NCBI RefSeq assembly: GCF_016907535.1 | Contig: NZ_JAFBCF010000001.1 | Location: forward strand, 558,001-622,000 | Origin: Microlunatus panaciterrae | Lineage (GTDB): Bacteria; Actinomycetota; Actinomycetes; Propionibacteriales; Propionibacteriaceae | DNA length: 64,000 nt | Reading direction: 5' to 3' | Part shown: positions 1 through 64,000 of the stretch, in pieces | Numbering within the stretch: the stretch's first letter is position 1 | Layout of the letters: every line of letters starts with the position of its first letter | Made by a program: the position numbers and the translations under genes | Notes under the pieces: generated by a model | The model's input: the letters and a program-made list of their open reading frames with translations, nothing else | Databases searched by the model: none | Told to the model about the DNA's origin: nothing

Positions 1-2866
1 GGCTCAGTGGAGTGCCGCCGAAGCGTTGCAGCCTGATCTCGAACGGTGCGAGTCGCTGCGTCCAGACCACCGTGGCAGTGGCCGCGACGACGGCGACGTC
101 CTTCACCGTGATCTTCTTCAAGATCACCTGACGCTCGGTGTTCTCGGTGTGGATGTTGTCCAACCGGTGCACCTCCTTGGCCAGCTCGTCCAGCACGGCG
201 ATGTCGACCCTGGGTACGTCGCCGTTGCCGCTGCCCAGCCGGTAGGTGGTGTCGAAGCTGAACCGGACGAAGAGGATCTTGAACGAGACCGCCGCGGCGA
301 TCACCAACGGCCCGGGCCCGGACACCTTGCCGTTGATCGACACGCTGCAGAGCGAGACGTCGTCGAACTCGATGTCGAAGCCTGCCGACAGGATGAACTC
401 GAAGTAGAACGGCCGGAACTGCACCAGGGCGTCGAACTCGAAGTGGCCATGGGCCGCGACCGGGCCGATCTCTAGTCCCGCCTCGACGCCCGCGCCGAGC
501 TGCAACGTGTTGGGAGTGAAGGCGAAATAGAAGGTGCTGCGCAGATAGATGTGCACCCCGGCGTCGATCGAGTAGCCGGCCGATGCCCGTTGCAGCCGAC
601 GGATCTTGATCGGCTCCGGGTTGTACGACGGGTGGAAGCCGCCGATGCTGAGCAGCACATAGGGACTGGCGCCATAGCTCATCCGGAACGTGGCGTCCCC
701 GGTGAGGGTGAAGATGGCCAGCACCGAGGAGTCCACCAGCGACGCATCGAAGAACACCAGCGAGGCGGCGAAGTCGATGCCTCCCAACATGTCCACTCTC
801 AGGTTGACCAGCGGCACCGCGCTGCCCAGCCCCGGAATGGTCGCCCTGGCCGAGCCGACGATGATGATCTTGGACGGTCCAGGCAGCTCCACCAGCACGC
901 CGACATCGAGCCGGACGATGTACAGCCAGACGATCTGGAAGGTCGGTCCGACCACGAAGACGCCGTCCGCGGCTGGGAAGAAGGCAGCAAGATCATCGAA
1001 GATCGCCGGGGCGTTGCGCACCGGATCCTCGCAGAACAAGACATTGCCTGCGCTCCCGCTGGACAACCGGGCGGACAGCTGGTCCAGGTCGGTGCGGCGG
1101 TTGATGCCGACGACACCACCGATACCGGTGAGCATCAACCCGAACCCGAGCTGGATCCCGGGGAACCGGGCACCGACGACGACCACGAACGACGGGCTGC
1201 GGCCGGGCCGCACCTCGAGGATGCCGAAGGCGCCAACTCCGACACCGAGTACCTTGACCGAGAGGGCGCCGAGGAAGCGTCCGCTGTCGGGGGGCGACTC
1301 GGCCAGGAAGCCGCCACCCTGAACCGGGCCGGCGTCGACGCTGAGGCCGATCCCACTCGGGGCCAGCGGCCCGAGGGACTGTCCGCCGCTCAGCCCGACC
1401 CAGGCGCCGAAGTCGGTGATGGTCGCCGTGACCGGGCCCAGCTCCCCGGTCACGCTGAGCCGCACCTCGGCACGGAGCGCGAGCCCGCTGCCGGCCACCG
1501 CCGCCGCCAGCCGCAGCCGCGCCGAGTCGATGGTGAGCGACAGCCCCGAACCTCCCAGCCGCTGGTTGATCGGCTGCACCAGGTCGATGCCGAGCGCCGG
1601 CGCCTCACCCTCGCCGCCCTGGACCCGCAGTCCCCGACCGGCGTCGTAGACGACGTCCAGGTCGATCAGCGCCTGCAGCGCCTGGCCGATCCCCAGACCT
1701 TCCAGATAGCTGCTCTGCAGGGCCACCCGGAGTCCGGCCAGGTGCAGACCCAGCGAGAACGGGCCGTTGCCCTGCGCAGGTCGGCGCAGCTGCGCGAAGG
1801 CGCTGAGCTCGGCGACGTCGATGGTCAGAACGGGCGTGCTGACGACCGGCACCGGGCCCACCGGGTTGGTGCGCTGCAGCCTGACGGCGACCAGGTCGTC
1901 CGGGAGTGAGGGCGGTAGGACGTCGGCCAACGTCCAGCTGGTGCCGTCGAACACCAGGTTGGCCCCGAACGGGACGGTCGGACCGACGACGACGAGCTGC
2001 CAACCGGCAGCGATTGGATAGCTCTTCACCAGCTCGCTCGGCTGGTGGGCGACCAGCGCCAGCCCCAGCTTGAGCGAGCCCGGCGTCAACTTCGGCAGCA
2101 GCAGCGGAGGCGACTCGATCGACGGTGCCGGCAGCGTCGGCAGCGAGAGGTCCGGCAGCAGGTTCTCCGGGTGCAGGTCCTGGCTGTGCAGGTAGGCCAG
2201 GAAGGCGTCGACACCAGCGGCGTCGGGGCGGAGGTCAGCCAGGGCTGCCGGCGGTGGGATCTGCAGCTTGAACAGCCACGGCGCCTCGAACAGGTCGTGC
2301 AGCGGGCTGTCGTCGGCGAGCGCCAACGGACCCGAGGGCGGGACGGGCAGCGCGCCGGTGCCCCGCCCGGTGTGTTCCAACAGCAGCAGTGGTCGTGGGG
2401 CGACCACCAGGGCGGCCAGCTGCACGGTGAGCAGATGGCTGTTGACCGCGCCGGTGGCCGGGTCGGGCAGGCCGGCTTTCGCCTCCAGCACCGGCAGCAC
2501 GGACTGCGGTGCGGTGAGCAGCTGCTGGACCCGGTCCCACCGGATCCGATGGTGGGACGGCGGTGTGGCGTCGTACTCGATGACGCCCAGCAACACGAGC
2601 AGCCCGGCCACCCGGGGCCACCGGTGCTCGAGCATCCGCATCAGCACGGAGTCAGCGAAACCCGGGCTGTCCGGCGGGTTGAACTTGTCGAGCAGGCGAC
2701 GGAGCGTGCCCAGGTCGGCGTCCACCGACACCGAGTTGTCCTTCAGGTCCGACAGCCACTGGCCGACGTCGGCGATCACCTCGGGGGCGGCCGGGAGAGT
2801 GTCGCCAGCGTCGGGGTCGAACGCTCTGGTGATCAGGTCCGCCAGCGTCTCGAAGAGACCGGCCAT
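1..2866 (-). CDS. Very long beta-rich protein, DUF6603-like (3' end cut by window)
   Basis: The frame reads leftwards from an ATG at 2866, preceded by a purine-rich site (GAAGGGGGC), and is still open at base 1. That gives 955 codons with the C-terminus missing. I see no signal peptide, membrane span or catalytic motif. About the first 250 residues are Leu-rich and probably helical. The rest alternates hydrophobic and polar residues with many Gly/Pro turns, as in repetitive beta structure (for example WLYIVRLDVGVLVELPGP). This composition and size recall the DUF6603 family, whose function is unknown; the assignment is from memory and tentative. The gene is divergent from the tyrosinase gene, with 207 bp between the two starts, so a shared control region is possible. 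Codon use and GC match the neighbours, which makes a real gene more likely than the antisense frames. Confidence 0.7.
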   Translation of the reverse strand, partial: MAGLFETLADLITRAFDPDAGDTLPAAPEVIADVGQWLSDLKDNSVSVDADLGTLRRLLDKFNPPDSPGFADSVLMRMLEHRWPRVAGLLVLLGVIEYDATPPSHHRIRWDRVQQLLTAPQSVLPVLEAKAGLPDPATGAVNSHLLTVQLAALVVAPRPLLLLEHTGRGTGALPVPPSGPLALADDSPLHDLFEAPWLFKLQIPPPAALADLRPDAAGVDAFLAYLHSQDLHPENLLPDLSLPTLPAPSIESPPLLLPKLTPGSLKLGLALVAHQPSELVKSYPIAAGWQLVVVGPTVPFGANLVFDGTSWTLADVLPPSLPDDLVAVRLQRTNPVGPVPVVSTPVLTIDVAELSAFAQLRRPAQGNGPFSLGLHLAGLRVALQSSYLEGLGIGQALQALIDLDVVYDAGRGLRVQGGEGEAPALGIDLVQPINQRLGGSGLSLTIDSARLRLAAAVAGSGLALRAEVRLSVTGELGPVTATITDFGAWVGLSGGQSLGPLAPSGIGLSVDAGPVQGGGFLAESPPDSGRFLGALSVKVLGVGVGAFGILEVRPGRSPSFVVVVGARFPGIQLGFGLMLTGIGGVVGINRRTDLDQLSARLSSGSAGNVLFCEDPVRNAPAIFDDLAAFFPAADGVFVVGPTFQIVWLYIVRLDVGVLVELPGPSKIIIVGSARATIPGLGSAVPLVNLRVDMLGGIDFAASLVFFDASLVDSSVLAIFTLTGDATFRMSYGASPYVLLSIGGFHPSYNPEPIKIRRLQRASAGYSIDAGVHIYLRSTFYFAFTPNTLQLGAGVEAGLEIGPVAAHGHFEFDALVQFRPFYFEFILSAGFDIEFDDVSLCSVSINGKVSGPGPLVIAAAVSFKILFVRFSFDTTYRLGSGNGDVPRVDIAVLDELAKEVHRLDNIHTENTERQVILKKITVKDVAVVAATATVVWTQRLAPFEIRLQRFGGTPLS

Positions 2867-3073
2867 GGTCGCCCCCCTTCCCGACTGGCCGCCCTCCCGG
2901 CGCCGCAGTCGGCACCTGAACCAGGCATCGACCGCCGCCACGGGTGGGGTTGGGACTCACGATCCCGAACGGGGTGGCGGTTGTCAATGGCCGCTGATCT
3001 CTTCTCGCAAGACGTATCAGGAGAGGATCGCCGATGCTCCTTCTGGATAGACCGACCGGTACTGGAGGATCCG

Positions 3074-4798
3074 ATGCTCACATCACAGCTGTTCGCCGGC
3101 GACCCGCTGCTGGAGTCCATCGCGGACGGCGGACCGGAACGGATCTCCCGGTCTCAGCACCGCCACGACCCGGCCGTCGGCAAGGTCCAGACGGCCCTGC
3201 TGGTCTGGGACCCGGGGTGCCTGCCCCAGTTCGGGGCGGACAGCGACTACGGCGACGAGACGGCCGGAGCGGTCCGCCGGTTCAAGATCGAGGAGCTCGG
3301 CGTCCCCGCCGGTCAGGTGATCGACGATGTCGGGCCGCAGACGGTGATCCGCCTGGACGCCATCCAGGCCGCGGCTGAGCAGCCTCCTCCAGCGCCGGCC
3401 GGCATCCTGGTCAGGCGCGACGTGTGGCGGCTGCAGCCGACGGCCGCCGCACCCTGGGACCCGGTGATCCTGGCCTATGCCGCGGCTGTGGGGGTGCTGA
3501 AGACGAACGCCGGCCCCAGCCCGCATCTGTGGTGGAGCCATCAGACCCAGGTGCACGGGATGGCTCCCGACCCGCAGGACGGGCTGCGCAACCAGTGCCA
3601 GCACAACTCCTGGTTCTTCCTGCCCTGGCACCGGATGTACATCTTCTTCTTCGAGCAGATCTGCCGCTCGATCATCCAGGGGCTGCCGGACGTCGACAGC
3701 GAGGTGAAACGCACCTGGGCACTGCCGTACTGGGATTACGACCGCAACGACTCGAACAGTCTGCCGCCGCCGTTCGGGGAGCCGTTCATCGAGGGTGACC
3801 AGACCCGGCCCAACCCGCTGTTCGACGCCGAACGCAACAACGGCATCAACTCCGGCAGCACCAGACTGAGTGCAGCGGTGACCAGCGCGGCCGGCTGGTT
3901 CCGGGCCACCCCGTACGCGGCCCGCTTCCCGAACGGAGCCAGCTTCGGCGGGCCGGAGACCGGCCCGCACCATTTCAACGAGTCCGGTTCGGCCAGTCCC
4001 GGACCACTGGAGACCACGCCGCACGGCAACGTGCACATGGCCGTGGGCAGCACCGGCAAGATGGGGGATTTCAACCGGGCGGCCGGGGATCCGATCTTCT
4101 GGCTGCACCACTCCAACATCGACCGACTGTGGGAGATCTGGCGAGCCAACACCGGACAGGGACTGGACCCGACCGACAACCGGTTCCTGAACCAGAGCTT
4201 CAGCTTCCTCGATGCCACCGGCGCTCGGACCACGCTCACCCCGGCCGGTGTGCTGGACACCCGCAACCAGCTGAACTATGTGTACGAGAACATCACGGTC
4301 CCCACCTCGGCTGGGGCCAGGCAGGGGGCAGCCATGCCGTTCGCCAACCCGCAACCACCACAGCGGCTGGGATCGGTCGACAATGTGGTCAACCTGGTTG
4401 AGGGCCAGCCGCAGGCGGTCGACTTCGCCCTGGCCGACTTCGGCCCACTGGTGCTGGACGCCGTCGAGCCGCGGCGGGTGCTGCTCTCGATCGAGCACAT
4501 CACTGCGGACGCCATGCCCCAGCAGACGTACGGGGTGTTCCTGGAACCGTTCGGCCAGGGTGAGGGGGTCCTGGTTGGAAGCCTGCCGCTGTTCGGACTG
4601 GCTGAGTCGAACGCCCCGGACGCGGAGCACGGGTTGTCCTACACCTTCGACGTCACCGACATCGTGCAGCAGATGATGGCCGGGAACCAGTGGGACGTGG
4701 GGCGGACCTGGCTGTCGCTGCGACCGGTGATGGAGGTCGAGCCGCAGGACGTTCTGGCGAACATCTCCATCGGCAGCATCAGCCTGATGGTGGAGTAG
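3074..4798 (+). CDS. Tyrosinase with N-terminal peptidoglycan-binding-like domain
   Basis: A 574-residue type 3 copper oxidase; the family oxidises phenols to catechols and quinones with O2. The ATG at 3074 follows GGAGG at 3064-3068. Residues ~28-97 resemble a peptidoglycan-binding fold (FGADSDYGDETAGAVRRF). The tyrosinase core follows. Likely CuA ligands are His156 (or His161), His177 and His186, the last two in HNSWFFLPWH. CuB ligands lie in HGNVH and in FWLHHSNIDRLW, so all six expected histidines appear present. About 170 residues after the core resemble the C-terminal region of plant-type polyphenol oxidases. There is no signal peptide, so any envelope location would need another export route. 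The next gene, DUF2182, starts 6 bp after the stop. The substrate cannot be read from sequence, and no MelC1-type caddie protein is nearby. Confidence 0.9.
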   Translation: MLTSQLFAGDPLLESIADGGPERISRSQHRHDPAVGKVQTALLVWDPGCLPQFGADSDYGDETAGAVRRFKIEELGVPAGQVIDDVGPQTVIRLDAIQAAAEQPPPAPAGILVRRDVWRLQPTAAAPWDPVILAYAAAVGVLKTNAGPSPHLWWSHQTQVHGMAPDPQDGLRNQCQHNSWFFLPWHRMYIFFFEQICRSIIQGLPDVDSEVKRTWALPYWDYDRNDSNSLPPPFGEPFIEGDQTRPNPLFDAERNNGINSGSTRLSAAVTSAAGWFRATPYAARFPNGASFGGPETGPHHFNESGSASPGPLETTPHGNVHMAVGSTGKMGDFNRAAGDPIFWLHHSNIDRLWEIWRANTGQGLDPTDNRFLNQSFSFLDATGARTTLTPAGVLDTRNQLNYVYENITVPTSAGARQGAAMPFANPQPPQRLGSVDNVVNLVEGQPQAVDFALADFGPLVLDAVEPRRVLLSIEHITADAMPQQTYGVFLEPFGQGEGVLVGSLPLFGLAESNAPDAEHGLSYTFDVTDIVQQMMAGNQWDVGRTWLSLRPVMEVEPQDVLANISIGSISLMVE

Positions 4799-4804
4799 CC
4801 GTCG

Positions 4805-5644
4805 ATGTCCCAGGCGGGCACGCTGGGCCGACTGCGCTGGAGATCGGCTCGCAGCGTCGCGGCCGCCGACCTGCTGCGACGCCGACCGGAATGGCTGGTC
4901 CTGGTGCTGGCCGGAATCGGCTGGCTGCTGATGGTGCCACTGCTCTGGTCACATCCGGAGACGTCCATGCCTGGCATGGCAGCACCGATGGCCGGCCATG
5001 ATCATGCCGCGCACCAGCACGGCATCACCACCTCGCCGGCCGAGGCCGCAACCTCACCGCTGATCATGGTCCAGCTGGGCCAGCTGGCCGCAGCTCTGCT
5101 GGGGTGGCTGGTGATGGCGGGGGCCATGATGCTGCCGACCGCTGTCCCGGCGATCCGCTATGTGGCCTTCTCCAGTCGTCGGGACCGGCGGCAGTACCCG
5201 GTACTGGCCTTCGTGGTGGGCTTCCTGCTTGCCTGGACACCGCTCGGACTCGTCGCCTCACTTGGGCACCTGCTGGCCCAGCCTGGCTCGACGGCTCTCA
5301 CCGCTGCGGCGGTGGCGGTGGCGGCCGGGTGGGAGCTGACCAGGATGAAGCACCGCGGCCTGCTTCGCTGCCATCGGACCGAGCCGATCCGGTTCAGCGG
5401 TTGGGCCGCTCTCCGCTCGTCGGCGGCCTTCGGCTGGCGCAACGGGTGCTCCTGTGTCCTCGCCTGCGGCCCGGCGATGCTGGCCCTGATGCTGGCCGGC
5501 CATCCGGTGGTGCTGACGCTGGTTGTCGCAGTGATCATGTTCGCTGAGAAGATGCTGCGCCGCGGGTGGCGGCTTACTGCGGCTGTGGCAGCGGCGGGGT
5601 GGGGCTTTGCGGCGCTCGTGCTCGGTTTTCAGCTGAGCCCGTGA
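4805..5644 (+). CDS. DUF2182 integral membrane protein with Met/His-rich loop
   Basis: A 279-residue protein starting 6 bp after the tyrosinase stop, so very probably co-transcribed. A first membrane span (~29-48) is followed by a loop rich in Met and His (MPGMAAPMAGHDHAAHQHG, ~55-73), a composition typical of copper-binding segments. Further spans lie at ~85-110, 130-155, 165-180 and in the C-terminal third. The stretch RNGCSCVLACGPAMLAL matches the DUF2182 signature, a family described as predicted metal-binding membrane proteins. Linkage to a copper enzyme suggests a role in copper supply or homeostasis for the tyrosinase. That role is inferred from context and composition; no member with proven function is known to me. 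Confidence 0.85.
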   Translation: MSQAGTLGRLRWRSARSVAAADLLRRRPEWLVLVLAGIGWLLMVPLLWSHPETSMPGMAAPMAGHDHAAHQHGITTSPAEAATSPLIMVQLGQLAAALLGWLVMAGAMMLPTAVPAIRYVAFSSRRDRRQYPVLAFVVGFLLAWTPLGLVASLGHLLAQPGSTALTAAAVAVAAGWELTRMKHRGLLRCHRTEPIRFSGWAALRSSAAFGWRNGCSCVLACGPAMLALMLAGHPVVLTLVVAVIMFAEKMLRRGWRLTAAVAAAGWGFAALVLGFQLSP

Positions 5645-5766
5645 CGATGCCCGGACAGGTTTCGCCCGTGCCGCCGCCCACGCTGCCGCGCTCGGCCGGG
5701 TGGAGTGTCTAGAGTAGGCACGACCAGTGGCTCGGGGAGGGCAGAAGAAGGGAAGTCGACCGGCAG

Positions 5767-7929
5767 ATGGTAGGTCCGCGCGGTGAACCAGGTTCTGCGC
5801 CAGAGCCGGTCTCGGCATCGGATCGACGGCGTTTCGCTGTCGCCACTGTGGTTGCACTGGTGGTCGCAGCGGTGTTGGCGGTGCTGTTCCTGCCTGCCGT
5901 ACTGTCGGCTCGATCCCGGGCGATGGTCAGTGACATCACCCTGATCCCGTTGGCGACCGCGGTTGCGCTCAGCTGTGCCTGGCGGGCACGGCATGCCCCG
6001 CCGCGGGCCCGGCAGGCGTGGTGGCTGCTGGCGGTGTCCGGTCTGATGTTCGCGCTGGCCGAGATCTGCTGGTTCATCCTGCATCACCTCATCGCCGTCA
6101 GCAGCGATCCCTCGCTGGCCGACGTCCTCTATCTGGGTGCGCTGGTGCCGGCAGCCGCCGCCCTGGTCGTCTTCCCGGTTCCGCGGCACACCGGGTCGGA
6201 GCGGATCCCGACCCTGCTCGGCGGACTGGTCGTCGGCGGGGCGGCCCTGTTCATCAGTCGCGCGCTGGCGCTGACGGTGATCGTCCCGGCCGCAAGCGGC
6301 AGCTGGCTTCAGCAGGCGGTCTATCTGGCCTACCCCATCGCCGACGTGGTGCTGGCGGCGCTGGCGTTGATCGTGCTCGTGCGCGCCGGCTCACGGTCCC
6401 TGCTGCACCTCGGCCTTCTGGTCGCCGGCTTCATCAGCTACGCGGCGGCCGACACGTCGTACGCCTACCAGAGCGCACTGGACACCTATGTCGCCGGTTC
6501 CCCGCTCGACCTGGGCTGGGCGGTGGCCTACGTGCTGTTCACGCTGGCCGCGCTGGCCCCCACCGCCTCCCGGGAGCTGCCGGAGGACGCGCCGGCCGGC
6601 GACGCCCGCTACACCGCGTTCTCCTCTCTGGTGGTGTACGTACCGCTGCTGGCCGCAGTGTTGGTGGCCACGGCGCGACCCTCACCGATCGTCGACCCGG
6701 TACTGATCGTGACCGGACCGGCGATCCTGGTGGTCTTCGGTGTGCGTCAGGCCCTGCTGGCCGCCGAGAACAGCCGGCTGCGTCGCCACCGGGAACGCCA
6801 GGTCGAACAGCTGCAGTTACGCAGCACGGAACTGCGACGGCTCGCGCTGCAGAACCAGCGCATCATCCAGTCCGTCGTCGACGGCGTCTTCGGCGTGGAT
6901 GCGGACGGGCGGATCACCTTCGTGAACGCCCGGGCGTGCGAGATGCTGGGACGCGAGCAGAGCACTCTGCTGGGCGCGAGCGAGGACCAGGTGGTCGCCG
7001 CGTCGGCGGCGGACGGCTCCGCCGGAAACCCGCTGCGGACCGCACTGCTGACCGGCGCCGTCTCCGTCAGTGCCGGTGCGCGGTTCCTCCGCCCCGACGG
7101 CACGACCTTCCCGGTGGAGCTCGCGGTCGGCCCGGTCGTCGAAGGGGAGACGATCACCGGAGCAGTGGTGGTGTTCCGCGACGTCAGCGCCCGGCGTGCG
7201 GTCGAGAAGATGAAGAACGAATTCGTCTCCGTCGTCAGCCATGAGCTGCGAACCCCGTTGACGTCGATTCGAGGTGCTCTCGGGTTGATGGCCGGCGGAA
7301 TGGGCGGGCCGCTCAACGAGCGCGGCCAGCGGATGGTCTCCCTGGCGCTGGAGAGCAGCGAGCGTCTGACCCGGCTGATCGAGGACATGCTCGACCTGGA
7401 GCGGATGGAGTCCGGCACTCTCGCCCTCTCCGTGGAAAGCTGCGACGTGGCTCAACTGCTGGAGACCGCACAGGCCGAGGTGCGGGCGCTGGCCGCCGAA
7501 CATCAGGTGACCGTCGAGACCACCGAGGCCGCGGGTTCGGTCCAGGCTGACCCCGACCGCGTGGTCCAGACCCTGACCAACCTACTGAGCAATGCGATCA
7601 AGTTCTCACCGGCAGGGGGCAAGGTGAGGCTCGCCGCCACTCCGATCGGCACGATGGTGGAGTTCGCCGTCCGCGACCAAGGTCGCGGGGTGCCGCCGAG
7701 CAAGGTGGACCGGATCTTCGAACGGTTCGAACAGGTCGACTCGTCGGACTCGCGCGACCTCGGTGGCACCGGACTGGGGTTGACCATCAGTCGCGACATC
7801 GTCCGCCTGCACGGCGGCACCATCTGGGTGGAGAGCGAACTGGGTCACGGGTCGACCTTCCGCTTCACCCTCCCCATCAGCGCACCCGAGCCGGTACCTG
7901 CGCCGGTTGAAGCGTCGCCGCGTCGCTGA
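5767..7929 (+). CDS. Membrane sensor histidine kinase (multi-TM, PAS, HisKA, HATPase)
   Basis: A 720-residue sensor kinase. Residues ~20-320 hold about ten hydrophobic spans with short connections, a MASE-like membrane sensor rather than a large external domain. A short coiled coil follows, then a PAS domain (~360-455; GVFGVDADGRITFVNARACE). The HisKA domain has the phospho-acceptor His492 in SHELRTPLTSIRG. The HATPase domain has NLLSNAIKFS, DQGRGVP and GGTGLGLTI as the N, G1 and G2 boxes. No response regulator gene lies next to it, so it is an orphan here and its partner and signal are unknown. The start is the ATG at 5767; the upstream purines (GGGAGGGCAGAAGAAGGG) are consistent but not closely spaced. 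The 3' end overlaps the convergent VOC gene by 53 bp. Confidence 0.9.
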   Translation: MVGPRGEPGSAPEPVSASDRRRFAVATVVALVVAAVLAVLFLPAVLSARSRAMVSDITLIPLATAVALSCAWRARHAPPRARQAWWLLAVSGLMFALAEICWFILHHLIAVSSDPSLADVLYLGALVPAAAALVVFPVPRHTGSERIPTLLGGLVVGGAALFISRALALTVIVPAASGSWLQQAVYLAYPIADVVLAALALIVLVRAGSRSLLHLGLLVAGFISYAAADTSYAYQSALDTYVAGSPLDLGWAVAYVLFTLAALAPTASRELPEDAPAGDARYTAFSSLVVYVPLLAAVLVATARPSPIVDPVLIVTGPAILVVFGVRQALLAAENSRLRRHRERQVEQLQLRSTELRRLALQNQRIIQSVVDGVFGVDADGRITFVNARACEMLGREQSTLLGASEDQVVAASAADGSAGNPLRTALLTGAVSVSAGARFLRPDGTTFPVELAVGPVVEGETITGAVVVFRDVSARRAVEKMKNEFVSVVSHELRTPLTSIRGALGLMAGGMGGPLNERGQRMVSLALESSERLTRLIEDMLDLERMESGTLALSVESCDVAQLLETAQAEVRALAAEHQVTVETTEAAGSVQADPDRVVQTLTNLLSNAIKFSPAGGKVRLAATPIGTMVEFAVRDQGRGVPPSKVDRIFERFEQVDSSDSRDLGGTGLGLTISRDIVRLHGGTIWVESELGHGSTFRFTLPISAPEPVPAPVEASPRR

Positions 7930-8566
7930 GCGGACGCTGCCCGGTCAGCCCGTCGAGGTCCGCCTCGATGATGGTCGGCAGGTAACCCGAGCGGACGTCG
8001 AAGGTGGGCATCCAGCCTCGGCCGGGACTGACCAGGATCAGCAGGCCGTGGTGGTCACCGACTGCCGCGAACGAGTCCACGGCACCCCCGAGGGTGGCGA
8101 GCCCCAGATCGTCTCGCAACCGGGCCACCTCCGCCAACACGTCGGGGACGGCGACGCCCACTTCACTGATCGACAGCAGCTGCGGTACGCCGGTGGCCGC
8201 CGGTCCCCGACGCTGCCGCCGGCCGATGAGCTCGAGCACCATCTCGGCGGGACCGGAGAAGTAGATGGACCGGGAGTCCCACACCGGTGGCCCCTCGAAC
8301 TCGGTCGTGCCATCCTCGGCCGACAACAGCGGCGTCCTCGCCTCCAGCCATCGCCGATGCTCGTCGAAGGTCTCGGCCGGCACGTCGAAGGCCAGGTGGT
8401 GAACTCCCACCGCGCCCTCCCCCGGTGCGAGTACGAGCGTGCTGGCGCCGATCTGCACTCCGGCCCCCTCCGCGACCGAGGTGTCGGGCAGCTGCAGCAC
8501 ATCGGAGAAGAAGCTGGCCGTCTCGGCGACATCGGTGACCGTGATGCGGACGGTGTTGATCAACAT
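7877..8566 (-). CDS. VOC (glyoxalase/bleomycin-resistance fold) family protein
   Basis: A 229-residue protein made of two betaalphabetabetabeta modules. The N-terminal half (MLINTVRITVTDVAETASFF, then GVHHLAFDVP and AEMVLELIG) is a clear VOC domain; the second half (LLSISEVGVAVPDVLAEVARL) is a degenerate repeat. The family includes dioxygenases, glyoxalases, epimerases and drug-binding proteins, which use a His/Glu metal site or only the fold. The exact reaction cannot be assigned. The ATG at 8566 is the first Met of the conserved beta strand. It is a single gene; its 3' end runs 53 bp into the end of the convergent histidine kinase gene. Confidence 0.8.
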   Translation of the reverse strand: MLINTVRITVTDVAETASFFSDVLQLPDTSVAEGAGVQIGASTLVLAPGEGAVGVHHLAFDVPAETFDEHRRWLEARTPLLSAEDGTTEFEGPPVWDSRSIYFSGPAEMVLELIGRRQRRGPAATGVPQLLSISEVGVAVPDVLAEVARLRDDLGLATLGGAVDSFAAVGDHHGLLILVSPGRGWMPTFDVRSGYLPTIIEADLDGLTGQRPLSDAATLQPAQVPARVR

Positions 8567-8638
8567 GAGAAATCCTCGAGCTCGTGGACCCGATCATGAA
8601 CAGGTCCCTCTGACAACATCGGTCACCAGTCTTCAACT

Positions 8639-9178
8639 TCAAGCATGCTTGAGGTCAACCTCGAAGATGATCTCCCTCCCATCCTCGGCATCCCACTGCT
8701 CCCCGACAGCGACGAAACCGAGTTGGGTCACCAGCCGTCGCGATGCCACGTTGTCAGGTCGGATACTGGCCCGCACGATGCGGACGGCGGCCTCGCGCTC
8801 CGCTCGGTCGAGCAGCGCTCTCAGGGCAGCACGGGCGTATCCCCGGCGGCGGTACGCCGGGTCGACGGCATAGCCGACCTCCACCATCCCGCCGTCGTCC
8901 GGCGGGCCGTGGAATCCGGCCCGACCGACAGCCTGCCGCTGAGTACGGTCGACGATGGCACGGGTGATCCACGAGGCGGCGCCCGGATCCGCCTCCAGCT
9001 GCCGGCTCCGCCGTCGCCAGACGCCGATCGACTCGGGCGCCACGAAGTAGGGCGTCAGCGTGATCGTCAACTGCCGGTTGGCCGCGGCGAGGTTCCCCAG
9101 GGCCAGGGCGTGCAGTACTGCGGGCGACAGCTCGACCAGCTCGACCTCGGGCGCGGGTCTGGCCAGGTCGTCACTCAT
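8639..9178 (-). CDS. GNAT family N-acetyltransferase (RimJ/RimL-like)
   Basis: A 179-residue acetyltransferase. The acetyl-CoA-binding motif A is seen as VEVGYAVDPAYRRRGYAREA-type sequence (YRRRGYARAAL), followed by the motif B region RIVRASIRPDNVASRRLV and LGFVAVGEQWD. This layout is typical of the RimJ/RimL-type GNAT branch, which acetylates protein N-termini or small molecules. The open frame continues upstream without homology, so I chose the ATG at 9178, which gives a usual family length; the ribosome-binding site there is weak. The acceptor substrate is unknown. It lies between a VOC gene and a GH13 gene, with no obvious operon link. Confidence 0.82.
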   Translation of the reverse strand: MSDDLARPAPEVELVELSPAVLHALALGNLAAANRQLTITLTPYFVAPESIGVWRRRSRQLEADPGAASWITRAIVDRTQRQAVGRAGFHGPPDDGGMVEVGYAVDPAYRRRGYARAALRALLDRAEREAAVRIVRASIRPDNVASRRLVTQLGFVAVGEQWDAEDGREIIFEVDLKHA

Positions 9179-9297
9179 GGCACCACCGTGCCAACGCTCC
9201 CCCTCGGTGTCCACTCCGGTGCGTACCGGGTGTCTCACTCGACCCGCTGTATCGCCCTGACCCTCGCTACCGAGGACGGGGTCGGGATCGGCCGCCG

Positions 9298-10821
9298 TCA
9301 CAGCTCCAGCAGCTGGCCCGGCTCGGTGACGACGCCGGAGCCGGCGGCGTCGGTCAGCTCGATGACCAGGTCGGGCTGGGCCGCGAAGCCCGCCTCCAGC
9401 CGGGCGGACGCCTCCGCCCCGGTCCAGGTCAGCTCGATCCTGTCCTCCCCGAGCACCCGGTGGGAGAAGGTTCCGTCGAAGGCCCGGTGGTTCGAGCGCA
9501 GACGCACCAGTGCGAGCAGCGCCCGCGTCACGTCGCTGCGCAGCGCGTCGGCCGTCTCGTCCGCGTCGTAGACGTGCCGGTTCACGTCCCGGCCGTTCCC
9601 GGTCCGCGCGAACAGCTCGACGTCGTCGAGTCCGCCGAGCAGGCCCACATAGTAGAGCTGCGGCCGACCCGGCATCCACAGCTGCACCGCCCGGGCCACC
9701 AGATAGGTGGTCAGGTCGGCGCCGAGCGCGCTGAAGAAGGTGGCATTGATCTGATGCGGCATGGCGGCCCACTCCGGCACCACCGACGCGATCGCCGAAT
9801 GCCCGTTCGTCGCCGTCTCGGCGCGGGCGAAGATGGCCGTCATCTCCTCGAGGCTCAGCAGGCCGGGTTGGCCGCCACCGGGCCCGGCGTCGATCACGCC
9901 GATCCCGTCGTGGGTGTCGAGCACCGTGATGGCGTTCGAGGGCCGGATGTCCAGCCAGTGCGCGAGACGGTCGACCGTGTGCGTACCGAAGCCGTGCAGC
10001 AGCAGTGCAGGCAGGGCGAAGTCGTAGACCAGGTCCACTAGCGGTGCGATGGCCAGTTGCTGGCGGTAGTTGGCGTGCACCTCCACCAGGACGCGCAGTC
10101 CGATCTCGCGCGCCAGCGCCGTGATCTCACTGACAAAGTCCAGCGTCTGGGCGGTCATGAAGCTGTCGGTGCCTGGCGTCTTGACCGCGTAGCCGACGGC
10201 ATCGAGCCGGACGGTGGTGACCCCGCCGGTGCGCAGCACCGTGAGGATGCGACGCAGGTAGTCCTTGGCGCGGGGATGGTGCACATCCAGGTCGACCTGA
10301 CTGGGCAGGAACGTGGTCCAGACCAGGCGCCGCTGTCCGTCGGCGTGGCTGTAGGCGGTGAACGGCAGGCCGGGCCGCGGACGGTAGAAGGCGGTGATCT
10401 GCTGCTCGGTCCCCCCGTCCGGGAAGACCGTGGCGTAGGTGAGAAACATGCCGTCGTAGGGGGAGGCGTCGCTGAGCCGCAGCCAGTCGCGGAACTCGGC
10501 CGACTCACTGGAGACGTGGTTGACGATGAGGTCGGCGGTCACCTCACACCCCTTCGCCAGGGCACGAACCTGGTCCCAGTCGCCCAGCCTCGGGTCCACC
10601 TGCGCATGGTCCACCGGGTCGAAGCCGGCATCGGCGCCGTCGTAGGGCACGAAGAAGGGCAGGATGTGCACCCCGTCGAAGTCACTCAGCGGCCCTGCCA
10701 GCAGGTCCCCGAGTCGGGCCAGATCACCGCCCAGCCGATCGGCATAGGTCAGCAGCTCCACCCCGTGACCGCTGCGCGGCTCCACCGCCGCGCCCACGAC
10801 CGAACCACCCTGAGCATCCAT
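9298..10821 (-). CDS. GH13 sucrose-phosphorylase-like glycoside phosphorylase
   Basis: A 507-residue (beta/alpha)8 enzyme of the GH13 sucrose phosphorylase group (subfamily 18). The nucleophile is Asp207 in VRLDAVGYA, the acid/base Glu247 in LVEVHANY, and the transition-state pair His304-Asp305 in LDTHDGIGV. Spacing from nucleophile to acid/base (40) and on to the Asp (58) equals that I recall for Bifidobacterium sucrose phosphorylase (D192/E232/D290). GRDVNRHVYD near the C-terminal side is also characteristic. The family reversibly phosphorolyses an alpha-glucoside to glucose 1-phosphate. Members differ in acceptor (fructose, fructose 6-phosphate, glycerol, glycerate), and that cannot be settled here. 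There is no signal peptide, so it should be cytoplasmic. No sugar transporter is adjacent. Start ATG 10821. Confidence 0.85.
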   Translation of the reverse strand: MDAQGGSVVGAAVEPRSGHGVELLTYADRLGGDLARLGDLLAGPLSDFDGVHILPFFVPYDGADAGFDPVDHAQVDPRLGDWDQVRALAKGCEVTADLIVNHVSSESAEFRDWLRLSDASPYDGMFLTYATVFPDGGTEQQITAFYRPRPGLPFTAYSHADGQRRLVWTTFLPSQVDLDVHHPRAKDYLRRILTVLRTGGVTTVRLDAVGYAVKTPGTDSFMTAQTLDFVSEITALAREIGLRVLVEVHANYRQQLAIAPLVDLVYDFALPALLLHGFGTHTVDRLAHWLDIRPSNAITVLDTHDGIGVIDAGPGGGQPGLLSLEEMTAIFARAETATNGHSAIASVVPEWAAMPHQINATFFSALGADLTTYLVARAVQLWMPGRPQLYYVGLLGGLDDVELFARTGNGRDVNRHVYDADETADALRSDVTRALLALVRLRSNHRAFDGTFSHRVLGEDRIELTWTGAEASARLEAGFAAQPDLVIELTDAAGSGVVTEPGQLLEL

Positions 10822-11004
10822 GCGCGTCGTCCCTCCGGGTCTGGAGACAGACAGCGGGACCCGGCGAGTCCCGCCGCGGTCCTCAGCGTAGCGAGAAAGT
10901 GACCTTGGGCCCTCCAGAACCGACCATCCGCGTGCCTAGGGTGAGGAACGACCCCACCCCTGGCTACCGATCGATGGTGGCGGGGACCTCAGAAAGGGCT
11001 GACC

Positions 11005-11532
11005 ATGCCACCGCACTGCGACTCACTGGATGGGCCGGTCGTCACGGCGGCACGGGAGTCACTCGAGGCCGGCAGAGTCGACCTGGTGCTTCCGTTCGTG
11101 CCAGCGCAGGCGGAGGCGGAGGTCCGCGCGCTGTTCGACAGCGTGCTGCCGGTACGCCAGCAGGGCGATGCCGCCCGGGACGTGGCCGACCGGCTGTTCT
11201 TCGAGACGGTCGTGCGGCTTCACCGGGCGGGCGAGGGCGCCCCCTACACCGGTCTCCGGCCCGCCGGGCTCTCGGTCGGCCCGGTGATCCCGCTGGCGGA
11301 GCGGGCCATCCAGATCGGCTCACCGGACCCGGTGACCGACTTCCTCACCGGCGTGCTGCGGGATCAGCTGCAGCACCGGCTCGATCAGGTCTTAACGTTG
11401 GCGGCCGGTCGGGACCGTTCCGTCGAGGATGCACGGCGGTACGTGGAGGCGATGTTGGGCTTCGAGGTATACAGCCATCACCTGCTGCAGGCGATGCAGG
11501 CATCGACCCACGAAGGCAATGGACACGGTTGA
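11005..11532 (+). CDS. DUF6448 family protein
   Basis: A 175-residue soluble protein starting at ATG 11005 after AGAAAGGG. The opening MPPHCDSLDGPVV and the internal FVPAQAEAEV, HRAGEGAPYTGLRPAGL and IPLAERAI are the recurring signatures of DUF6448 as I remember it. Function is unknown; the conserved His/Cys/Asp at the N-terminus and later His residues would suit metal binding, but that is a guess. It is followed 12 bp later by a GNAT gene and then an APH(6)-like kinase, so the three may form an operon. Its divergent neighbour is the GH13 phosphorylase, 183 bp away. Confidence 0.75.
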   Translation: MPPHCDSLDGPVVTAARESLEAGRVDLVLPFVPAQAEAEVRALFDSVLPVRQQGDAARDVADRLFFETVVRLHRAGEGAPYTGLRPAGLSVGPVIPLAERAIQIGSPDPVTDFLTGVLRDQLQHRLDQVLTLAAGRDRSVEDARRYVEAMLGFEVYSHHLLQAMQASTHEGNGHG

Positions 11533-11544
11533 TAGTTTCGGTCC

Positions 11545-12042
11545 GTGCCCCCAGATGACCCGAGCGCGACCACGGTCAGGCCCATCGCCCCAGACGACGT
11601 GCCGGCCGTCGTCGACCTCTCCCTGAGGGCCTGGCGTCCGGTCTTCGAGTCGTTCGAGCGGGTCCTCGGGCCGGAGATCTACCAGCGCATCTATCCCGAC
11701 TGGCTGACCAGCCAGGCCGCCGCAGTCCGCGGCACCTGCGACGGGCCCCATGTCTGGGTGGCCGCGACGTCGCAGCGTCCGGTCGGCTTCGTCGCCGTCG
11801 ACGTCCGCGGCGACGACGCCCGGAGCGCCGAGGTCGACATGATCGCCGTCGATCCTGACCACCAGCGCAAGGGTGTCGCCACCGCACTGATCACGCACGC
11901 CCTTGATCAGCTGCGCAGCCTGGGGGTGGCGATCGCCGACATCGGCACCGGCGGTGACCCTGGCCATGCGGCGGCGCGCCGCACGTACGAGAAGGCGGGG
12001 TTCACCGCGCTGCCCCTGGTGCGCTACTACAAGGTTCTCTAG
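11545..12042 (+). CDS. GNAT family N-acetyltransferase
   Basis: A 165-residue single-domain acetyltransferase starting at GTG 11545. It shows the GNAT order: an N-terminal strand (VRPIAPDDVPAVVDLSLRAW), a central beta4 (AEVDMIAVDPDHQRKGVATA) with the Q-x-x-G-x-A acetyl-CoA loop, and the C-terminal YEKAGFTALPLVRYYKVL. The substrate is unknown. It sits 12 bp after the DUF6448 gene and 6 bp before the APH(6)-like kinase, probably one transcript. Sharing an operon with an antibiotic-kinase homologue could hint at small-molecule modification, but the evidence is only positional. Confidence 0.85.
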   Translation: MPPDDPSATTVRPIAPDDVPAVVDLSLRAWRPVFESFERVLGPEIYQRIYPDWLTSQAAAVRGTCDGPHVWVAATSQRPVGFVAVDVRGDDARSAEVDMIAVDPDHQRKGVATALITHALDQLRSLGVAIADIGTGGDPGHAAARRTYEKAGFTALPLVRYYKVL

Positions 12043-12048
12043 CAGCCG

Positions 12049-12990
12049 ATGGCCACTACCAAGATCATCGTCCCGGAGGGCCTGGCGGCCTCGCACGACA
12101 AGTATTTCGGTGCCGCCGGTCGAAAGTGGGTCGACGAGCTGCCGAAGCTGGCCGCTGACGGTCTGGACCGCTGGCAGCTGAGGCCCGATGGTGAGCCCAC
12201 CTTCGGCGCGGTCGCGCTGGTACTGCCGGTGGTGCGCGCCGACGAGACTCTGGCCGTGCTCAAGCTCCAGCCCGTCGACGAGGAGACGTGTGGTGAGCCG
12301 CTGGCTCTGACCAGCTGGGCCGGCCTGGGGGCGGTGAGCCTGCTGGAGCATGACGCCGGCTCGGGGTCGATGCTGCTGGAACGCCTCGACGCGACGCGCT
12401 CCTTGGCGAGTGTCGCTGACGATGCGGAGGCCCTGCAGGTGATCGCCGTGCTGCTGACCCGGCTGAACGCGGCGCCGGCACCCGCTGGTCTGCGTCGCCT
12501 GGCCGATCTGGCCGCGGCGATGCTGACCGAGGCGCCGCGCATCCTCGCAGAGCTTCCGGACGGGACTGACCGCCGGTTGCTGGTGGCCTGTGCGGATCAC
12601 CTCCGCGAGCTGCTGACCGAACCGGTCGAGGAACGTTTGCTGCACTGGGATCTGCACTACTTCAACGTGCTGGCGTCGCTCGGGGATCAGCAGGAACCCT
12701 GGCGGGTGATCGATCCGAAACCGCTCGTTGGTGATCCCGGCTTCGAGCTGCTGCCGGCGTTGTGGAACCGGTGGGACGAGGTGGTCGCCACCGGGAACGT
12801 GACCCGGGCGGTCCTCCACCGGTTTGACCTGATGACCGACATCACGGGCCTGGACCGGTCACGGGCTCGGGCCTGGACGCTGGCCCGGGTGCTGCAGAAC
12901 GCGCTCTGGGACCTCGGCAAGTTTGGCGAGACGGCGGTGCAGCCGTCGCATCGGGCGATTGCGCAGTCCCTGCTCGGCCGCGACAGCTGA
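12049..12990 (+). CDS. Aminoglycoside/hydroxyurea phosphotransferase family kinase (APH(6)-like)
   Basis: A 313-residue kinase-fold protein of the aminoglycoside 6-phosphotransferase / hydroxyurea-resistance family (streptomycin 6-kinase type). The catalytic loop is LLHWDLHYFNVLAS (Asp as base, Asn as metal ligand) and the DFG equivalent is VIDPKPLVGDP. The N-lobe lysine is in LAVLKLQPVDEE. Chromosomal members in actinomycetes are often uncharacterised and need not confer resistance. ATG 12049 lies 6 bp after the stop of the GNAT gene, so the two are probably coupled. There is no sign of recent transfer: GC and codon use are like the neighbours. Confidence 0.85.
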   Translation: MATTKIIVPEGLAASHDKYFGAAGRKWVDELPKLAADGLDRWQLRPDGEPTFGAVALVLPVVRADETLAVLKLQPVDEETCGEPLALTSWAGLGAVSLLEHDAGSGSMLLERLDATRSLASVADDAEALQVIAVLLTRLNAAPAPAGLRRLADLAAAMLTEAPRILAELPDGTDRRLLVACADHLRELLTEPVEERLLHWDLHYFNVLASLGDQQEPWRVIDPKPLVGDPGFELLPALWNRWDEVVATGNVTRAVLHRFDLMTDITGLDRSRARAWTLARVLQNALWDLGKFGETAVQPSHRAIAQSLLGRDS

Positions 12991-13140
12991 ACCGCCTGCG
13001 CTCAGAAGGCCTGTCGAGTCTGTCGGAAGCTCCGGCGCCGAACTGCTTGCGCCGGCCAGAACGCCGATGCATCCTCGATGCAGAGACCATCGCCGCCGGC
13101 CTGCCGGCCGCGAGGCTGTGTTGTTTTGGGGGGAGTCCAG

Positions 13141-13722
13141 ATGCCAGCTACCGATCCGCTCTCACGCGTCGAGTCGACCCTGAGAGGATTGTGGGTGCGA
13201 GCCCGCGAATCCCTTCGAACGCCTACCGTTCCGGACTATTCGCCTGCCCCGGACGAGCCCCGGGACGTGCGGCTGCGGCAGTTGGACCGGGTGCGCGACG
13301 CCCTCGAGCAGGCCCGTGCCGTGATCGCCCGCGACGGCTGGACCAGCGGCGCCTGGTTCACCGTCGAGTCTTCGTCGGGGGCGCGCCAGGCGGCGCCCTC
13401 GGAGGCGTACGCCCTCCTGGACCCGAGGTCCACGGTGGTGAGCGCCTGCCTGGTGGGCACGTTGCTGCGGCTGGCCGACGACCCCGACCGGGCCACGTCG
13501 GTCCGCGACGTCCGAGCCTGCGTCGACGAGCTGTACGAGGCGACCCACGAACAGATGGGTCACAGCCCTAGGCCTGCCGGCAGGTCCTTTCCGGTGACCG
13601 AGCAGCGTGCCCGGCTGCAGGCCGTGACCGCCTGGAACGACGCGCCCGGACGCACCCGCGAACAGGTGCTCGACGTGCTGGATCGCGCCATCTCCCGCAC
13701 CATCGTCGCCGCCTGCAGCTGA
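13141..13722 (+). CDS. DUF6197-like protein
   Basis: A 193-residue soluble protein starting at ATG 13141 behind GGGGGGAG. The centre (VIARDGWTSGAWFT, then YALLDPRSTVVSACLVGTLL) and the C-terminal VTAWNDAPGRTREQVLDVLD resemble DUF6197, a small actinobacterial family of unknown function built round a DGW...G motif and a WND(A)P motif. No catalytic residues can be named. It is a single gene flanked by a 150-bp upstream gap and by a convergent DUF4177 gene. An upstream in-frame extension to 13078 is possible but lacks a ribosome-binding site. Confidence 0.65.
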   Translation: MPATDPLSRVESTLRGLWVRARESLRTPTVPDYSPAPDEPRDVRLRQLDRVRDALEQARAVIARDGWTSGAWFTVESSSGARQAAPSEAYALLDPRSTVVSACLVGTLLRLADDPDRATSVRDVRACVDELYEATHEQMGHSPRPAGRSFPVTEQRARLQAVTAWNDAPGRTREQVLDVLDRAISRTIVAACS

Positions 13723-13813
13723 CGGACCGGGCACTGTGCTCGCGGTGCACCACAGACGGCGTGAACTCGGCTGACCCGGCGGAGCGGCGGCTGCGCAGGT
13801 GGGCGGTCGGCGC

Positions 13814-14044
13814 CTACGGCGCCGTGTCTGCCGCGCCCCGCTCTCGCTCGAAGATCAGTTCGTAGTACTTGGCGGCGCCATAGATGGCCATGCCGGGGGC
13901 GAAGACCTGGACAAGTCGCCAGCCCTGCTGGGCATGTTCCTCCACGACAGACTGATAGGCCTTCACCTTCCGAGCACGTACACCGAAGATCGCCGAGCCG
14001 CGGCCTTCTCCAAGTCGGACGAACTTGTATTCGTAGGTGATCAT
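13814..14044 (-). CDS. DUF4177 small protein
   Basis: A 76-residue protein (start MITYEYKFVRLG) of the DUF4177 type: the pattern YEYKFVR, then EEHAQQGWRLVQVFAPG, then YYELIFERE is diagnostic. The function is unknown; the family has a compact alpha/beta fold and is common as a single small gene in many bacteria. ATG 14044 is preceded by GGACCGGGGAATGCC, a modest ribosome-binding site. There is no operon partner; the serine hydrolase gene starts divergently 170 bp away. Confidence 0.8.
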   Translation of the reverse strand: MITYEYKFVRLGEGRGSAIFGVRARKVKAYQSVVEEHAQQGWRLVQVFAPGMAIYGAAKYYELIFERERGAADTAP

Positions 14045-14214
14045 GGCATTCCCCGGTCCTCCTGGTCGATGTCGTCATGCTGCTGACGGTTCGCCGTGAC
14101 GACAAGAGACGTTGGTCCCGGACAGACTCTGCGAAGCGACTCGGCCACGCGCACCGCCTCGCTAGCCCAGGGTCGTGGCGGCTTTCCGCATCAGGGCTCG
14201 GTACGGTGCCTGTC

Positions 14215-15180
14215 ATGGAGGCGGCGAAGAGGTGTTCGGGCACGGCACGCGTCGTGCGGGGCGCCGAAGTGGTGCAGGAGCTTTCGGTCGGCGTGCTGGA
14301 TGGACCCGGCGGCGAGGTGTGTTGGCCCGGGATGCGGGCGCAGGCGTGCTCGATCAGCAAGCTCGTCATGTCCATTGCGGTGCTCAAGCTGGCGGAACTT
14401 CGTGAGCTGCACCTGCAGGAGCCGATCGCACGGTGGGTGACGGTCCCACCGCAGTGGTCGGCGATCACCCTGCACCAACTCCTCAGCCACACTTCCGGAC
14501 TCGGCCACTGGGGAGACGTGCCGGGTCTCCCCCGGTTGTTGACAGCTCCTCCTCCGCGCGAGGAGCTCGTCGCCTTGATCACCCGGGCACCGCTGGTTCA
14601 CTCGCCAGGAGATGCCTGGTGCTACAGCGGCCCGGGTTACGTGTTCACCTCGCTGGTGATCGAGGCTGCCACAGGTGGACCCTACGCAGAGGTGGCGACC
14701 GAGCTCGTCCTCGCCCCGGCTGGTATGACCCAAACGACCTCCGGCGAGAGTCTGGTCGGTCGGGCCGGTGTAGCCATGGGCCATGTCGGCGGCGACCCTC
14801 AGCACCTGCACCCCGGCTTTGCTGCGGTCGACGGGTCCGGTGATCTCTGGACGACCACAGCGGACCTTATTCGCCTCAACCAGGCGCTCCGCGCAGGCGA
14901 GCTTCTGAAGCCAGCGACGGCTGCCCAGCTGTGGACCGCGCACGCAGAGCTGAACAAGACCGCCGACGCCGCCGCCGTCATACAGATGTCGGCGTATGGG
15001 TATGGAACGTTCTTAGGTCAGATCAACAACCGCAACGCGCGCATCACGCCCGGGGACGGCCCCGGCTACCAGACGCTGCTGGCCTATCTGCCTGACCAGG
15101 ACCTCGACATCGCCATCCTCTGCAATGAAGACGCCCCCAGTATCGACGCAGCACTCGACATGTTGACCTCGCTTCGTTGA
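14215..15180 (+). CDS. Serine hydrolase, beta-lactamase/penicillin-binding-protein fold
   Basis: A 321-residue serine hydrolase of the class C beta-lactamase / esterase superfamily. The S-x-x-K motif is Ser46-Ile-Ser-Lys49 (CSISKLVMS). The HQLLSHTSGLG stretch is typical. YSGPGYVF takes the place of the Y-x-N motif, with Gly instead of Asn, a pattern more usual in esterases and peptidases than in true beta-lactamases. There is no evident signal peptide, so a cytoplasmic esterase or D-aminopeptidase-like role is likelier than antibiotic hydrolysis. The frame is open further upstream to 14077, but ATG 14215 gives the family's usual beginning. A hairpin (GCGAGGT/ACCTCGC, 15186-15203) follows the stop. 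Confidence 0.8.
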   Translation: MEAAKRCSGTARVVRGAEVVQELSVGVLDGPGGEVCWPGMRAQACSISKLVMSIAVLKLAELRELHLQEPIARWVTVPPQWSAITLHQLLSHTSGLGHWGDVPGLPRLLTAPPPREELVALITRAPLVHSPGDAWCYSGPGYVFTSLVIEAATGGPYAEVATELVLAPAGMTQTTSGESLVGRAGVAMGHVGGDPQHLHPGFAAVDGSGDLWTTTADLIRLNQALRAGELLKPATAAQLWTAHAELNKTADAAAVIQMSAYGYGTFLGQINNRNARITPGDGPGYQTLLAYLPDQDLDIAILCNEDAPSIDAALDMLTSLR

Positions 15181-15313
15181 GGCGCGCGAGGTATGGACCT
15201 CGCAGGGGCATTCTGGTCAGCACCACACCTATGGGTCCAGGGGTGTCAGGCACGCCGTTGGCCAGCGATGCCTTCGAGCGCAAGACCGATCCCATTGGAC
15301 CTATGGCCCACAG

Positions 15314-15348
15314 AAAAACTGCAGGTCCGCCCAAGAGCAGACCTGCAG
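15314..15348 (-). terminator. Intrinsic terminator of the tmRNA gene
   Basis: On the minus strand, 43 bases beyond the tmRNA 3' end, CTGCAGGTC and GACCTGCAG form a perfect 9-bp stem that extends inward by a T-G wobble and two GC pairs, leaving a 6-base loop. TTTTTCTG follows at once. This is a classical Rho-independent terminator, unusual in such a GC-rich genome. Confidence 0.85.
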
Positions 15349-15390
15349 AATTTCGCGAACAGATCCTCGCTATTTCGCGAAGACCCTGAG

Positions 15391-15757
15391 TGGAGGTGGC
15401 GGGAATCGAACCCGCGTCCTCGAGCGACGAACCAGGACTTCTCCGGGCGCAGCCAGCTAGCAGATTTTCTTAGCCCCCACACTCACGCTGGCAAGGTGTG
15501 AGACAGGCTCAGCCGCTGTTGCTTTCCCTATCAGGCCCTGCGGCCATTCCTGACAGGTAAGCCTCCTTGATGAGGCCAGGGTCCGGGACGGAGGCGCTCC
15601 CGGTCTGACCCTTCGGTCACTGCTTAAGCAGCGAGAGCGAAGTCAGTGCGCTTAGAGTTGGCACTTATTGGTTTCCAAGGAACGTTAACGAGATAACCCT
15701 GGATTCTCGGCCCGCTTCTCCTGGGACTATCGTCCCAAGTCGAAACCGATCACCCCC
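15391..15757 (-). ncRNA. ssrA: Transfer-messenger RNA (tmRNA)
   Basis: Rescues stalled ribosomes with SmpB (gene at 20460-20933). The mature 5' end GGGGGTGATCGG at 15757 pairs with CACCTCC at the 3' end (15392-15398) to give a 7-bp acceptor stem with one G-U pair. The T arm GCGGG-TTCGATT-CCCGC is intact and the discriminator base is A at 15391. The next bases are CTC, so CCA is not encoded and must be added. The tag reading frame is at 15662-15624: resume codon GCC, encoding ANSKRTDFALAA and then TAA. The ALAA end is the usual proteolysis signal. An AT-rich box (AATTTAATA) directly upstream of the 5' end is a probable -10 element. Length is about 367 nt. Confidence 0.95.
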
Positions 15758-15867
15758 TATTAAATTGTGCTCCGCTGCCGGCCGTACGCCCTGGGGCGTC
15801 GTGCTCGGCGGCGACTTTCCACTCTACCTGCTTGTAACGCCGGACCGCACCTTCTTTGTTCCGGCGG

Positions 15868-16473
15868 TCACTTCTCCGACAGGATCTCCAGCTTCACCAC
15901 GGACTTGACCGGGTTGCGCCAGTCCTCGCCCTGCAGCGCCTTGGCGCCGCCGACGATGGTCAGCACGAACCAGCCGAGGCCCATGAACGGGAAGATCCAG
16001 TCGAAGATGTCGCCGGGCACCATGGCGTTCACGATGCCGGCCAGAGCGAAGGCGATCACCGAGATGACCTGGAAGTTGAACGCCTTGGCCGCCTCCCGTC
16101 GGGCGTAGCTGCCCGCGTTCGACAGGGCGAACACCAGTCCCGGACCGAAGATCCACAGGAAGAAGACCGAGAAGTGTGCGAACGCGGCGGCACCGCGGCC
16201 CACCTTCTGCTGCGTCTCGGGCCGGACCAGTGGCTGGTAGGCGGGGTGAATCCCGAGTGCGGTGGACGTGGTCGGCACCTGGACCAGACCGTAGAAGGCC
16301 TGGTTGAGGTCCTTGCGCGTCACCGCGGAGATGACCTGACCGATCCGGGCGTCAAACTCGCTCTCGGTGATCCGACCGTCGGCGTAGGCCTCCTGGAGCC
16401 AGTGCTCAGCGCGCACGCGCTGCTCCGGCGTGACATGCATCCTGAGGCTGGGATGCTCATACGTGGCGTTCAT
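15868..16473 (-). CDS. DUF1707 and DUF4870 domain membrane protein
   Basis: A 201-residue protein. Residues ~10-60 (MHVTPEQRVRAEHWLQEAYADGRIT, E-FDARI) are a DUF1707 SHOCT-like domain common in actinomycetes. Residues ~95-195 are a DUF4870 domain with about four membrane segments (FSVFFLWIFGPGLVFAL, FNFQVISVIAFALAGIV, MVPGDIFDWIFPFMGLGWF). Function is unknown. ATG 16473 was chosen because DUF1707 proteins begin just before this motif; the longer open frame upstream has no homology. The gene lies between tmRNA and the divergent FKBP gene. Confidence 0.82.
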   Translation of the reverse strand: MNATYEHPSLRMHVTPEQRVRAEHWLQEAYADGRITESEFDARIGQVISAVTRKDLNQAFYGLVQVPTTSTALGIHPAYQPLVRPETQQKVGRGAAAFAHFSVFFLWIFGPGLVFALSNAGSYARREAAKAFNFQVISVIAFALAGIVNAMVPGDIFDWIFPFMGLGWFVLTIVGGAKALQGEDWRNPVKSVVKLEILSEK

Positions 16474-16563
16474 GCTGACAAGCCTGCCCCCGCTGAAGGG
16501 TGAAAACCATCCGGCACTCCCCTGGATCGACCCCGAGGGAATCCGGCCGCTACGTTGGTGGGC

Positions 16564-16935
16564 ATGACCGAGAAACCAGAGATCGACTTTCCCGACGGCC
16601 CTCCCCCGGCAGACCTGGAGATCACCGACATCACCGTCGGCGACGGCGCCGAAGCGACCCCGGGCAGCAGTGTCCTGGTCCACTATGTCGGCGTCGCGCA
16701 CAGCACCGGCGAGGAGTTCGACGCCTCCTACAACCGCGGCGCACCCCTCGACTTCCCGCTCGGCGCCGGCCGGGTCATCCAGGGCTGGGACCGGGGCGTG
16801 GCCGGGATGAAGGTCGGCGGCCGCCGCCAGCTCGTCATCCCGCCGCACCTGGCGTACGGCGATCGCGGCGCCGGCGGCGTGATCAAGCCGGGTGAGACGC
16901 TGATCTTCGTCGTCGACCTGGTCGACGTCCGCTGA
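16564..16935 (+). CDS. FKBP-type peptidyl-prolyl cis-trans isomerase
   Basis: A 123-residue single-domain FKBP catalysing proline cis-trans isomerisation. Family residues are all visible: VLVHYVG, GEEFDASYNRG, FPLGAGRVIQGWDRGVAGMKVGGRRQL (broken here only for description), IPPHLAYGDRGAGG and LIFVVDLVDV. There is no signal peptide or lipobox, so the protein is cytoplasmic. ATG 16564 is preferred over TTG 16555 or GTG 16558 because MTEKPEIDFPDGPPPADLEI is the conserved start of actinobacterial homologues. The convergent COG2345-type regulator gene ends 10 bp beyond its stop. Confidence 0.93.
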   Translation: MTEKPEIDFPDGPPPADLEITDITVGDGAEATPGSSVLVHYVGVAHSTGEEFDASYNRGAPLDFPLGAGRVIQGWDRGVAGMKVGGRRQLVIPPHLAYGDRGAGGVIKPGETLIFVVDLVDVR

Positions 16936-16945
16936 CCCTGGTCCG

Positions 16946-17671
16946 TCACCGCGTCGTCTCCCCAGGACCGGAAGGGGCTAGCACCAGCCGGCAACAGCCG
17001 GGGTCCGAGAACGGCAGCAGCTCGGCCCGGTGGCCGTCGACCTGCCACTGCTCGAGAGCCCCCTGCACGATGCCCAGGTGAACCCTGCACACGACGTCGG
17101 GATAGCGGCGGGCGGTGTCGAGCAGCGGGCAGCGGGTCAGGCTCACCTCGGTGGCCTGCGGGTCGGCCTCGGGGCCGAAGCCGAGGTCGGCCAGCAGCGC
17201 CACCAGGTGCCGCCGTCCAGATTCGGGCCTGCCATCCGGCGGACCACCCTTGGTCCGGGCCAGATCGCGGCCCCACTCCTCGCCGGCTGCGATGGCCACC
17301 GGCACCGGATCGCCGGGACCGTGATGGATCGCCGCCGCGAGCGCGGACGCCAGTCCGGCGTACTCCATCACCGTGGCCGCCTCCCCGGTGGCCTCGTACA
17401 GCTGCGCCGGGCGGCCACGACCGCTGGGCGCGGCCCGCTGCCGACGTACCCGGCCCTCGGACTCGAGCGCCTCCAGGTGCTCGCGCAGCGTGTTGATGTG
17501 CAGTGACGTGAGCTCGCTCAGCGCCGCCAGGGTGAGCGGGCGTCCGGAGCGAAGCAGCGCATCCATGACCGCGCGGCGCGAGTCCGAAATGGCCGGCTCG
17601 GCCGACGCGGGCGGAGTCGGCAGAGGTCCCAGCGGTACGCCCGGCTCCTGCACCGGCCTGCTATTTTTCAC
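16946..17671 (-). CDS. COG2345-type winged-helix regulator with Cys-rich C-terminus
   Basis: A 241-residue regulator. Residues ~30-90 form a winged helix (VMDALLRSGRPLTLAALSEL, INTLREHLEALESEGRVRR). The C-terminal part carries four Cys in the pattern CPLL, VVCRVH and GCCRLV, as in the COG2345/SufR group, where such Cys can bind an Fe-S cluster. It is divergent from a hemerythrin-DUF2249 gene with only 72 bp between them, so it is likely to control that gene in response to O2, NO or redox state. This is inference from context. The start is GTG 17671; GTG 17677 in the same frame is equally possible, and the lack of a Shine-Dalgarno plus an AT-rich box 15-20 bp upstream would suit a leaderless transcript. 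Confidence 0.78.
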   Translation of the reverse strand: MKNSRPVQEPGVPLGPLPTPPASAEPAISDSRRAVMDALLRSGRPLTLAALSELTSLHINTLREHLEALESEGRVRRQRAAPSGRGRPAQLYEATGEAATVMEYAGLASALAAAIHHGPGDPVPVAIAAGEEWGRDLARTKGGPPDGRPESGRRHLVALLADLGFGPEADPQATEVSLTRCPLLDTARRYPDVVCRVHLGIVQGALEQWQVDGHRAELLPFSDPGCCRLVLAPSGPGETTR

Positions 17672-17743
17672 GGACACAAGTGTAGTAAAATAAGCGACAC
17701 GTCGCCACCTCGGTGACGTAGCCGCTATCGGAGGCCGCCCACC
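17672..17743. promoter_or_regulatory. Divergent promoter region, regulator / hemerythrin
   Basis: This 72-bp spacer is strikingly AT-rich at 17681-17692 (TGTAGTAAAATA) in an otherwise GC-rich setting. An imperfect dyad ACAC-AA-GTGT lies at 17674-17683, next to the regulator start. TATTTT on the minus strand is a plausible -10 box. It probably holds both promoters and an operator; no binding site consensus is recognised. Confidence 0.5.
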
Positions 17744-18553
17744 ATGACTGTCCACCCCATCGCATCCACCGAGGCCGACGCCCACGCGGTGTCCGCCGTC
17801 GAGCAACACCATGCCCAGCTTGCCGCCGCGCTGGCCGCCCGGGTCCAGTCCGTACTGAGGGCCGCCCGCAACGGCGCCGAGGCTGAGACCAGGTCTGCGG
17901 CGCAGGATCTCGTCGCCTGGTGCCGGGCCGAGCTCATCCCGCACGCGGTCGCCGAGGAGACCACCCTGTATGCCGCCGCCCAGCGCCGAGCCGAGGGCCG
18001 GCTGCTCGTCGACGGCATGCTCACCGAGCACGCCGTCATCATCGGCCTGGTCGAATCGATCGCCGCCGCTGACGACCCGGTGACCTCAGCGGCCGACGCC
18101 CGGGCGCTGTCCGTGGTCTTCGACAACCACCTGGAGAAGGAGAACACCCTGGTGCTGCCGCTGCTGGTCTCCGCAGCCGACGTCTCGGTCGCTGACCTGC
18201 TGGGCGGGATGCACGAGCTCCTCGGCGGCGAGGCCCAACACGAGCCCGGCCACGGGCACGGGCCGGACGAGCGGACCGAGCACCGCGGACACACCTGTGG
18301 CTGCGGCGAGGTCGACCCTGACGGCTTCCCGGAACTGGACGCGCGAGTGGTGCCGCACGCCATCCGGCACGCCACCATCTTCGGCGCCCTCGACGGGATC
18401 CGTCCCGGCAGCGGCCTGATCCTGGTGGCACCCCACGACCCGAAGCCGCTGCTGGCGCAGATCGAGCAGCGTCAGCCGGGCGCGTTCCAGGTCGCCTACC
18501 TCGAGCAGGGGCCGGAAAGGTGGCGGCTGGCCTTCACCCGCCAGAACGGCTGA
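17744..18553 (+). CDS. Hemerythrin domain - DUF2249 fusion protein
   Basis: A 269-residue two-domain protein. Residues ~10-165 are a hemerythrin HHE four-helix bundle with the expected His/Glu iron ligands spread along the helices (VEQHHAQL, IPHAVAEETTLY, LTEHAVI, FDNHLEKENTL). A His-rich, Cys-containing linker (HEPGHGHGPDERTEHRGHTC, ~178-197) leads to a C-terminal DUF2249 domain (ELDARVVPHAIRHATIFGAL and the closing WRLAFTRQNG). Hemerythrin-like proteins bind O2 or NO at a di-iron site. DUF2249 is often linked to nitrogen-oxide metabolism. ATG 17744 follows GGAGGCCGCCC. The divergent Cys-rich regulator is its probable controller. Confidence 0.88.
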   Translation: MTVHPIASTEADAHAVSAVEQHHAQLAAALAARVQSVLRAARNGAEAETRSAAQDLVAWCRAELIPHAVAEETTLYAAAQRRAEGRLLVDGMLTEHAVIIGLVESIAAADDPVTSAADARALSVVFDNHLEKENTLVLPLLVSAADVSVADLLGGMHELLGGEAQHEPGHGHGPDERTEHRGHTCGCGEVDPDGFPELDARVVPHAIRHATIFGALDGIRPGSGLILVAPHDPKPLLAQIEQRQPGAFQVAYLEQGPERWRLAFTRQNG

Positions 18554-18577
18554 GCCGTACGGACCCACGCCCGGCCG

Positions 18578-20455
18578 CTACCAGCTGCTGCTGCCACCGC
18601 CACCACCGCCTCCGCCGGAGAAGCCACCGCCGCCGAAGGAGCTGCCACCGCCGAACCCGGTCCCGCCGCCCGACGAGGACGGCACCGGGGTGGCGGCGTG
18701 GGTGAGGCTGCTGGTCAGGAAGGCGGTGTTGAAGGCGGCCATGTTGTAGTTGCCGACGTACCAGTACGGGGTGGTGTTGGGCAGCCGGCCCATCGCCACC
18801 AGGTCGCCGCAGATCTTGGCCCAGCGGTCGGCGAGCTCGAAGGCGATCGCCCAGGGCAGGTATTTGGAGAAGATGTCCTCCCCCTCCTCAAACTGCAGCT
18901 GCTCAGCCTCGGCCGTGGCGAGGTAGGTCTTGAAGCCCTCCACCTGGTCACACACCGCGCGGCCGTCCGCGGTGCGCTGGCCGCGCCGCAGCTTGGACCT
19001 GATCACCGCGATCGTGATGACGATCGGCAGCAGCGGCAGCAGGAACAGCAGTGCCGTGGCGCCGATGCTGAAGGCGATGAACACCCCGATCGCGATCCCG
19101 CCGAAGCCGATGCCGCCGATCGAGCTGGCCGACGGCACCTTGCGGAACCAGCCGCGGGAGGCGACCTGGTTGCGTACCGAGTCGGTCATCGCCTTGTGCG
19201 CGGGCAGCATGCTGCCCTGCGCCGACAGGTCGGCCACCGCGCCCGGCGGCCGGCCCCCGAACAGGCTGGTCAGCAGCACCATCTCGTGCGGGGCGGTCGC
19301 CCGGTTGGGGTCGACCAGGGTGACACTGAAGTCCTTCTCGGACGAGCTCTGCACCGTCAGCGCGCCCTTGACGGCAAGGTCGATGATGGTCGCCGCGGTC
19401 TCGCGTGCATCGACCTGGCCGTCGATCAGCAGTCCGGCCTCGGCGACCGGGATCTTCGGCGGCGAGAACGCCACCGGGATCGGCAGGTCGGGGTCGTTGG
19501 CGCCGATCTCCACCGGCGCCCCCGGCAGCGGCAGGGTTCCGGGCGCCAGGTTGGTGTAGCGCTGGTCCACCCCGTTCTTGCGCCACCACAGCCAGCCGAG
19601 GAGCGGCGAGCCGATGGTGAACAGCGCCCCGACGCCCACCAGGGCGCCGATGCCGACCTTCTCGGCGGTGGACATCTTCGACCCGTCGGGCTCAAGGTGC
19701 GGCTTGTTGTCGCTGACCAGGCCGGAGCCGATCTTGACGCCGATCGTCACGCCCGTCTCGGCAGCCAGGTTGCCCTGGCTGAAGGTCGCCGTGTCGCCCA
19801 AGATGGTCTTGGAGTCGCACTCGTTCTTGCTCTGCACCGGACCGGCGAAGCAGGTCAGCTCCTGCGGGCCACCGGGAACGGTTGCGCTGATCTGCAGCTT
19901 CTTGATCGCCGGGTTGCCGAAGCCGGTGGCGTCCCAGTAGAACTCGTCATAGCCGCTGAACGAGCGCATGGCGCCCTTGACCTGGTAGGAGATGACGTAC
20001 GTCGCGGTGTCGGCCGAGACGGTCTTGTCCGGGTCGCCGATCCGTAGCCGGAGGATCTCGGTGCGTCCGTTGTTCTGCTCGGTGGTGCTCTTGTCCACGC
20101 TGGTCGGGGCGCCCGAGGGGCTGCTGACGTCCACGTTGGAGATGTCGTAGACGGCGTCGTTGGCCTGGTCGTACTGCTCGCGGGTCACCAGGTCGCGGTT
20201 GATGCCGTGCCGGCCGGAGTTGGAGCCGAATCGCCAGACGATGGTCTCGCGTACGTCCAGCACGCCGCTCGGCTGCATCACGTACTTGATCGCGAACGAG
20301 TCGATCTGGTCGTCCGCGGCGAACGCGCGGGCCGGGTTCGCATACGCCAGTCCCAGCGCCAACGCGCAGGCGAAGAGGAACGCCAGCCACCAGCGCAGGT
20401 TGCGCGCCCGCCGGACGTTCGGATGCTCGCAGGTCGCGACCCGCACCAGACCCAT
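18578..20455 (-). CDS. DUF2207 membrane protein
   Basis: A 625-residue protein of the DUF2207 (YciQ-like) type. A signal/anchor segment at ~17-37 (LAFLFACALALGLAYANPARA) is followed by an external beta-rich domain of ~200 residues (YVMQPSGVLDVRETIVWRFG). Then come a TM segment (VGIGALVGVGALFTIGSPLL), a cytosolic domain, two closely spaced TM segments (GIAIGVFIAFSIGATALLFL), and a soluble region ending in a Gly-run tail (FSGGGGGGGGSSSW) typical of the family. Function is unknown. The ATG at 20455 sits behind GGGGTGAG; an in-frame GTG at 20467 is the alternative. That GTG overlaps the smpB stop (GTGAGTGA), so translation is probably coupled to smpB. Confidence 0.85.
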   Translation of the reverse strand: MGLVRVATCEHPNVRRARNLRWWLAFLFACALALGLAYANPARAFAADDQIDSFAIKYVMQPSGVLDVRETIVWRFGSNSGRHGINRDLVTREQYDQANDAVYDISNVDVSSPSGAPTSVDKSTTEQNNGRTEILRLRIGDPDKTVSADTATYVISYQVKGAMRSFSGYDEFYWDATGFGNPAIKKLQISATVPGGPQELTCFAGPVQSKNECDSKTILGDTATFSQGNLAAETGVTIGVKIGSGLVSDNKPHLEPDGSKMSTAEKVGIGALVGVGALFTIGSPLLGWLWWRKNGVDQRYTNLAPGTLPLPGAPVEIGANDPDLPIPVAFSPPKIPVAEAGLLIDGQVDARETAATIIDLAVKGALTVQSSSEKDFSVTLVDPNRATAPHEMVLLTSLFGGRPPGAVADLSAQGSMLPAHKAMTDSVRNQVASRGWFRKVPSASSIGGIGFGGIAIGVFIAFSIGATALLFLLPLLPIVITIAVIRSKLRRGQRTADGRAVCDQVEGFKTYLATAEAEQLQFEEGEDIFSKYLPWAIAFELADRWAKICGDLVAMGRLPNTTPYWYVGNYNMAAFNTAFLTSSLTHAATPVPSSSGGGTGFGGGSSFGGGGFSGGGGGGGGSSSW

Positions 20456-20459
20456 CTGC

Positions 20460-20933
20460 TCACTCACCCCTGTTGCGTCGTGCCAGCGCTCGTTCGGCTT
20501 CTCGCTTCGCTTCCCGCTCCGCGATCGACTGCCGCTTGTCGTACTCCCGCTTGCCGGAGGCCACCGCCAGCTCCACCTTGGCGTAGCCGTCGGAGAAGTA
20601 CATCGACAGCGGGACCAGTGTGGTCCCACTGGAGGCCAGTTCGCGTTCGATCTTGGCAATCTCGCGACGGTTGAGCAGCAGCTTGCGGGTCCGTCGGGCC
20701 GCGTGGTTGGTCCAGGTGCCGTGGCTGTACTCCCCGATGTGCGCGGCCCGCAGCCAGACCTCGCCCTCGTCCACCGTCGCGAACGCGTCCGCCAACGAGG
20801 CCCGCCCTTCCCGCAGCGACTTGACCTCGGTGCCGCTCAGCACCATCCCGGCCTCATAGGTGTCGTGAATCTTGTAGTCGTGCCGCGCCTTCCGGTTCTG
20901 CGCGATCAGCTTGCGACCCTTTTCCTTGACCAT
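20460..20933 (-). CDS. smpB: SsrA-binding protein SmpB
   Basis: A 157-residue tmRNA-binding protein, full length. Conserved segments: [56 protein letters not shown], and the basic tail with KREYDKR before [18 protein letters not shown]. It binds tmRNA, whose gene lies ~4.7 kb downstream on the same strand, and delivers it to stalled ribosomes. ATG 20933 lies behind ATGGAGC; a longer frame upstream runs into the palindromic repeat and is not conserved. It is the usual last member of the prfB-ftsE-ftsX-M23-smpB block, but here an AbiEi-like gene separates it from the M23 gene. Confidence 0.96.
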
Positions 20934-20993
20934 TGCTCCATCATCTCGTCCCGCTCCAACTGGTTTCCCCGGCGGGGGTCCGGGTGGGGGGCA

Positions 20994-21060
20994 GTTTCCC
21001 AAGTCGACTTGGGAAACGGTCACGAAGCCAGGGAAATCTGCCTCGCAGAGTGACAGTTTT
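20994..21060 (+). repeat. Palindromic repeat element, copy 1
   Basis: A 67-bp element. It begins with a perfect 24-bp palindrome at 20994-21017 (core CCCAAGTCGACTTGGG). This is followed by an imperfect dyad that reads AAACGGTCAC at one end and GAGTGACAGTTTT at the other. It matches the reverse complement of the element at 22251-22315 without gaps over about 65 bp. The two copies lie in opposite orientation on either side of the AbiEi-like gene. Confidence 0.85.
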
Positions 21061-21119
21061 GTCAGCGCTGTGCGGGCGAAGGCCGCCGGAAGCCCGTCAT
21101 CTCGTACGGGCGGAGCGCC

Positions 21120-22112
21120 TCACAGCGGGATGACGACCCGACCGTTGGTGTACAGCGAGCGGGACTGCTCGAGGTCGCGCCTCAGCTGGCGCATGGTGGC
21201 TGCGGCATTGGCCGGCATCACCCCGGACCAGGTGAACCGTGACATGCCGAGCCGCTGGGCCCGCATCCCGTCCTCGCGGATCTTCTCCCGGACGACGGCG
21301 TCGCTGGCGGACTCCCCCTCGCGCAGGAAGCGTTGGTACTTGACCTCGCCGTCGAACTCGCCGAGGTGGCGATACTCCGGCCAGTGGAAGTCGCTTCTGC
21401 CGATGAGCCGGCCGGAGGTCGAAAAGACCTCGTACTGCAGGGTCGGGCGCGGGATGCCGTGCCGGTAGCACTGCAGCCGGGTGACCGACTCCCCCTCACT
21501 CTCCGAGCCGCCATCGGCCAGGCTCAGCGCCAGCCGCGCCACCCTGGAACCCGGGCGGCGGCGGTATCCGGGTGCATGGGCGAGCAGCTCCTCGCCCAGT
21601 GCGGGATGCAGCCGCAGCGCACTGTCCGCGGTGCAGACCCCGGCCGTCAGGGTGGACATGCACGCAACGTCCCACACCGTACGGGCGAGGGTGGTGACCC
21701 AGACGCGGCCGATCTGCTCCAGATCCTCGTCGATCCCGAGCGGCAGCCGGTGGTGGCAGATGCCGGCCTCGTCCCGCGACGAAGTGCCGTCGAGTCGAAT
21801 GATGTGGACGGCCTCGAGATCCTGGCCGTACACCGACAGGCCGCGGATCGCCGCCGCCGACGGCCCGGCCAGGGCGACCGAGCCGCGCTGCTGGTGGACC
21901 ACAGCCCTCGCCAGCACGGCGTGCCGTCCGGCCCGATCGAGAAGGCGATGCTGGTCGGCAAAGACGTAGGCGCCCTGCCGGAGGCGCAGCAGCAGCCCCG
22001 ATCGCGAGGCCGCCCGAAGGTCGCGGTCCAGCCAGCCGCAGTCCAGAGCCTGCGCTCGGGTGACGAAGCCGCCGTTGGCCGCGGCGGCACTGAGGAGCAG
22101 CGGAACGTCCAT
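21120..22112 (-). CDS. AbiEi-type N-terminal domain plus DUF559-like nuclease-fold protein
   Basis: A 330-residue protein. Residues ~1-55 form a winged helix like the type IV antitoxin AbiEi N-terminus (LLSAAAANGGFVTRAQALDC, LLLRLRQGAYVF). The centre holds the usual LAGPSAAAIRGL stretch. The C-terminal ~110 residues recall DUF559/Vsr-like nuclease folds: ESEGESVTRL, then SDFHWPEYRHLGEFDGEVKY with a D-x(n)-E-x-K arrangement. Such proteins are abundant in actinomycete genomes, often as solitary genes without a partner toxin, and their function is unproven. No AbiEii-like toxin gene is adjacent. ATG 22112 is preferred (MDVPLLLSAA); ATG 22142 is possible. The gene is bracketed by two inverted palindromic elements and interrupts an otherwise conserved ftsX-M23-smpB order. 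Confidence 0.78.
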   Translation of the reverse strand: MDVPLLLSAAAANGGFVTRAQALDCGWLDRDLRAASRSGLLLRLRQGAYVFADQHRLLDRAGRHAVLARAVVHQQRGSVALAGPSAAAIRGLSVYGQDLEAVHIIRLDGTSSRDEAGICHHRLPLGIDEDLEQIGRVWVTTLARTVWDVACMSTLTAGVCTADSALRLHPALGEELLAHAPGYRRRPGSRVARLALSLADGGSESEGESVTRLQCYRHGIPRPTLQYEVFSTSGRLIGRSDFHWPEYRHLGEFDGEVKYQRFLREGESASDAVVREKIREDGMRAQRLGMSRFTWSGVMPANAAATMRQLRRDLEQSRSLYTNGRVVIPL

Positions 22113-22250
22113 ACCCCAAGGACTAAGGAGACTGCGGCGCATCGTGCACCCTCAGGGGCGGGCTGTGGATGGCCGGCGGTGGGACACCTCGCCTGTGGAC
22201 ACCGGCGTCCCAGCACCTGCGGGCGGGCGTACCGGCGTCACGCAGCCAGG

Positions 22251-22315
22251 AAAACAGTCACTGGGCCAGGCAAATTTGCCTGGCCCAGTGACTGTTTCCC
22301 AAGTCGACTTGGGAA
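22251..22315 (-). repeat. Palindromic repeat element, copy 2
   Basis: A 65-bp element, inverted relative to the one at 20994-21060. It contains a perfect 46-bp palindrome at 22252-22297 (centre GGCAAATTTGCC, ends AAACAGTCAC and GTGACTGTTT) directly followed by a second perfect 20-bp palindrome at 22296-22315 (core CCCAAGTCGACTTGGG). The first dyad is perfect here but decayed in copy 1, so this copy is the better preserved. As RNA, either strand would form two strong adjacent hairpins. Confidence 0.9.
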
Positions 22316-22341
22316 TCCGACCGGCGAACGGGAGGAGCGGG

Positions 22342-23796
22342 TCAGTACCAGCTCATCGGGTTGACCATGCCCCCGTCGAGCCAGACCATCAGGTGCAGGT
22401 GGCAGCCGGTGGAGAAGCCGGTGGTGCCGACGTAGCCGATGACCTCGCCCTGCCGGACGTGCTCGCCGACGCTGACCGTGTAGCGGATGGCGTGGTTGTA
22501 GCCGGTGGTGACGTAGCGGCCGTCGACCATCCCGTGGTCGATCATCAGCCGGTTGCCGTAGCCGGCGTTGAAGTAGCGCTCCGAGACCCGGCCCGAGTAG
22601 GCGGCGTGGATCGCGGTCCCGCAGCCCGCTCCGAAGTCTGTGCCGTCGTGCAGCTTCCAGTAGTGCAGCACCGGGTGGAACCGCATCCCGTACGGCGAGG
22701 TGATCGGCGCGGACACCGGGTAGATGAAGCCGTGGTGCGCCGAGGAGTAGCTCGGCCGCGGGGCCGACCGGCGGTACGTCTTCTTGCTGGGCGACTTGTG
22801 CGAGGGGTAGCTGCGCTTGGCGGAGCTCCGGGACGACCGGGCCCTGGCGGCGGCTGCCGCCTCCTCCCGCGCCCTGCGCGCCTCCTCGGCCCGCTTCGCG
22901 GCCCGCCGGGCAGCCCGGGCTGCGGCGGCCTTGCGGGCGGCCTCGGCCTTGGCTCGGGCGATCCGGGCGGCGATGCGCTTCTCGACCGAGGCACGCTCGC
23001 GGCTGAGGTCGGCGTACCGCTGCTTGTCGGCGGCCACCTGGTGCTGGGCCGACGCCTCTGCGGACTGCTTGGCCTGGACCAGCGAGGCGACGTTGGCCGT
23101 CTGCGCTGCCGCCTGCTGCTCCAGCCGCTGCTTCGTCTTGAGGTTCGCCGCGGCCGCCTTGCGGTCGGCGGCGATCTGCTTCTCCAGCTCGGTCTGCTTG
23201 GCCCGCTCGGCGTTCAGCTTGCGCTGCAGCACCGTCAACTCGTCGATGCTGGCCTGGGTGGTGTCGAACATCGTGGTCGACCACTGGAGCCTGGTCTGCA
23301 GGTCCTTGGTCGAGTTGTTCTGGACCAGGATCGCGATCGGCATCAGATTGGTCTGCTGCTGGTAGGCGTCACGGACCTGCTGGCCGGCCATCTTCTCCTG
23401 GGCGTCAAGGGCCCGCTGCCCCTTCGCCACCGCGGCCTTGGCCTTCGCCAGCTGGGCCTTCGCCTTCTTCAGCTTCGCCGCCATCGCGATGTCACGCTGG
23501 GTCGCGGTCGCCAGCTCGGCCTCGGTCCGGGCCAGCTGGGCCTGCGCCACCTCCAGGTCCGCCTGGGCCCGGTCGACGGCGACGGCCGCTGCGGAGAGCT
23601 CCTTGGTGGACTCACTCAGGTCACGCTGCGTCTGGCTGATCTGCTTCTTGACCTTGTCCCGGTGATCGGTCAGGTCGTCGGCCGAGGCCAGCGGCGCCAT
23701 CAGCGTCAGCCCGACCGCGCCGGCCGCCATCAGAGCGACGGTGCCGCGGAAGACCCGCAGCCGTCGCGCCCTCGAGGTGTCCCCCCACACCGTCAT
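22342..23796 (-). CDS. EnvC-like M23 peptidase with coiled coil
   Basis: A 484-residue secreted peptidoglycan hydrolase. A basic N-terminus and hydrophobic segment (VALMAAGAVGLTLMAPLASA, ~21-40) form a signal peptide. Residues ~42-310 are a long coiled coil (heptads such as QISQTQRDLSESTKELSAAA). A very Ala/Arg-rich and basic linker follows. The M23/LytM domain is at ~385-484, with zinc ligands in HDGTDFG (H and D) and CHLHLM (H-x-H), so it looks catalytically complete. It lies directly downstream of ftsX, as expected for a hydrolase activated by FtsEX at the division site, comparable to EnvC in architecture but with an intact catalytic centre. ATG 23796 fits the signal peptide; longer starts do not. 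Confidence 0.92.
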   Translation of the reverse strand: MTVWGDTSRARRLRVFRGTVALMAAGAVGLTLMAPLASADDLTDHRDKVKKQISQTQRDLSESTKELSAAAVAVDRAQADLEVAQAQLARTEAELATATQRDIAMAAKLKKAKAQLAKAKAAVAKGQRALDAQEKMAGQQVRDAYQQQTNLMPIAILVQNNSTKDLQTRLQWSTTMFDTTQASIDELTVLQRKLNAERAKQTELEKQIAADRKAAAANLKTKQRLEQQAAAQTANVASLVQAKQSAEASAQHQVAADKQRYADLSRERASVEKRIAARIARAKAEAARKAAAARAARRAAKRAEEARRAREEAAAAARARSSRSSAKRSYPSHKSPSKKTYRRSAPRPSYSSAHHGFIYPVSAPITSPYGMRFHPVLHYWKLHDGTDFGAGCGTAIHAAYSGRVSERYFNAGYGNRLMIDHGMVDGRYVTTGYNHAIRYTVSVGEHVRQGEVIGYVGTTGFSTGCHLHLMVWLDGGMVNPMSWY

Positions 23797-23986
23797 GCGC
23801 TTCAGTATGCCCTTGGACGCCGGCCGCAGCCGCGCAAAGCGGCCAGTGTCGCTATTGGCGGCCTCTCTGCCGTCCGGAACGCCCAGCCGGGCGTAGGGAG
23901 GATCCGGAACCACAACATTCCCCAATCAGTTTGATTGACCTTTCGGCCGAAACCGAAAGTCTCAAGGTGTGATTGAGGGTTAGTCA

Positions 23987-24901
23987 TCACACTCTCAAGT
24001 ACTTACGGGTCGTTATCAGCGTGGGAATGATAGCCAGAAGAAGTCCAACGATGGCAACCCCCGACATGGCCAATAGCGCTTGATTCCAACCAATCCATGG
24101 TAAAGACTGAATGGAGACTTCAGCCTTTTTCATGATGATGAAGTAAACGCCAGAGGCCAATGTGACGCATGCGAGTCCTGCGCCGACGATGGCCGAAATG
24201 ACCGCTTCAAAAAGGAACGGCAGCGTGATATAGAGGTTGCTCGCTCCGACCAGCCGCATGATGCCGATCTCCCGGCGACGAGCGAAGGCGGCCAGCCGGA
24301 TGGTGTTGCCGATCTGCAGTGCGGCGGCGAAGAGCAGCAGCGCACTGGAGATGATGGTCCCCCACTGCAGCAGGTTGAGCCAGCTGAAGAACGGATCCAG
24401 ATACTTGCGAAGGTCCTGGACGGCCTGCACCCCCTTCAGCCCCGCCACCGAGGAGACCACCCCCTCGTACTGCTCCGGGTTCTTCAGCTTCACCCGGAAC
24501 GACTCCTGCATCTGGTCGACCGTCAGCGAGTCCTGGATCGGGTTGCCCTCATAGGCCTTCTGGAACTCCTTGTAGGCCTCCGGCTTGCTCTCGAAGTAGA
24601 CCCCGCCCGGGGCTACCTCCGGGTTGCTCTCCAGCGTCTGGCGGATGACATCCTTCTGTGCCTGGCTGGTGTCCTGGCCCGGGTCGCAGTTGTCGCCCTT
24701 GGTGTCCTGGGTGCAGAGGAAGATCGAGATCTCGATCTTGTCGTACCAGCGGCCCTTCATCAGGTCCACCTGTTGGCTGGCGAGCAGACCCGAGCCGAAC
24801 AGGGAGAGCGACACCCACATCGTCATGATGACCGCGAGGGTCATGGTCAGGTTGCGGCGCAGGCCGCTGCCGGTCTCGGAGAAAATATGGCGGAAACGCA
24901 T
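23987..24901 (-). CDS. ftsX: Cell division ABC transporter permease FtsX
   Basis: A 304-residue protein with the FtsX layout: cytosolic N-terminus (MRFRHIFSETGSGLRRNLTM), TM1 (~20-42), an external domain (~45-165) with a Cys pair (FLCTQDTKGDNCDPG), TM2 at ~175-195, the cytosolic loop FARRREIGIMRLVGASNLYI, TM3 at ~222-245 and TM4 at ~270-295. With FtsE it transmits ATP-driven changes to a periplasmic hydrolase, here probably the downstream M23 protein. The last ~84 codons (23987-24240) drop to about 50% GC with AT-rich codons, while the upstream part is about 70%, with a sharp boundary. The protein itself is intact. ftsE ends 46 bp upstream. Confidence 0.96.
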   Translation of the reverse strand: MRFRHIFSETGSGLRRNLTMTLAVIMTMWVSLSLFGSGLLASQQVDLMKGRWYDKIEISIFLCTQDTKGDNCDPGQDTSQAQKDVIRQTLESNPEVAPGGVYFESKPEAYKEFQKAYEGNPIQDSLTVDQMQESFRVKLKNPEQYEGVVSSVAGLKGVQAVQDLRKYLDPFFSWLNLLQWGTIISSALLLFAAALQIGNTIRLAAFARRREIGIMRLVGASNLYITLPFLFEAVISAIVGAGLACVTLASGVYFIIMKKAEVSIQSLPWIGWNQALLAMSGVAIVGLLLAIIPTLITTRKYLRV

Positions 24902-24947
24902 CAGCAGTCCTCGGGGTCATCAGTGGTCGTGGCGGCGGGCAGGGTCA

Positions 24948-25634
24948 TCACTGATACCCGTACACACCACGACTCTGGTCTCGGACGACCTCGCCATCGT
25001 CGAGCTCGATCACGCGCTTGCGCATCTGGTCGACGATGGTGGAGTCGTGAGTGGCCATCAGCACCGTCGTATCGGCCCGGTTGATCCGGTCCAGCAGCTT
25101 CATGATGCCGACGCTGGTCGCCGGGTCCAGGTTTCCGGTCGGCTCGTCGGCGATCAGGATCATCGGCCGGTTGACGAAGGCCCGGGCGATCGCCACCCGC
25201 TGCTGCTCGCCACCGGAGAGCTCCTCCGGCATCCGGTCGCCCTTGCCGTCCAGCCCGACCAGGTCGAGGACCTCGGGGACGACCCGGTTGATGGTCGACT
25301 TGGGTTTGCCGATCACCTGCAGGGCGAACGCGACGTTCTCCGAGACGGTCTTGTTGGGCAGCAGCCGGAAGTCCTGGAAGACGGTGCCGATCTGGCGGCG
25401 CATTGCGGGGATCTTCCAGCTGTGCAGCTTGCTCAGCTCGCGGCCGGCGACGAACACCTTGCCCTTGGTCGCCCGCTGCTCGCGCAGGATCAGCCGGAGG
25501 AACGTCGACTTGCCGGAGCCGGAGGCGCCGACGAGGAAGACGAACTCGCCCTTCTCGATGTCGACGTTGACGCCGTCGAGCGCCGCACGACGCTGTCCGT
25601 CGTACGTCTTGGAAACATTCTCGAATCGAATCAC
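24948..25634 (-). CDS. ftsE: Cell division ATP-binding protein FtsE
   Basis: A 228-residue ABC ATPase. Walker A is GASGSGKST, the Q-loop VFQDFRLL, the signature LSGGEQQR, Walker [14 protein letters not shown], and the switch His is in MATHD. Everything needed for ATP hydrolysis is present. It pairs with FtsX at the septum to control peptidoglycan cleavage. It is transcribed with ftsX and follows prfB, an order conserved in actinobacteria. ATG 25634 begins the conserved [11 protein letters not shown]. Confidence 0.97.
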
Positions 25635-25770
25635 GGTCTCACGGGTGGTCGGGGTAGACGGCAGGCGGAGCGGGGGCTGCGCCCGTTTACGACCACGGGA
25701 AGTCTATGTGAGCGTTCCGTGATGATCGGGACCTTCGGCCGCCAGGCCACGGCGCGTCGCCGCTCCAGGG

Positions 25771-26886
25771 TCAGGTGGCGGCGAGCTCGGAGGTCATCCG
25801 CCAGCGGATGCCCGAGTCGATGAACCCGTCGATCTCACCGTCGAAGACGGCCTCCGGGTTGGACACCTCGAACTCGGTCCGCAGGTCCTTGACCATCTGG
25901 TACGGATGCAGCACGTAGGAGCGCATCTGGGCGCCCCAGCTGTTGCCGGCGTCGCTCTTGAGGGCATTCATCTCCGCCTCGCGCTGCACCCGGGCGACCT
26001 CCAGCAGCCGGGACTGCAGCACCCGCATCGCCGCTGCCCGGTTCTGGATCTGCGACTTCTCGTTCTGGCAGGAGACGACGATGCCGGTCGGCAGGTGGGT
26101 GATCCGGACCGCGGAGTCGGTCGTGTTGACGCTCTGACCGCCGGGGCCGGAGGAGCGGAACACGTCAATCCGCAGGTCGGCCTCCGGGATCTCGATGTGG
26201 TCCCGCTCCTCGGTGACCGGCAGCACCTCGACACCGGCGAACGACGTCTGCCGCCGGCCCTGGTTGTCGAACGGGGAGATCCGCACCAGCCGGTGGGTGC
26301 CCTGCTCGACCGACAGCGTGCCGTACGCGAAGGGGGCCTTCACCGTGAACGTCGCCGATTTGATCCCCGCCTCCTCGGCGTAGGAGATGTCATAGACCTC
26401 GGTCGGATAGCCGTGCCGCTCGGCCCAGCGCAGGTACATCCGCAGCAGCATGGCCGCGAAGTCGGCTGCGTCGACGCCACCGGCCTCGGACCGGATCGTC
26501 ACCAGGGCTTCGCGCTGGTCGTACTCCCCCGACAGCAGAGTCCGGACCTCAAGCGCGTCGATCGCCTTCTTCAGCGAGGCCAGCTCCTGGTCGGCCTCGG
26601 CCACCGTGGCCGCATCGCCCTCCTCCTGCGCCAGCTCGGCCAGCACCGACAGGTCGTCCAGCCGGGAACGCAGGCTCTCCAGCCGCTCGACCTCGCCCTG
26701 AAGCCCGGACAGCCGGGAGGTGACCCGTTGGGCGTTCTCCTGGTCGTCCCAGAGGTCCGGCGCCGCCACCTGCTCACCGAGCTCGGCGATCTCGCGCTTC
26801 TTGGCTGCAGGGTCGATGACCGCCTCGATCGAGCTGAGTGCCCGGTCGAGTTCGGCCCAGGAGGAGGAGAAGTCAGGAACTGCCAC
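25771..26886 (-). CDS. prfB: Peptide chain release factor 2
   Basis: A 371-residue release factor for UGA and UAA stop codons. The recognition tripeptide SPF is seen in [12 protein letters not shown], and the catalytic GGQ in [17 protein letters not shown]. The frame is uninterrupted, so the programmed +1 frameshift known from E. coli prfB is absent here. I chose the second of two nearby GTGs (26886) because AGGTGATT lies at the right distance and [10 protein letters not shown] is the usual beginning; GTG 26892 is the alternative. It heads the prfB-ftsE-ftsX block and is divergent from the ROK kinase gene, with 79 bp between starts. Confidence 0.96.
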
Positions 26887-26965
26887 AATCACCTACTGTA
26901 CTGGCACTAGGCTCTCCGGCCGACAGTCAACAGGGCGGCCCATTACGGAGCCAGGAGAGGCAGGC

Positions 26966-27895
26966 ATGGACGAGCAGGTACTGGCAGTCGACATCGGCGG
27001 TACGAAGATCGCGGTCGCCCTGATCGACGAGCACGGCACCATCCTGCGCGAGACCCTCGCACCGACGGTGGCCTCCGCCGATCCGGAGCAGGTCTTCGCC
27101 CCGGCAGCACAGGCGATCGTTGAGGTGCTGACGGCAGCCGACCCGGTCGAGACCCGGTTGCGGGTGGGGATCGGCTCGGCCGGCCCGATCGACGGTCCCC
27201 GCGGCACCATCTCGCCGGTGAACATCGCCGCCTGGCGCGAGTACCCGATCAGCGCACGGGTCGGTGCGGTCGTCTCGGAGCTGCTGGGGATGGCGCCCCT
27301 GGTCGGGCTGGCCGGTGACGGCCACTGCATGGCGCTGGGCGAGCACTGGATCGGTGCTGGCCGCGACCTGGACTCGATGGTCGGCATGGTGGTGTCCACC
27401 GGCGTCGGTGGCGGTGCCGTGCTGAACAACCGGCTCTTCACCGGGCTCACCGGCAACTCGGTCCACCTGGGTCACATCAGTGTCAACGCGTGGGGCCCGA
27501 AATGCGTCTGCGGCTGCCACGGCTGCGTGGAGATGTACGCCCGCGGGCCTGCCCTGGTCGCGGCGGCCCGGGAGCAGGGCTGGACCGGCGGGCAGGATGC
27601 GAAGGCGCTCACCGCCGACGCCCGGGCCGGGGACGAGATCGCCCTGCGGGTGATCGACACCGGGATGCGGGCCCTCGCCGCAGGGATCGCCACCACGGCC
27701 ACCGAGCTCGACGTCACCACCTTCGTCGTCGGCGGTGGGGTGAGCAGGGCCGGCGAGGTGATCTTCGGCCCGCTGCGCCGCCACCTGGCCGACTTCGCCG
27801 TACTGTCGTACGTCAAGGACCTCGAGATCCGGCCGGCAGAGCTGGAGAACGCCGGGCTGATCGGGGCCGCCGCCCTGGCCTTCACCCTGTCCTAG
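26966..27895 (+). CDS. ROK family sugar kinase (glucokinase-like)
   Basis: A 309-residue ROK kinase. The N-terminal phosphate loop is VDIGGTKIAVALID. The catalytic Asp lies in LAGDGHCMALGEH, the adenosine region is VVSTGVGGGAVLN, and the zinc motif C-x-C-G-x2-G-C-x-E is intact (CVCGCHGCVE). With no DNA-binding N-terminus it is a kinase, not a ROK repressor. Glucose is the commonest substrate, but N-acetylmannosamine and fructose kinases share these motifs. Note Asp in the D-G-H segment where many glucokinases have E/N-D-A-N, so the substrate is uncertain. ATG 26966 follows AGGAGAGG. It is a single gene, divergent from prfB. Confidence 0.87.
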   Translation: MDEQVLAVDIGGTKIAVALIDEHGTILRETLAPTVASADPEQVFAPAAQAIVEVLTAADPVETRLRVGIGSAGPIDGPRGTISPVNIAAWREYPISARVGAVVSELLGMAPLVGLAGDGHCMALGEHWIGAGRDLDSMVGMVVSTGVGGGAVLNNRLFTGLTGNSVHLGHISVNAWGPKCVCGCHGCVEMYARGPALVAAAREQGWTGGQDAKALTADARAGDEIALRVIDTGMRALAAGIATTATELDVTTFVVGGGVSRAGEVIFGPLRRHLADFAVLSYVKDLEIRPAELENAGLIGAAALAFTLS

Positions 27896-27908
27896 CGGCT
27901 GGAGCGAC

Positions 27909-28304
27909 TCAGCTCTCGACCGCCTCGTCGGTGAGCTCCTCCATGTGCACCATCCGCGCATCACCGGCGGGTCGCCTCGGCGGCCAGTCGTGCAGCCAGA
28001 TCACGGCGAAGGAGGCCAGCGAGCAGGCCAGCGCCAGCACCGCACCGATGGTGAACAGCCAGGTCAGGACCAGACCCAGCACGCCGAGGCCGAACACGAC
28101 CAGGCCCCAGCTCGTGCTCAGATGTCCGTGCCGTGCCCGCCAGCCGGCGTAGGCGACCCAGGGGATCATGGCGAGTGCCACGAAGATCCACGCGAAGGTC
28201 GACCTGCTGCCGCTGAAGGCGCCTGCGACCAGCCGGACCATCGCCAACAGCCCGACCAGCCCGGTCAACAGGCCGAGCAGCAGACGCACGTTCTTGTTGG
28301 TCAT
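27909..28304 (-). CDS. Small four-TM membrane protein, unknown
   Basis: A 131-residue protein with about four hydrophobic spans (LLLGLLTGLVGLLAMVRLV, STFAWIFVALAMIPWVAYAG, GLVVFGLGVLGLVLTWLF, and one around GAVLALACSLASFAVIWL) and a charged C-terminal tail. I recognise no family. It is probably co-oriented with the small gene upstream (28332-28634), 27 bp apart. ATG 28304 gives the first span directly. The composition is ordinary for the region. Confidence 0.6.
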   Translation of the reverse strand: MTNKNVRLLLGLLTGLVGLLAMVRLVAGAFSGSRSTFAWIFVALAMIPWVAYAGWRARHGHLSTSWGLVVFGLGVLGLVLTWLFTIGAVLALACSLASFAVIWLHDWPPRRPAGDARMVHMEELTDEAVES

Positions 28305-28331
28305 CAGGCTGCCACGATAGACCCCGACCGC

Positions 28332-28634
28332 TCAGGCGTAGCCGAGCGACACCTGGAGCTCGTGGTATTTGTCCAGGTCGTCGAGGAAGCCGTTCGGGCT
28401 CTGCAGGTCGTTCTCGTCGTCGTCGGTGTTGATCAGGTACTCCACCGTCGAGACCACCTCGCGCTGCTGGCCAGCGGTGAACTCGTCCCAGTGGGTGAGG
28501 ATCCGGGAGATGCCGGCGTGGATCTGGAAGGCCCGGTCGATATCGAGCTGTTCATTGCTGTGCAGTGCCCCCATCAGCATCGACCTATGGGCCGACAATG
28601 CCTCGCGCAGTACTGCCACCTCGTCATCTGCCAC
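28332..28634 (-). CDS. Conserved small acidic protein, unknown
   Basis: A 100-residue soluble, acidic, mostly helical protein (VAVLREALSAHRSMLMGALH, VVSTVEYLINTDDDENDLQS, FLDDLDKYHELQVSLGYA). I do not recognise a family. Codon use is coding-like (GC-rich third positions), and it lies immediately upstream of the small membrane protein gene in the same direction. ATG 28634 is preceded by CTGGAGCGGTGGCAG, a usable ribosome-binding site. Confidence 0.6.
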   Translation of the reverse strand: MADDEVAVLREALSAHRSMLMGALHSNEQLDIDRAFQIHAGISRILTHWDEFTAGQQREVVSTVEYLINTDDDENDLQSPNGFLDDLDKYHELQVSLGYA

Positions 28635-28723
28635 CGCTCCAGGCTAGTGGCTCCGCCGCCAGCCCCTGGGAAGTTGGCCCCCTCTTTTAGGAACCGCTAA
28701 GGTTGGGCGCTGTCCGGCCGTTG

Positions 28724-28797
28724 GGGCGCATAGCTCAGTTGGTTAGAGCACTTGGTTTACACCCAGGGGGTCAGGGGTTCGAGTCCCTTTGCGCCCA
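28724..28797 (+). tRNA. tRNA-Val (anticodon UAC)
   Basis: A cloverleaf is complete: acceptor GGGCGCA pairs with TGCGCCC, the D arm has AGCTCAGTTGGTTAGAGC, and the anticodon loop TTTACAC gives UAC (valine, GUA/GUG). The T arm is GGGG-TTCGAGT-CCCT with flanking pairs. The discriminator base is A at 28797, and CCA is not encoded (CCC follows). Confidence 0.95.
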
Positions 28798-28818
28798 CCC
28801 CGCAAAACGTTTGAGGGC

Positions 28819-28848
28819 CAGGGCCCGGCTCCGAAGAACCGGGCCCTG
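28819..28848. terminator. Hairpin between tRNA-Val and katA
   Basis: CAGGGCCCGG and CCGGGCCCTG form a perfect 10-bp GC-rich stem with a 10-base loop, midway between the convergent tRNA and catalase genes. No U-tract follows on either strand, so it is a GC-type or bidirectional terminator at most. Confidence 0.55.
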
Positions 28849-28871
28849 CGACAACGCTCAGCTTCCGATGC

Positions 28872-30392
28872 TCAGACCTTCGCCGCCTCCGAGTCGGGGG
28901 CTACCGGGCTCGGACCGGCGGCCGGCTCAGTGACCGCGGTCTTCTCCCGGACACCGGCCTCGACCCGCTTGCCCAGCTCGGGGTCGACGTTGCGCCAGTA
29001 CTCGAACACCCGCTGCAGCACCGGCTCGGTGACGCCGTTGGAGGCGTGACCGACGATGTTGCTCACCAACCGGTCGCGGGCCGCGTCGTCCATCACCTCT
29101 CGCACCAGCGTGCCCGGCTGCGCCCAGTCCGAGTCCTCGGGATGTTGCACATAGCCGGTCCGAACCATGGTGGGCTCGAAGTCCCAGGACACGTCCGGGC
29201 CGACCCGACCGGGGTTGGCCGACGGACCGTTGTAGGAGTTCGGCGCATAGACCGGGACGGACGGGTCGTTGTAGCGGATCCGCTGCCCGCCGTCCTTGGA
29301 ATAGCTGTACACCGGGGACTTGGCCGAGTTCACCGGCAACTGGGCATAGTTGGTGCCGATCCGGTAGCGGTGCGCATCGGCGTACGAGAAGACCCGACCG
29401 AGCAGCATCTTGTCCGGGCTGGGTCCGATCCCCGGTACGAAGTTGGACGGCTCGAAGGACGACTGCTCGATCTGGGCGAAGAAGTTCTCCGGGTTGCGGT
29501 TGAGGGTCATGGTGCCAACCTTCATCCGCGGGTAGTCCTTCTGCGACCAGATCTTGGTGAGGTCGAACGGGTTGAACCGATAGCCCTCGGCCTCGTCATA
29601 GGGCATGATCTGGATCTCGAGGCTCCAGGACGGGAAGTCGCCGTTCTTGATCGCACCGAACAGGTCCTGACGGTGATGGTCAGGGGCGCTGCCGGCCAGT
29701 GCGTCCGCCTCCGCCTGGCTCAGGCATTCGATGCCCTGGTTGGTCTTGAAGTGATACTTCACCCAGAACCGCTCACCCGCGGCGTTGATCCACTGGTAGG
29801 TGTGCGAGCCGAACCCGTCCATGTGCCGCCAGGACTTGGGGATACCGCGGTCCCCCATCAGCCAGGTCACCTGGTGCGCGCTCTCCGGCGACAGCGTCCA
29901 GAAGTCCCACTGCATGTTGTTGTCACGGAGTCCGGAGTCGGGCAGCCTCTTCTGGCTGCGGATGAAGTCCTGGAACTTGATCGGGTCGCGGACGAAAAAG
30001 ACCGGGGTGTTGTTGCCGACCAGGTCGTAGTTGCCCTGCTCGGTGTAGAACTTCAACGCAAAGCCACGCGGGTCGCGCCAGGTGTCCGGCGAGCCCTGCT
30101 CCCCTGCGACGGTGGAGAAGCGGGCCAGCATCTCGGTCCTCTTGCCCGGCTGCAGGAAGTCGGCCGAGGTGTAGCGGCTGACGTCCTCGGTGATCACCAG
30201 CTCACCGAAGGCACCGCCGCCCTTGGCGTGCACCACCCGCTCCGGCACCCGTTCGCGGTTGAACTGCGCCATCTTCTCGATCAGATAATGATCATGGAGC
30301 AGGATCGGACCCTGGGTACCGGCGGTAAGTGACTGATCATCACTGTGGACCGGGTTTCCTGCATTGTTGGTGGTGTACGGACGCTCGCTCAT
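28872..30392 (-). CDS. katA: Monofunctional haem catalase
   Basis: A 506-residue small-subunit haem catalase that decomposes H2O2. The distal His is in [19 protein letters not shown], the distal Asn in [11 protein letters not shown], and the proximal haem Tyr in [14 protein letters not shown]. The length fits clade 3 enzymes. It lies 22 bp downstream of a Fur-family regulator gene in the same direction, a widespread furA/catR-catalase arrangement, so it is likely derepressed by peroxide. ATG 30392 is followed by [14 protein letters not shown], the standard catalase beginning, and preceded by GAGGAG. A hairpin follows at 28819-28848. Confidence 0.96.
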
Positions 30393-30414
30393 GACTGCCT
30401 CTCCTCGATGTGTC

Positions 30415-30888
30415 TTACGTTGTCGCTGCTGGTTCCGAGCTGCTGGCAGCCTCGGAGCCTGTGGTCTGGCACTGGTGACAGGTGCCCCAGAAGGTCACCT
30501 CGGCCTCGTCGACGATGAAACCGGGCGCGTCCGCCGCGGTGAGGCAGGGAACCTCACCTGCAGCGCAGTCGACGTCGTCGACGGCGCCACAGGACCGACA
30601 GACCACGTGATGGTGGTTGTCGCCGACGCGCGTCTCGAACCGCGCCGTGCTGCCGGCAGGCTGGATCCGCCGGACCAGGCCGACCTCGGTCAGGACCCTG
30701 AGCACGTCGTAGACGGCCTGGGTGGAGATCGCACCGATGTTGTCGCGCACCGCCCGCGCCACGAACTCAGCGTTCACGTGCGGCTGCTGTCCCAGCACCG
30801 ACAAGACAGCGACCCGGGGCGCGGTGACGCGCAGACCCGCCTTGCGGAGCAGTGCCACCGCGTCGGGTCGTTCAGTCGGTTCCAGCAC
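30415..30888 (-). CDS. Fur-family peroxide-responsive regulator (FurA/CatR/PerR-like)
   Basis: A 157-residue Fur-family repressor. The winged helix ([39 protein letters not shown]) precedes the metal-binding part [20 protein letters not shown] and a second CxxC (CHQC). Two CxxC pairs make the structural zinc site. His residues in the HHHVVC loop and upstream would hold the regulatory metal. With catalase just downstream, a peroxide sensor (FurA/CatR) is likelier than an iron regulator. ATG 30888 starts [11 protein letters not shown] palindrome 23 bp upstream (30911-30923) suits autoregulation. The C-terminal tail is Ser/Ala/Thr-rich and probably disordered. Confidence 0.92.
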
Positions 30889-30910
30889 TCTTTTATGTCA
30901 TCACGTTTAT

Positions 30911-30923
30911 TTGAATGATTCAA
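30911..30923. promoter_or_regulatory. Candidate Fur/CatR operator
   Basis: The 13-bp palindrome TTGAATGATTCAA (6-bp arms, one central base) lies in an AT-rich stretch 23 bp upstream of the regulator start, where the promoter of the regulator-katA operon should be. Inverted A/T-rich repeats of this kind are usual Fur-family sites. Confidence 0.6.
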
Positions 30924-30958
30924 GACATTCGCGCCACTCCTTTCGGAATGGCCGCCGA

Positions 30959-31807
30959 CTAACGCTCCGCGTGCTTCTCGGCACCGACCTCGTCCGGGCT
31001 GTGCTCGGCCAGCCAGCCGCGCAGCGGCACATCCTCCGAGGCCGGGCTGTAGAAGCCGTTGGCACCGGTGCCCCAACCGAGCAGCTGCCGGCGGATCGGG
31101 TCGCTCTCGTCCCAGAAGTCCGACAACGTCATCTCGTCCTTCGGTTTGATCCAGCGGTACCCGTAGCCGTAGAACAGCACCTTGCGGGTGATCTCGGACC
31201 AGTTCGGGCTGGCGGCATGCCACAGCCGACGGTCGAAGATCACCGCCGTACCCGGCTTGGCCAGCACCGGCACGGCGCCCTCCGGCTGTCCCCGCCCGTC
31301 CGGGACGTCGAGGTTCTCAGCGACGTGACTGCCCGGAACCACCCAGAAGTTGCCGCGACCCTCCTCCGACACGTCGGAGAGAAAGTAGCCGACCTTGATC
31401 GACAACCGCGGCCTCGGCGTCGGCAGGTCGAAGTTCACCCGTCCCGAGTCCTGGTGCCAGCCGAAGGTGGCGGTCGACCGCTGGCGGCCCGACGGCGGCG
31501 TCACAATCAGGTGCGCGTGGTAGATCGAGATGTTCCAACCGAGGATGCCCCACACCTTGGGCAGGATCGGCGGATAGTCGACAAGATCGAGAAAGGCCCG
31601 GTCCTCAGGCAGGAAGTTGGGCCAGAACATCGCCGTGTCGGCCGGCTTTCCCGCTGCCAGGTGTCGTTCGTGCAGCCCGTCCGTGATCTTGGTGAGCATC
31701 GTCACCTGGTCGGGGCGGAGAGCGTTCTCGATCTGGAGGAAGCCCTGAGACTCGAAGATCGAGCGCTCCTGGTCGGTGAGTCGATACTGCAGCGCCGAAG
31801 CATCCAT
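30959..31807 (-). CDS. Phytanoyl-CoA dioxygenase (PhyH) family oxygenase
   Basis: A 282-residue Fe(II)/2-oxoglutarate oxygenase of the PhyH family. The iron facial triad is visible as WHQDSGR (His-x-Asp) and the distal His in RRLWHAASPN; the 2-oxoglutarate Arg is probably in EITRKVLFYGYGYRW. The family hydroxylates lipids, amino acids and secondary metabolites, and the substrate here is unknown. ATG 31807 starts MDASALQYRLTDQERSIFES, the usual opening; an upstream extension is not conserved. It is read leftwards, 10 bp after the peroxiredoxin gene, so it is probably the third gene of the DUF3052-ahpE transcript. Confidence 0.85.
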   Translation of the reverse strand: MDASALQYRLTDQERSIFESQGFLQIENALRPDQVTMLTKITDGLHERHLAAGKPADTAMFWPNFLPEDRAFLDLVDYPPILPKVWGILGWNISIYHAHLIVTPPSGRQRSTATFGWHQDSGRVNFDLPTPRPRLSIKVGYFLSDVSEEGRGNFWVVPGSHVAENLDVPDGRGQPEGAVPVLAKPGTAVIFDRRLWHAASPNWSEITRKVLFYGYGYRWIKPKDEMTLSDFWDESDPIRRQLLGWGTGANGFYSPASEDVPLRGWLAEHSPDEVGAEKHAER

Positions 31808-31817
31808 GCTTTCGACC

Positions 31818-32318
31818 CTATCCACCCTCCGCAGCCACGGCAGCCAGTTGATCGGCGACATCTCGGGCCTTGGAAATCTCGCTCAGCACGCTCCAGCGGA
31901 TCGTCCCGCCGGCGTCGACGACGAAGGATGCGCGCCTGGCCGAGCCGAGCTCGAAGTCGAACACCCCGTACGCCTGCGCCACCGCGCCGTGCGGCCAGAA
32001 GTCGCTGAGCAACGGAAAAGTCAGCTGCTCTGAGTCCGAGAAGACGCGGAGCGCGAACATCGTGTCTGTGGAGATCGCCAACAGCCGGGCGCCGAGCGCG
32101 TCGAAGTCCGGCTGGTGCTGCCGGAGGGCTCGGAGCTCACCGGTGCATACGCCGGTGAACGCCGCCGGAAAGAACACCACCAGCACCGGCGACCCACGAA
32201 GGGTGGACAGCCGGACCAGCTCGCCGTGCTGGTTGGTCAGGGTGAAGTCGGGCGCCGGCGCTCCGAGGGGTGCAACCGGGTCTTGCTGGGCGGAGGGCTC
32301 GAGTGCGGAGCCCGTCAC
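31818..32318 (-). CDS. AhpE-type peroxiredoxin
   Basis: A 166-residue thiol peroxidase. The catalytic motif is PAAFTGVCTGEL with the peroxidatic Cys following the P-x(3)-T-x(2)-C pattern; no resolving Cys is seen, as in one-Cys AhpE enzymes. It detoxifies hydroperoxides using mycothiol/mycoredoxin-type reductants in actinomycetes (family knowledge). Its ATG overlaps the stop of the DUF3052 gene (ATGA at 32315-32318), so translation is coupled. The DUF3052-AhpE pair next to aceE is a conserved actinobacterial neighbourhood. Confidence 0.9.
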   Translation of the reverse strand: MTGSALEPSAQQDPVAPLGAPAPDFTLTNQHGELVRLSTLRGSPVLVVFFPAAFTGVCTGELRALRQHQPDFDALGARLLAISTDTMFALRVFSDSEQLTFPLLSDFWPHGAVAQAYGVFDFELGSARRASFVVDAGGTIRWSVLSEISKARDVADQLAAVAAEGG

Positions 32319-32743
32319 CGCCGCGCGCTCTTGGGGCGGACCAGCTTGTTCGCCGCCCAGTCGCCGGCAATGGTGACACCGTTGGTGAGGGCCAGGCCAG
32401 CGGTGATGGCGCCCTCGGCGAGCTCGGCAGCATCGACATACCCGTCCCGCCCGACCTTGGGTGTCATCAGCCAGATGTAGCCGGTGTCGGTGAGGTCGGT
32501 GAGCGCGTCGACCAGGCCGTCGACCAGGTCGCCGTCACCGTCTCGCCACCACAGCAGGACGACGTCGACGGCCTCCATCGCCTCGTCGACGAGCTCGCCG
32601 TCGATGGCGTCCTCGAACTGGATGCGCACCTCGTCGTCGGCATCCTCGTCCCAACCCAACTCCTGCACCACCAAGCCTTCGGTCAGACCGAACTTGTTGG
32701 TCCCCGCGGAACGAGCGTCCTCGGGTCCTGCCGTCGCACTCAC
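32315..32743 (-). CDS. DUF3052 family protein
   Basis: A 142-residue soluble protein of the DUF3052 family (FGLTEGLVVQELGWDEDADD, WWRDGDGDLVDGLVDALTDL, GYIWLMTPKVGRDGYVD). It is conserved across actinobacteria with unknown function, and its end overlaps the peroxiredoxin start. The start is GTG 32743, preceded by GGAGG at a good distance; the upstream frame to 32812 lacks homology. aceE is divergent, 251 bp away. Confidence 0.88.
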   Translation of the reverse strand: MSATAGPEDARSAGTNKFGLTEGLVVQELGWDEDADDEVRIQFEDAIDGELVDEAMEAVDVVLLWWRDGDGDLVDGLVDALTDLTDTGYIWLMTPKVGRDGYVDAAELAEGAITAGLALTNGVTIAGDWAANKLVRPKSARR

Positions 32744-32994
32744 GCCATGCCTCCACTCACGTACTTCGAGCGTCCCCGGACACGCTCCGAGAACACGATG
32801 GACCGGGGACACCGGCTCTCCCCTGGCCCCCAGCCTGCCAGAATGACCATCCGGGGGGAACCCCGCACCTCTGAGACCAGCCGATTCTCACAATGGCTGG
32901 GCCGCTACACGCCTCTGGGCCGAGGTGACAGGATGGGGTTCATCCAGATGTATCCCAGCAACACCACCCCGCTGCTGACAGTAAGGAGCCACTC

Positions 32995-35760
32995 ATGGCC
33001 ACGCCCGGACGCCGACCGGCCATCACTGCCGAAGGTCTGCCCAGCCAGCTGCCCGACATCGACCCCGATGAGACCAGCGAGTGGCTGGAGTCGCTGGACG
33101 GCGTGCTGGACGAGAAGGGCAAGCAGCGCACCCGCTACCTGATGCTGAAGCTGCTGGAGCGAGCGCGCGAGCGGCAGGTCGGGCTCCCGGCGCTGCGCAG
33201 CAGCGACTACATCAACACCATCCCGCCGGAGTCGGAGCCGTGGTTCCCCGGCGATGAGCACATCGAACGGCGGATCCGTGCCTTCATCCGCTGGAACGCC
33301 GCGATCATGGTCAGCAAGGCCAACCGCAAGGGCCTCGAGGTGGGCGGCCACATCGCCACCTACCAGAGCGCCGCCAGCCTGTACGAGGTCGGCTTCAACC
33401 ACTTCTTCCGCGGCAAGGACCACCCCGGCGGTGGCGACCACATCTTCATCCAGGGTCACGCGTCGCCGGGTATCTACGCCCGCGCCTACCTGGAGGGCCG
33501 GCTCAGCACCGACCAGATGGACTCGTTCCGTCAAGAGGTGTCCCGCGGCCCGCACAAGGGCCTGTCGTCCTACCCCCACCCGCGGCTGATGCCGGAGTTC
33601 TGGGAGTTCCCGACGGTCTCGATGGGCATCACCTCGATCAACTCGATCTACCAGGCACGGTTCAACCGCTACCTGCACCACCGCGGCATCAAGGACACCT
33701 CGCAGCAGCACGTCTGGGCGTTCCTCGGCGATGGTGAGATGGGCGAGGTGGAGTCGCTGGGCGCCATCGGCGTCGCGGCCCGCGAGGAGCTGGACAACCT
33801 CACCTTCGTGATCAACTGCAACCTGCAGCAGCTGGACGGTCCGGTCCGCGGCAACGGCAAGATCGTGCAGGAGCTGGAGTCGTTCTTCCTCGGGGCCGGC
33901 TGGCATGTGATCAAGGTGCTGTGGGGCCGCGACTGGGACCCGCTGTTGGCGGCCGACGCCGACGGTGCACTGGTCAACCGGATGAACACCACCCCGGACG
34001 GGCAGTTCCAGACCTACTCCGTCGAAGACGGCGCCTACATCCGCGAGCACTTCTTCAGCGATCCGCGACTGAAGAAGATGGTCGCCGGGATGAGCGACGA
34101 GCAGGTGGCCGGGCTCTCCCGTGGTGGTCACGACTACCGCAAGGTCTATGCCGCGTTCAAGGCGGCCACCGAGCACGTCGGCCAGCCCACGGTGATCTTG
34201 GCCCAGACCGTCAAGGGCTGGACCATCGACGCCCTCGAGGCCCGCAACGCCACCCACCAGATGAAGAAGCTGACCAGCTCTGACCTGAAGGCGTTCCGGG
34301 ACCGGCTGTACCTGCCGATCGACGATGATCAGCTCGAGGACCCGTACAACCCGCCGTACTTCCACCCGGGAGACGACTCGGACGAGATCCAGTACCTGCA
34401 GCAGCGTCGTCGCGAGCTCGGCGGTTACCTGCCGGAGCGGCGGGTGCGCCCGAAGGTGCTCAAGCTTCCAGGTGACGAGGTCTACGCGCCGCTGATGAAG
34501 TCGGCGGGTGAGAAGACCAAGGTGGCGACCACCCAGGCCTTCGTCCGGCTGCTCCGCGACCTGGTCAAGGATCCCGAGATCGGCGAGCGGATCGTGCCGA
34601 TCGCCCCCGACGAGTTCCGCACCTTCGGGATGGACTCGATGTTCCCGACGGCCAAGATCTACAACCCGCACGGGCAGACCTACGAGTCGGTTGACCGCAA
34701 GCTGCTGCTCTCCTACAAGGAGGCCCGCAACGGTCAGCTGCTGCACGAGGGCATCTCCGAGGTCGGCGCAATGGGTTCGACCACCGCTGCTGGCGCGTCC
34801 TATGCCATGCACGGCGAGCCGATGATCCCGGTCTACATCTTCTACTCGATGTTCGGTTTCCAGCGGACCGGCGACTTCATCTGGGCCATGGCGGACCAGA
34901 TGGCCCGTGGGTTCCTGATCGGCGCCACCGCGGGGCGGACCACCCTGACCGGTGAGGGCCTGCAGCACGCGGACGGCCATTCGCCGCTGCTCGCCTCGAC
35001 CAACCCGGCCGTCGTGCACTACGACCCGGCGTTCGGCTTCGAGGTGGCCCAGATCGTCAAGGACGGGCTGCGGCGGATGTACGACTACGAGAACCCCGAG
35101 CACCCGGGCGGCGAGAACCTGATCTACTACATCACGGTCTACAACGAGCCGGTGTCCCAGCCGGGCGCACCGGAGAACCTGGACATCGAGGGTCTGCTGA
35201 AGGGCCTCTACCATTACGCCGCACCGCCGGCCGGTGACGACAACCGGGCCAGGGCCCAGCTGCTGGTCTCCGGGGTGGCGATGCCCGCAGCGCTCAAGGC
35301 CCAGCGCCTGCTGGCCGACGAGTGGGGGGTGGCCGCCGACGTCTGGTCGGTCACGTCGTGGAACGAGCTGCGCCGGGAGGCGGTGGAGGTCGAGCAGTAC
35401 AACCTCAACCACCCCGACGGTGAGCGTCGTTGGCCCTACGTCACCCAGAAACTGCACGAGACGCCCGGTCCGGTCATCGCGGTCAGCGACTACATGCGTG
35501 CCGTCCAGGACCAGATCGCGCCCTGGGTGCACAACACCTGGTGCTCGCTCGGGACCGACGGCTTCGGCTTGGCCGACACCCGTGCCGCCGCCCGCCGGTT
35601 CTTCCAGGTCGACGCCGAGTCGATCGTGGTGGCCACCCTGCAGAGCCTGGCCCGGGAGGGGAACTTCGACCCGAAGGCGGCGGCCGAGGCCTACGAGCGC
35701 TACCGCGTGGGTGACCCGACCGCAGTGGCCGGCGTCGCACAGGAGGGCGCCGGCGCCTAG
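32995..35760 (+). CDS. aceE: Pyruvate dehydrogenase E1 component, homodimeric
   Basis: A 921-residue thiamine-diphosphate enzyme that decarboxylates pyruvate and passes the acetyl group to E2. The ThDP motif is [16 protein letters not shown]...NLQQLDGPV. The typical [20 protein letters not shown] and the later [20 protein letters not shown] are also present. Length and motifs fit the fused alpha/beta (homodimeric) E1 used by actinobacteria. ATG 32995 follows AAGGAG. The E2 and E3 genes are not in this window. The 251-bp upstream gap towards DUF3052 contains no other gene that I can support and should hold both promoters. Confidence 0.97.
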
Positions 35761-35792
35761 GCGCCGCGCTCACCCCGACACGAGAGGCAACC

Positions 35793-37103
35793 ATGCCTGC
35801 GATCGCTCTGGTTGGAGCCCAGTGGGGCGACGAGGGCAAGGGAAAGGCCACCGACATCCTCGGTGGCCGGGTGGACTACGTCGTCAAGCCGAACGGCGGC
35901 AACAACGCCGGCCACACGGTCGTCGTCGGCGGCGAGAAGTATGAGCTGAAGCTGCTGCCGGCGGGCATTCTCAGCCCGGGCGTGGTGCCGGTGATCGGCA
36001 ACGGCGTCGTCGTGAACCTCGACGCCCTGTTCGCCGAGCTGGACGGACTGGCAGCGCGAGGGGTCGATGTGTCCCGGCTGGTGGTGTCGGCCGGGGCGCA
36101 TCTGGTGGCTCCGTACCACCAGGCACTGGACAAGGTCGTCGAGCGGTTCCTCGGCAAGCGGGCGATCGGCACCACCGGTCGCGGGATCGGGCCGGCCTAC
36201 GCCGACAAGGTCGCCCGGGTCGGCATCCGGGTCCAGGACCTCTTCGACGAGCCGGTACTCCGGCGGAAGGTCTCCTCGGCGCTGGCTTCCAAGAACGAGA
36301 TCCTGGCCAAGATCTACAACGGGCGCGAGATCGCGACCGACGACATCGTGAACCATCTCCTCTCCTTCGCCGACCGGTTGCGCCCGATGGTCGCGGACAC
36401 GTCCAGGCTGCTGAACCGCGCGCTGGACGCAGGTCAGACAGTGCTGATGGAGGGCGGCCAGGCAACCCTGCTCGATGTCGACCATGGCACCTACCCGTTC
36501 GTCACGTCCTCCAACCCAACCGCCGGCGGGGCGTGCATCGGCGCCGGCATCGGGCCGACCAGGATCACCAGCACGCTGGGCATCGTCAAGGCCTACACCA
36601 CCCGGGTCGGTGCCGGCCCGTTCCCGACCGAGCTCTCCGACGGGTGGGGCGAGTATCTGCAGCGGACCGGCGGCGAGGTCGGCGTCAACACCGGCCGGGT
36701 GCGCCGCTGCGGCTGGTACGACGCGGTGCTGGCCGCCTACTCCGCGCGCGTCAACGGCTTCACCGACTACTTCCTCACCAAGCTCGACGTACTGACCGGG
36801 ATCGAACGGATCCCCGTCTGTGTGGCGTACGAGATCGACGGGGTGCGGCACGACGTCATGCCGTTCAGCCAGTCCGACTTCCACCACGCCCGGCCGATCT
36901 ATGAGCTGCTTCCAGGCTGGCAGCAGGACATCACCGGATGCCGCAGCTTCAAGGAGCTGCCGGTGGCCGCGCAGGACTACGTGCTGCGGCTGGAGGAGCT
37001 GGCGGGCTGTCGGATCAGCTATGTCGGGGTCGGGCCCGGCCGGGACCAGAACATCGTGCGACACGACATCATCCGGTCGAGCGACACCACTCCAGCAGCT
37101 TGA
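35793..37103 (+). CDS. purA: Adenylosuccinate synthetase
   Basis: A 436-residue enzyme joining IMP and aspartate with GTP, the first step from IMP to AMP. The GTP loop [16 protein letters not shown], the substrate-binding NNAGHTV, the [14 protein letters not shown] segment, [20 protein letters not shown] and the C-terminal [12 protein letters not shown] are all intact. ATG 35793 lies 32 bp after the aceE stop, with GAGAGGCAACC as ribosome-binding site; co-transcription with aceE is possible. The 3' end overlaps the convergent PHP gene by 35 bp. Confidence 0.97.
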
Positions 37104-38085
37104 CCACCGGCCAGGTGTTGATCACCCGTTCCGGGTCGATCCCCAACCGCTCGGCCCGTTCACAGCCGTAGCTCAAGAACTCCAGCTGCCCTGGCGCGTG
37201 GGCGTCGGTGTCGATCGAGAACAGGCAACCCATGTCGGCCGCCAGCTTGATCAGCTCCGACGGCGGGTCCCGCCGTTCGGGTCGCGAGTTGATCTCCACC
37301 GCGACGTTGAACTGCCGGCAGGCCTCGAACACCACCTCGGCGTCGAACACCGACTCGGGTCGGGTGCCGCGATCCCCTTCCACCAGCCGGCCGGTGCAGT
37401 GCCCGAGGATGTTGGTCCGCGGGTTGGCGATCGCGTTGACCATCCGGTAGGTCATCGACTCCGAGTCCGAGCGCAGTTTGGAGTGCACGCTGGAGACGAC
37501 GACGTCGAGCTCGGCCAGCAGGCTGTCCTCCTGGTCCAGGCTGCCGTCGTCGAGGATGTCCACTTCGATCCCTTGCAGGACCCGGAAGTCGGTCATCGCC
37601 TCGTTCAGGTCGCGAACCACCTGGATCTGCTCGCGCAACCGGTCAGCGCTCAGCCCCCGAGCCACCTTCAGCCGCGGCGAGTGGTCGGTGATCGCACAAT
37701 AGCTGTGCCCCAATGACTGGGCGGTGATCATCATCTCCTCCAGCGGGCTGCCACCGTCGGACCAGGTGGAGTGACAGTGCAGGTCGCCCTTCAGCGCGGC
37801 GCGCATGTCCAGCCCTCCCTCGGTCAGCGGTGCGCGCTGGTCGCGCAGCTTCTGCAGAGCCTCGGGCACCTTGCCCTGCAGCGCCTCGCTGATCACTGTC
37901 GCCGTCTTCGGCCCGATACCGGGCACGGTGCCCCAGCTCCGCTCCCGCTGATGATCACTGACCTGCTGGTCGGTCAGCCCTTCCACGACGTCCGCCGCCT
38001 GCCGGTAGGCCCGCACCCGGTAGGTGTCGGCACGCGACCTCTCCAGCAGGAAGCCGATCTCTCGCAACGCGCTGACGGGGTTCAT
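37069..38085 (-). CDS. PHP domain protein with N-terminal helix-hairpin-helix region
   Basis: A 338-residue protein. Residues ~1-90 are PolX-like helices with a helix-hairpin-helix ([20 protein letters not shown]). Residues ~98-335 are a PHP phosphoesterase domain with metal-site motifs [44 protein letters not shown] and DTDAHAP. The architecture is the two ends of a family X polymerase without the polymerase core. Its activity is probably phosphatase or nuclease, unproven. The ATG overlaps the pirin stop as TGATG (38083-38087), so the two are coupled. It overlaps the end of convergent purA by 35 bp. Confidence 0.87.
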
Positions 38086-39071
38086 CAGTGCGGTCCGCGG
38101 TCGTCGGGATGGTGCCGGCGCTGCCGCGGTTTCAGAGTCACGGTCGGTAGCGGCGGCGCCTCCATCACCTTCTCGTCGGGGCTGACCACCGGAGCGAACC
38201 GCGCATCCCGGCGCAGCCACGCCTCGCGATACTCGACGATCTCGTCGTGGCTTCGGCCGATGAAGTTCCACCACATCACGATGTCCTCGGCGAACGGGAG
38301 GCCACCCAGCAGCACCACCCGGGCCCCGTCCACGCTCGCCAGCCTGACCGTCTGCCGGCCGGTGCCGAGGTAGACCAGCTGGTCGGTCCCGGCAGTGGTG
38401 GACTCGACCTGCAGGACGCCACCCGCCACGAAGAGGCCGTACTCCCACTCGCGATCGACCTGCAAGGCGACCTCTGCCCCTGCCGCCACGCTCAGGTCTG
38501 CCCCGGTCAGCGGCGTCTGACCCGCGGCCGGCGAGCGGACCCCGTCGAGCTCGCCGAGCAGCACCTTGCCGGCCACGCCCGGGCGGGTCAGGTCCGGCAG
38601 GTCGTGGTAGCTGGTGAACTGCGGGGCCATCTGTCGGTCGGCCGCCGGCAACGCCACCCACAGCTGCACCCCGTGCATCGTCGGCGGCTTGTCCGGCAGC
38701 GACATCTCCGAGTGGACGATGCCCCTACCCGCAGTCATGATGTTCAGTTCGCCTGGGCGGACCATCGCCTGCGACCCCAGTCCGTCGCGGTGCTCGATCT
38801 CCCCCTCGAACAGCCAGCTGACTGTCTGCAGCCCGGTGTGGGGATGCGGCCACACCTGCATCCCCGGCGAGCTGCTGACGTCCTCGGGTCCGTAGTGGTC
38901 GAGGAAGCACCAGGCGCCGATCATCCGGATCTCCCGATCGGGCAACGCCCTGCGCACCTCGGTCGTCTTGCCCAGCCACACCTTGCGGGCGCTGAGCAGC
39001 AGCTCCTCCGGCCCGGCGGCACCGCAGGAGTGGCACTCCTGCTCCGTCGGCCTGGTGTCCAGATCGCTCAC
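38085..39071 (-). CDS. Pirin family cupin protein
   Basis: A 328-residue bicupin of the pirin family. The N-terminal cupin carries the iron ligands in HPHTGLQTVSWLFEGEIEHRDG-type sequence (H-x-H, then H), with the fourth ligand expected in RGIVHSEM. Pirins act as metal-dependent quercetinases or redox-sensing partner proteins, and which applies here is unknown. It starts at GTG 39071. A C-H-x-C-like Cys pair (ECHSCGAAG) close to the N-terminus is unusual. The stop overlaps the ATG of the PHP gene (TGATG). It is divergent from fasR, with 50 bp between starts. Confidence 0.87.
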   Translation of the reverse strand: MSDLDTRPTEQECHSCGAAGPEELLLSARKVWLGKTTEVRRALPDREIRMIGAWCFLDHYGPEDVSSSPGMQVWPHPHTGLQTVSWLFEGEIEHRDGLGSQAMVRPGELNIMTAGRGIVHSEMSLPDKPPTMHGVQLWVALPAADRQMAPQFTSYHDLPDLTRPGVAGKVLLGELDGVRSPAAGQTPLTGADLSVAAGAEVALQVDREWEYGLFVAGGVLQVESTTAGTDQLVYLGTGRQTVRLASVDGARVVLLGGLPFAEDIVMWWNFIGRSHDEIVEYREAWLRRDARFAPVVSPDEKVMEAPPLPTVTLKPRQRRHHPDDRGPH

Positions 39072-39121
39072 CCGGCCAGCCTCGCACACCGCTCCAGCAG
39101 GTGTCCGACTAGGCTCGACAC

Positions 39122-40336
39122 GTGGCGGCAACCTCCAGAGGCATCACCAAGTCGCTGCTGCCGTCGGCGAAGTCGCGAGCGACGATCGCCAAACGGCTGG
39201 CCGCCGTGACCGGTGCGATGACGACCGCCACCATCGCCGAGATGGAGTCGCGGCACCCCTGGTTCTCCCAGCTCGGCGCCGAACCGCGTTCGTGGATCAC
39301 CCTGGTCGCCCGGGCCGGCATCGACGGCTTCGTCCGGTGGTTCTCCGACCCGGACCCGGACGGGCCATCGACGTCGGAGGTATTCGGCTCAGCGCCACGC
39401 GAAATGGCGCGCAAGATCTCGCTCTCGCAGACGGTCGAGCTGGTCCGGACCACGATCGAGGTGGTGGAGAGCCAGATCGACGAGGTGATGCCGAAGGGCG
39501 ACCGGCCGATCCTGCATGCGGCCATCGACCAGTACAGCCGGGAGGTCGCCTTCGCCGCCGCCGAGATCTATGCCCGCGCCGCCGAGCTGCGAGGCTCCTG
39601 GGACGCTCGGCTTGAGGCGCTCGTGGTCGACGCCGTGCTCCGCGGCGAGACCGACGAGACCGTCCTGTCCCGTGCCTCGACGCTGGGTTGGCGCTCCACC
39701 TCCGCCGTCGTCGTGGTGGTCGGCACCGCACCGGAGGCGGACCAGGCGCATGCACTCGAGACCATCCGGGCCATCGCCGCCCGGGCCAAGGTCGACGTCC
39801 TCGGAGCCGTCCAGGGCGATCGGATGGTGGTCGTCCTGGGCGGTCCGACCCTCGCCGACGCGCAGGAGGCGGTGGCCGTGGTGGCGGGCTTCAGCACCCA
39901 GTTCGGGCCGGGCCCGGTCGTTGTCGGGCCGCCGGTGGAGCATCTGATGGAGGCGGCCACCAGCACTCGCGCCGCCCTCTCCGGGTTCCGGGCGGCGACC
40001 GCCTGGCCGGAGGCGCCGCGCCCGGTCGGGTCGGACGACCTGTTGCCGGAACGGGCCCTTTCCGGTGATGGACACGCCCGCCGCACGCTGGCCCGGGACA
40101 TCTACGACCCGTTGGTGGCCGCCGGCAGCGGGCTGCTGGAGACCCTGGTGACGTTCATCGACCAGGGATCCTCGGTGGAAGCCGCCTCCCGAGCCCTGTT
40201 CGTGCACGCCAACACCGTCCGTTACCGGCTGCGCCGCATCCACGAGGTGACCGGCTACAGCCCGACCGACCCTCGCGACGTGTACGCCCTGCGGCTGGCT
40301 CTCACCCTGGGCCGACTGATCCGACCCACTTTGTAG
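39122..40336 (+). CDS. fasR: PucR-family regulator of fatty acid synthesis (FasR/MabR-like)
   Basis: A 404-residue regulator. The C-terminal PucR-type helix-turn-helix (EAASRALFVHANTVRYRLRRI, then GYSPTDPRDVYALRLALTL) is clear. The N-terminal and central parts have no DNA-binding motif and presumably sense acyl-CoA/ACP intermediates. Position immediately before fabD-fabH-acpP-fabF matches FasR of Streptomyces and MabR of mycobacteria, regulators of the same operon; the symbol rests on this synteny. The start is GTG 39122. Its stop codon lies inside a palindrome (40331-40347) that precedes fabD. Confidence 0.88.
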   Translation: MAATSRGITKSLLPSAKSRATIAKRLAAVTGAMTTATIAEMESRHPWFSQLGAEPRSWITLVARAGIDGFVRWFSDPDPDGPSTSEVFGSAPREMARKISLSQTVELVRTTIEVVESQIDEVMPKGDRPILHAAIDQYSREVAFAAAEIYARAAELRGSWDARLEALVVDAVLRGETDETVLSRASTLGWRSTSAVVVVVGTAPEADQAHALETIRAIAARAKVDVLGAVQGDRMVVVLGGPTLADAQEAVAVVAGFSTQFGPGPVVVGPPVEHLMEAATSTRAALSGFRAATAWPEAPRPVGSDDLLPERALSGDGHARRTLARDIYDPLVAAGSGLLETLVTFIDQGSSVEAASRALFVHANTVRYRLRRIHEVTGYSPTDPRDVYALRLALTLGRLIRPTL

Positions 40337-40347
40337 GGTTCCTACAA
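40331..40347. promoter_or_regulatory. Palindrome upstream of fabD, candidate FasR/MabR operator
   Basis: TTGTAGG-GTT-CCTACAA is a perfect 7-bp inverted repeat that includes the fasR stop codon and lies 68 bp before the fabD start. It can also be read as TTTGT-N9-ACAA, the kind of spacing I recall for MabR sites. A terminator is less likely: the arms are short and no U-tract follows. Confidence 0.5.
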
Positions 40348-40414
40348 CTCGACGTCGAGAGATTCGTCGTGTCCCTCCGCGACTTCTGGGTCCACATCAC
40401 GAAAGAGTAAAGGC

Positions 40415-41632
40415 GTGCTCGCCATTGTCGCGCCCGGTCAGGGCGCCCAGACCCCCGGCTTCCTCGCTCCCTGGATCTCGGAGCCCACGTTCGCCGAACG
40501 TCTGAGCTGGCTGTCGGCAGTGAGCGGCCTGGACCTGACCCACTACGGCACCGAGGCCGACGCCGAGACCATCCGCGACACCGCCATCGCGCAGCCGTTG
40601 CTGGTCGCCGCGGGCCTGCTGGCGGCGCTGGAGCTGTTCCCGCACCCCGCCGACGCCTTCCCCTTCATCGGCGTGGCCGCCGGCCACTCGGTCGGCGAGA
40701 TCACCGCCGCAGCGGGTGTCGGCGTGCTGTCGGCCGAGCAGGCAATGGTCTTCGTCCGCGAACGCGGTCGCGCCATGGCCGCGGCCAGCGCCGTCACGCC
40801 GACCTCGATGACCGCTGTCATCGGCGGCAACCCGGAGGAGGTGCTGGCAGCGATCGAGGCCCACGGCCTGACCGCCGCCAACAACAACGGCATCGGGCAG
40901 ATCGTCGCCGCCGGCACCAAGGAGCAGCTGGCGGCCTTCGCCCAGCAGCCGCCCGCACGAGCGCGGCTGATCGAGCTGAGCGTGGCCGGCGCCTTCCACA
41001 CCGTGCACATGCAGCCGGCCGTCGCCGAGCTCAGCCGGCTCGCCCGGGCGATCAGCACCCACGACCCGCGCACCCGGCTGCTGTCCAACGCCGACGGTCA
41101 GGTCGTGCACGACGGGCAGCAGGTGCTCAAGCGCATCGTCGGCCAGGTGGCCTCTCCGGTCCGCTGGGACCTGTGCATGGCCGCGATGGCCGACCTCGGT
41201 GTCACCGGCCTGCTGGAGATGCCGCCGGCCGGCACCCTGACCGGAATCGCCAAACGCAACCTGAAGGGTGTCGAGCTGTTCGCACTGAACACCCCGGACC
41301 AGCTCCAGGAGGCGATGGACTTCGTCCGCAAGCACGGCGGCTCCGCCTCGTCCTCGCCGATCGCCGGCAACCCGACCTGGCGGCTGGTCGTCTCCCCGGG
41401 CAAGGGCCAGTTCACCCGCACCGAGGACATCGAGGCCGATACGGTGCTGCCCAGCTACAGCACAGTGGGCATGGTGAAGAACCTGCGTGACGAGATCCCG
41501 GTCAGCGCCCCGCACGGCGGCATCGTGGTCGAGTGGCTGGTCGAGAACGGCGACCCGGTCTCCCCCGGGCAGCCGCTGCTGCGGTTGCATCCCATCATCG
41601 AGAGCTCCGACGCCACCGAGGTCACCCGATGA
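40415..41632 (+). CDS. fabD: Malonyl-CoA:ACP transacylase with extra C-terminal biotinyl/lipoyl-like domain
   Basis: A 405-residue protein. Residues ~1-315 are a complete malonyl transferase: Ser92 in AAGHSVGE, His195 in AGAFHTVHM, and the oxyanion region GQGAQ at the start. It loads malonyl groups onto ACP. Usual FabD proteins stop near 310 residues; here ~80 more follow a Ser-rich linker (GGSASSSP). This part (MVKNLRDEIPVSAP, then GGIVVEWLVENGDPVSPGQP) has the pattern of a biotin/lipoate-carrier domain, but Asn stands where the modified Lys should be. It is therefore probably a structural or docking module. The GTG at 40415 starts MLAIVAPGQG. The stop overlaps fabH (ATGA). Confidence 0.93.
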   Translation: MLAIVAPGQGAQTPGFLAPWISEPTFAERLSWLSAVSGLDLTHYGTEADAETIRDTAIAQPLLVAAGLLAALELFPHPADAFPFIGVAAGHSVGEITAAAGVGVLSAEQAMVFVRERGRAMAAASAVTPTSMTAVIGGNPEEVLAAIEAHGLTAANNNGIGQIVAAGTKEQLAAFAQQPPARARLIELSVAGAFHTVHMQPAVAELSRLARAISTHDPRTRLLSNADGQVVHDGQQVLKRIVGQVASPVRWDLCMAAMADLGVTGLLEMPPAGTLTGIAKRNLKGVELFALNTPDQLQEAMDFVRKHGGSASSSPIAGNPTWRLVVSPGKGQFTRTEDIEADTVLPSYSTVGMVKNLRDEIPVSAPHGGIVVEWLVENGDPVSPGQPLLRLHPIIESSDATEVTR

Positions 41633-42627
41633 CCTTGGCCATCTCCACCGGGGCACCGTTCTCGGCCGTTCTGGGGATCGGCGGCTACCGGCCGCGGCGG
41701 GTGGTGGACAACGCCGAGATCTGCACCCTGATCGACTCCTCCGACGAGTGGATCCAGACCCGTTCCGGGATCAGGGAGCGTCGCTGGGCCGGCGACGACG
41801 AGACGGTCCAGATGATGTCGGTGGCCGCCGCCCGGAAGGCGATCGACCGCTCCGGTGTCGACGCAGCCCGGATCGACGCGGTGATCGTCGCCACCGTGAC
41901 GCACCTGTACCAGACGCCGGCGATCGCGACTGCTATCGCCGCCGAGGTGGGTGCCGTCGGCGCCGCCGCCTTCGACGTCTCCGCGGCCTGCGCCGGATTC
42001 TGCTACGGACTGGCGATGGCGGACTCGTTCGTCCGGACCGGCACCGCCGGCCACGTGCTGGTGATCGGGGTCGAACGGCTCAGCGACCTGACCAACCGGG
42101 AGGACCGCTCGACCGCGTTCCTGTTCGCCGACGGCGCTGGCGCTGCCGTGGTGGGACCCAGCGACCAGCCCGGCATCGGCCCGGTCGTCTGGGGTTCCGA
42201 CGGCGACCAGGCCGGCCTGATCACCCAGACCGAGTCCTGGGACGCGGCCATGGAGGCGGAGACACCGCACTGGCCGACGCTGCGGATGGACGGCAACCCG
42301 GTGTTCAAGTGGGCCTCGTACACGATGGCCAAGGCGGCCGCGGAGGCCCTGAGCCGGGCCGGCCTGCGACCGGAGGACCTTGACGTGTTCGTCCCGCACC
42401 AGGCCAACATGCGGATCACCGACGCCATGTTCCGGGCCCTGAAGCTGCCGTCCGACGTGGTCATCGCCCGTGACATCCAGGTCCAGGGCAACACCTCAGC
42501 TGCTTCCATCCCCCTGGCCATCGAGGCACTGCTCGAGTCCGGTGAGGCCAAGACCGGCCAGACCGCACTGATCATCGGCTTCGGCGCCGGACTCGTCTAT
42601 GCCGGACAGGTGATCGTCCTCCCCTAG
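41629..42627 (+). CDS. fabH: Beta-ketoacyl-ACP synthase III
   Basis: A 332-residue initiating condensing enzyme joining an acyl-CoA starter with malonyl-ACP. The triad is complete: Cys in SAACAGF, His in PHQANMRI, Asn in GNTSAASIP. The Arg-rich CoA entrance (RSGIRERRWA) is present. In actinomycetes FabH often prefers branched starters, which would suit anteiso/iso fatty acids, but specificity cannot be read here. ATG 41629 overlaps the fabD stop by four bases, so translation is coupled. Confidence 0.96.
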   Translation: MTLAISTGAPFSAVLGIGGYRPRRVVDNAEICTLIDSSDEWIQTRSGIRERRWAGDDETVQMMSVAAARKAIDRSGVDAARIDAVIVATVTHLYQTPAIATAIAAEVGAVGAAAFDVSAACAGFCYGLAMADSFVRTGTAGHVLVIGVERLSDLTNREDRSTAFLFADGAGAAVVGPSDQPGIGPVVWGSDGDQAGLITQTESWDAAMEAETPHWPTLRMDGNPVFKWASYTMAKAAAEALSRAGLRPEDLDVFVPHQANMRITDAMFRALKLPSDVVIARDIQVQGNTSAASIPLAIEALLESGEAKTGQTALIIGFGAGLVYAGQVIVLP

Positions 42628-42711
42628 TTCTCTGGGCCGATGGCCCAGACTGAGCCGTAGCTCGTACGGACAACCGCACAGCAAGACCGACCAGAAGAAG
42701 GAGTTCCATCC

Positions 42712-42957
42712 ATGGCCACCACTGAAGAGATCCGCGCGGACCTCGCCGAGATCGTCAACGAGGTCGCGGGGGTGCCCGCCGATGACGTCCAGCTCGACAA
42801 GTCCTTCACCGACGACCTCGATGTCGACTCGCTGTCGATGGTCGAGATCATCTACGCGGCGGAGGAGAAGTTCTCGGTGAGCATCCCCGACGAGGAGGCG
42901 AAGAACCTCAAGACCGTCGGTGACGCCGTCGCCTACATCGAGCGTGCAGCTTCCTGA
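42712..42957 (+). CDS. acpP: Acyl carrier protein
   Basis: An 81-residue ACP, strongly acidic, with the phosphopantetheine Ser in DVDSLSMVE (D-S-L motif). It carries growing acyl chains for the type II synthase. ATG 42712 lies behind AAGAAGGAG, the strongest ribosome-binding site in this operon, as suits an abundant protein. An 84-bp leader separates it from fabH, and a large hairpin follows before fabF. Confidence 0.97.
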   Translation: MATTEEIRADLAEIVNEVAGVPADDVQLDKSFTDDLDVDSLSMVEIIYAAEEKFSVSIPDEEAKNLKTVGDAVAYIERAAS

Positions 42958-42993
42958 TCTCGCAGGCGTGGTCGACCACCCGTCGACCACCCC

Positions 42994-43036
42994 GGGGTCG
43001 GGGGCGTCGGTCCATCCGACGACCGCCCCCGACCCC
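42994..43036 (+). terminator. Strong intercistronic hairpin between acpP and fabF
   Basis: GGGGTCGGGGGC (42994-43005) and GCCCCCGACCCC (43025-43036) pair perfectly over 12 bp. An inner 5-bp stem GTCGG/CCGAC carries a TCCAT loop, and a GACC bulge lies between the two stems. No U-tract follows. It may stabilise acpP mRNA or attenuate read-through to fabF. A separate 12-bp palindrome, GTGGTCGACCAC, lies at 42968-42979. Confidence 0.6.
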
Positions 43037-43082
43037 TCACCCTTAGTACGTCACCTACCTGAGACGTTGGAGAGCAGAAGTC

Positions 43083-44342
43083 ATGAGTCGAACCCGTGTA
43101 GTCGTCACCGGACTCGGCGCCACCACGCCGCTGGGCGGCGACGTCGCCACCACCTGGGCCGGCATGCTGGCCGGCCGGTCCGGAGTGGCGAAGATCGACG
43201 CCGACTGGGCCGCCGAGCTGCCGGTGAGGATCGCCGCGAAGGCCGCCGTCGAGCCGACCGAGGTGCTGGAGCGGGTCGAGGCACGACGGCTCGACCGGTC
43301 CGCCCAGCTGGCCGTCGTCGCGGCCATGGAGGCCTGGAAGGACGCCGGCTTCGGCCTGCGTGAGGACAACCCGGTCGATCGTCAGCGTCTCGGCGTCGCC
43401 ATCGCCTCCGGGATCGGCGGCATGCAGACGCTGCTCGGCAACTGGGACGCACTGCGCGACAAGGGACCGCGACGGGTCAGCCCGATGGCGATCCCGATGC
43501 TGATGGCCAACGCACCGGCAGCCAACGTCAGCCTGCGTCTGGGCGCCCAGGCCGGTGTCCACACACCGGTCTCGGCCTGCGCCTCGAGCAACGAGTCCAT
43601 CTCGCTCGGCCTGGACATGATCCGCCTCGGCCGGGCCGACGTGGTCGTCGTCGGTGGCACCGAGGGGGTCATCCACCCGCTGCCGCTGGCTGCCTTCGGC
43701 GCCATGCAGGCGATGAGCCGCCGCAACGACGAGCCCGAGCGGGCCTCGCGACCGTGGGACGTCGACCGCGACGGCTTCGTCCTGGCCGAGGGTTCAGCGG
43801 TCTTCGTGATCGAGACCCTGGAGCATGCGCAGGCCCGCGGGGCGCGGATCTACGGCGAGCTCGCCGGCGCCGGCATCACCGCCGACGCCCATGACATCGT
43901 CCAGCCCGACCCGAGCGGCACCAGCCAGGCGAACGCCATGGTCAAGGCGCTGCGGGAGTCCGAGCTGACGGCCGCCGACATCAGCCACGTCAACGCCCAT
44001 GCGACCTCGACGCCGCAGGGCGACGTCGCCGAGGCGGGCTCGATCCGGCAGGCGCTGGGCGAGCACACCGAGGCTGTCGTCACCTCGACCAAGTCGATGA
44101 CGGGGCACCTGCTGGGTGGCGCCGGGGCGCTCGAGTCGATGGCGACGCTGTTGGCCCTGCGCCACCGCAAGGTCCCGCCGACGATCAACCTGGACAACCC
44201 CGAGCCGGGTCTCGGCATCGACATCGCCACCTCGGTCCGTGAGCTGGGCCCCGGCGACCTGGCAGGGATGAACAACTCGTTCGGCTTCGGCGGCCACAAC
44301 GTGGCCGTCGTGTTCACCAATCAGTACCAGAACGGAGACTGA
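43083..44342 (+). CDS. fabF: Beta-ketoacyl-ACP synthase II
   Basis: A 419-residue elongating condensing enzyme. The catalytic Cys is in TPVSACASSNESI, with the two His in HVNAHATSTPQGD and FGFGGHNVAV (Cys-His-His triad); the Lys is in TKSMTGHLLGGAG. It corresponds to FabF of Streptomyces or KasA/B of mycobacteria; only one copy is present here. ATG 43083 follows GAGAGCAGAAGTC, a weak site, in contrast to the strong one of acpP. accD begins 2 bp after its stop. Confidence 0.96.
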   Translation: MSRTRVVVTGLGATTPLGGDVATTWAGMLAGRSGVAKIDADWAAELPVRIAAKAAVEPTEVLERVEARRLDRSAQLAVVAAMEAWKDAGFGLREDNPVDRQRLGVAIASGIGGMQTLLGNWDALRDKGPRRVSPMAIPMLMANAPAANVSLRLGAQAGVHTPVSACASSNESISLGLDMIRLGRADVVVVGGTEGVIHPLPLAAFGAMQAMSRRNDEPERASRPWDVDRDGFVLAEGSAVFVIETLEHAQARGARIYGELAGAGITADAHDIVQPDPSGTSQANAMVKALRESELTAADISHVNAHATSTPQGDVAEAGSIRQALGEHTEAVVTSTKSMTGHLLGGAGALESMATLLALRHRKVPPTINLDNPEPGLGIDIATSVRELGPGDLAGMNNSFGFGGHNVAVVFTNQYQNGD

Positions 44343-44344
44343 TC

Positions 44345-45781
44345 ATGACCACCACCGCCCCCGTACCGACGGCGCCGCAGAAGAAGGAGAAGCTTCCGCG
44401 CGAGCAGGACCCGCGGAACCCGAACTACCGCCTCAAGGCCCTGTTGGACCCGGGCTCGGTGGAGCTCATCACCGCCGACGACGACTCCGGCATGCTGGCC
44501 GCGACCGGCACCATCAACGGCTGCCGGGTGGTGGCCTTCTGCTCCGACGCGACCGTGATGGGCGGCGCGATGGGGGTGCAGGGCTGCGAGGTCGTCGTCA
44601 AGGCGTATGAGCGGGCGATGGCCGACCGGGTGCCGATCCTCGGCATCTGGCACTCGGGCGGCGCCCGGCTGGCCGAAGGGGTGCTGTCACTGCACGCGGT
44701 GGGCCGGATCTTCCATGCTATGACCCAGGCGTCCGGCAAGATCCCGCAGATCTCGATCGTGCTCGGCTTCGCCGCGGGCGGGGCTGCCTACGGCCCGGCA
44801 TTGACCGATGTCGTCATCCTGGCGCCCGAGGGACGGATCTTCGTCACCGGCCCGGACGTGGTCCGCTCCGTCACCGGTGAGGACGTGGACATGCTGCGGC
44901 TCGGGGGCCCGGACACCCACGGTCGCCGGTCCGGGGTCGTGCACGTGGTGGCCGAGGACGAGGGCCACGCGCTCAGTGAGGGCCGTCGGCTGACCACCCT
45001 GCTCGCCAGCCAGGGCATGATCGCGGACGAGGTCGCCGACGATGACATGGCCTCGTTCCTGCCTGAGTCGCCGCGTCGGGCCTACGACGTCCATCCGCTG
45101 ATCGAGGGGCTGCTTGACGACGGCAGCACGTTGGAGCTGCACGCCCGCTGGGCGCCCAACGTCACCGTCGCCCTGGGGCGGCTGGCCGGGCGCACCGTCG
45201 GCGTGATCGCCAACAACCCGCTCCGGCTGGGCGGCTGCCTGGACTCGCTGAGCGCGGAGAAGGCGGCCAGGTTCGTCCGGATGTGTGACACCTTCGGTGT
45301 CCCGCTGGTGGTGATCGTGGACGTCCCCGGCTACCTGCCCGGCGTCGGCCAGGAGTGGGACGGGGTGGTGCGCCGCGGCGCCAAGCTGCTGCACGCGTTC
45401 GGCGAGGCGGTCGTCCCGAGGGTGACGCTGGTGACCAGGAAGGCGTACGGCGGTGCCTACATCGCCATGAACGCACGGTCGCTGGGCGCCACCAAGGTCT
45501 TCGCCTGGCCGGGCGCCGAGGTGGCCGTGATGGGCCCGGTGGCCGCGGTCCGGATCCTGCACCGCCGCAAGCTGGCGGAGGTGGCCGACGATGTCCGGCC
45601 GCAAGTGGAGGCCGAGCTGGCCGCGGAGCACGAGCGGATCGCCGGTGGGGTGGGACGGGCGGTCGAGATCGGGGTGGTGGACGAGATCGTCTCCCCTGCC
45701 CGGACCCGGTCTGCGCTGGCCCGCGCCATCAGCGACGCCGACACCGGCAACCGCGGCATCCACACCAACATCCCGCTGTGA
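44345..45781 (+). CDS. Acyl-CoA carboxylase carboxyltransferase beta subunit (AccD-type)
   Basis: A 478-residue biotin-dependent carboxyltransferase of the crotonase fold that transfers CO2 from carboxybiotin to acetyl- or propionyl-CoA. Both halves are recognisable: N-half with FAAGGAAYGPALTDVVILAPEG and the CoA site GIWHSGGARLAEGVLSLHAV; C-half with VDVPGYLPGVGQEWDGVVRRGAKLL-type sequence and RKAYGGAYIAMN (both G-G oxyanion sites). Position at the end of the fab operon is that of accD6 in mycobacteria, which supplies malonyl-CoA for the same synthase. The biotin-carrying alpha subunit is not in the window. The gene starts 2 bp after fabF. Confidence 0.93.
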   Translation: MTTTAPVPTAPQKKEKLPREQDPRNPNYRLKALLDPGSVELITADDDSGMLAATGTINGCRVVAFCSDATVMGGAMGVQGCEVVVKAYERAMADRVPILGIWHSGGARLAEGVLSLHAVGRIFHAMTQASGKIPQISIVLGFAAGGAAYGPALTDVVILAPEGRIFVTGPDVVRSVTGEDVDMLRLGGPDTHGRRSGVVHVVAEDEGHALSEGRRLTTLLASQGMIADEVADDDMASFLPESPRRAYDVHPLIEGLLDDGSTLELHARWAPNVTVALGRLAGRTVGVIANNPLRLGGCLDSLSAEKAARFVRMCDTFGVPLVVIVDVPGYLPGVGQEWDGVVRRGAKLLHAFGEAVVPRVTLVTRKAYGGAYIAMNARSLGATKVFAWPGAEVAVMGPVAAVRILHRRKLAEVADDVRPQVEAELAAEHERIAGGVGRAVEIGVVDEIVSPARTRSALARAISDADTGNRGIHTNIPL

Positions 45782-45807
45782 TTTTCCCCGTCTGACACGA
45801 TGTCCGG

Positions 45808-46539
45808 GTGAGCATCCCGGGCACCGAGCAGCTGGAGCCGCCGGACGTCGTGCGCGAGATCGCCGCCGGCCGGCCGTTGACTCCGGTCTGGCGCAACGAG
45901 CTGGGCGGCCTCACCTTCCAGATCGGCGACGGGGCCGAGCGCGAATTCGTCAAGTGGTGTCCGCCGCATCCGGAGTTCGACCTCGAACGGGAGGCGACGA
46001 AGCTGCGCTGGGCGGCGCGGTTCATCACCGTTCCGCCGGTGCTCGGCGTCGGGCCCACTGTCACCGGCAGCTGGCTGCACACCCGCGGCATCGCTGGCGA
46101 CACCGCCATCAGCCCCAGGTGGGTGGCCGAGCCGCGGACCGCGGTGCGGGCGATCGCTCTCGGCCTACGCGCCCTGCACGACCGGCTGCCGGTCGCCGAC
46201 TGCCCGTTCAGCTGGTCGCTGCCCGACCGGTTCGCCCGGATCATCCGACCCGAGGACCGAAGCCTGGTCGCCGAGGCGCCCGAGGTCGACCGGCTGGTGG
46301 TCTGCCATGGCGACGCCTGCGCCCCCAACACCCTGGTCACCACCGACGGCGGCTGGAGCGGTCACGTCGACCTGGGTTCGCTGGGCGTGGCCGACCGGTG
46401 GGCCGACCTGGCTGTGGCCACCTACAGCCTCGGCTGGAACTTTCCGGGCCGCTGGGAGGAGGAGTTTCTGGCCGCCTACGGCGTCGAGCCCGACTGGGCA
46501 CGGATCGACTTCTACCGGCGGCTGTGGGACGCCACCTGA
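45808..46539 (+). CDS. Aminoglycoside 3'-phosphotransferase-like kinase
   Basis: A 243-residue APH-fold kinase. The catalytic loop is VVCHGDACAPNTLV (H-G-D, then N) and the DFG equivalent is GHVDLGSLGVADRWADLAVA. The ATP Lys is in EFVKWCPP, and the C-terminal YSLGWNF segment resembles APH(3') enzymes. Close actinomycete homologues are chromosomal and often of unknown substrate, so resistance cannot be claimed. The start is GTG 45808, 26 bp after accD. It lies tail to tail with the gamma-glutamyltransferase homologue (7 bp between stops). Confidence 0.85.
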   Translation: MSIPGTEQLEPPDVVREIAAGRPLTPVWRNELGGLTFQIGDGAEREFVKWCPPHPEFDLEREATKLRWAARFITVPPVLGVGPTVTGSWLHTRGIAGDTAISPRWVAEPRTAVRAIALGLRALHDRLPVADCPFSWSLPDRFARIIRPEDRSLVAEAPEVDRLVVCHGDACAPNTLVTTDGGWSGHVDLGSLGVADRWADLAVATYSLGWNFPGRWEEEFLAAYGVEPDWARIDFYRRLWDAT

Positions 46540-46546
46540 GGAGCGG

Positions 46547-48316
46547 TCAGCGACCGACCGCGTAGCCCTGCATCCCGCGTGGGTTGGCTGCCGCCCGGAG
46601 CACCCCGTCGGCCGGGTCGAACGTGGCTGCGGACATCCGGCCCAGGCTCCAGTCGGGCCGGACGCTCACCCGGTGGCCCCGCCGGCGCAACTCGGTCGTC
46701 ACCTGCTCGGGGTAGCGGGCCTCCAGCTCCACCCCGCCGGGAGTCCAGGTGCGCGGCTCGAACGACGAGATCAGCGCCGTGATGTTGAACGACGGGTGGT
46801 CGATCGCCTGCTGCAGGTTCTGCCCGCCGAGCGTGTGGGCCAGCCAGAACACCAGCGGCCACTGGTCCTGCTGGTCGCCGCCAGGAGTTCCGAAGGCGGT
46901 GGTCACCCCTTCGGCCGAGATGGCCATCCCCGGGCTCAGCGTGGTGCGCGGCCGCCGGCTGGGCACCAGCGACGACGGCAGGCCGGGCTCCAGCCAGACC
47001 ATCTGCAGTCGGCTGCCCAGGCAGAACCCCAGTTCCGGGATGGTGGGCGAGGACTGCAGCCACCCGCCGCTGGGGGTCGCCGATACCACGTTGCCCCAGC
47101 GGTCCACGATGTCCAGGTGGCAGGTGTCGCCGTTGGTCGAGCCGTCCCGCCGGACGGTCGGCTCGCCGGTGCCCGCCTGCGCGGGAACGGCGTCCCCCAT
47201 CCGTAGGGCCCGGCCCGGCAGCCTCGGGTCGCGTCCGTTGAGCGAGCCCGGTCGCAGCTCCAGGGACGCCTCGGGCCCGATCAGTGCACGGCGCCCGGCG
47301 AGCCGGTCCGGCGCGAAGAGACCGGCCAGGTCAGGCGCGTCCGGGGCGTCGCCGAACCAGGCGTCCCGGTCGGCGAAGGCCAGCTTCTGGGCCTCGATGA
47401 TGGTGTGGATCTCGTCGGCACCGAGCTGGCCCAGGGTCGCCGGCAGCAGCGGGTCGAGCAGTGCGAGCGTCTGCAGGAACGCCGGGCCCTGGGTCCACCC
47501 CGGGCACTTGAAGACCCGGTTCCCGCGCCAGCTGTACTCCATCGGCTGCTCGTAGGTCGGCGTCCAGGTGGCCATGTCCTGCCCGGTCAGCAGGCCGGCG
47601 TGGTCACGCCCGGAGGTGTCGCGGACCGGCGTACGGACGAACCGGTCGACCGCCGCCGCGACGAAGCCCTGTGACCAGGCCGCCAACGCGGCGTCGCACT
47701 TGGCCTCCCGGGTCTGGCCGCTCTCCGACTCGGCCACCAGGCGGCGGTAGGTGGCGGCCAGGGCGGGCAGGCGGAAGAGCCGGCCGGCGGGCGGGATGGG
47801 AAGCCAGGTGGCCGCCGAGGTCGGCCAGTACTCGGTGAAGTGGTCGGCCATCGTGGTGACCAGATCGACCACCCTGCCCAGGATGGGGTGGCCGTGCTCG
47901 GCGTAGCCGATGGCGTACTTCAACACCTCGGCGGGCGTGCGGGTGCCATGGTCCCGCAGCAGGGTGAGCCACGCCGGCGTGGCTCCCGGCACCGCCGACG
48001 CCAGCAGACCGGTGCCGGGCACCACGTCCAGGCCGAGCCCGGTGAAGCGCTCGATGGTCGCAGCAGCCGGCGCCACCCCTTGGCCGCAGAGCACCCGCGG
48101 GTCGTCATCGCCGACCCGGAAGATCAGCGGGAGGTCTCCCCCGGGTCCGTTCAGGTGGGGCTCGACAACGTGCAGCACGAACCCTGCCGCGACGGCTGCG
48201 TCGAAGGCGTTGCCGCCGTCCTCCAGCACGGCCATGCCTGCCTGGCTGGCCAGCCAGTGCGTGCTGGCGACCATTCCATGGGTTCCGAGCAGTTCCGGTC
48301 GGGTGGTGAACACCAC
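46547..48316 (-). CDS. Gamma-glutamyltransferase family protein (Ntn hydrolase)
   Basis: A 589-residue member of the GGT family. The N-half has the usual ASTHWLASQAGMAVLEDGGN and LHVVEPHLNGPGGDLPL. The processing site / nucleophile region is NGDTCHLDIVDRWGNVVSATPSGG, where Thr before Cys-His should become the N-terminal nucleophile after self-cleavage. The C-half has GTPGGDQQDQWPL. Because Cys replaces the usual second Thr and there is no signal peptide, it may not be a true glutathione hydrolase; cephalosporin or oxamate amidohydrolase-like activities are alternatives. ATG or GTG starts at 48316; the acyltransferase gene is divergent. Confidence 0.85.
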   Translation of the reverse strand: MVFTTRPELLGTHGMVASTHWLASQAGMAVLEDGGNAFDAAVAAGFVLHVVEPHLNGPGGDLPLIFRVGDDDPRVLCGQGVAPAAATIERFTGLGLDVVPGTGLLASAVPGATPAWLTLLRDHGTRTPAEVLKYAIGYAEHGHPILGRVVDLVTTMADHFTEYWPTSAATWLPIPPAGRLFRLPALAATYRRLVAESESGQTREAKCDAALAAWSQGFVAAAVDRFVRTPVRDTSGRDHAGLLTGQDMATWTPTYEQPMEYSWRGNRVFKCPGWTQGPAFLQTLALLDPLLPATLGQLGADEIHTIIEAQKLAFADRDAWFGDAPDAPDLAGLFAPDRLAGRRALIGPEASLELRPGSLNGRDPRLPGRALRMGDAVPAQAGTGEPTVRRDGSTNGDTCHLDIVDRWGNVVSATPSGGWLQSSPTIPELGFCLGSRLQMVWLEPGLPSSLVPSRRPRTTLSPGMAISAEGVTTAFGTPGGDQQDQWPLVFWLAHTLGGQNLQQAIDHPSFNITALISSFEPRTWTPGGVELEARYPEQVTTELRRRGHRVSVRPDWSLGRMSAATFDPADGVLRAAANPRGMQGYAVGR

Positions 48317-48375
48317 TCGACCCTAGTGGGCGCAGCAGTGCAGGCCGCTCCAGGGTTCCGTTGTAGAGTCGCGAC

Positions 48376-49398
48376 GTGGCCGCCCAGCAGGAAGCGCCGA
48401 CCCAGACCGCTGGGAAGGTCCGTGACCCCTACCTGGACAACACCAAGGCGATGCTGATCGTGCTGGTCGTCATCGGCCACACGATCGAACCGGTGATCGA
48501 GGACACCCCCGGAAACCTGCTCTACCGGTTCGTCTACAGCTTCCACATGCCTGCCTTCGTCTTCATCACCGGATACATGGCGCAGCGATTCAGGCCCAGC
48601 GTGCGCTCGTACCTGCGGATCGTCTACACCCTGGTGATCCCCTATCTGATCTTCCAGTGGCTCCATGCGCTGCTGGAGGCCCGGTTCGCCGACAAGGCCT
48701 TCACCTGGGACATCCTGCACCCCGAATGGACGATGTGGTTCCTGGCGGCGACGGCGGTCTGGCGGGCGGTCGCCCCTCTGCTGCTGAAGGTCCCGTACGT
48801 GCTGCCGCTGTCGGTGGCCTTCAGTCTCGGTACGGGGCTGTGGAACCCGCTGCCCGATGTCTTCGCGCTCAACCGGATCGTCGTCCTGCTGCCCTTCTTC
48901 GTCTTCGGGCTGATCGTCCGACCGCGGCACTTCGACCTGTTCAAGAAGCCGGTCAGCCGGCAGGCCGGCTTCGTCGTGCTGATCGTGCTGGCCGCGTTGT
49001 CACTGCCGTTGCGGGCGCAGCTGCCGGCGCAGGTGTTCTACTACAACGACAGCTTCATGACGATGGCCGACAACCTGAACGACGGCGTCTGGTGGCGACT
49101 GGTCAGCTATGCCACCGGGCTGGCCGGGACCCTGGCGATCCTGTCGGTGACGCCGCGCAAGCACCGCTGGTGGACCTACGCCGGCCAGTACTCGCTCTAC
49201 ATCTACTTGCTGCACACGCTGATCCTGGTGCCCTTCCGCGACCTCGGCCTGCTGGAGGACATGAACACCCCGATCGAGGTTGTCGCAGTGTCCGCCGCCG
49301 CGGTGGTGGTCGCCCTGGCCCTGGGCACCCGACCGGTGCGGTGGGTCAGCAGACCGTTCGTGCAACCGCCGCTCGATCGGCTGCTGCCGGCCAGGTGA
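48376..49398 (+). CDS. Membrane acyltransferase family 3 (OafA/COG3594-like)
   Basis: A 340-residue polytopic protein with about ten membrane spans. The catalytic His lies at the start of TM1-2 (RDPYLDNTKAMLIVLVVIGH), followed by YSFHMPAFVFITGYMAQRF, the hallmark of acyltransferase family 3 enzymes, which O-acetylate sugars and cell-wall polymers. The C-terminal basic end sits in the cytosol. The acceptor is unknown. The start is GTG 48376; the gene ends 10 bp before the convergent DUF3145 gene. Confidence 0.88.
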   Translation: MAAQQEAPTQTAGKVRDPYLDNTKAMLIVLVVIGHTIEPVIEDTPGNLLYRFVYSFHMPAFVFITGYMAQRFRPSVRSYLRIVYTLVIPYLIFQWLHALLEARFADKAFTWDILHPEWTMWFLAATAVWRAVAPLLLKVPYVLPLSVAFSLGTGLWNPLPDVFALNRIVVLLPFFVFGLIVRPRHFDLFKKPVSRQAGFVVLIVLAALSLPLRAQLPAQVFYYNDSFMTMADNLNDGVWWRLVSYATGLAGTLAILSVTPRKHRWWTYAGQYSLYIYLLHTLILVPFRDLGLLEDMNTPIEVVAVSAAAVVVALALGTRPVRWVSRPFVQPPLDRLLPAR

Positions 49399-49408
49399 GC
49401 CGCCCGGC

Positions 49409-49906
49409 TCAGACCACCTCGTGCAGCCAGCGCACGGATGCGCCGTCGCCGGCGTAGCGGAACGGCTCCAGCTCCTCGTCCCAGGGCCGCCCGAGGAGCT
49501 CGTCCAGCGCATCCACCAGGTCGGGGCCACCGAGAGCCGCGGTCACCACGGCCTGCTTGATCCGGTCCTCGGGGATCATGATGTCACCGTGGATGCCGGT
49601 CACGGCCTGGAAGACGCCCAGTTGCGGGGTGTAGGAGTAGCGCACGGCCTCGGTGGACGATGTGGCCTCCTCGGTCACCTCGAACCGGAGCCGCTGCCAA
49701 CCCTTCAGCGCCGAGGCCAGCTTGGCCGCGCTCCCGTCCGCGCCCGCCCAGGAGTACTCGGTGCGATAGCTGGCCCGCTCGATCGGCTGCGGGGTCCAGT
49801 CCAGGCGTACGGGCGCGCCGAAGACGCCGCCGACGGCCCACTCGATGTGCGGGCACAGCGCTGACGGCGCTGAGTGGATGTACACGACACCACGGGTCAC
49901 ACTCAT
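49409..49906 (-). CDS. DUF3145 family protein
   Basis: A 165-residue soluble protein of the DUF3145 family, seen only in actinobacteria as far as I know. Recognisable parts are MSVTRGVVYIHSAPSALCPH, EWAVGGVFG, WTPQPIERASYRTEYSW and the C-terminal LGRPWDEELEPFRYAGDGA. Function is unknown. ATG 49906 follows TTGGAGGATCA, an excellent ribosome-binding site, which excludes the longer frame to 49969. It is a single gene, divergent from the S9 peptidase with 142 bp between starts. Confidence 0.88.
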   Translation of the reverse strand: MSVTRGVVYIHSAPSALCPHIEWAVGGVFGAPVRLDWTPQPIERASYRTEYSWAGADGSAAKLASALKGWQRLRFEVTEEATSSTEAVRYSYTPQLGVFQAVTGIHGDIMIPEDRIKQAVVTAALGGPDLVDALDELLGRPWDEELEPFRYAGDGASVRWLHEVV

Positions 49907-50048
49907 TGATCCTCCAAGGCGGTTGAGGGCTGCCTTCCCCGACATCCTCGATATTCCCGGGAGAACCACGACCTATTGTGCACCATCAGTCACAGGAGTA
50001 CCAGGAAGGGCCGTTTCGCCCGCGGTGGGTGATCCGTAAGGTGGAGCC

Positions 50049-51989
50049 ATGATCGCGCCCTACGGTTCCTGGAGCTCCCCCGTCACCGTCGACATGATGA
50101 CCACCGCCTCGGTCGGGCTCGGCTCACCCCGCCCGTCCGGCGGGCGCTGGTACTGGGCTGAGTCCCGGGCCGACGAGGGTGGCCGGATCAGCCTGTGGCG
50201 TCAGGACGCCGACGGCACCCGGATCCAGCTCACCCCGGCCCCGTTCTACGTCCGCTCGATGGTGCACGAGTACGGCGGCGGGGCCTGGGACGTGGCGCAG
50301 AGCACGGTGGTGTTCTCCCACCTCGCCGACGGCCGGGTCTACCGCAGCGTCGACGGCGGCGGGGCCGAACCGATCACCCCGGAGAGCAGGACCCTCCGGT
50401 ACGCCGATCTCCGGGTCCACCCCGACCGTGACCTGGTGCTGGCGGTCCGCGAGGACCATGACCCGGCCCATCCGGAGCCGGTGGCGAGCATCGTGGCGCT
50501 GTCCTTGAACGGCGGCAACGAGGAGGGTGGCACGGTGCTGTGCTCCGGGGCGGACTTCTACAGCACGCCGGAGCTGTCGTCGACGGGAGGTCTGGCCTGG
50601 ACCGAGTGGGACCACCCGAACATGCCCTGGGACTCCACCCGGATCATGCTCGGTCGGCTGGTGGGAGCCGGAGTCGCCGACGTGCAGCAGCTCGCCGACG
50701 TCACCCAGGTGGCAGGAGGCCCCGACGAGTCGGCCGTCCAGCCGCGCTGGACCGGCGACGGGCGGCTGCTGTTCATCTCCGACCGCGCCGACTGGTGGAA
50801 CCTCTACTCCTTCCTCGACGGCGAGACGACGGCACTACACCCGCTCGAGGCCGAGTTCGCCCAGCCTCAGTGGATGTTGGGTGACCGACCCTACGCGGTG
50901 GTCGACGACGACCGGGTGCTGTGCCGTTGGACCCACGGCGGCAGCGAGCATCTGGGTCTGCTGACCCTCAGCTCGGGGACGCTGAAGGAGCAGGCGACCG
51001 GCGCCGTTGCCGTCGACAGCATCGCCGTCGACGGTGACACCGCGCTGCTGGCGCTGGGCTACGCCGACCGGCCCGCCGGGCTCTCCCGGCTCGACCTGAG
51101 CTCCGGTGAGCTCACCGAGTTCCGTCGGTCCAGTGACGCGACCCTGCCCGAGGGCAGCACCTCACTGGCCGAAGAGGTGAGCTGGTCCACCCCCGCAGGC
51201 CCGGTCTACGGCCTCTACTACCCACCGACCAACGCAGGCTTCAGCGGACCTGACGGCGAGCTGCCGCCGCTCATCGTCCGATCCCACGGCGGCCCGACCC
51301 AGGCGGCGACAGCGGAGTTCTCCGCCAGCTACCAGTACTGGACCTCGCGCGGATTCGCCATGCTGGACGTCAACTACGGCGGCAGCACGGGTTTCGGCCG
51401 GCAGTACCGCAACCGGCTCCGGGGTGGCTGGGGAGTCGTCGACGTCGAGGACTGCGCCGCCGGCGCCCGCGCCATGGTCGAGCAGGGGCGGGCCGATCCC
51501 CGTCGGCTGGCCATCGTCGGCGGCAGCGCGGGGGGTTACACGACCCTGCGGGCGCTGACGACGACCGACGTTTTCACAGCCGGCATCAGCCTGTACGGCA
51601 TCGGCGACCTCGAGGCGCTCGCCAAGGACACCCACAAGTTCGAGTCCCGTTATCCCGACGGTCTGGTCGGGCCGTACCCGGAGGCGGTGGAGACCTACCG
51701 TCAGCGGTCCCCCATCAACCACGTCGACCGGCTGAGCTGTCCGATCCTGCTGATCCAGGGGCTGGACGACAAGGTCGTGCCGCCCAACCAGTCGATGGCC
51801 TTCGCCGAGGCCGCCAGGGACAAGGGCCTGCCGGTCGGGTTGCTGATGTTCGAGGGCGAGGGCCACGGCTTCCGCAAGGCCGAGAACATTCGGCGCAGCA
51901 TCGAGGCCCAGCTCTACTTCCTGGGCAGGGTTTTCGGCTTCCAACCGGCCGACCGACTCGACGGGCTGCCGATCGACAACCTGCCCTGA
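50049..51989 (+). CDS. S9 family prolyl oligopeptidase-like peptidase
   Basis: A 646-residue serine peptidase (acylaminoacyl-peptidase / DPP-IV-like). Residues ~1-390 form the beta-propeller, and ~400-640 the alpha/beta-hydrolase domain. The nucleophile is Ser493 in VGGSAGGYTT, Asp is in GLDDKVVPPNQS, and His in GEGHGFRKAENIRRS. LDVNYGGSTGFGRQYRNRL is the typical oxyanion-side segment. There is no signal peptide, so it acts in the cytosol on peptides. ATG 50049 gives MIAPYGSWSSPVT. An unusual arrangement of CCGAAGG with two CCTTCGG copies just after the stop (51999-52027) could form alternative hairpins. Confidence 0.93.
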   Translation: MIAPYGSWSSPVTVDMMTTASVGLGSPRPSGGRWYWAESRADEGGRISLWRQDADGTRIQLTPAPFYVRSMVHEYGGGAWDVAQSTVVFSHLADGRVYRSVDGGGAEPITPESRTLRYADLRVHPDRDLVLAVREDHDPAHPEPVASIVALSLNGGNEEGGTVLCSGADFYSTPELSSTGGLAWTEWDHPNMPWDSTRIMLGRLVGAGVADVQQLADVTQVAGGPDESAVQPRWTGDGRLLFISDRADWWNLYSFLDGETTALHPLEAEFAQPQWMLGDRPYAVVDDDRVLCRWTHGGSEHLGLLTLSSGTLKEQATGAVAVDSIAVDGDTALLALGYADRPAGLSRLDLSSGELTEFRRSSDATLPEGSTSLAEEVSWSTPAGPVYGLYYPPTNAGFSGPDGELPPLIVRSHGGPTQAATAEFSASYQYWTSRGFAMLDVNYGGSTGFGRQYRNRLRGGWGVVDVEDCAAGARAMVEQGRADPRRLAIVGGSAGGYTTLRALTTTDVFTAGISLYGIGDLEALAKDTHKFESRYPDGLVGPYPEAVETYRQRSPINHVDRLSCPILLIQGLDDKVVPPNQSMAFAEAARDKGLPVGLLMFEGEGHGFRKAENIRRSIEAQLYFLGRVFGFQPADRLDGLPIDNLP

Positions 51990-52065
51990 CACCCCGCTCC
52001 GAAGGCCCTTCGGCCCGGGACCTTCGGCTCTTACCGGCGGCCCGCCGCGGACGTAGTTTCGGATC

Positions 52066-52830
52066 ATGACCACTACCCACCCGGTGACGGAGCCGACGAG
52101 CCCGCGCGAACGCGGCAGTTGGACCGCGCCCGTGATCGCGCTGACGGTGCTGGCTGTGGTCATCATCGCCGCCGTGGTCGCCTCGCGGCTGACCGGCGGC
52201 GCGCAGCGCAGCACCCTGGACGACAGCTGGGCCAATGTCACCACGGTCCAGCTCGACATCGACAGCGGCAACGTGACCCTGCAGGCCTCTGACGGCCAGG
52301 GCGTGCGCGTCCAGCGGCAGCTGCACTGGACAACGCACAAACCCACCATCAGCGCGAGCCTCCAGGGCGACGTCCTCGTCCTGAAGTCCAGCTGCTCCGG
52401 TGGGTTCTTCAACCTCTTCGGTCAGAACTGCGAAGTCGACCACACCGTCTGGCTGCCGCGCAGCGCGACGGCAGTGGTGAAGACGAACGCCGGCAACATC
52501 CAGGCGACCAACCTGGCCAGCCCGCTCCGGCTGCACAGCCAGGCCGGCAACGTCACCGGCGCCGCTCTCGCCGGAACCGACGTCGAGGCCAGCACTCAGG
52601 CCGGCAACGTGGAGCTGCTGTTCTCCCAGGCCCCCAGCGACGTCACTGCGACCAGCCAGGCGGGCAATGTCACGGTCGAGCTGCCTCGCGGCACCGAGGG
52701 CGCCTACGCCGTGGACGCCCACTCGCAGGCCGGTCGGGCCGACGTCGGCATCGCCACCGACCCGGCCTCGACCCGGCACATCGTGGCCACCACCCAGGCC
52801 GGCAACGTCAAGGTCAGGTACGCCGGCTGA
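52066..52830 (+). CDS. DUF4097 family membrane-anchored beta-repeat protein
   Basis: A 254-residue protein. One N-terminal membrane span (VIALTVLAVVIIAAVVASRL, ~24-44) is followed by an outside domain with a recurring A-G-N-V motif (TNAGNIQA, HSQAGNVTG, STQAGNVEL, TSQAGNVTV, HSQAGRADV, TTQAGNVKV), spaced about 20-25 residues as in the right-handed beta helix of DUF4097 adhesin-like proteins. CSGGFFNLFGQNCE holds two Cys that could form a disulfide. Function is unknown. It is a single gene, ending 4 bp before the convergent YggS gene. Confidence 0.82.
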   Translation: MTTTHPVTEPTSPRERGSWTAPVIALTVLAVVIIAAVVASRLTGGAQRSTLDDSWANVTTVQLDIDSGNVTLQASDGQGVRVQRQLHWTTHKPTISASLQGDVLVLKSSCSGGFFNLFGQNCEVDHTVWLPRSATAVVKTNAGNIQATNLASPLRLHSQAGNVTGAALAGTDVEASTQAGNVELLFSQAPSDVTATSQAGNVTVELPRGTEGAYAVDAHSQAGRADVGIATDPASTRHIVATTQAGNVKVRYAG

Positions 52831-52833
52831 GAA

Positions 52834-53550
52834 TCAGGCCGAGAGCCGCCGGCTGCCGAAGATCGCCGTTCCCACCCTCACCACCGTCGCGCCGTACTCG
52901 ATCGCCAGCTCGTAGTCACCGGACATGCCCATCGACAGCTCGTGATAGCTGCCTGCCGCCCGGTCGCAGTCGCGCAGCCGCTCCTGCAGGGTGCGCATCC
53001 GGTCGAAACAGCCGGCCACCTGCTCGCGGTCGTCGGAGAACACCGCGAGCGTCATCAGCCCCCGGACGCGCAGCGCGTGGTAGTTGCGCAGCGCGGACGC
53101 GAACCCCGGCACCTCTTCCGGCGACAGCCCGAACTTCGACTCCTCGCCGGACGAGTTGACCTGGATGAACACGTCGAGACTGCGACCTTCGGTCTGCAAC
53201 CGGCGGTCCAGCGCCTCGGCCAGCTTCAGGCTGTCGAGCGCGTGGAACTCGGCGGCGATCTCCGCCACCACCTTGGCCTTGTTCGTCTGCAGATGTCCGA
53301 TGATCGCCCAGGTCAGGTCGGGAGTGTCAGCGAACACGGCCGCCTTCTCGGCGGCCTCCTGGACCTTGTTCTCGCCGAACATCCGGCAGCCTGACTGGTA
53401 TGCCAGCCGGATCCGTTCCGGCGGGACGGTCTTGCTGACCGGCAGCAGTCGCACCGAGCCCGGGTCGCGGCCGGACCGTGCGCAGGCGCTGGCGATCCGG
53501 CCACGGACATGCTTGAGGTTGGTCTGCAGGGGGTCCTCCACGCCTGACAC
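52834..53550 (-). CDS. YggS/PLPBP family pyridoxal-phosphate homeostasis protein
   Basis: A 238-residue PLP-binding protein with a TIM-barrel fold. The PLP Lys is in LLPVSKTVPPERI; the phosphate-binding segment is SMGMSGDYELAIEYGATVVRVGTAIFG (in pieces SMGMSGDYELAI and VRVGTAIFG); GENKVQEA and WAIIGHLQTNKAK are diagnostic. The family buffers PLP and has no known catalytic activity. It starts at GTG 53550, with GTG 53541 as alternative. It lies 18 bp downstream of the double-GNAT gene in the same direction, at the end of the moxR operon. It is not near ftsZ or sepF, where many Gram-positive copies are found. Confidence 0.93.
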   Translation of the reverse strand: MSGVEDPLQTNLKHVRGRIASACARSGRDPGSVRLLPVSKTVPPERIRLAYQSGCRMFGENKVQEAAEKAAVFADTPDLTWAIIGHLQTNKAKVVAEIAAEFHALDSLKLAEALDRRLQTEGRSLDVFIQVNSSGEESKFGLSPEEVPGFASALRNYHALRVRGLMTLAVFSDDREQVAGCFDRMRTLQERLRDCDRAAGSYHELSMGMSGDYELAIEYGATVVRVGTAIFGSRRLSA

Positions 53551-53568
53551 CCTAGTGCTGGGGGCACC

Positions 53569-54564
53569 CTAGCGCTGGGGCAGCACGAGCTGACAGTGCC
53601 AGGACTCGGTCACGTAGGCGGTGCTGAAGCCCAGCGCGGTGTAGAGCCGGTCGGCGCCGGTCGGCGAGTCGGCGTCCACCTCCAGCCCGACCATGTCCCG
53701 GCCGCGCTGGGCGGCATCGGCGATAAGGGCATAGAGCAGCGAGGTGGCCACGCCGCGGCCACGCGCGTTCGGCAGCACCCCGAGATATTCCACATAGCTG
53801 CCCTCGGTGGCCCCGTCGGTGCCGGTGACGGTTGCGACCAGCGCACCGGCCGGCTCTGCCGGCCCATCGTCGACCAGCTCGGCCAGCCACCAGTGGTCCC
53901 AGCGGTGGCCGGGGTCGGTACGCAGCCGGAGGTAGAACTCGGCGAACGTCTCGGTGTGCGAGTTGAAGTGGTCGACGAACGCCTGTTCGAGGACGTCGTG
54001 CACCCTGCGCACATCCTCCTCGGCCACCGACCCGTCCGCCTCCCGATCCACCCGGCGGATCGAGACACCGGGTCTGGGCGCCGGCAGGGCGTCGGGCTCA
54101 CCTTCCTCGGGCTGCACCGGCCGGCTCATCTGCCACCAGCGGCGCACCCGCCGCAGCCCGGCCTTGGCCAGCCAGCGCTGCTGACGCGGATCGTCGGCGA
54201 ACGCGCCACTGTCCAGCTGGGTCTCGGACAGCCCGCGGGCGCGGGCGATGTCGGCAGCCTGCCCGGCCGCCCAGTCGAACAGCTCGGCGGCGAGCGGGTC
54301 GGCCTTGTCGTCGCTCAGCTCGGGAGCGATCGTGACCGCGCAGACCACCCGGCCACCGGCCCGGTCCTGCACCCATGCCCAGCCCAGCGTGCGCCCGTCG
54401 TCGCCGCGGACCAGCCGGTGCCGGTGGGTCGCCGCGCCTGAACCGGTGACCAGGGCGGCGACCCTCTCCGGCGAGGCCGAGGAGGAGCCCCGGACGGCCG
54501 TCTCGTGCCGGCGTTGCAGTTCGGCAAGCTCGGCGACGTCAGCTGCCGTCGGGGTGCAGATCAC
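53569..54564 (-). CDS. Tandem-GNAT acetyltransferase (mycothiol synthase-like layout)
   Basis: A 331-residue protein of two GNAT domains. The C-terminal domain has a good acetyl-CoA loop (YVEYLGVLPNARGRGVATSL); the N-terminal one (RLVRGDDGRTLGWAWVQDRA) is degenerate. This layout is that of MshD mycothiol synthase and several related actinobacterial proteins; identity with MshD is not established. The start overlaps the VWA gene's stop (GTGA), with GTG 54570 as alternative. Being fifth in the moxR-DUF58-VWA-VWA string with overlapping codons implies co-translation with the VWA gene. Confidence 0.8.
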   Translation of the reverse strand: MICTPTAADVAELAELQRRHETAVRGSSSASPERVAALVTGSGAATHRHRLVRGDDGRTLGWAWVQDRAGGRVVCAVTIAPELSDDKADPLAAELFDWAAGQAADIARARGLSETQLDSGAFADDPRQQRWLAKAGLRRVRRWWQMSRPVQPEEGEPDALPAPRPGVSIRRVDREADGSVAEEDVRRVHDVLEQAFVDHFNSHTETFAEFYLRLRTDPGHRWDHWWLAELVDDGPAEPAGALVATVTGTDGATEGSYVEYLGVLPNARGRGVATSLLYALIADAAQRGRDMVGLEVDADSPTGADRLYTALGFSTAYVTESWHCQLVLPQR

Positions 54565-55544
54565 GGCCACCGGGCACCCAACGAGATCACTCCGAGCGCG
54601 GCCAGGATGGCGAACGCCAGCCCGGCACCGGCGTAACGGGAGGTCACCTCCTTGTCGACCTTCTCCTTGCCGACCGACGACCCGATGTCCTTATAGACGT
54701 CTTTCAGCTGCCCGGCCGAGGTCGCCGAGTACGCCTCGCCGCCGGAGATCTTGGCGACGCGGGCGAGCTCGGCGTGGTCCACCGGCACCGGCTCACGCCT
54801 GCCGTTGACCTCGATGTAGCCGCTCTCGGTGCCGTACGCGATGGTGTAGACGGGCACCTTCTGGTCCCGCGCCGCGGCGGCCGCCTCATCGGCCGGGCGG
54901 CCGGTCTGCGTCTTGCCGTCGCTGAGCAGCACGATCCGTGCCGGCACCACCTCGTTCGGGTGCTTCGGGTCCGGCGGCAGCTGGGCCAGCGCCGCGAGTG
55001 AGGTGTAGATCCCCTCACCGATGGCGGTGGCCGGCTGCAGCTGCAGGTTCTCGATCGCCGCCGTCGCTGCTCCCCGGTCCTTGGTCGGCGGCACCAGGAT
55101 GGTGGCCGTGCCGGCGAAGGACACGATCGAGACATTGAACGCCGCCGGCAGCGAGCTCACGAACTGCACGGCTGCGGACTTGGCCGCTTCGAGCCGGTTG
55201 GGCGCAACGTCCTCGGCCTGCATCGACAGCGACACGTCGATGGCCACCACGACAGTGGCCCGTTCGCGCGGCACCAGGACGGTGTCCTTCGGCTTGGCGA
55301 ACGCCAGTGTCAGGGTCAGCAGACTGAGGATCGACAGCCCGACGGCCAGGTGACGCTTCCAGCTGCTCTCCCGCGGGATGACCAGGTCCAGCATCGTCCG
55401 GCCGACCTGCTGCTGCCGGTTCTGCTTGCGCCGGACCATGAACAGGTAGAGCCCGACCAGCACCGGGATCAGCAACAGCAGCCACAGCCGGGCCGGAGCC
55501 AGGAAGGACGGCAGCATCGGGACCAGCACCAGCCCACCCATCAT
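54561..55544 (-). CDS. VWA domain membrane protein (BatA/BatB-like), second copy
   Basis: A 327-residue protein. TM1 and TM2 lie near the N-terminus (LWLLLLIPVLVGLYLFM; HLAVGLSILSLLTLTLAFA). A von Willebrand A domain follows with the MIDAS motif DVSLSM, the Thr in IVSFAGTAT and Asp in VLLSDGKTQTG. A C-terminal TM segment (AGLAFAILAALGVISLGARW) ends the protein. MIDAS residues are complete, so metal-dependent ligand binding outside the membrane is expected. The neighbouring VWA gene is a paralogue ending in the same SLGARWP. The ATG at 55544 overlaps that gene's stop (ATGA); GTG 55550 is the alternative. Confidence 0.9.
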   Translation of the reverse strand: MMGGLVLVPMLPSFLAPARLWLLLLIPVLVGLYLFMVRRKQNRQQQVGRTMLDLVIPRESSWKRHLAVGLSILSLLTLTLAFAKPKDTVLVPRERATVVVAIDVSLSMQAEDVAPNRLEAAKSAAVQFVSSLPAAFNVSIVSFAGTATILVPPTKDRGAATAAIENLQLQPATAIGEGIYTSLAALAQLPPDPKHPNEVVPARIVLLSDGKTQTGRPADEAAAAARDQKVPVYTIAYGTESGYIEVNGRREPVPVDHAELARVAKISGGEAYSATSAGQLKDVYKDIGSSVGKEKVDKEVTSRYAGAGLAFAILAALGVISLGARWP

Positions 55545-56503
55545 GGCCACCTCGCGCCAAGGGAGATCGCACCGAGCGCCGCGAGCACGGCGAACGCCAA
55601 CCCATACCCGGCGAACCGGGAGGTGATCTCACGGTCGGCCTTCTCGTAGCCGGTCTCGGACTTGATGTTCTTGTACACGCTCTTGAGCTGATCGGCGGTC
55701 GCCGCCTTGAAGTACTCCCCGCCGCTGGTCGCAGCGATCTGCTGCATCTGCTTGTGGTTCACCGGCACCAGCTGACGCTTGCCGTCGAGGTCGACGTAGC
55801 CGTTCTCGGTGCCATAGGCGATGGTGTAGATCGGCACCTTCTTGGTCCGCGCCTGAGCCGCGGCCTGAAGCGGGGACCGGCCGGCGGTGGACTCACCGTC
55901 GCTCAGCAGAACAATGGCGCCCGGGGCCGGCTTCGCCTTGTCACTGCCCTTCGGCGCCTGGTCCAGCGCGCGGAGAGCGGCCACGATGCCCTCGCCGATC
56001 GCGGTCGACTCCTGCAGCTTGATGCTGTCGATCGCCCGCTCGACCGACCGGTGGTCCAACGTCGGCGGCACCAGGATCTGCGCGCTGCCCGCCATCGACA
56101 CCAGCGAGACGTTGTACTTCTCCGGCAGCGACAGCACGAACTCCTTGGCCGCGACCTTGGCGGCGTCCAGCCGGTTGGGTTTCACATCGGTCGCCTGCAT
56201 GGACAGCGACGCGTCGATGACGACGATGATGGTGGCGCGCTCCCGGGGCACGTCGACCTGGGTCTTGGGCCGGGCGAACGCCGCGGTCAGGGTGACCAGG
56301 CTGAGGATCGAGAGGGCGACCGCGACATGGCGGCGCCACTGCGACTGCTTGGGGACCACCACTTCCAGCATCGAGGTATTCGTGAACCGCATCCCGCGGC
56401 GGTTCTTGCGCCGGCTGGCGAAGATGTAGGCCAGCACCAGCAGCGGGATCACGAGCAGGATGAGCAGCCGCTCCGGCGACAGGAATGCCAACTGCGGAAT
56501 CAT
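55541..56503 (-). CDS. VWA domain membrane protein (BatA/BatB-like), first copy
   Basis: A 320-residue paralogue of the gene downstream, with the same order: TM (LLILLVIPLLVLAYIFAS), TM (HVAVALSILSLVTLTAAFA), VWA domain with MIDAS DASLSM and VLLSDGEST, and a C-terminal TM (YGLAFAVLAALGAISLGARW). Both MIDAS sites look intact. Pairs of BatA/BatB-type VWA proteins form membrane complexes with MoxR ATPase and DUF58 protein in many bacteria; they are linked to envelope stress or to assembly of metal proteins, and the exact role here is unknown. ATG 56503 overlaps the DUF58 stop by four bases (ATGA). Confidence 0.92.
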   Translation of the reverse strand: MIPQLAFLSPERLLILLVIPLLVLAYIFASRRKNRRGMRFTNTSMLEVVVPKQSQWRRHVAVALSILSLVTLTAAFARPKTQVDVPRERATIIVVIDASLSMQATDVKPNRLDAAKVAAKEFVLSLPEKYNVSLVSMAGSAQILVPPTLDHRSVERAIDSIKLQESTAIGEGIVAALRALDQAPKGSDKAKPAPGAIVLLSDGESTAGRSPLQAAAQARTKKVPIYTIAYGTENGYVDLDGKRQLVPVNHKQMQQIAATSGGEYFKAATADQLKSVYKNIKSETGYEKADREITSRFAGYGLAFAVLAALGAISLGARWP

Positions 56504-57588
56504 CGACTCACTCCCTGGGGTGGTGCGTGCAGCATGCTCGCCACCCGCCGATACGCCAGCACGAACCTGGCGATGTCCTGGACCCAGTCTCTGTCGGTAC
56601 GCAACTGGATGTGCCCGACACCTGCACGACGAAGCGAGATCCGGATTCGTTCCCGCTGGGCAGCGCTGGCCGCATCCATCCGGGCCCGGGCGTCGCTGTC
56701 CGCGGTGTTCACATAGCGCTCGAAGTCGGTCTCCGGGTCGCGGATCAGCATGTCGCCGACGTTGGGGAACTCGATCTCGCGGCGGTCCACGACCTCGATC
56801 GCCAGCACCTGGTTGCGGATGGCGAGCCTGCGCATCGCCCGTTCCCAGTCGGGCTCGACGTTCGGGTCGAGCTCATGGTCGCCGGGGGTGAGGAAGTCCG
56901 AGACCACCACCCTCAGCCCGCGTCGGCGCTGGGTGCGCGACAGCTGCTCCACCGCGTGGGCCAGGCCCTGCTCACCGCGGGCATGGTCGGGGACCATCGG
57001 TTCCTCCAGCATCTTGCGGAGCAGCGCGTACAGCGCGGCCCGGCCGGAGCGGGCCGGCAGCCGGCGGAGCGACTCGGGGCGCATGATGTAGCCGCCGAAC
57101 CGGTCGCCCATCTTCTGGCTCAGGAAGCCTATGGTCGCGATCGCGGCGATGCCGAGGTCACGCTTGGTGACGCCTTCGGTGCCCCAGTTCATCGACGGCG
57201 TGACATCGAGCAGGCCCCACACCTCCAGCTCGCGGTCGGCCATGGTGTCACGGACGTAGGGCACGGTGGTGCGGGCGGTGACCGCCCAGTCGATCTTGCG
57301 GACGTCGTCCTCGCCGGCGCGGTAGACCCGCGCGTCGTTGGCGTCGGTGCCGGGACCCGGCAGCAGGCCGAGATGGTCCCCCTGCAGATAGCCCTCGAGC
57401 CGCCGGACGATGGTCAGCTCGAGCCGGCGCAGGGCAGCCTCCGGCGCCAGCTTGTTGAGCGGGATGGTGATCTTGGTCGGCGCACCGATGACGGAGGAGA
57501 CAGCGCCGTAGTCGGCTGCCGACGGGGGTGCGAAGCCGGACGGCGGCGGAAAACCGGCCGGCGGCCCCTGGGGTGGAGGGTAGGACAT
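56500..57588 (-). CDS. DUF58 domain protein
   Basis: A 362-residue soluble protein with a Pro-rich N-terminus (MSYPPPQGPPAGFPPPSGFA). The DUF58 core follows: YRAGEDDVRKIDWAVTART is its signature. A VWA-like fold is in the C-terminal half (LLDVTPSMNWG as a MIDAS-like motif, and RRGLRVVVSDFLTPGDHELD). It is the standard partner of MoxR. It starts 6 bp after the moxR stop and overlaps the VWA gene, so all four are co-translated. Confidence 0.92.
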   Translation of the reverse strand: MSYPPPQGPPAGFPPPSGFAPPSAADYGAVSSVIGAPTKITIPLNKLAPEAALRRLELTIVRRLEGYLQGDHLGLLPGPGTDANDARVYRAGEDDVRKIDWAVTARTTVPYVRDTMADRELEVWGLLDVTPSMNWGTEGVTKRDLGIAAIATIGFLSQKMGDRFGGYIMRPESLRRLPARSGRAALYALLRKMLEEPMVPDHARGEQGLAHAVEQLSRTQRRRGLRVVVSDFLTPGDHELDPNVEPDWERAMRRLAIRNQVLAIEVVDRREIEFPNVGDMLIRDPETDFERYVNTADSDARARMDAASAAQRERIRISLRRAGVGHIQLRTDRDWVQDIARFVLAYRRVASMLHAPPQGVSR

Positions 57589-57594
57589 CGGCGC

Positions 57595-58671
57595 CTAGTG
57601 AAAGTCGGGCTGCTGGTGCTGGCCCGGGCTCTGACGCTGCTGGCCGGCGTTCCACACCGGGGTGGGAGGCGGCACCATGGCCACGATCCGTTCGATCACC
57701 TGCGCGGTGCTGACATTGTCGGCAACGGCGTCGAAGCCGAGCACCAGACGATGCGACATGACGTCCTTGGCCACAGCCTGGACGTCGGTCGGGAGGACGT
57801 AGTCCCGGCCATGGATGAGCGCCAGCGCCCGGGCGGCGGCGACCAGACCCAGGGTGGCGCGCGGGCTGCAGCCGATCTGGATCACGGAGGTGAGGTCGGG
57901 CATGTTGAACTCGGCCGGCGTCCGGGTGGCCAGCACCAGCCGCACGATGTACTCCGCCACCAGGTTGTGCACGAACACGTCGGAGGCCTGCCGCTGCAGC
58001 TTCAGGATCAGGTCCGGGTTGAGGATCTGCTGCGCCTCGGGCGGGTCAACGCTCATCCGGCGGAGGATCTCGAACTCCTCGTTGCCGCGCGGGTAGGGGA
58101 CGTCCACCTTGAGCAGGAACCGGTCCCGCTGCGCCTCGGGCAGCGGGTAGACGCCCTCGGACTCCACCGGGTTCTGGGTGGCGATGACGATGAACGGCTT
58201 CGGAGCTGGGTAGGTGTGGCCGCCGATCGACACCTGCTTCTCAGCCATCAGCTCGAGCATGGCCGACTGGACCTTGGCGGGTGCCCGGTTGATCTCGTCG
58301 GCCAGCACGAAGTTGACGAACACCGGGCCGAGCTCGATGTCGAAACCTTCCTGGCTCGCCTTGTAGATCCGGGTGCCGACGATGTCGGACGGCACCAGGT
58401 CAGGGGTGAACTGCACCCGCGCGAAGTCGCCGCCGACCACTGTCGCGAAGCTCCGCACCGCCAGTGTCTTGGCCACGCCGGGCACGCCTTCGAGCAGGCA
58501 GTGACCCTTGGCCAGCAGGGCGACCATCAGCTGCTCGACCATGTGCTCCTGGCCGACGATGATCCGCTGTACCTGGGCGATCGCCTCGCCGAGCAGCCTG
58601 GCCGCCTGCTGGTTGCCCTGGCCCTGGTACTGCGCCTGTCCGGCCGGCTGGCTCTGTGTCGGACTGCTCAC
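57595..58671 (-). CDS. MoxR family AAA+ ATPase
   Basis: A 358-residue AAA+ ATPase of the MoxR group. Walker A is EGVPGVAKTLAVRSFA, Walker B VLADEINRAPAK, sensor-1 VIATQNPVESEG, and the Arg finger lies in LPEAQRDRFLLKVDVPYPRG-type sequence (broken in the family by short insertions). The N-terminal Gln-rich stretch (QPAGQAQYQGQGNQQAARLL) and Gln/Pro-rich C-terminus are low complexity. It acts as a chaperone ATPase with VWA proteins, here encoded by the following genes. It is first in the leftward operon; the start GTG/ATG at 58671 is behind GAGAAGTGAG. Confidence 0.94.
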   Translation of the reverse strand: MSSPTQSQPAGQAQYQGQGNQQAARLLGEAIAQVQRIIVGQEHMVEQLMVALLAKGHCLLEGVPGVAKTLAVRSFATVVGGDFARVQFTPDLVPSDIVGTRIYKASQEGFDIELGPVFVNFVLADEINRAPAKVQSAMLELMAEKQVSIGGHTYPAPKPFIVIATQNPVESEGVYPLPEAQRDRFLLKVDVPYPRGNEEFEILRRMSVDPPEAQQILNPDLILKLQRQASDVFVHNLVAEYIVRLVLATRTPAEFNMPDLTSVIQIGCSPRATLGLVAAARALALIHGRDYVLPTDVQAVAKDVMSHRLVLGFDAVADNVSTAQVIERIVAMVPPPTPVWNAGQQRQSPGQHQQPDFH

Positions 58672-58827
58672 TCACTTCTCCTGTGGTTGCGCGCTGATTG
58701 TCCCCCGGCTCCCGGGTCACGACGTTACCCGTACGACGGTGGCACCCGGCCAATTGTCGCAGACCATTTCATCATCCCCGGAGTCCAGCAACCGAGCCGC
58801 ACCCCGGGTGTGATGAGATTAGGACCG

Positions 58828-59775
58828 ATGTCGACACCAGAACCGCCGGAAGGTGCACCGGACAGTACGTACGGGTACGTCCCGGTGAGCCCGCTGTTGC
58901 CCGAAGATCCGCCGAAGATCGGCGACTTCTGGCTCGATGCCCGGCTCGGCTGGACCGCGTCCGGGGTCGCCTACACGGCGCATACCGACGACAACCAGCC
59001 GGCCATGGTGATCCTGCTGTCGGAGGGTGCGGCCGAGGACGCCGCCGCCCGGGACCGGTTGGCCGGCCTGATCAACGCGATGCACATCGACACCGTGCTG
59101 GCGCGCGGAGGGCACGGCCAGAACGAGGGTCGGCTCGCCAAGAAGTATCGCTCGGAGGACGACGACCCGGTGTCCCCGGATGCCCGGCTGGTCGCGCCGT
59201 GGGCGGCCCTGGTCTATGACGGGTCGCCGGCCGCGGCGGCCGAGGCCGAACGGATCCTGTCCGAGGTACAGCTCAGCACGCTGCCGCCGCAGGGCACGCC
59301 GGCGGGCCCCGACTATCGCCACTACTGGCTCGACCGGGTGCAGCCCGGGCTGGCCCGGGTCTGGCCGCTGCCCTGGCCGGGACGTTACGACCGGGCGGGC
59401 TGGAAGACCATCCTGGTGTCGTGGTTCCTGATGGTGCTGCTGGCCGCACTGGCGGTGCTGATCGCCATCCTGATCTTTCGCAACCAGCCGCCGCAGGCCC
59501 CGCCGCCGCCCACCGGCGGCTCCGGTAGCCCGCCTCCACAGTCCAGCTCCCCGTCGCCACAGTCGGGGTCTCCGTCGCCGCAGTCCGGCTCGCCATCGGG
59601 CTCACCGTCGTCGCAGTCGGGTTCACCGAAGTCGCCCTCCCAGACCCCGTCGATGTCGGGCTCCCCCAGCTCCGCCTCCCCTAGTCCCAGCGGCAGCAAG
59701 TCCGGTGGCGGCCAGCCGACACCGTCCGACTCGGGCTCACCCGGCAACATCAACTCACCGAGGTCGAAGCTCTGA
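58828..59775 (+). CDS. Membrane protein with kinase-N-lobe-like domain and Ser/Pro-rich outer tail
   Basis: A 315-residue protein without a family I can name. Residues ~31-62 (IGDFWLDARLGWTASGVAYT, then AHTDDNQPAMVILLSEG) read like the glycine loop and third strand of a Ser/Thr kinase, but the ATP Lys is replaced by Ile and no catalytic or DFG motif follows. It could be a truncated pseudokinase lobe. A Trp/Pro stretch (VWPLPWPGRYDRAGWK) leads to one TM segment (~194-217). About 98 residues of Ser/Pro/Gly repeats (SPSPQSGSPS) lie outside. The stop overlaps the HAD gene (TGATG). ATG 58828 was chosen; ATG 58813 is possible. Confidence 0.75.
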   Translation: MSTPEPPEGAPDSTYGYVPVSPLLPEDPPKIGDFWLDARLGWTASGVAYTAHTDDNQPAMVILLSEGAAEDAAARDRLAGLINAMHIDTVLARGGHGQNEGRLAKKYRSEDDDPVSPDARLVAPWAALVYDGSPAAAAEAERILSEVQLSTLPPQGTPAGPDYRHYWLDRVQPGLARVWPLPWPGRYDRAGWKTILVSWFLMVLLAALAVLIAILIFRNQPPQAPPPPTGGSGSPPPQSSSPSPQSGSPSPQSGSPSGSPSSQSGSPKSPSQTPSMSGSPSSASPSPSGSKSGGGQPTPSDSGSPGNINSPRSKL

Positions 59776-60590
59776 TGATCCGCCCGAAGCTGATCGCCAG
59801 TGACCTCGACGGCACCTTCCTCTCCTCCGGTGGTCAGGTCAGCGAGGAGAACTCGGCAGCGGTGCTGGCTGCTCAGGAGGTCGGCATCCCGGTGCTGTTC
59901 GCCACCGGGCGACCGGTGCGCTGGCTGGACGTCATCGCCGACCTGCCGGGCGGGCATCCCACCGTGATCGTCAGCAACGGCGCCGCGCTGTACGACCTGG
60001 GCAGCAGGGAGATGAGCCACCAGGTGTTCATCTCCCCCGACGTGGCTCTCAGTGCCATCGAGGAGATCCGCCGGGTGGTCCAGGACGCCACCTTCGCCTT
60101 GGAGTCGGGCATCCGGTTCGGCTTCGAGGCCGCCTACCGCACTTGGACCGACGGCGACGTCCCGGAGGACGCCGGACTGTTCAGCGGCACTGTCGAGGAG
60201 ATTCTCGAGGTGGACGACTATGTGAAGATGCTGGTGCAGAGCCACGAGCTCGGAGCCGACGAGCTGCTGCTGCGGGTGAAGCGCGTCGTCCAGGACCGGC
60301 TGACGGCCACCCACTCCCAGTCGGCCGGCCGAGGTCTGGTGGAGATCAGTGCACCCGGGGTCAGCAAGGCGGCCATGCTGCGCCGGGTGTGCGCCGAGCT
60401 CGGGATCGACGCATCGGAGGTCGCCGCCTTCGGTGACATGCCGAACGACATCGAGATGCTGACCTGGGTCGGAATGCCGCACGTGGTGGCCAACGCGCAC
60501 CCGGCCCTACTGGAGATGGACATCCCGGTGGTGGCGAGCAACGACGAGTCCGGCGTCGGCCGGACCATCCAGTCCTGGCTGGCCGGATGA
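59775..60590 (+). CDS. HAD family (Cof-type) phosphatase
   Basis: A 271-residue HAD hydrolase with a C2b (Cof-type) cap. Motif I is ASDLDGTFLSS, motif II VLFATGRP, motif III has the Lys in GVSKAAMLRRV, and motif IV is FGDMPNDIEML. Typical substrates are sugar phosphates or nucleotides; which applies here is unknown. ATG 59775 shares a base with the previous stop (TGATG) and its own stop overlaps the GT87 gene (ATGA), so the three genes are tightly coupled. That suggests a joint role, perhaps in a mannose-type glycan pathway, but this is only positional. Confidence 0.92.
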   Translation: MIRPKLIASDLDGTFLSSGGQVSEENSAAVLAAQEVGIPVLFATGRPVRWLDVIADLPGGHPTVIVSNGAALYDLGSREMSHQVFISPDVALSAIEEIRRVVQDATFALESGIRFGFEAAYRTWTDGDVPEDAGLFSGTVEEILEVDDYVKMLVQSHELGADELLLRVKRVVQDRLTATHSQSAGRGLVEISAPGVSKAAMLRRVCAELGIDASEVAAFGDMPNDIEMLTWVGMPHVVANAHPALLEMDIPVVASNDESGVGRTIQSWLAG

Positions 60591-61804
60591 CCACACTGGA
60601 GCTGGCGCCCGCCCGGCCACTGACCCTGGCCCGGATCGGCCGGGCGGTGAGCCTGAGCGTGCTGCCGATCATCGTCGGGCTGTTCGTCGCCGCCACCACC
60701 TTCGGCGGCAAGATCATCCCGTGGCGGCCCACTATGGTCGACTTCGACGTGTACCGGCTGGCCGGTCGTGTTCTGCTCGAAGGTGGCGACTTCTACCACC
60801 TGCCGGGATCACTGCCCTTCCTCTACCCGCCGTTCGCCGCGCTGATGGCGGTGCCGTTGGCGCTGACGCCGGCAGCGGTCGGCCAGATCGCCTGGACCGT
60901 GGCCAACGTGGTGGCGATGCTGGCGATCCTGTACCGGCTCGGGCTGACCGGGTGGGTGCTGAGCCTGGTGGCGGCTGCGTCGATCTTCTTCGTCGAACCG
61001 GTGAGCGGCACGTTCACCTTCGGTCAGCTCGGCATCTTCCTGGTGGCACTGATCGTGCTCGACCTGGTGCCGGGTCCGCAGATCCTCGGCCGCCGGCCGG
61101 CCGGACGCCGGTTGCTGCCGGAGGGCGTCCTCTCCGGGTTCGCGACCGCGCTCAAGCTCACGCCGGGAATCTTCCTGATCTATCTGGTTGCGTGCCGGAA
61201 GAAGCGGGCAGCTCTGACCATGCTGGTCACGATCGCTGCGCTGACCCTGATCACCGCCGTGATCCTGCCGGAACGGTCTCTGCAGTTCTGGGGCCGGCTG
61301 GCGCACGGCGACACCGGCCTGGGCCACAGCATCGTCTACTACACCAACCAGTCCGTGATGGCCGACGCCGTCCGGGTGATCGGGCTCGGGGCCATCAGCT
61401 CCATTGTCGGCCTGGCGCTGTCCGCAGTGGTGACCCTGCTGGGGATCTGGGCCGGGCTGCTGTGGCACCGGGTGGGCAACATCGCCCTCAGCGTCACGCT
61501 CTGCGGTATCGCCGGCCTGTTCGCCTCCCCGGTGTCCTGGTCGCACCACTTCGTCTGGGTGGTTCCGTTCGCCATCTGCCTGATCGACCGCAGGCTGCCG
61601 GTCTGGTTCCGCTACCTCGGCTGGATCTTCGTCGGATGGGTGGTGGCGGCACCGTTCAAGAAGCTGCCCAACGGAGGCGACGTCGAACTCAGCTGGAGCT
61701 GGTCGCAGAACCTGTTGGCGTCGGTCACCGCGATTCTCGGCATTACGGTGATCGTGGCCTCCATCGTGCTCCAGCTGCAGCGCAGAGCCCGGGCTCAGGG
61801 GTAG
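60587..61804 (+). CDS. GT87 (DUF2029) polyprenol-phosphate-mannose-type glycosyltransferase
   Basis: A 405-residue polytopic protein with about ten membrane spans. The first loop carries the GT87 acidic motif (VDFDVYRLAGRVLLEGGDFY) and FLYPPFAALM, typical of membrane alpha-mannosyltransferases that use polyprenyl-phosphate-mannose. Further family marks are GFATALKLTPGIFLIYL and SPVSWSHHFVW. It probably adds mannose to lipoglycans or another envelope polymer outside the membrane. It overlaps the HAD gene by four bases at its start and the convergent SMP-30 gene by 10 bp at its end. Confidence 0.9.
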   Translation: MTTLELAPARPLTLARIGRAVSLSVLPIIVGLFVAATTFGGKIIPWRPTMVDFDVYRLAGRVLLEGGDFYHLPGSLPFLYPPFAALMAVPLALTPAAVGQIAWTVANVVAMLAILYRLGLTGWVLSLVAAASIFFVEPVSGTFTFGQLGIFLVALIVLDLVPGPQILGRRPAGRRLLPEGVLSGFATALKLTPGIFLIYLVACRKKRAALTMLVTIAALTLITAVILPERSLQFWGRLAHGDTGLGHSIVYYTNQSVMADAVRVIGLGAISSIVGLALSAVVTLLGIWAGLLWHRVGNIALSVTLCGIAGLFASPVSWSHHFVWVVPFAICLIDRRLPVWFRYLGWIFVGWVVAAPFKKLPNGGDVELSWSWSQNLLASVTAILGITVIVASIVLQLQRRARAQG

Positions 61805-62688
61805 ACGGCGCCGCGGAAGTTGACCCGCAGGGTGTAGAGCGAGGTCGTGGCGGTGATGAACAGCTGGTTGCGCTGCGGGCCGCCGAAGCAGAGGTTGGCC
61901 ACCGTCTCCGGCACCAGCAGCTTGCCCACCAGCGTGCCGTCGGACTCGAAGCAGTGCAGCCCGTCATGGGCTGCGGCCCACAGCCTGCCGCGCTGGTCGA
62001 ACCGGATCCCGTCGAAGCCGCCGGCGTCGCAGGTGGCGAACACCTCGCCCCCGGTGAGGGTGTCGCCGACCACCTCGAACACGCGAATGTGGGCCCGCGG
62101 CGTGTCGACCACGTAGAGCCGCTGCTCGTCGGCGGAGAAGGCCAGCCCGTTGGGCCGGTCGAAGTCGTCCGCGACCCGGTCGAGCCGGCCGTCAGGGCTC
62201 AGCCGGTAGACGTGGCAGCCGGACTGCTCCGGCTCGGCCGCATGGCCCTCGTAGTCGGTGTCGATCCCGTACGCGGGGTCGGTGAACCACAATGAGCCGT
62301 CCGAGTGCTGCACGACGTCGTTCGGGCTGTTCAGCGGCCTGCCCTCGAAGCTGTCGGCCAGGACGGTGACGGTCCCGTCGTGCTCGAGCCGGGTGAGCCG
62401 ACGGTCGCCGTGCTCGCAGGAGACGAACCGGCCCTGCCGATCCACGATCCGCCCGTTGGCGAAGCCGGCCGGGCTGGTGAAGACATCCACCCGACCGGTC
62501 ACCTCGTCGAAGCGCAGCACCCGATCGTTGGGGATGTCGCTGAACAGCACGCAGCGGACGGCGGGATGGTAGGCGGGCCCCTCCAGCCACCGGCCCCGGT
62601 CGAAAACTTTTTCGAGCTGCCGGTCTCCGCCGGTACCGCGGAAGCGATCGTCAAGGACCTGGAACTGGGCGGACAGGAACTCGGTCAA
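61795..62688 (-). CDS. SMP-30/gluconolactonase family beta-propeller
   Basis: A 297-residue six-bladed propeller of the SMP-30/LRE group. The metal-site Glu is in WLEGPAYHPA, the Asn in RPLNSPNDVVQHSDGSLWFTD, a further Asn in RPNGLAFSADEQRLYV and the Asp in AHDGLHC or GFDGIRFD. The family hydrolyses sugar lactones, and the substrate is unknown. The start is TTG 62688, preceded by GAGGAG at a suitable distance; no ATG or GTG suits the N-terminus better. It overlaps the end of the GT87 gene by 10 bp. Confidence 0.92.
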   Translation of the reverse strand: MTEFLSAQFQVLDDRFRGTGGDRQLEKVFDRGRWLEGPAYHPAVRCVLFSDIPNDRVLRFDEVTGRVDVFTSPAGFANGRIVDRQGRFVSCEHGDRRLTRLEHDGTVTVLADSFEGRPLNSPNDVVQHSDGSLWFTDPAYGIDTDYEGHAAEPEQSGCHVYRLSPDGRLDRVADDFDRPNGLAFSADEQRLYVVDTPRAHIRVFEVVGDTLTGGEVFATCDAGGFDGIRFDQRGRLWAAAHDGLHCFESDGTLVGKLLVPETVANLCFGGPQRNQLFITATTSLYTLRVNFRGAVYP

Positions 62689-62802
62689 GGGGCACTCCTC
62701 GATGGTTGGTCAGGCGAAGGATCCTAGCGTCGCGACAATTCGTGGGAATCACCACCAATGGTCCGAAGTCGTCTACCATGAAGTGAGTGCGGATTCAGTT
62801 TC

Positions 62803-62901
62803 GTGAACCTGGTGCAGCAGAGGATGCGGCCACCGCATTCGATGATGACCACGTCCGCGTTCTACGTTAGGCACCGAAAGGGGGTTTCATTACATGATTG
62901 A
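62803..62901 (+). CDS. Possible 32-residue mini-ORF
   Basis: A GTG at 62803 opens a 33-codon frame: N-part MNLVQQRMRPPHSMMTTSAF, then YVRHRKGVSLHD, and a TGA. It is basic and has no membrane segment. No Shine-Dalgarno precedes the GTG, but internal ATGs (62824, 62842, 62845) could serve. Its last codons contain the ATG of the 17-residue ORF (ACATGATTGA), so one could regulate translation of the other. It lies alone in a 416-bp gap. I recognise no family; it could be a leader peptide. Confidence 0.35.
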   Translation: MNLVQQRMRPPHSMMTTSAFYVRHRKGVSLHD

Positions 62902-62947
62902 CTGGCTGAACAGTATCCTCAACACGATCCTCCTGAACAGCATCTGA
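62894..62947 (+). CDS. Possible 17-residue amphipathic peptide
   Basis: ATG 62894 to TGA 62947 encodes MIDWLNSILNTILLNSI. Six bases or so upstream lies GAAAGGGGG, the best ribosome-binding site of this gap. The peptide is hydrophobic, with Ile/Leu at 3-4-residue spacing and Asn/Ser on the other face, like short membrane-active or membrane-anchoring peptides. A GC-rich hairpin (63000-63030) ends the unit 50 bp later, so the stretch looks like a small transcription unit. No family is known to me. Confidence 0.45.
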   Translation: MIDWLNSILNTILLNSI

Positions 62948-62999
62948 CGCGTGTAATTTCAAAGGAACCACGGCGCACTGCCGCCTCAGAGATCGTCGA

Positions 63000-63030
63000 A
63001 GCCCCGCCCGCCCTCACTGGCGGCGGGGCT
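63000..63030 (+). terminator. GC-rich hairpin, probable terminator
   Basis: AGCCCCGCC and GGCGGGGCT pair over 9 bp, with an inner GCC/GGC and a CTCACT loop, then TTCGTC. It follows the mini-ORFs by ~50 bp. A weak U-content is present after the stem. It may also serve the convergent HNH gene. Confidence 0.65.
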
Positions 63031-63104
63031 TCGTCATGTCCGGTCGTGTAGGCGAGCGCGTGAGGTCTGGTCCGCGCCCGCAATCGCCCGTCGCACACGA
63101 CACG

Positions 63105-64000
63105 TCAGGCTGCCTGCCCCTGCCGGCCACCCAACTCAGCGCCCATCGCTACAGCAGCACGCCAGATCGCCCGAGCGAACGCGTCACAGCCCAGATGGTG
63201 GGTCCCGGTGTGATCCACCAGATAGATGAAGCCATGGCGCGATCGCCAGACGTACGTCCCCGGCCGCGGCTGCCGCAACGCCATCCCACCATGGGTTTTG
63301 AGGCGGTGCGAGAACACACCGAGCGGGCCGCAGTTGCCGAGGCGGGTCTGGCCCGGCGGACCGCCCCGGTCGGGTGATCGGTAGGGAAGGGTGTGGTCGA
63401 TCTGCAGCCCGGTCCCGGTTCCGCTGGCCCACGGGAAGACATCTCCCGGACACCGAAGGCGGAGCGACTCCCGCAACTTCGCCGGAAGCTCGTAGGCGTC
63501 CACCGGCGACAGCGGCGCACTCAGGTCGATGACAGGCTTCAGGATCACCTGAGCGGTCGGACCCAGGTGTCTGCGCAACTGCTCCAGCGTCACCGGGCCG
63601 ACCCCCTCCACCCGGACCACCCCCTTGCCCGTCTGCAGGCCCTCGAGGGCCACATGCGCGTAGAGGATCAGGCGAGGGCCGAGACGGTCAGGATCGATCC
63701 CTGCCGCGGGCAGGGATTCGAGGGCGCGTTGCGCGACCCGAGGGCCAGCCACCGACGGCGCACGCCCCGCATCCGTGCACTCCTCCACCGGCTCGTCGTA
63801 GCTGTCCGGTGCGGGGTCGACAAGGGCGGCCGAGAGGAGCGGCTCGGGCTGGTCGACATTGGCTGGCTCGGGCTGGTCGACATTGGCTGGCTCGAACAGG
63901 TCGAGATCGGCCAGTTCGTCCTCTTGGCTGCCCATGGGTGCCCACCGGCCGGGAGGCACATAGTGCCCGTCCCTCGGCATGGCGAACGCGCTCTCCTCCG
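63105..64000 (-). CDS. HNH endonuclease, DUF222/13E12-repeat type (5' end cut by window)
   Basis: The frame is open at base 64000 and ends at 63105, giving 298 codons of the C-terminal part. The HNH region is LQIDHTLPY, then GNCGPLGVFSHRLKTHGG, followed by the usual W-x(n)-G-F-x-Y-L tail (VWRSRHGFIYLVDHTGTHHL). This matches the C-terminus of DUF222-HNH (13E12 family) proteins, abundant multi-copy genes in actinomycetes. The classical C-R-x-P-G-C zinc motif is replaced by RCPGDVFPW, and the C-R/C-H pair before H-R-L-K by VFSH, so the zinc site may be lost. An ATG at 63980 is an in-frame candidate, but the true start is probably outside. A 24-bp tandem duplication lies at 63847-63894. Confidence 0.8.
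   Translation of the reverse strand, partial: EESAFAMPRDGHYVPPGRWAPMGSQEDELADLDLFEPANVDQPEPANVDQPEPLLSAALVDPAPDSYDEPVEECTDAGRAPSVAGPRVAQRALESLPAAGIDPDRLGPRLILYAHVALEGLQTGKGVVRVEGVGPVTLEQLRRHLGPTAQVILKPVIDLSAPLSPVDAYELPAKLRESLRLRCPGDVFPWASGTGTGLQIDHTLPYRSPDRGGPPGQTRLGNCGPLGVFSHRLKTHGGMALRQPRPGTYVWRSRHGFIYLVDHTGTHHLGCDAFARAIWRAAVAMGAELGGRQGQAA
63847..63894. repeat. 24-bp perfect tandem duplication inside the HNH gene
   Basis: Two adjacent identical 24-bp units (63847-63870 and 63871-63894, beginning GGCTGGTCGACATTGG) add eight residues in frame, giving NVDQPEPA-type repeats (ANVDQPEP twice). A partial third unit (GGCTCG) precedes them. Expansion by slippage is likely. Confidence 0.9.

Follow-up and report, generated by a model that had tools for sequence, protein, structure and literature searches.

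A single gene for a nuclease-like protein lies between two palindromic elements in opposite orientation in the Microlunatus panaciterrae genome, and the question this arrangement raises is whether gene and repeats form one mobile cassette or whether repeats of a REP- or MITE-like kind hitch along with the gene. The locus is part of a 64,000-nt stretch, here called the window, for which a preliminary description had reported two elements of 65-67 bp that agree at most positions when one is inverted. Inverted repeat arms of 72 nt (20989-21060 and 22251-22322) are indeed 82% complementary, with one gene between them; the elements are real and longer than described, with a third, inner module, and 32 copies of them can be aligned without gaps over 90 columns.

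The cassette in the window

Each element has the composition A-B-C, with the left copy at 20989-21078 on the plus strand (match to the R1 covariance model described below at G000:C1:578989-579078, 82.2 bits) and the right copy at 22233-22322 on the minus strand (G000:C1:580233-580322, 102.5 bits). Module A of both copies is a loopless palindrome, TTTCCCAAGTCGACTTGGGAAA, that points outward; in the left copy (20994-21017) it is a perfect palindrome of 24 bp, in the right copy (22295-22316) the inner 20 bp are perfect, and the 22-mer GTTTCCCAAGTCGACTTGGGAA is found at 20994 and again at 22294. Module B is a degenerate 40-bp dyad in the left copy (21017-21056), consistent with the decay noted previously, and in the right copy (22255-22294) forms a perfect 40-bp core inside the perfect 46-bp palindrome that had been claimed and that is seen at 22252-22297. 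On the inner side, each copy has a half-palindrome, C (consensus TTTCCCTGGCTnnGT), which is less well kept on the left. In the right copy, module A faces M23 at its 3' end, and in the left copy it faces smpB on its 5' side, the latter being contrary to the usual placement of these elements at gene 3' ends. Three Rfam matches, all to miRNA hairpin models, fall far under the gathering score and are regarded as chance.

The enclosed gene is present where it had been placed (21120-22112), with an open reading frame that is slightly longer (21120-22142, minus strand) and encodes 340 aa. The sole Pfam match of the product is a short AbiEi_4 hit at residues 16-62, and members of the family match AbiEi antitoxin models. 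An AlphaFold2 model from a 74-row alignment (pLDDT 92.7, pTM 0.89) consists of two parts. In VIA-align comparisons, residues 7-210 (21513-22124, minus strand) resemble AbiEi (6y8q_A; Z 11.3, rmsd 6.7 over 185 residues) and Rv2827c (1zel_A; Z 8.3), the only two chains to pass an E of 0.001 in Foldseek, and residues 213-330 (21153-21506, minus strand) have structural similarity to the I-Bth0305I catalytic domain (3r3p_A; Z 11.1, rmsd 2.5 over 97 residues), to ngo0050 (3hrl; Z 10.4) and to Vsr (1cw0_A; Z 9.2, rmsd 3.0 over 104 residues). On the strength of these models, the product is predicted to join an AbiEi-antitoxin-like DNA-binding half to a Vsr/EDxHD-type nuclease half. Of the earlier label, AbiEi/DUF559-like, the AbiEi-like fold is retained, whereas no search returned a DUF559 model; the nearest Pfam nuclease match in the family is REase_MTES_1575, in 2 of 74 members. 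Searches of PHROG with two proteins, of NCBIfam with four and of the PDB with sequence profiles gave no match. Twelve residues are invariant in the 74 sequences (five loci with frame stops were dropped beforehand, and L242 and L252 were left out): G57, E218, D251, E262, D264, G265, K268, Y269, E286, R289, E290 and R302. Among these, E218, D251, E262, D264, K268, E286 and R289 form an active-site-like set and are, by analogy, putative catalytic residues.

The surrounding ftsX-M23-smpB block had been taken to be normally contiguous, and an empty site in relatives, lacking both gene and repeats, had been named as support for a cassette. Among 17 other genomes with smpB, the slot between M23 and smpB could be resolved in 10, and the two genes are adjacent in three of these (G002, G013 and G015, with some 30-40 bp between them in G015). 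The other seven carry a different gene in the slot, named by eye from translations as TrpS-like in G016 and G012, Gfo/Idh-like in G010 and G018, and alcohol-dehydrogenase-like in G014, G003 and G017. Contiguity and an empty interval thus hold for three relatives and not for seven, and the cassette was found in none; tblastn likewise placed an AbiEi-like gene near smpB in 0 of the 17, within 1.5-kb flanks that sometimes stop short of M23. In Microlunatus, the interval (20990-22342 in the window; L306-L322) thus has the look of a slot for insertions. The neighbours of homologous cassettes, compared by eye, mostly differ.

Dispersed elements in M. panaciterrae and its relatives

The check proposed in the preliminary description, a search for the repeat across its own genome, yields about 46 sites. 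Palindrome A, allowing up to three mismatches, occurs at 54 forward and 55 reverse sites in the whole genome of 4,068,014 bases and the reversed-pattern control at none, so the counts are far above chance. The R1 covariance model, built from the 32 copies aligned over 90 columns (with L014, L034 and double elements left out), returned 112 overlapping rows that merge into 46 element sites, 45 of which include a row of at least 60 bits; A-B-A doubles are among the sites. Many copies in this genome have a perfect palindrome as module B though its letters vary between copies, and its covariation score of 0.121, as compared to 0.070 in shuffles, is reached by 0 of 500 shuffles. Three of five covariation measures are above shuffles in the M. 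panaciterrae copies and two are not (288/500 and 204/500); dyad covariation is modestly above shuffles in G033, and that of the B module in G009 is no better than shuffled.

The single elements have a marked preference of position. Module A is directed toward the 3' end of a gene in 26 of 33, at a distance of 110 bp or less in 24 of those, with 12 elements located between convergent genes and 14 between tandem genes with A at the 3' end of the upstream gene; six are found between tandem genes in the opposite sense and one between divergent genes. These classes rest on a home-made codon-usage gene caller, after exclusion of a single element that falls within a called gene; L014, which has no B module, is counted among the six in reversed tandem position, L034 was misoriented with its class unaffected, and the caller missed smpB, such that the left copy of the window is misplaced in the count. 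Regarding the ends of the elements, k-mers shared between the two ends, as a target-site duplication would leave, are no more frequent than in shuffled pairings of 30 G009 copies and 32 M. panaciterrae copies, the ends of which are approximate. At one site, L016 (G000:C1:785133-785446), two inverted elements with their A modules outward enclose 134 bp that hold no gene, an arrangement resembling an empty cassette. At L011, L022, L027 and L033, extra tandem half-units (motifs of the type GGGAAACCGACA) run outward beside module A, as though half-sites accrue singly.

At first the repeat looked confined to this species. An exact 23-mer has no match in the GTDB genome contigs, a set to which the M. 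panaciterrae genome itself possibly does not belong, and palindrome A, with up to two mismatches, is missing from 19 of the 19 other genomes of the genus that were covered. The idea of a species-specific repeat was dropped, as the covariance model and the flanks of homologues revealed related, diverged elements. Sites of the R1 type number at least 13 in G014, at least 8 in G016 and at least 6 in G017 (counted by hand, with at most 29 candidates per genome scored), and elements of this type are also present in G096 and G081, from another genus. Both of the other genomes searched for an element of their own have it dispersed: that of M. parietis (G009) is found at 40 or more sites, with 38 of the 40 scored longer than 70 bp (from 69 candidates), and that of G033, from another family of the order, at a minimum of 41 distinct sites (40 of 57 candidates scored).

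A gene family flanked by its own repeats

Homologues of the gene were found in 36 of the 40 genomes searched, including that of M. panaciterrae, and, at E <= 1e-20, the family is present in at least 69 of 296 sampled Actinomycetota genomes, again with its own genome included, a lower bound given that at most seven candidates were scored per genome. Homologues in relatives are themselves framed by inverted repeats, frequently of unrelated sequence, and in G017 and G014 matches to the R1 model directly frame the homologue. Three sets of loci bear on how general this is. The searched genomes supplied 50 homologue loci, including three in M. panaciterrae itself, and 45 of the 50 score 22 or higher from flank to flank; the cross-pair control of this set is mostly 13-19 and reached 179 (L056) and 94 (L050), for which reason a set of 75 loci with a shifted control serves as the main test. 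This set derives from a query of GTDB contigs, restricted to named genomes and to the best 80 of 509 relatives, five of which were without 300-bp flanks; in all three sets, the match of a locus was taken as inverted or direct, whichever scored higher. Matching repeats with a score of at least 22 are present on both sides in 64 of the 75 loci, one of which (L216) has an element of low complexity by a simple test, as compared to 6 of 450 cross pairs and, where the interval was moved 1.5 kb along the locus, to 1 of 61. A phylum-wide draw of 28 loci (one of 29, without 250-bp flanks, was left out) gave 17 flanked loci as against 0 of 168 cross pairs, a lower flanked share in the wider sampling; L352, counted in these 17, consists of simple sequence and is a possible artefact. 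The three sets overlap, with at least six loci common to the sets of 50 and 75 and with L344 identical to L057.

Loci with no flanking pair seen number 5 in the set of 50, 11 in that of 75 and 11 in that of 28. In genomes positive for R1, six of nine homologue loci tested are flanked; a homologue in G016 (L051) that is 56% identical has no flanking repeats, yet at least eight R1-type sites are found elsewhere in that genome. The genes of G081, G096 and G109 are repeat-flanked, and the flanks in G096 share sequence with the dispersed matches of that genome. Three draft contigs (G028:C15, G030:C42 and G013:C35) stop just beside the homologue, as expected if repeats break assembly. The two alternatives first offered for the window, a small cassette or REP/MITE-like repeats that hitch with a gene, are therefore both borne out in part: a dispersed, REP/MITE-like family exists and an inverted pair of its members frames the gene, whereas, with 64 of 75 loci flanked, the linkage of the gene family to its repeats is not chance hitch-hiking. 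Single copies do occur at many loci, the observation that had been expected to speak against a link, and the link exists all the same.

The sequence of the repeats follows that of the protein. Over 60 of the 64 flanked loci, repeat similarity is correlated with protein identity (Mantel rho 0.314), a value reached by 0 of 1000 permutations, the best of which gave 0.138. Among protein pairs more than 60% identical (n=34), 44% have similar repeats (score of at least 22), as opposed to almost none of the pairs below 50% identity (n=1556). Furthermore, repeats are unrelated in six of seven pairs of paralogues from the same genome, with each gene having its own flanking pair, and are partly alike in the seventh (L209 and L250, 69% protein identity). 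For instance, the three best paralogues in M. panaciterrae (L049, L145 and L155) have three unrelated repeats with cross scores of 7.0-9.0. The repeats belong to the gene, not to the species.

Elements that are unrelated in sequence nevertheless have one design. The median element length in the 64 cassettes is 80 bp, and for internal palindromes 50 of the 64 cassette elements lie beyond the 95th percentile obtained with shuffled sequence. Direct 6-mer repeats, counted in both copies of the 64 cassettes, occur 126 times at a lag of 19 and 167 times at a lag of 20, compared to 2.5 and 4.0 in shuffles. The elements are inverted arrays, with half-sites every 19-20 bp that are mirrored about the centre. 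Half-sites every two helical turns, in mirrored arrangement, are as expected for the site of a multi-protomer protein.

Known systems, alternative explanations and a possible mechanism

The closest organisational parallel is with the REPtrons, RAYT genes with inverted flanking REPs (PMC2817692 and PMC3733652), the RAYT genes always lying between two inverted REPs according to PMC2817692. Common to both are a single gene between two inverted palindromic repeats, and dispersed and mostly intergenic repeats that diverge along with the gene; between the approximate ends of the present elements, no signal of a target duplication was seen. In contrast to the Y1 HUH transposase of REPtrons, the enzyme here is an AbiEi plus Vsr-type protein, and the elements, in Actinomycetota, are of about 80 bp with half-sites every 19-20 bp. 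The Y1 transposase model PF01797 has 0 matches in the M. panaciterrae genome, its control being positive in 5 of 14, and a RAYT/REPtron is thereby ruled out for this genome; the GTAG/CGTC tag reaches, in its best column, 1 of 32 copies for GTAG and 4 of 32 for CGTC (5 of 32 for the complement GACG). With RAYT enzyme and GTAG tag absent, the unit is not a REPtron despite its matching organisation.

Type IV AbiE toxin-antitoxin systems share with the present protein the AbiEi fold of its N-terminal two-thirds and the binding of inverted repeats by AbiEi; both AbiEi and Rv2827c bind inverted repeats of their own promoters (PMC7319586). The present protein differs in its extra nuclease domain, and its repeats lie on both sides and are dispersed. 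No AbiEii toxin partner is present in the cassette of the window, which holds one gene between neighbours that encode SmpB and M23. Vsr, a nickase, and the EDxHD homing endonuclease I-Bth0305I have the fold of the C-terminal domain, which is here joined to an AbiEi-like part in a free-standing gene between palindromic repeats. The BOX, ERIC and MITE-type repeats are, like the present elements, short modular intergenic palindromes, and differ in that the flanking copies here enclose a dedicated gene family. Among the matches listed in searches of open-licence PMC papers, none connected flanking palindromes with genes of the AbiEi, DUF559 or Vsr type.

Gene and repeats probably constitute a REPtron-like unit built around another enzyme, with a protein that binds and nicks its sites and so drives their spread. 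The analysis shows the linkage, the dispersal, the common design, the co-divergence of repeats and protein and the predicted folds. Binding, nicking, mobility and the protein as the cause of repeat spread are what we infer from the REPtron-like organisation, the binding of inverted repeats by AbiEi and the nickase activity of Vsr; the most economical mechanism is one in which the protein binds its sites and nicks them, and repair copies the element. The repeats would be the dedicated DNA sites of the protein, several protomers of which could share one face of the DNA. The winged-helix part would bind the half-sites and the nuclease part would nick within or beside the palindrome, and repair could then copy the element into further intergenic sites, chiefly at gene 3' ends where harm is small. 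Two inverted copies would turn the gene itself into a unit found at differing places in different species.

One alternative is that the elements are mere operators, to which an AbiEi-type regulator binds at its own promoter and at some 45 other sites, with a nuclease fold that is inactive or secondary. Autoregulation of AbiEi proteins via inverted repeats (PMC7319586), the co-divergence of repeats and protein, and the fact that flanked cassettes have one element on the upstream side of the gene are all in line with this idea. It is nonetheless unlikely, as single elements favour gene 3' ends (26/33) over positions between divergent genes (1/33), the opposite of operators, as the gene has another copy on its downstream side, and as the putative catalytic residues are invariant. 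Were the palindromes instead immunity or guide sites of a defence or self/non-self device whose nuclease attacks invading DNA, the match of AbiEi in the PADLOC defence library and the nuclease fold of the second domain would be accounted for; the dispersed elements at gene 3' ends would be left unexplained, and the cassette in the window has no second gene, making this quite improbable.

The position of the single elements, with module A toward a gene 3' end in 26 of 33, is what would be expected if the elements served the host in terminating transcription or stabilising mRNA 3' ends, with the cassette using them to settle between convergent genes, and the neighbours of cassettes are convergent in 24 of 46 cases against a background of 23 of 105 (counted in those 46 of 80 loci with all three genes called). 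We regard this as very improbable, since the palindromes in the window have neither loop nor U tract, since a scan of 20900-22400 found no terminator-like or sigma-70 site there, and since the repeats track the AbiEi-like gene and not the species, as a host terminator would not. Least probable of all is that the elements, short and dispersed with palindromic ends, belong as MITEs to some ordinary insertion sequence that escaped detection, with the gene as a passenger: a passenger would not be drawn from a single family at 64 of 75 gene-chosen loci (1/61 in the shifted control), the repeats co-diverge with the gene, and no signal of a target duplication was seen between the approximate ends.

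The recurrent pairing of gene and repeats in many actinobacteria suggests a little-noticed type of selfish repeat system. More tentatively, and with somewhat less confidence than we would place in its opposite, these units could represent a transposase-free class of mobile repeats, in which a Vsr-type nickase joined to an AbiEi-type module copies its own palindromic sites within actinobacterial chromosomes by nick-and-repair, and which would include many apparent orphan AbiEi antitoxins. If the REPtron-like reading holds, bacterial genomes would have a second and unrelated means by which short palindromes spread; a large family of AbiEi-matching proteins would need to be read differently, and many pairs of protein and site with naturally diverged DNA specificity would be available.
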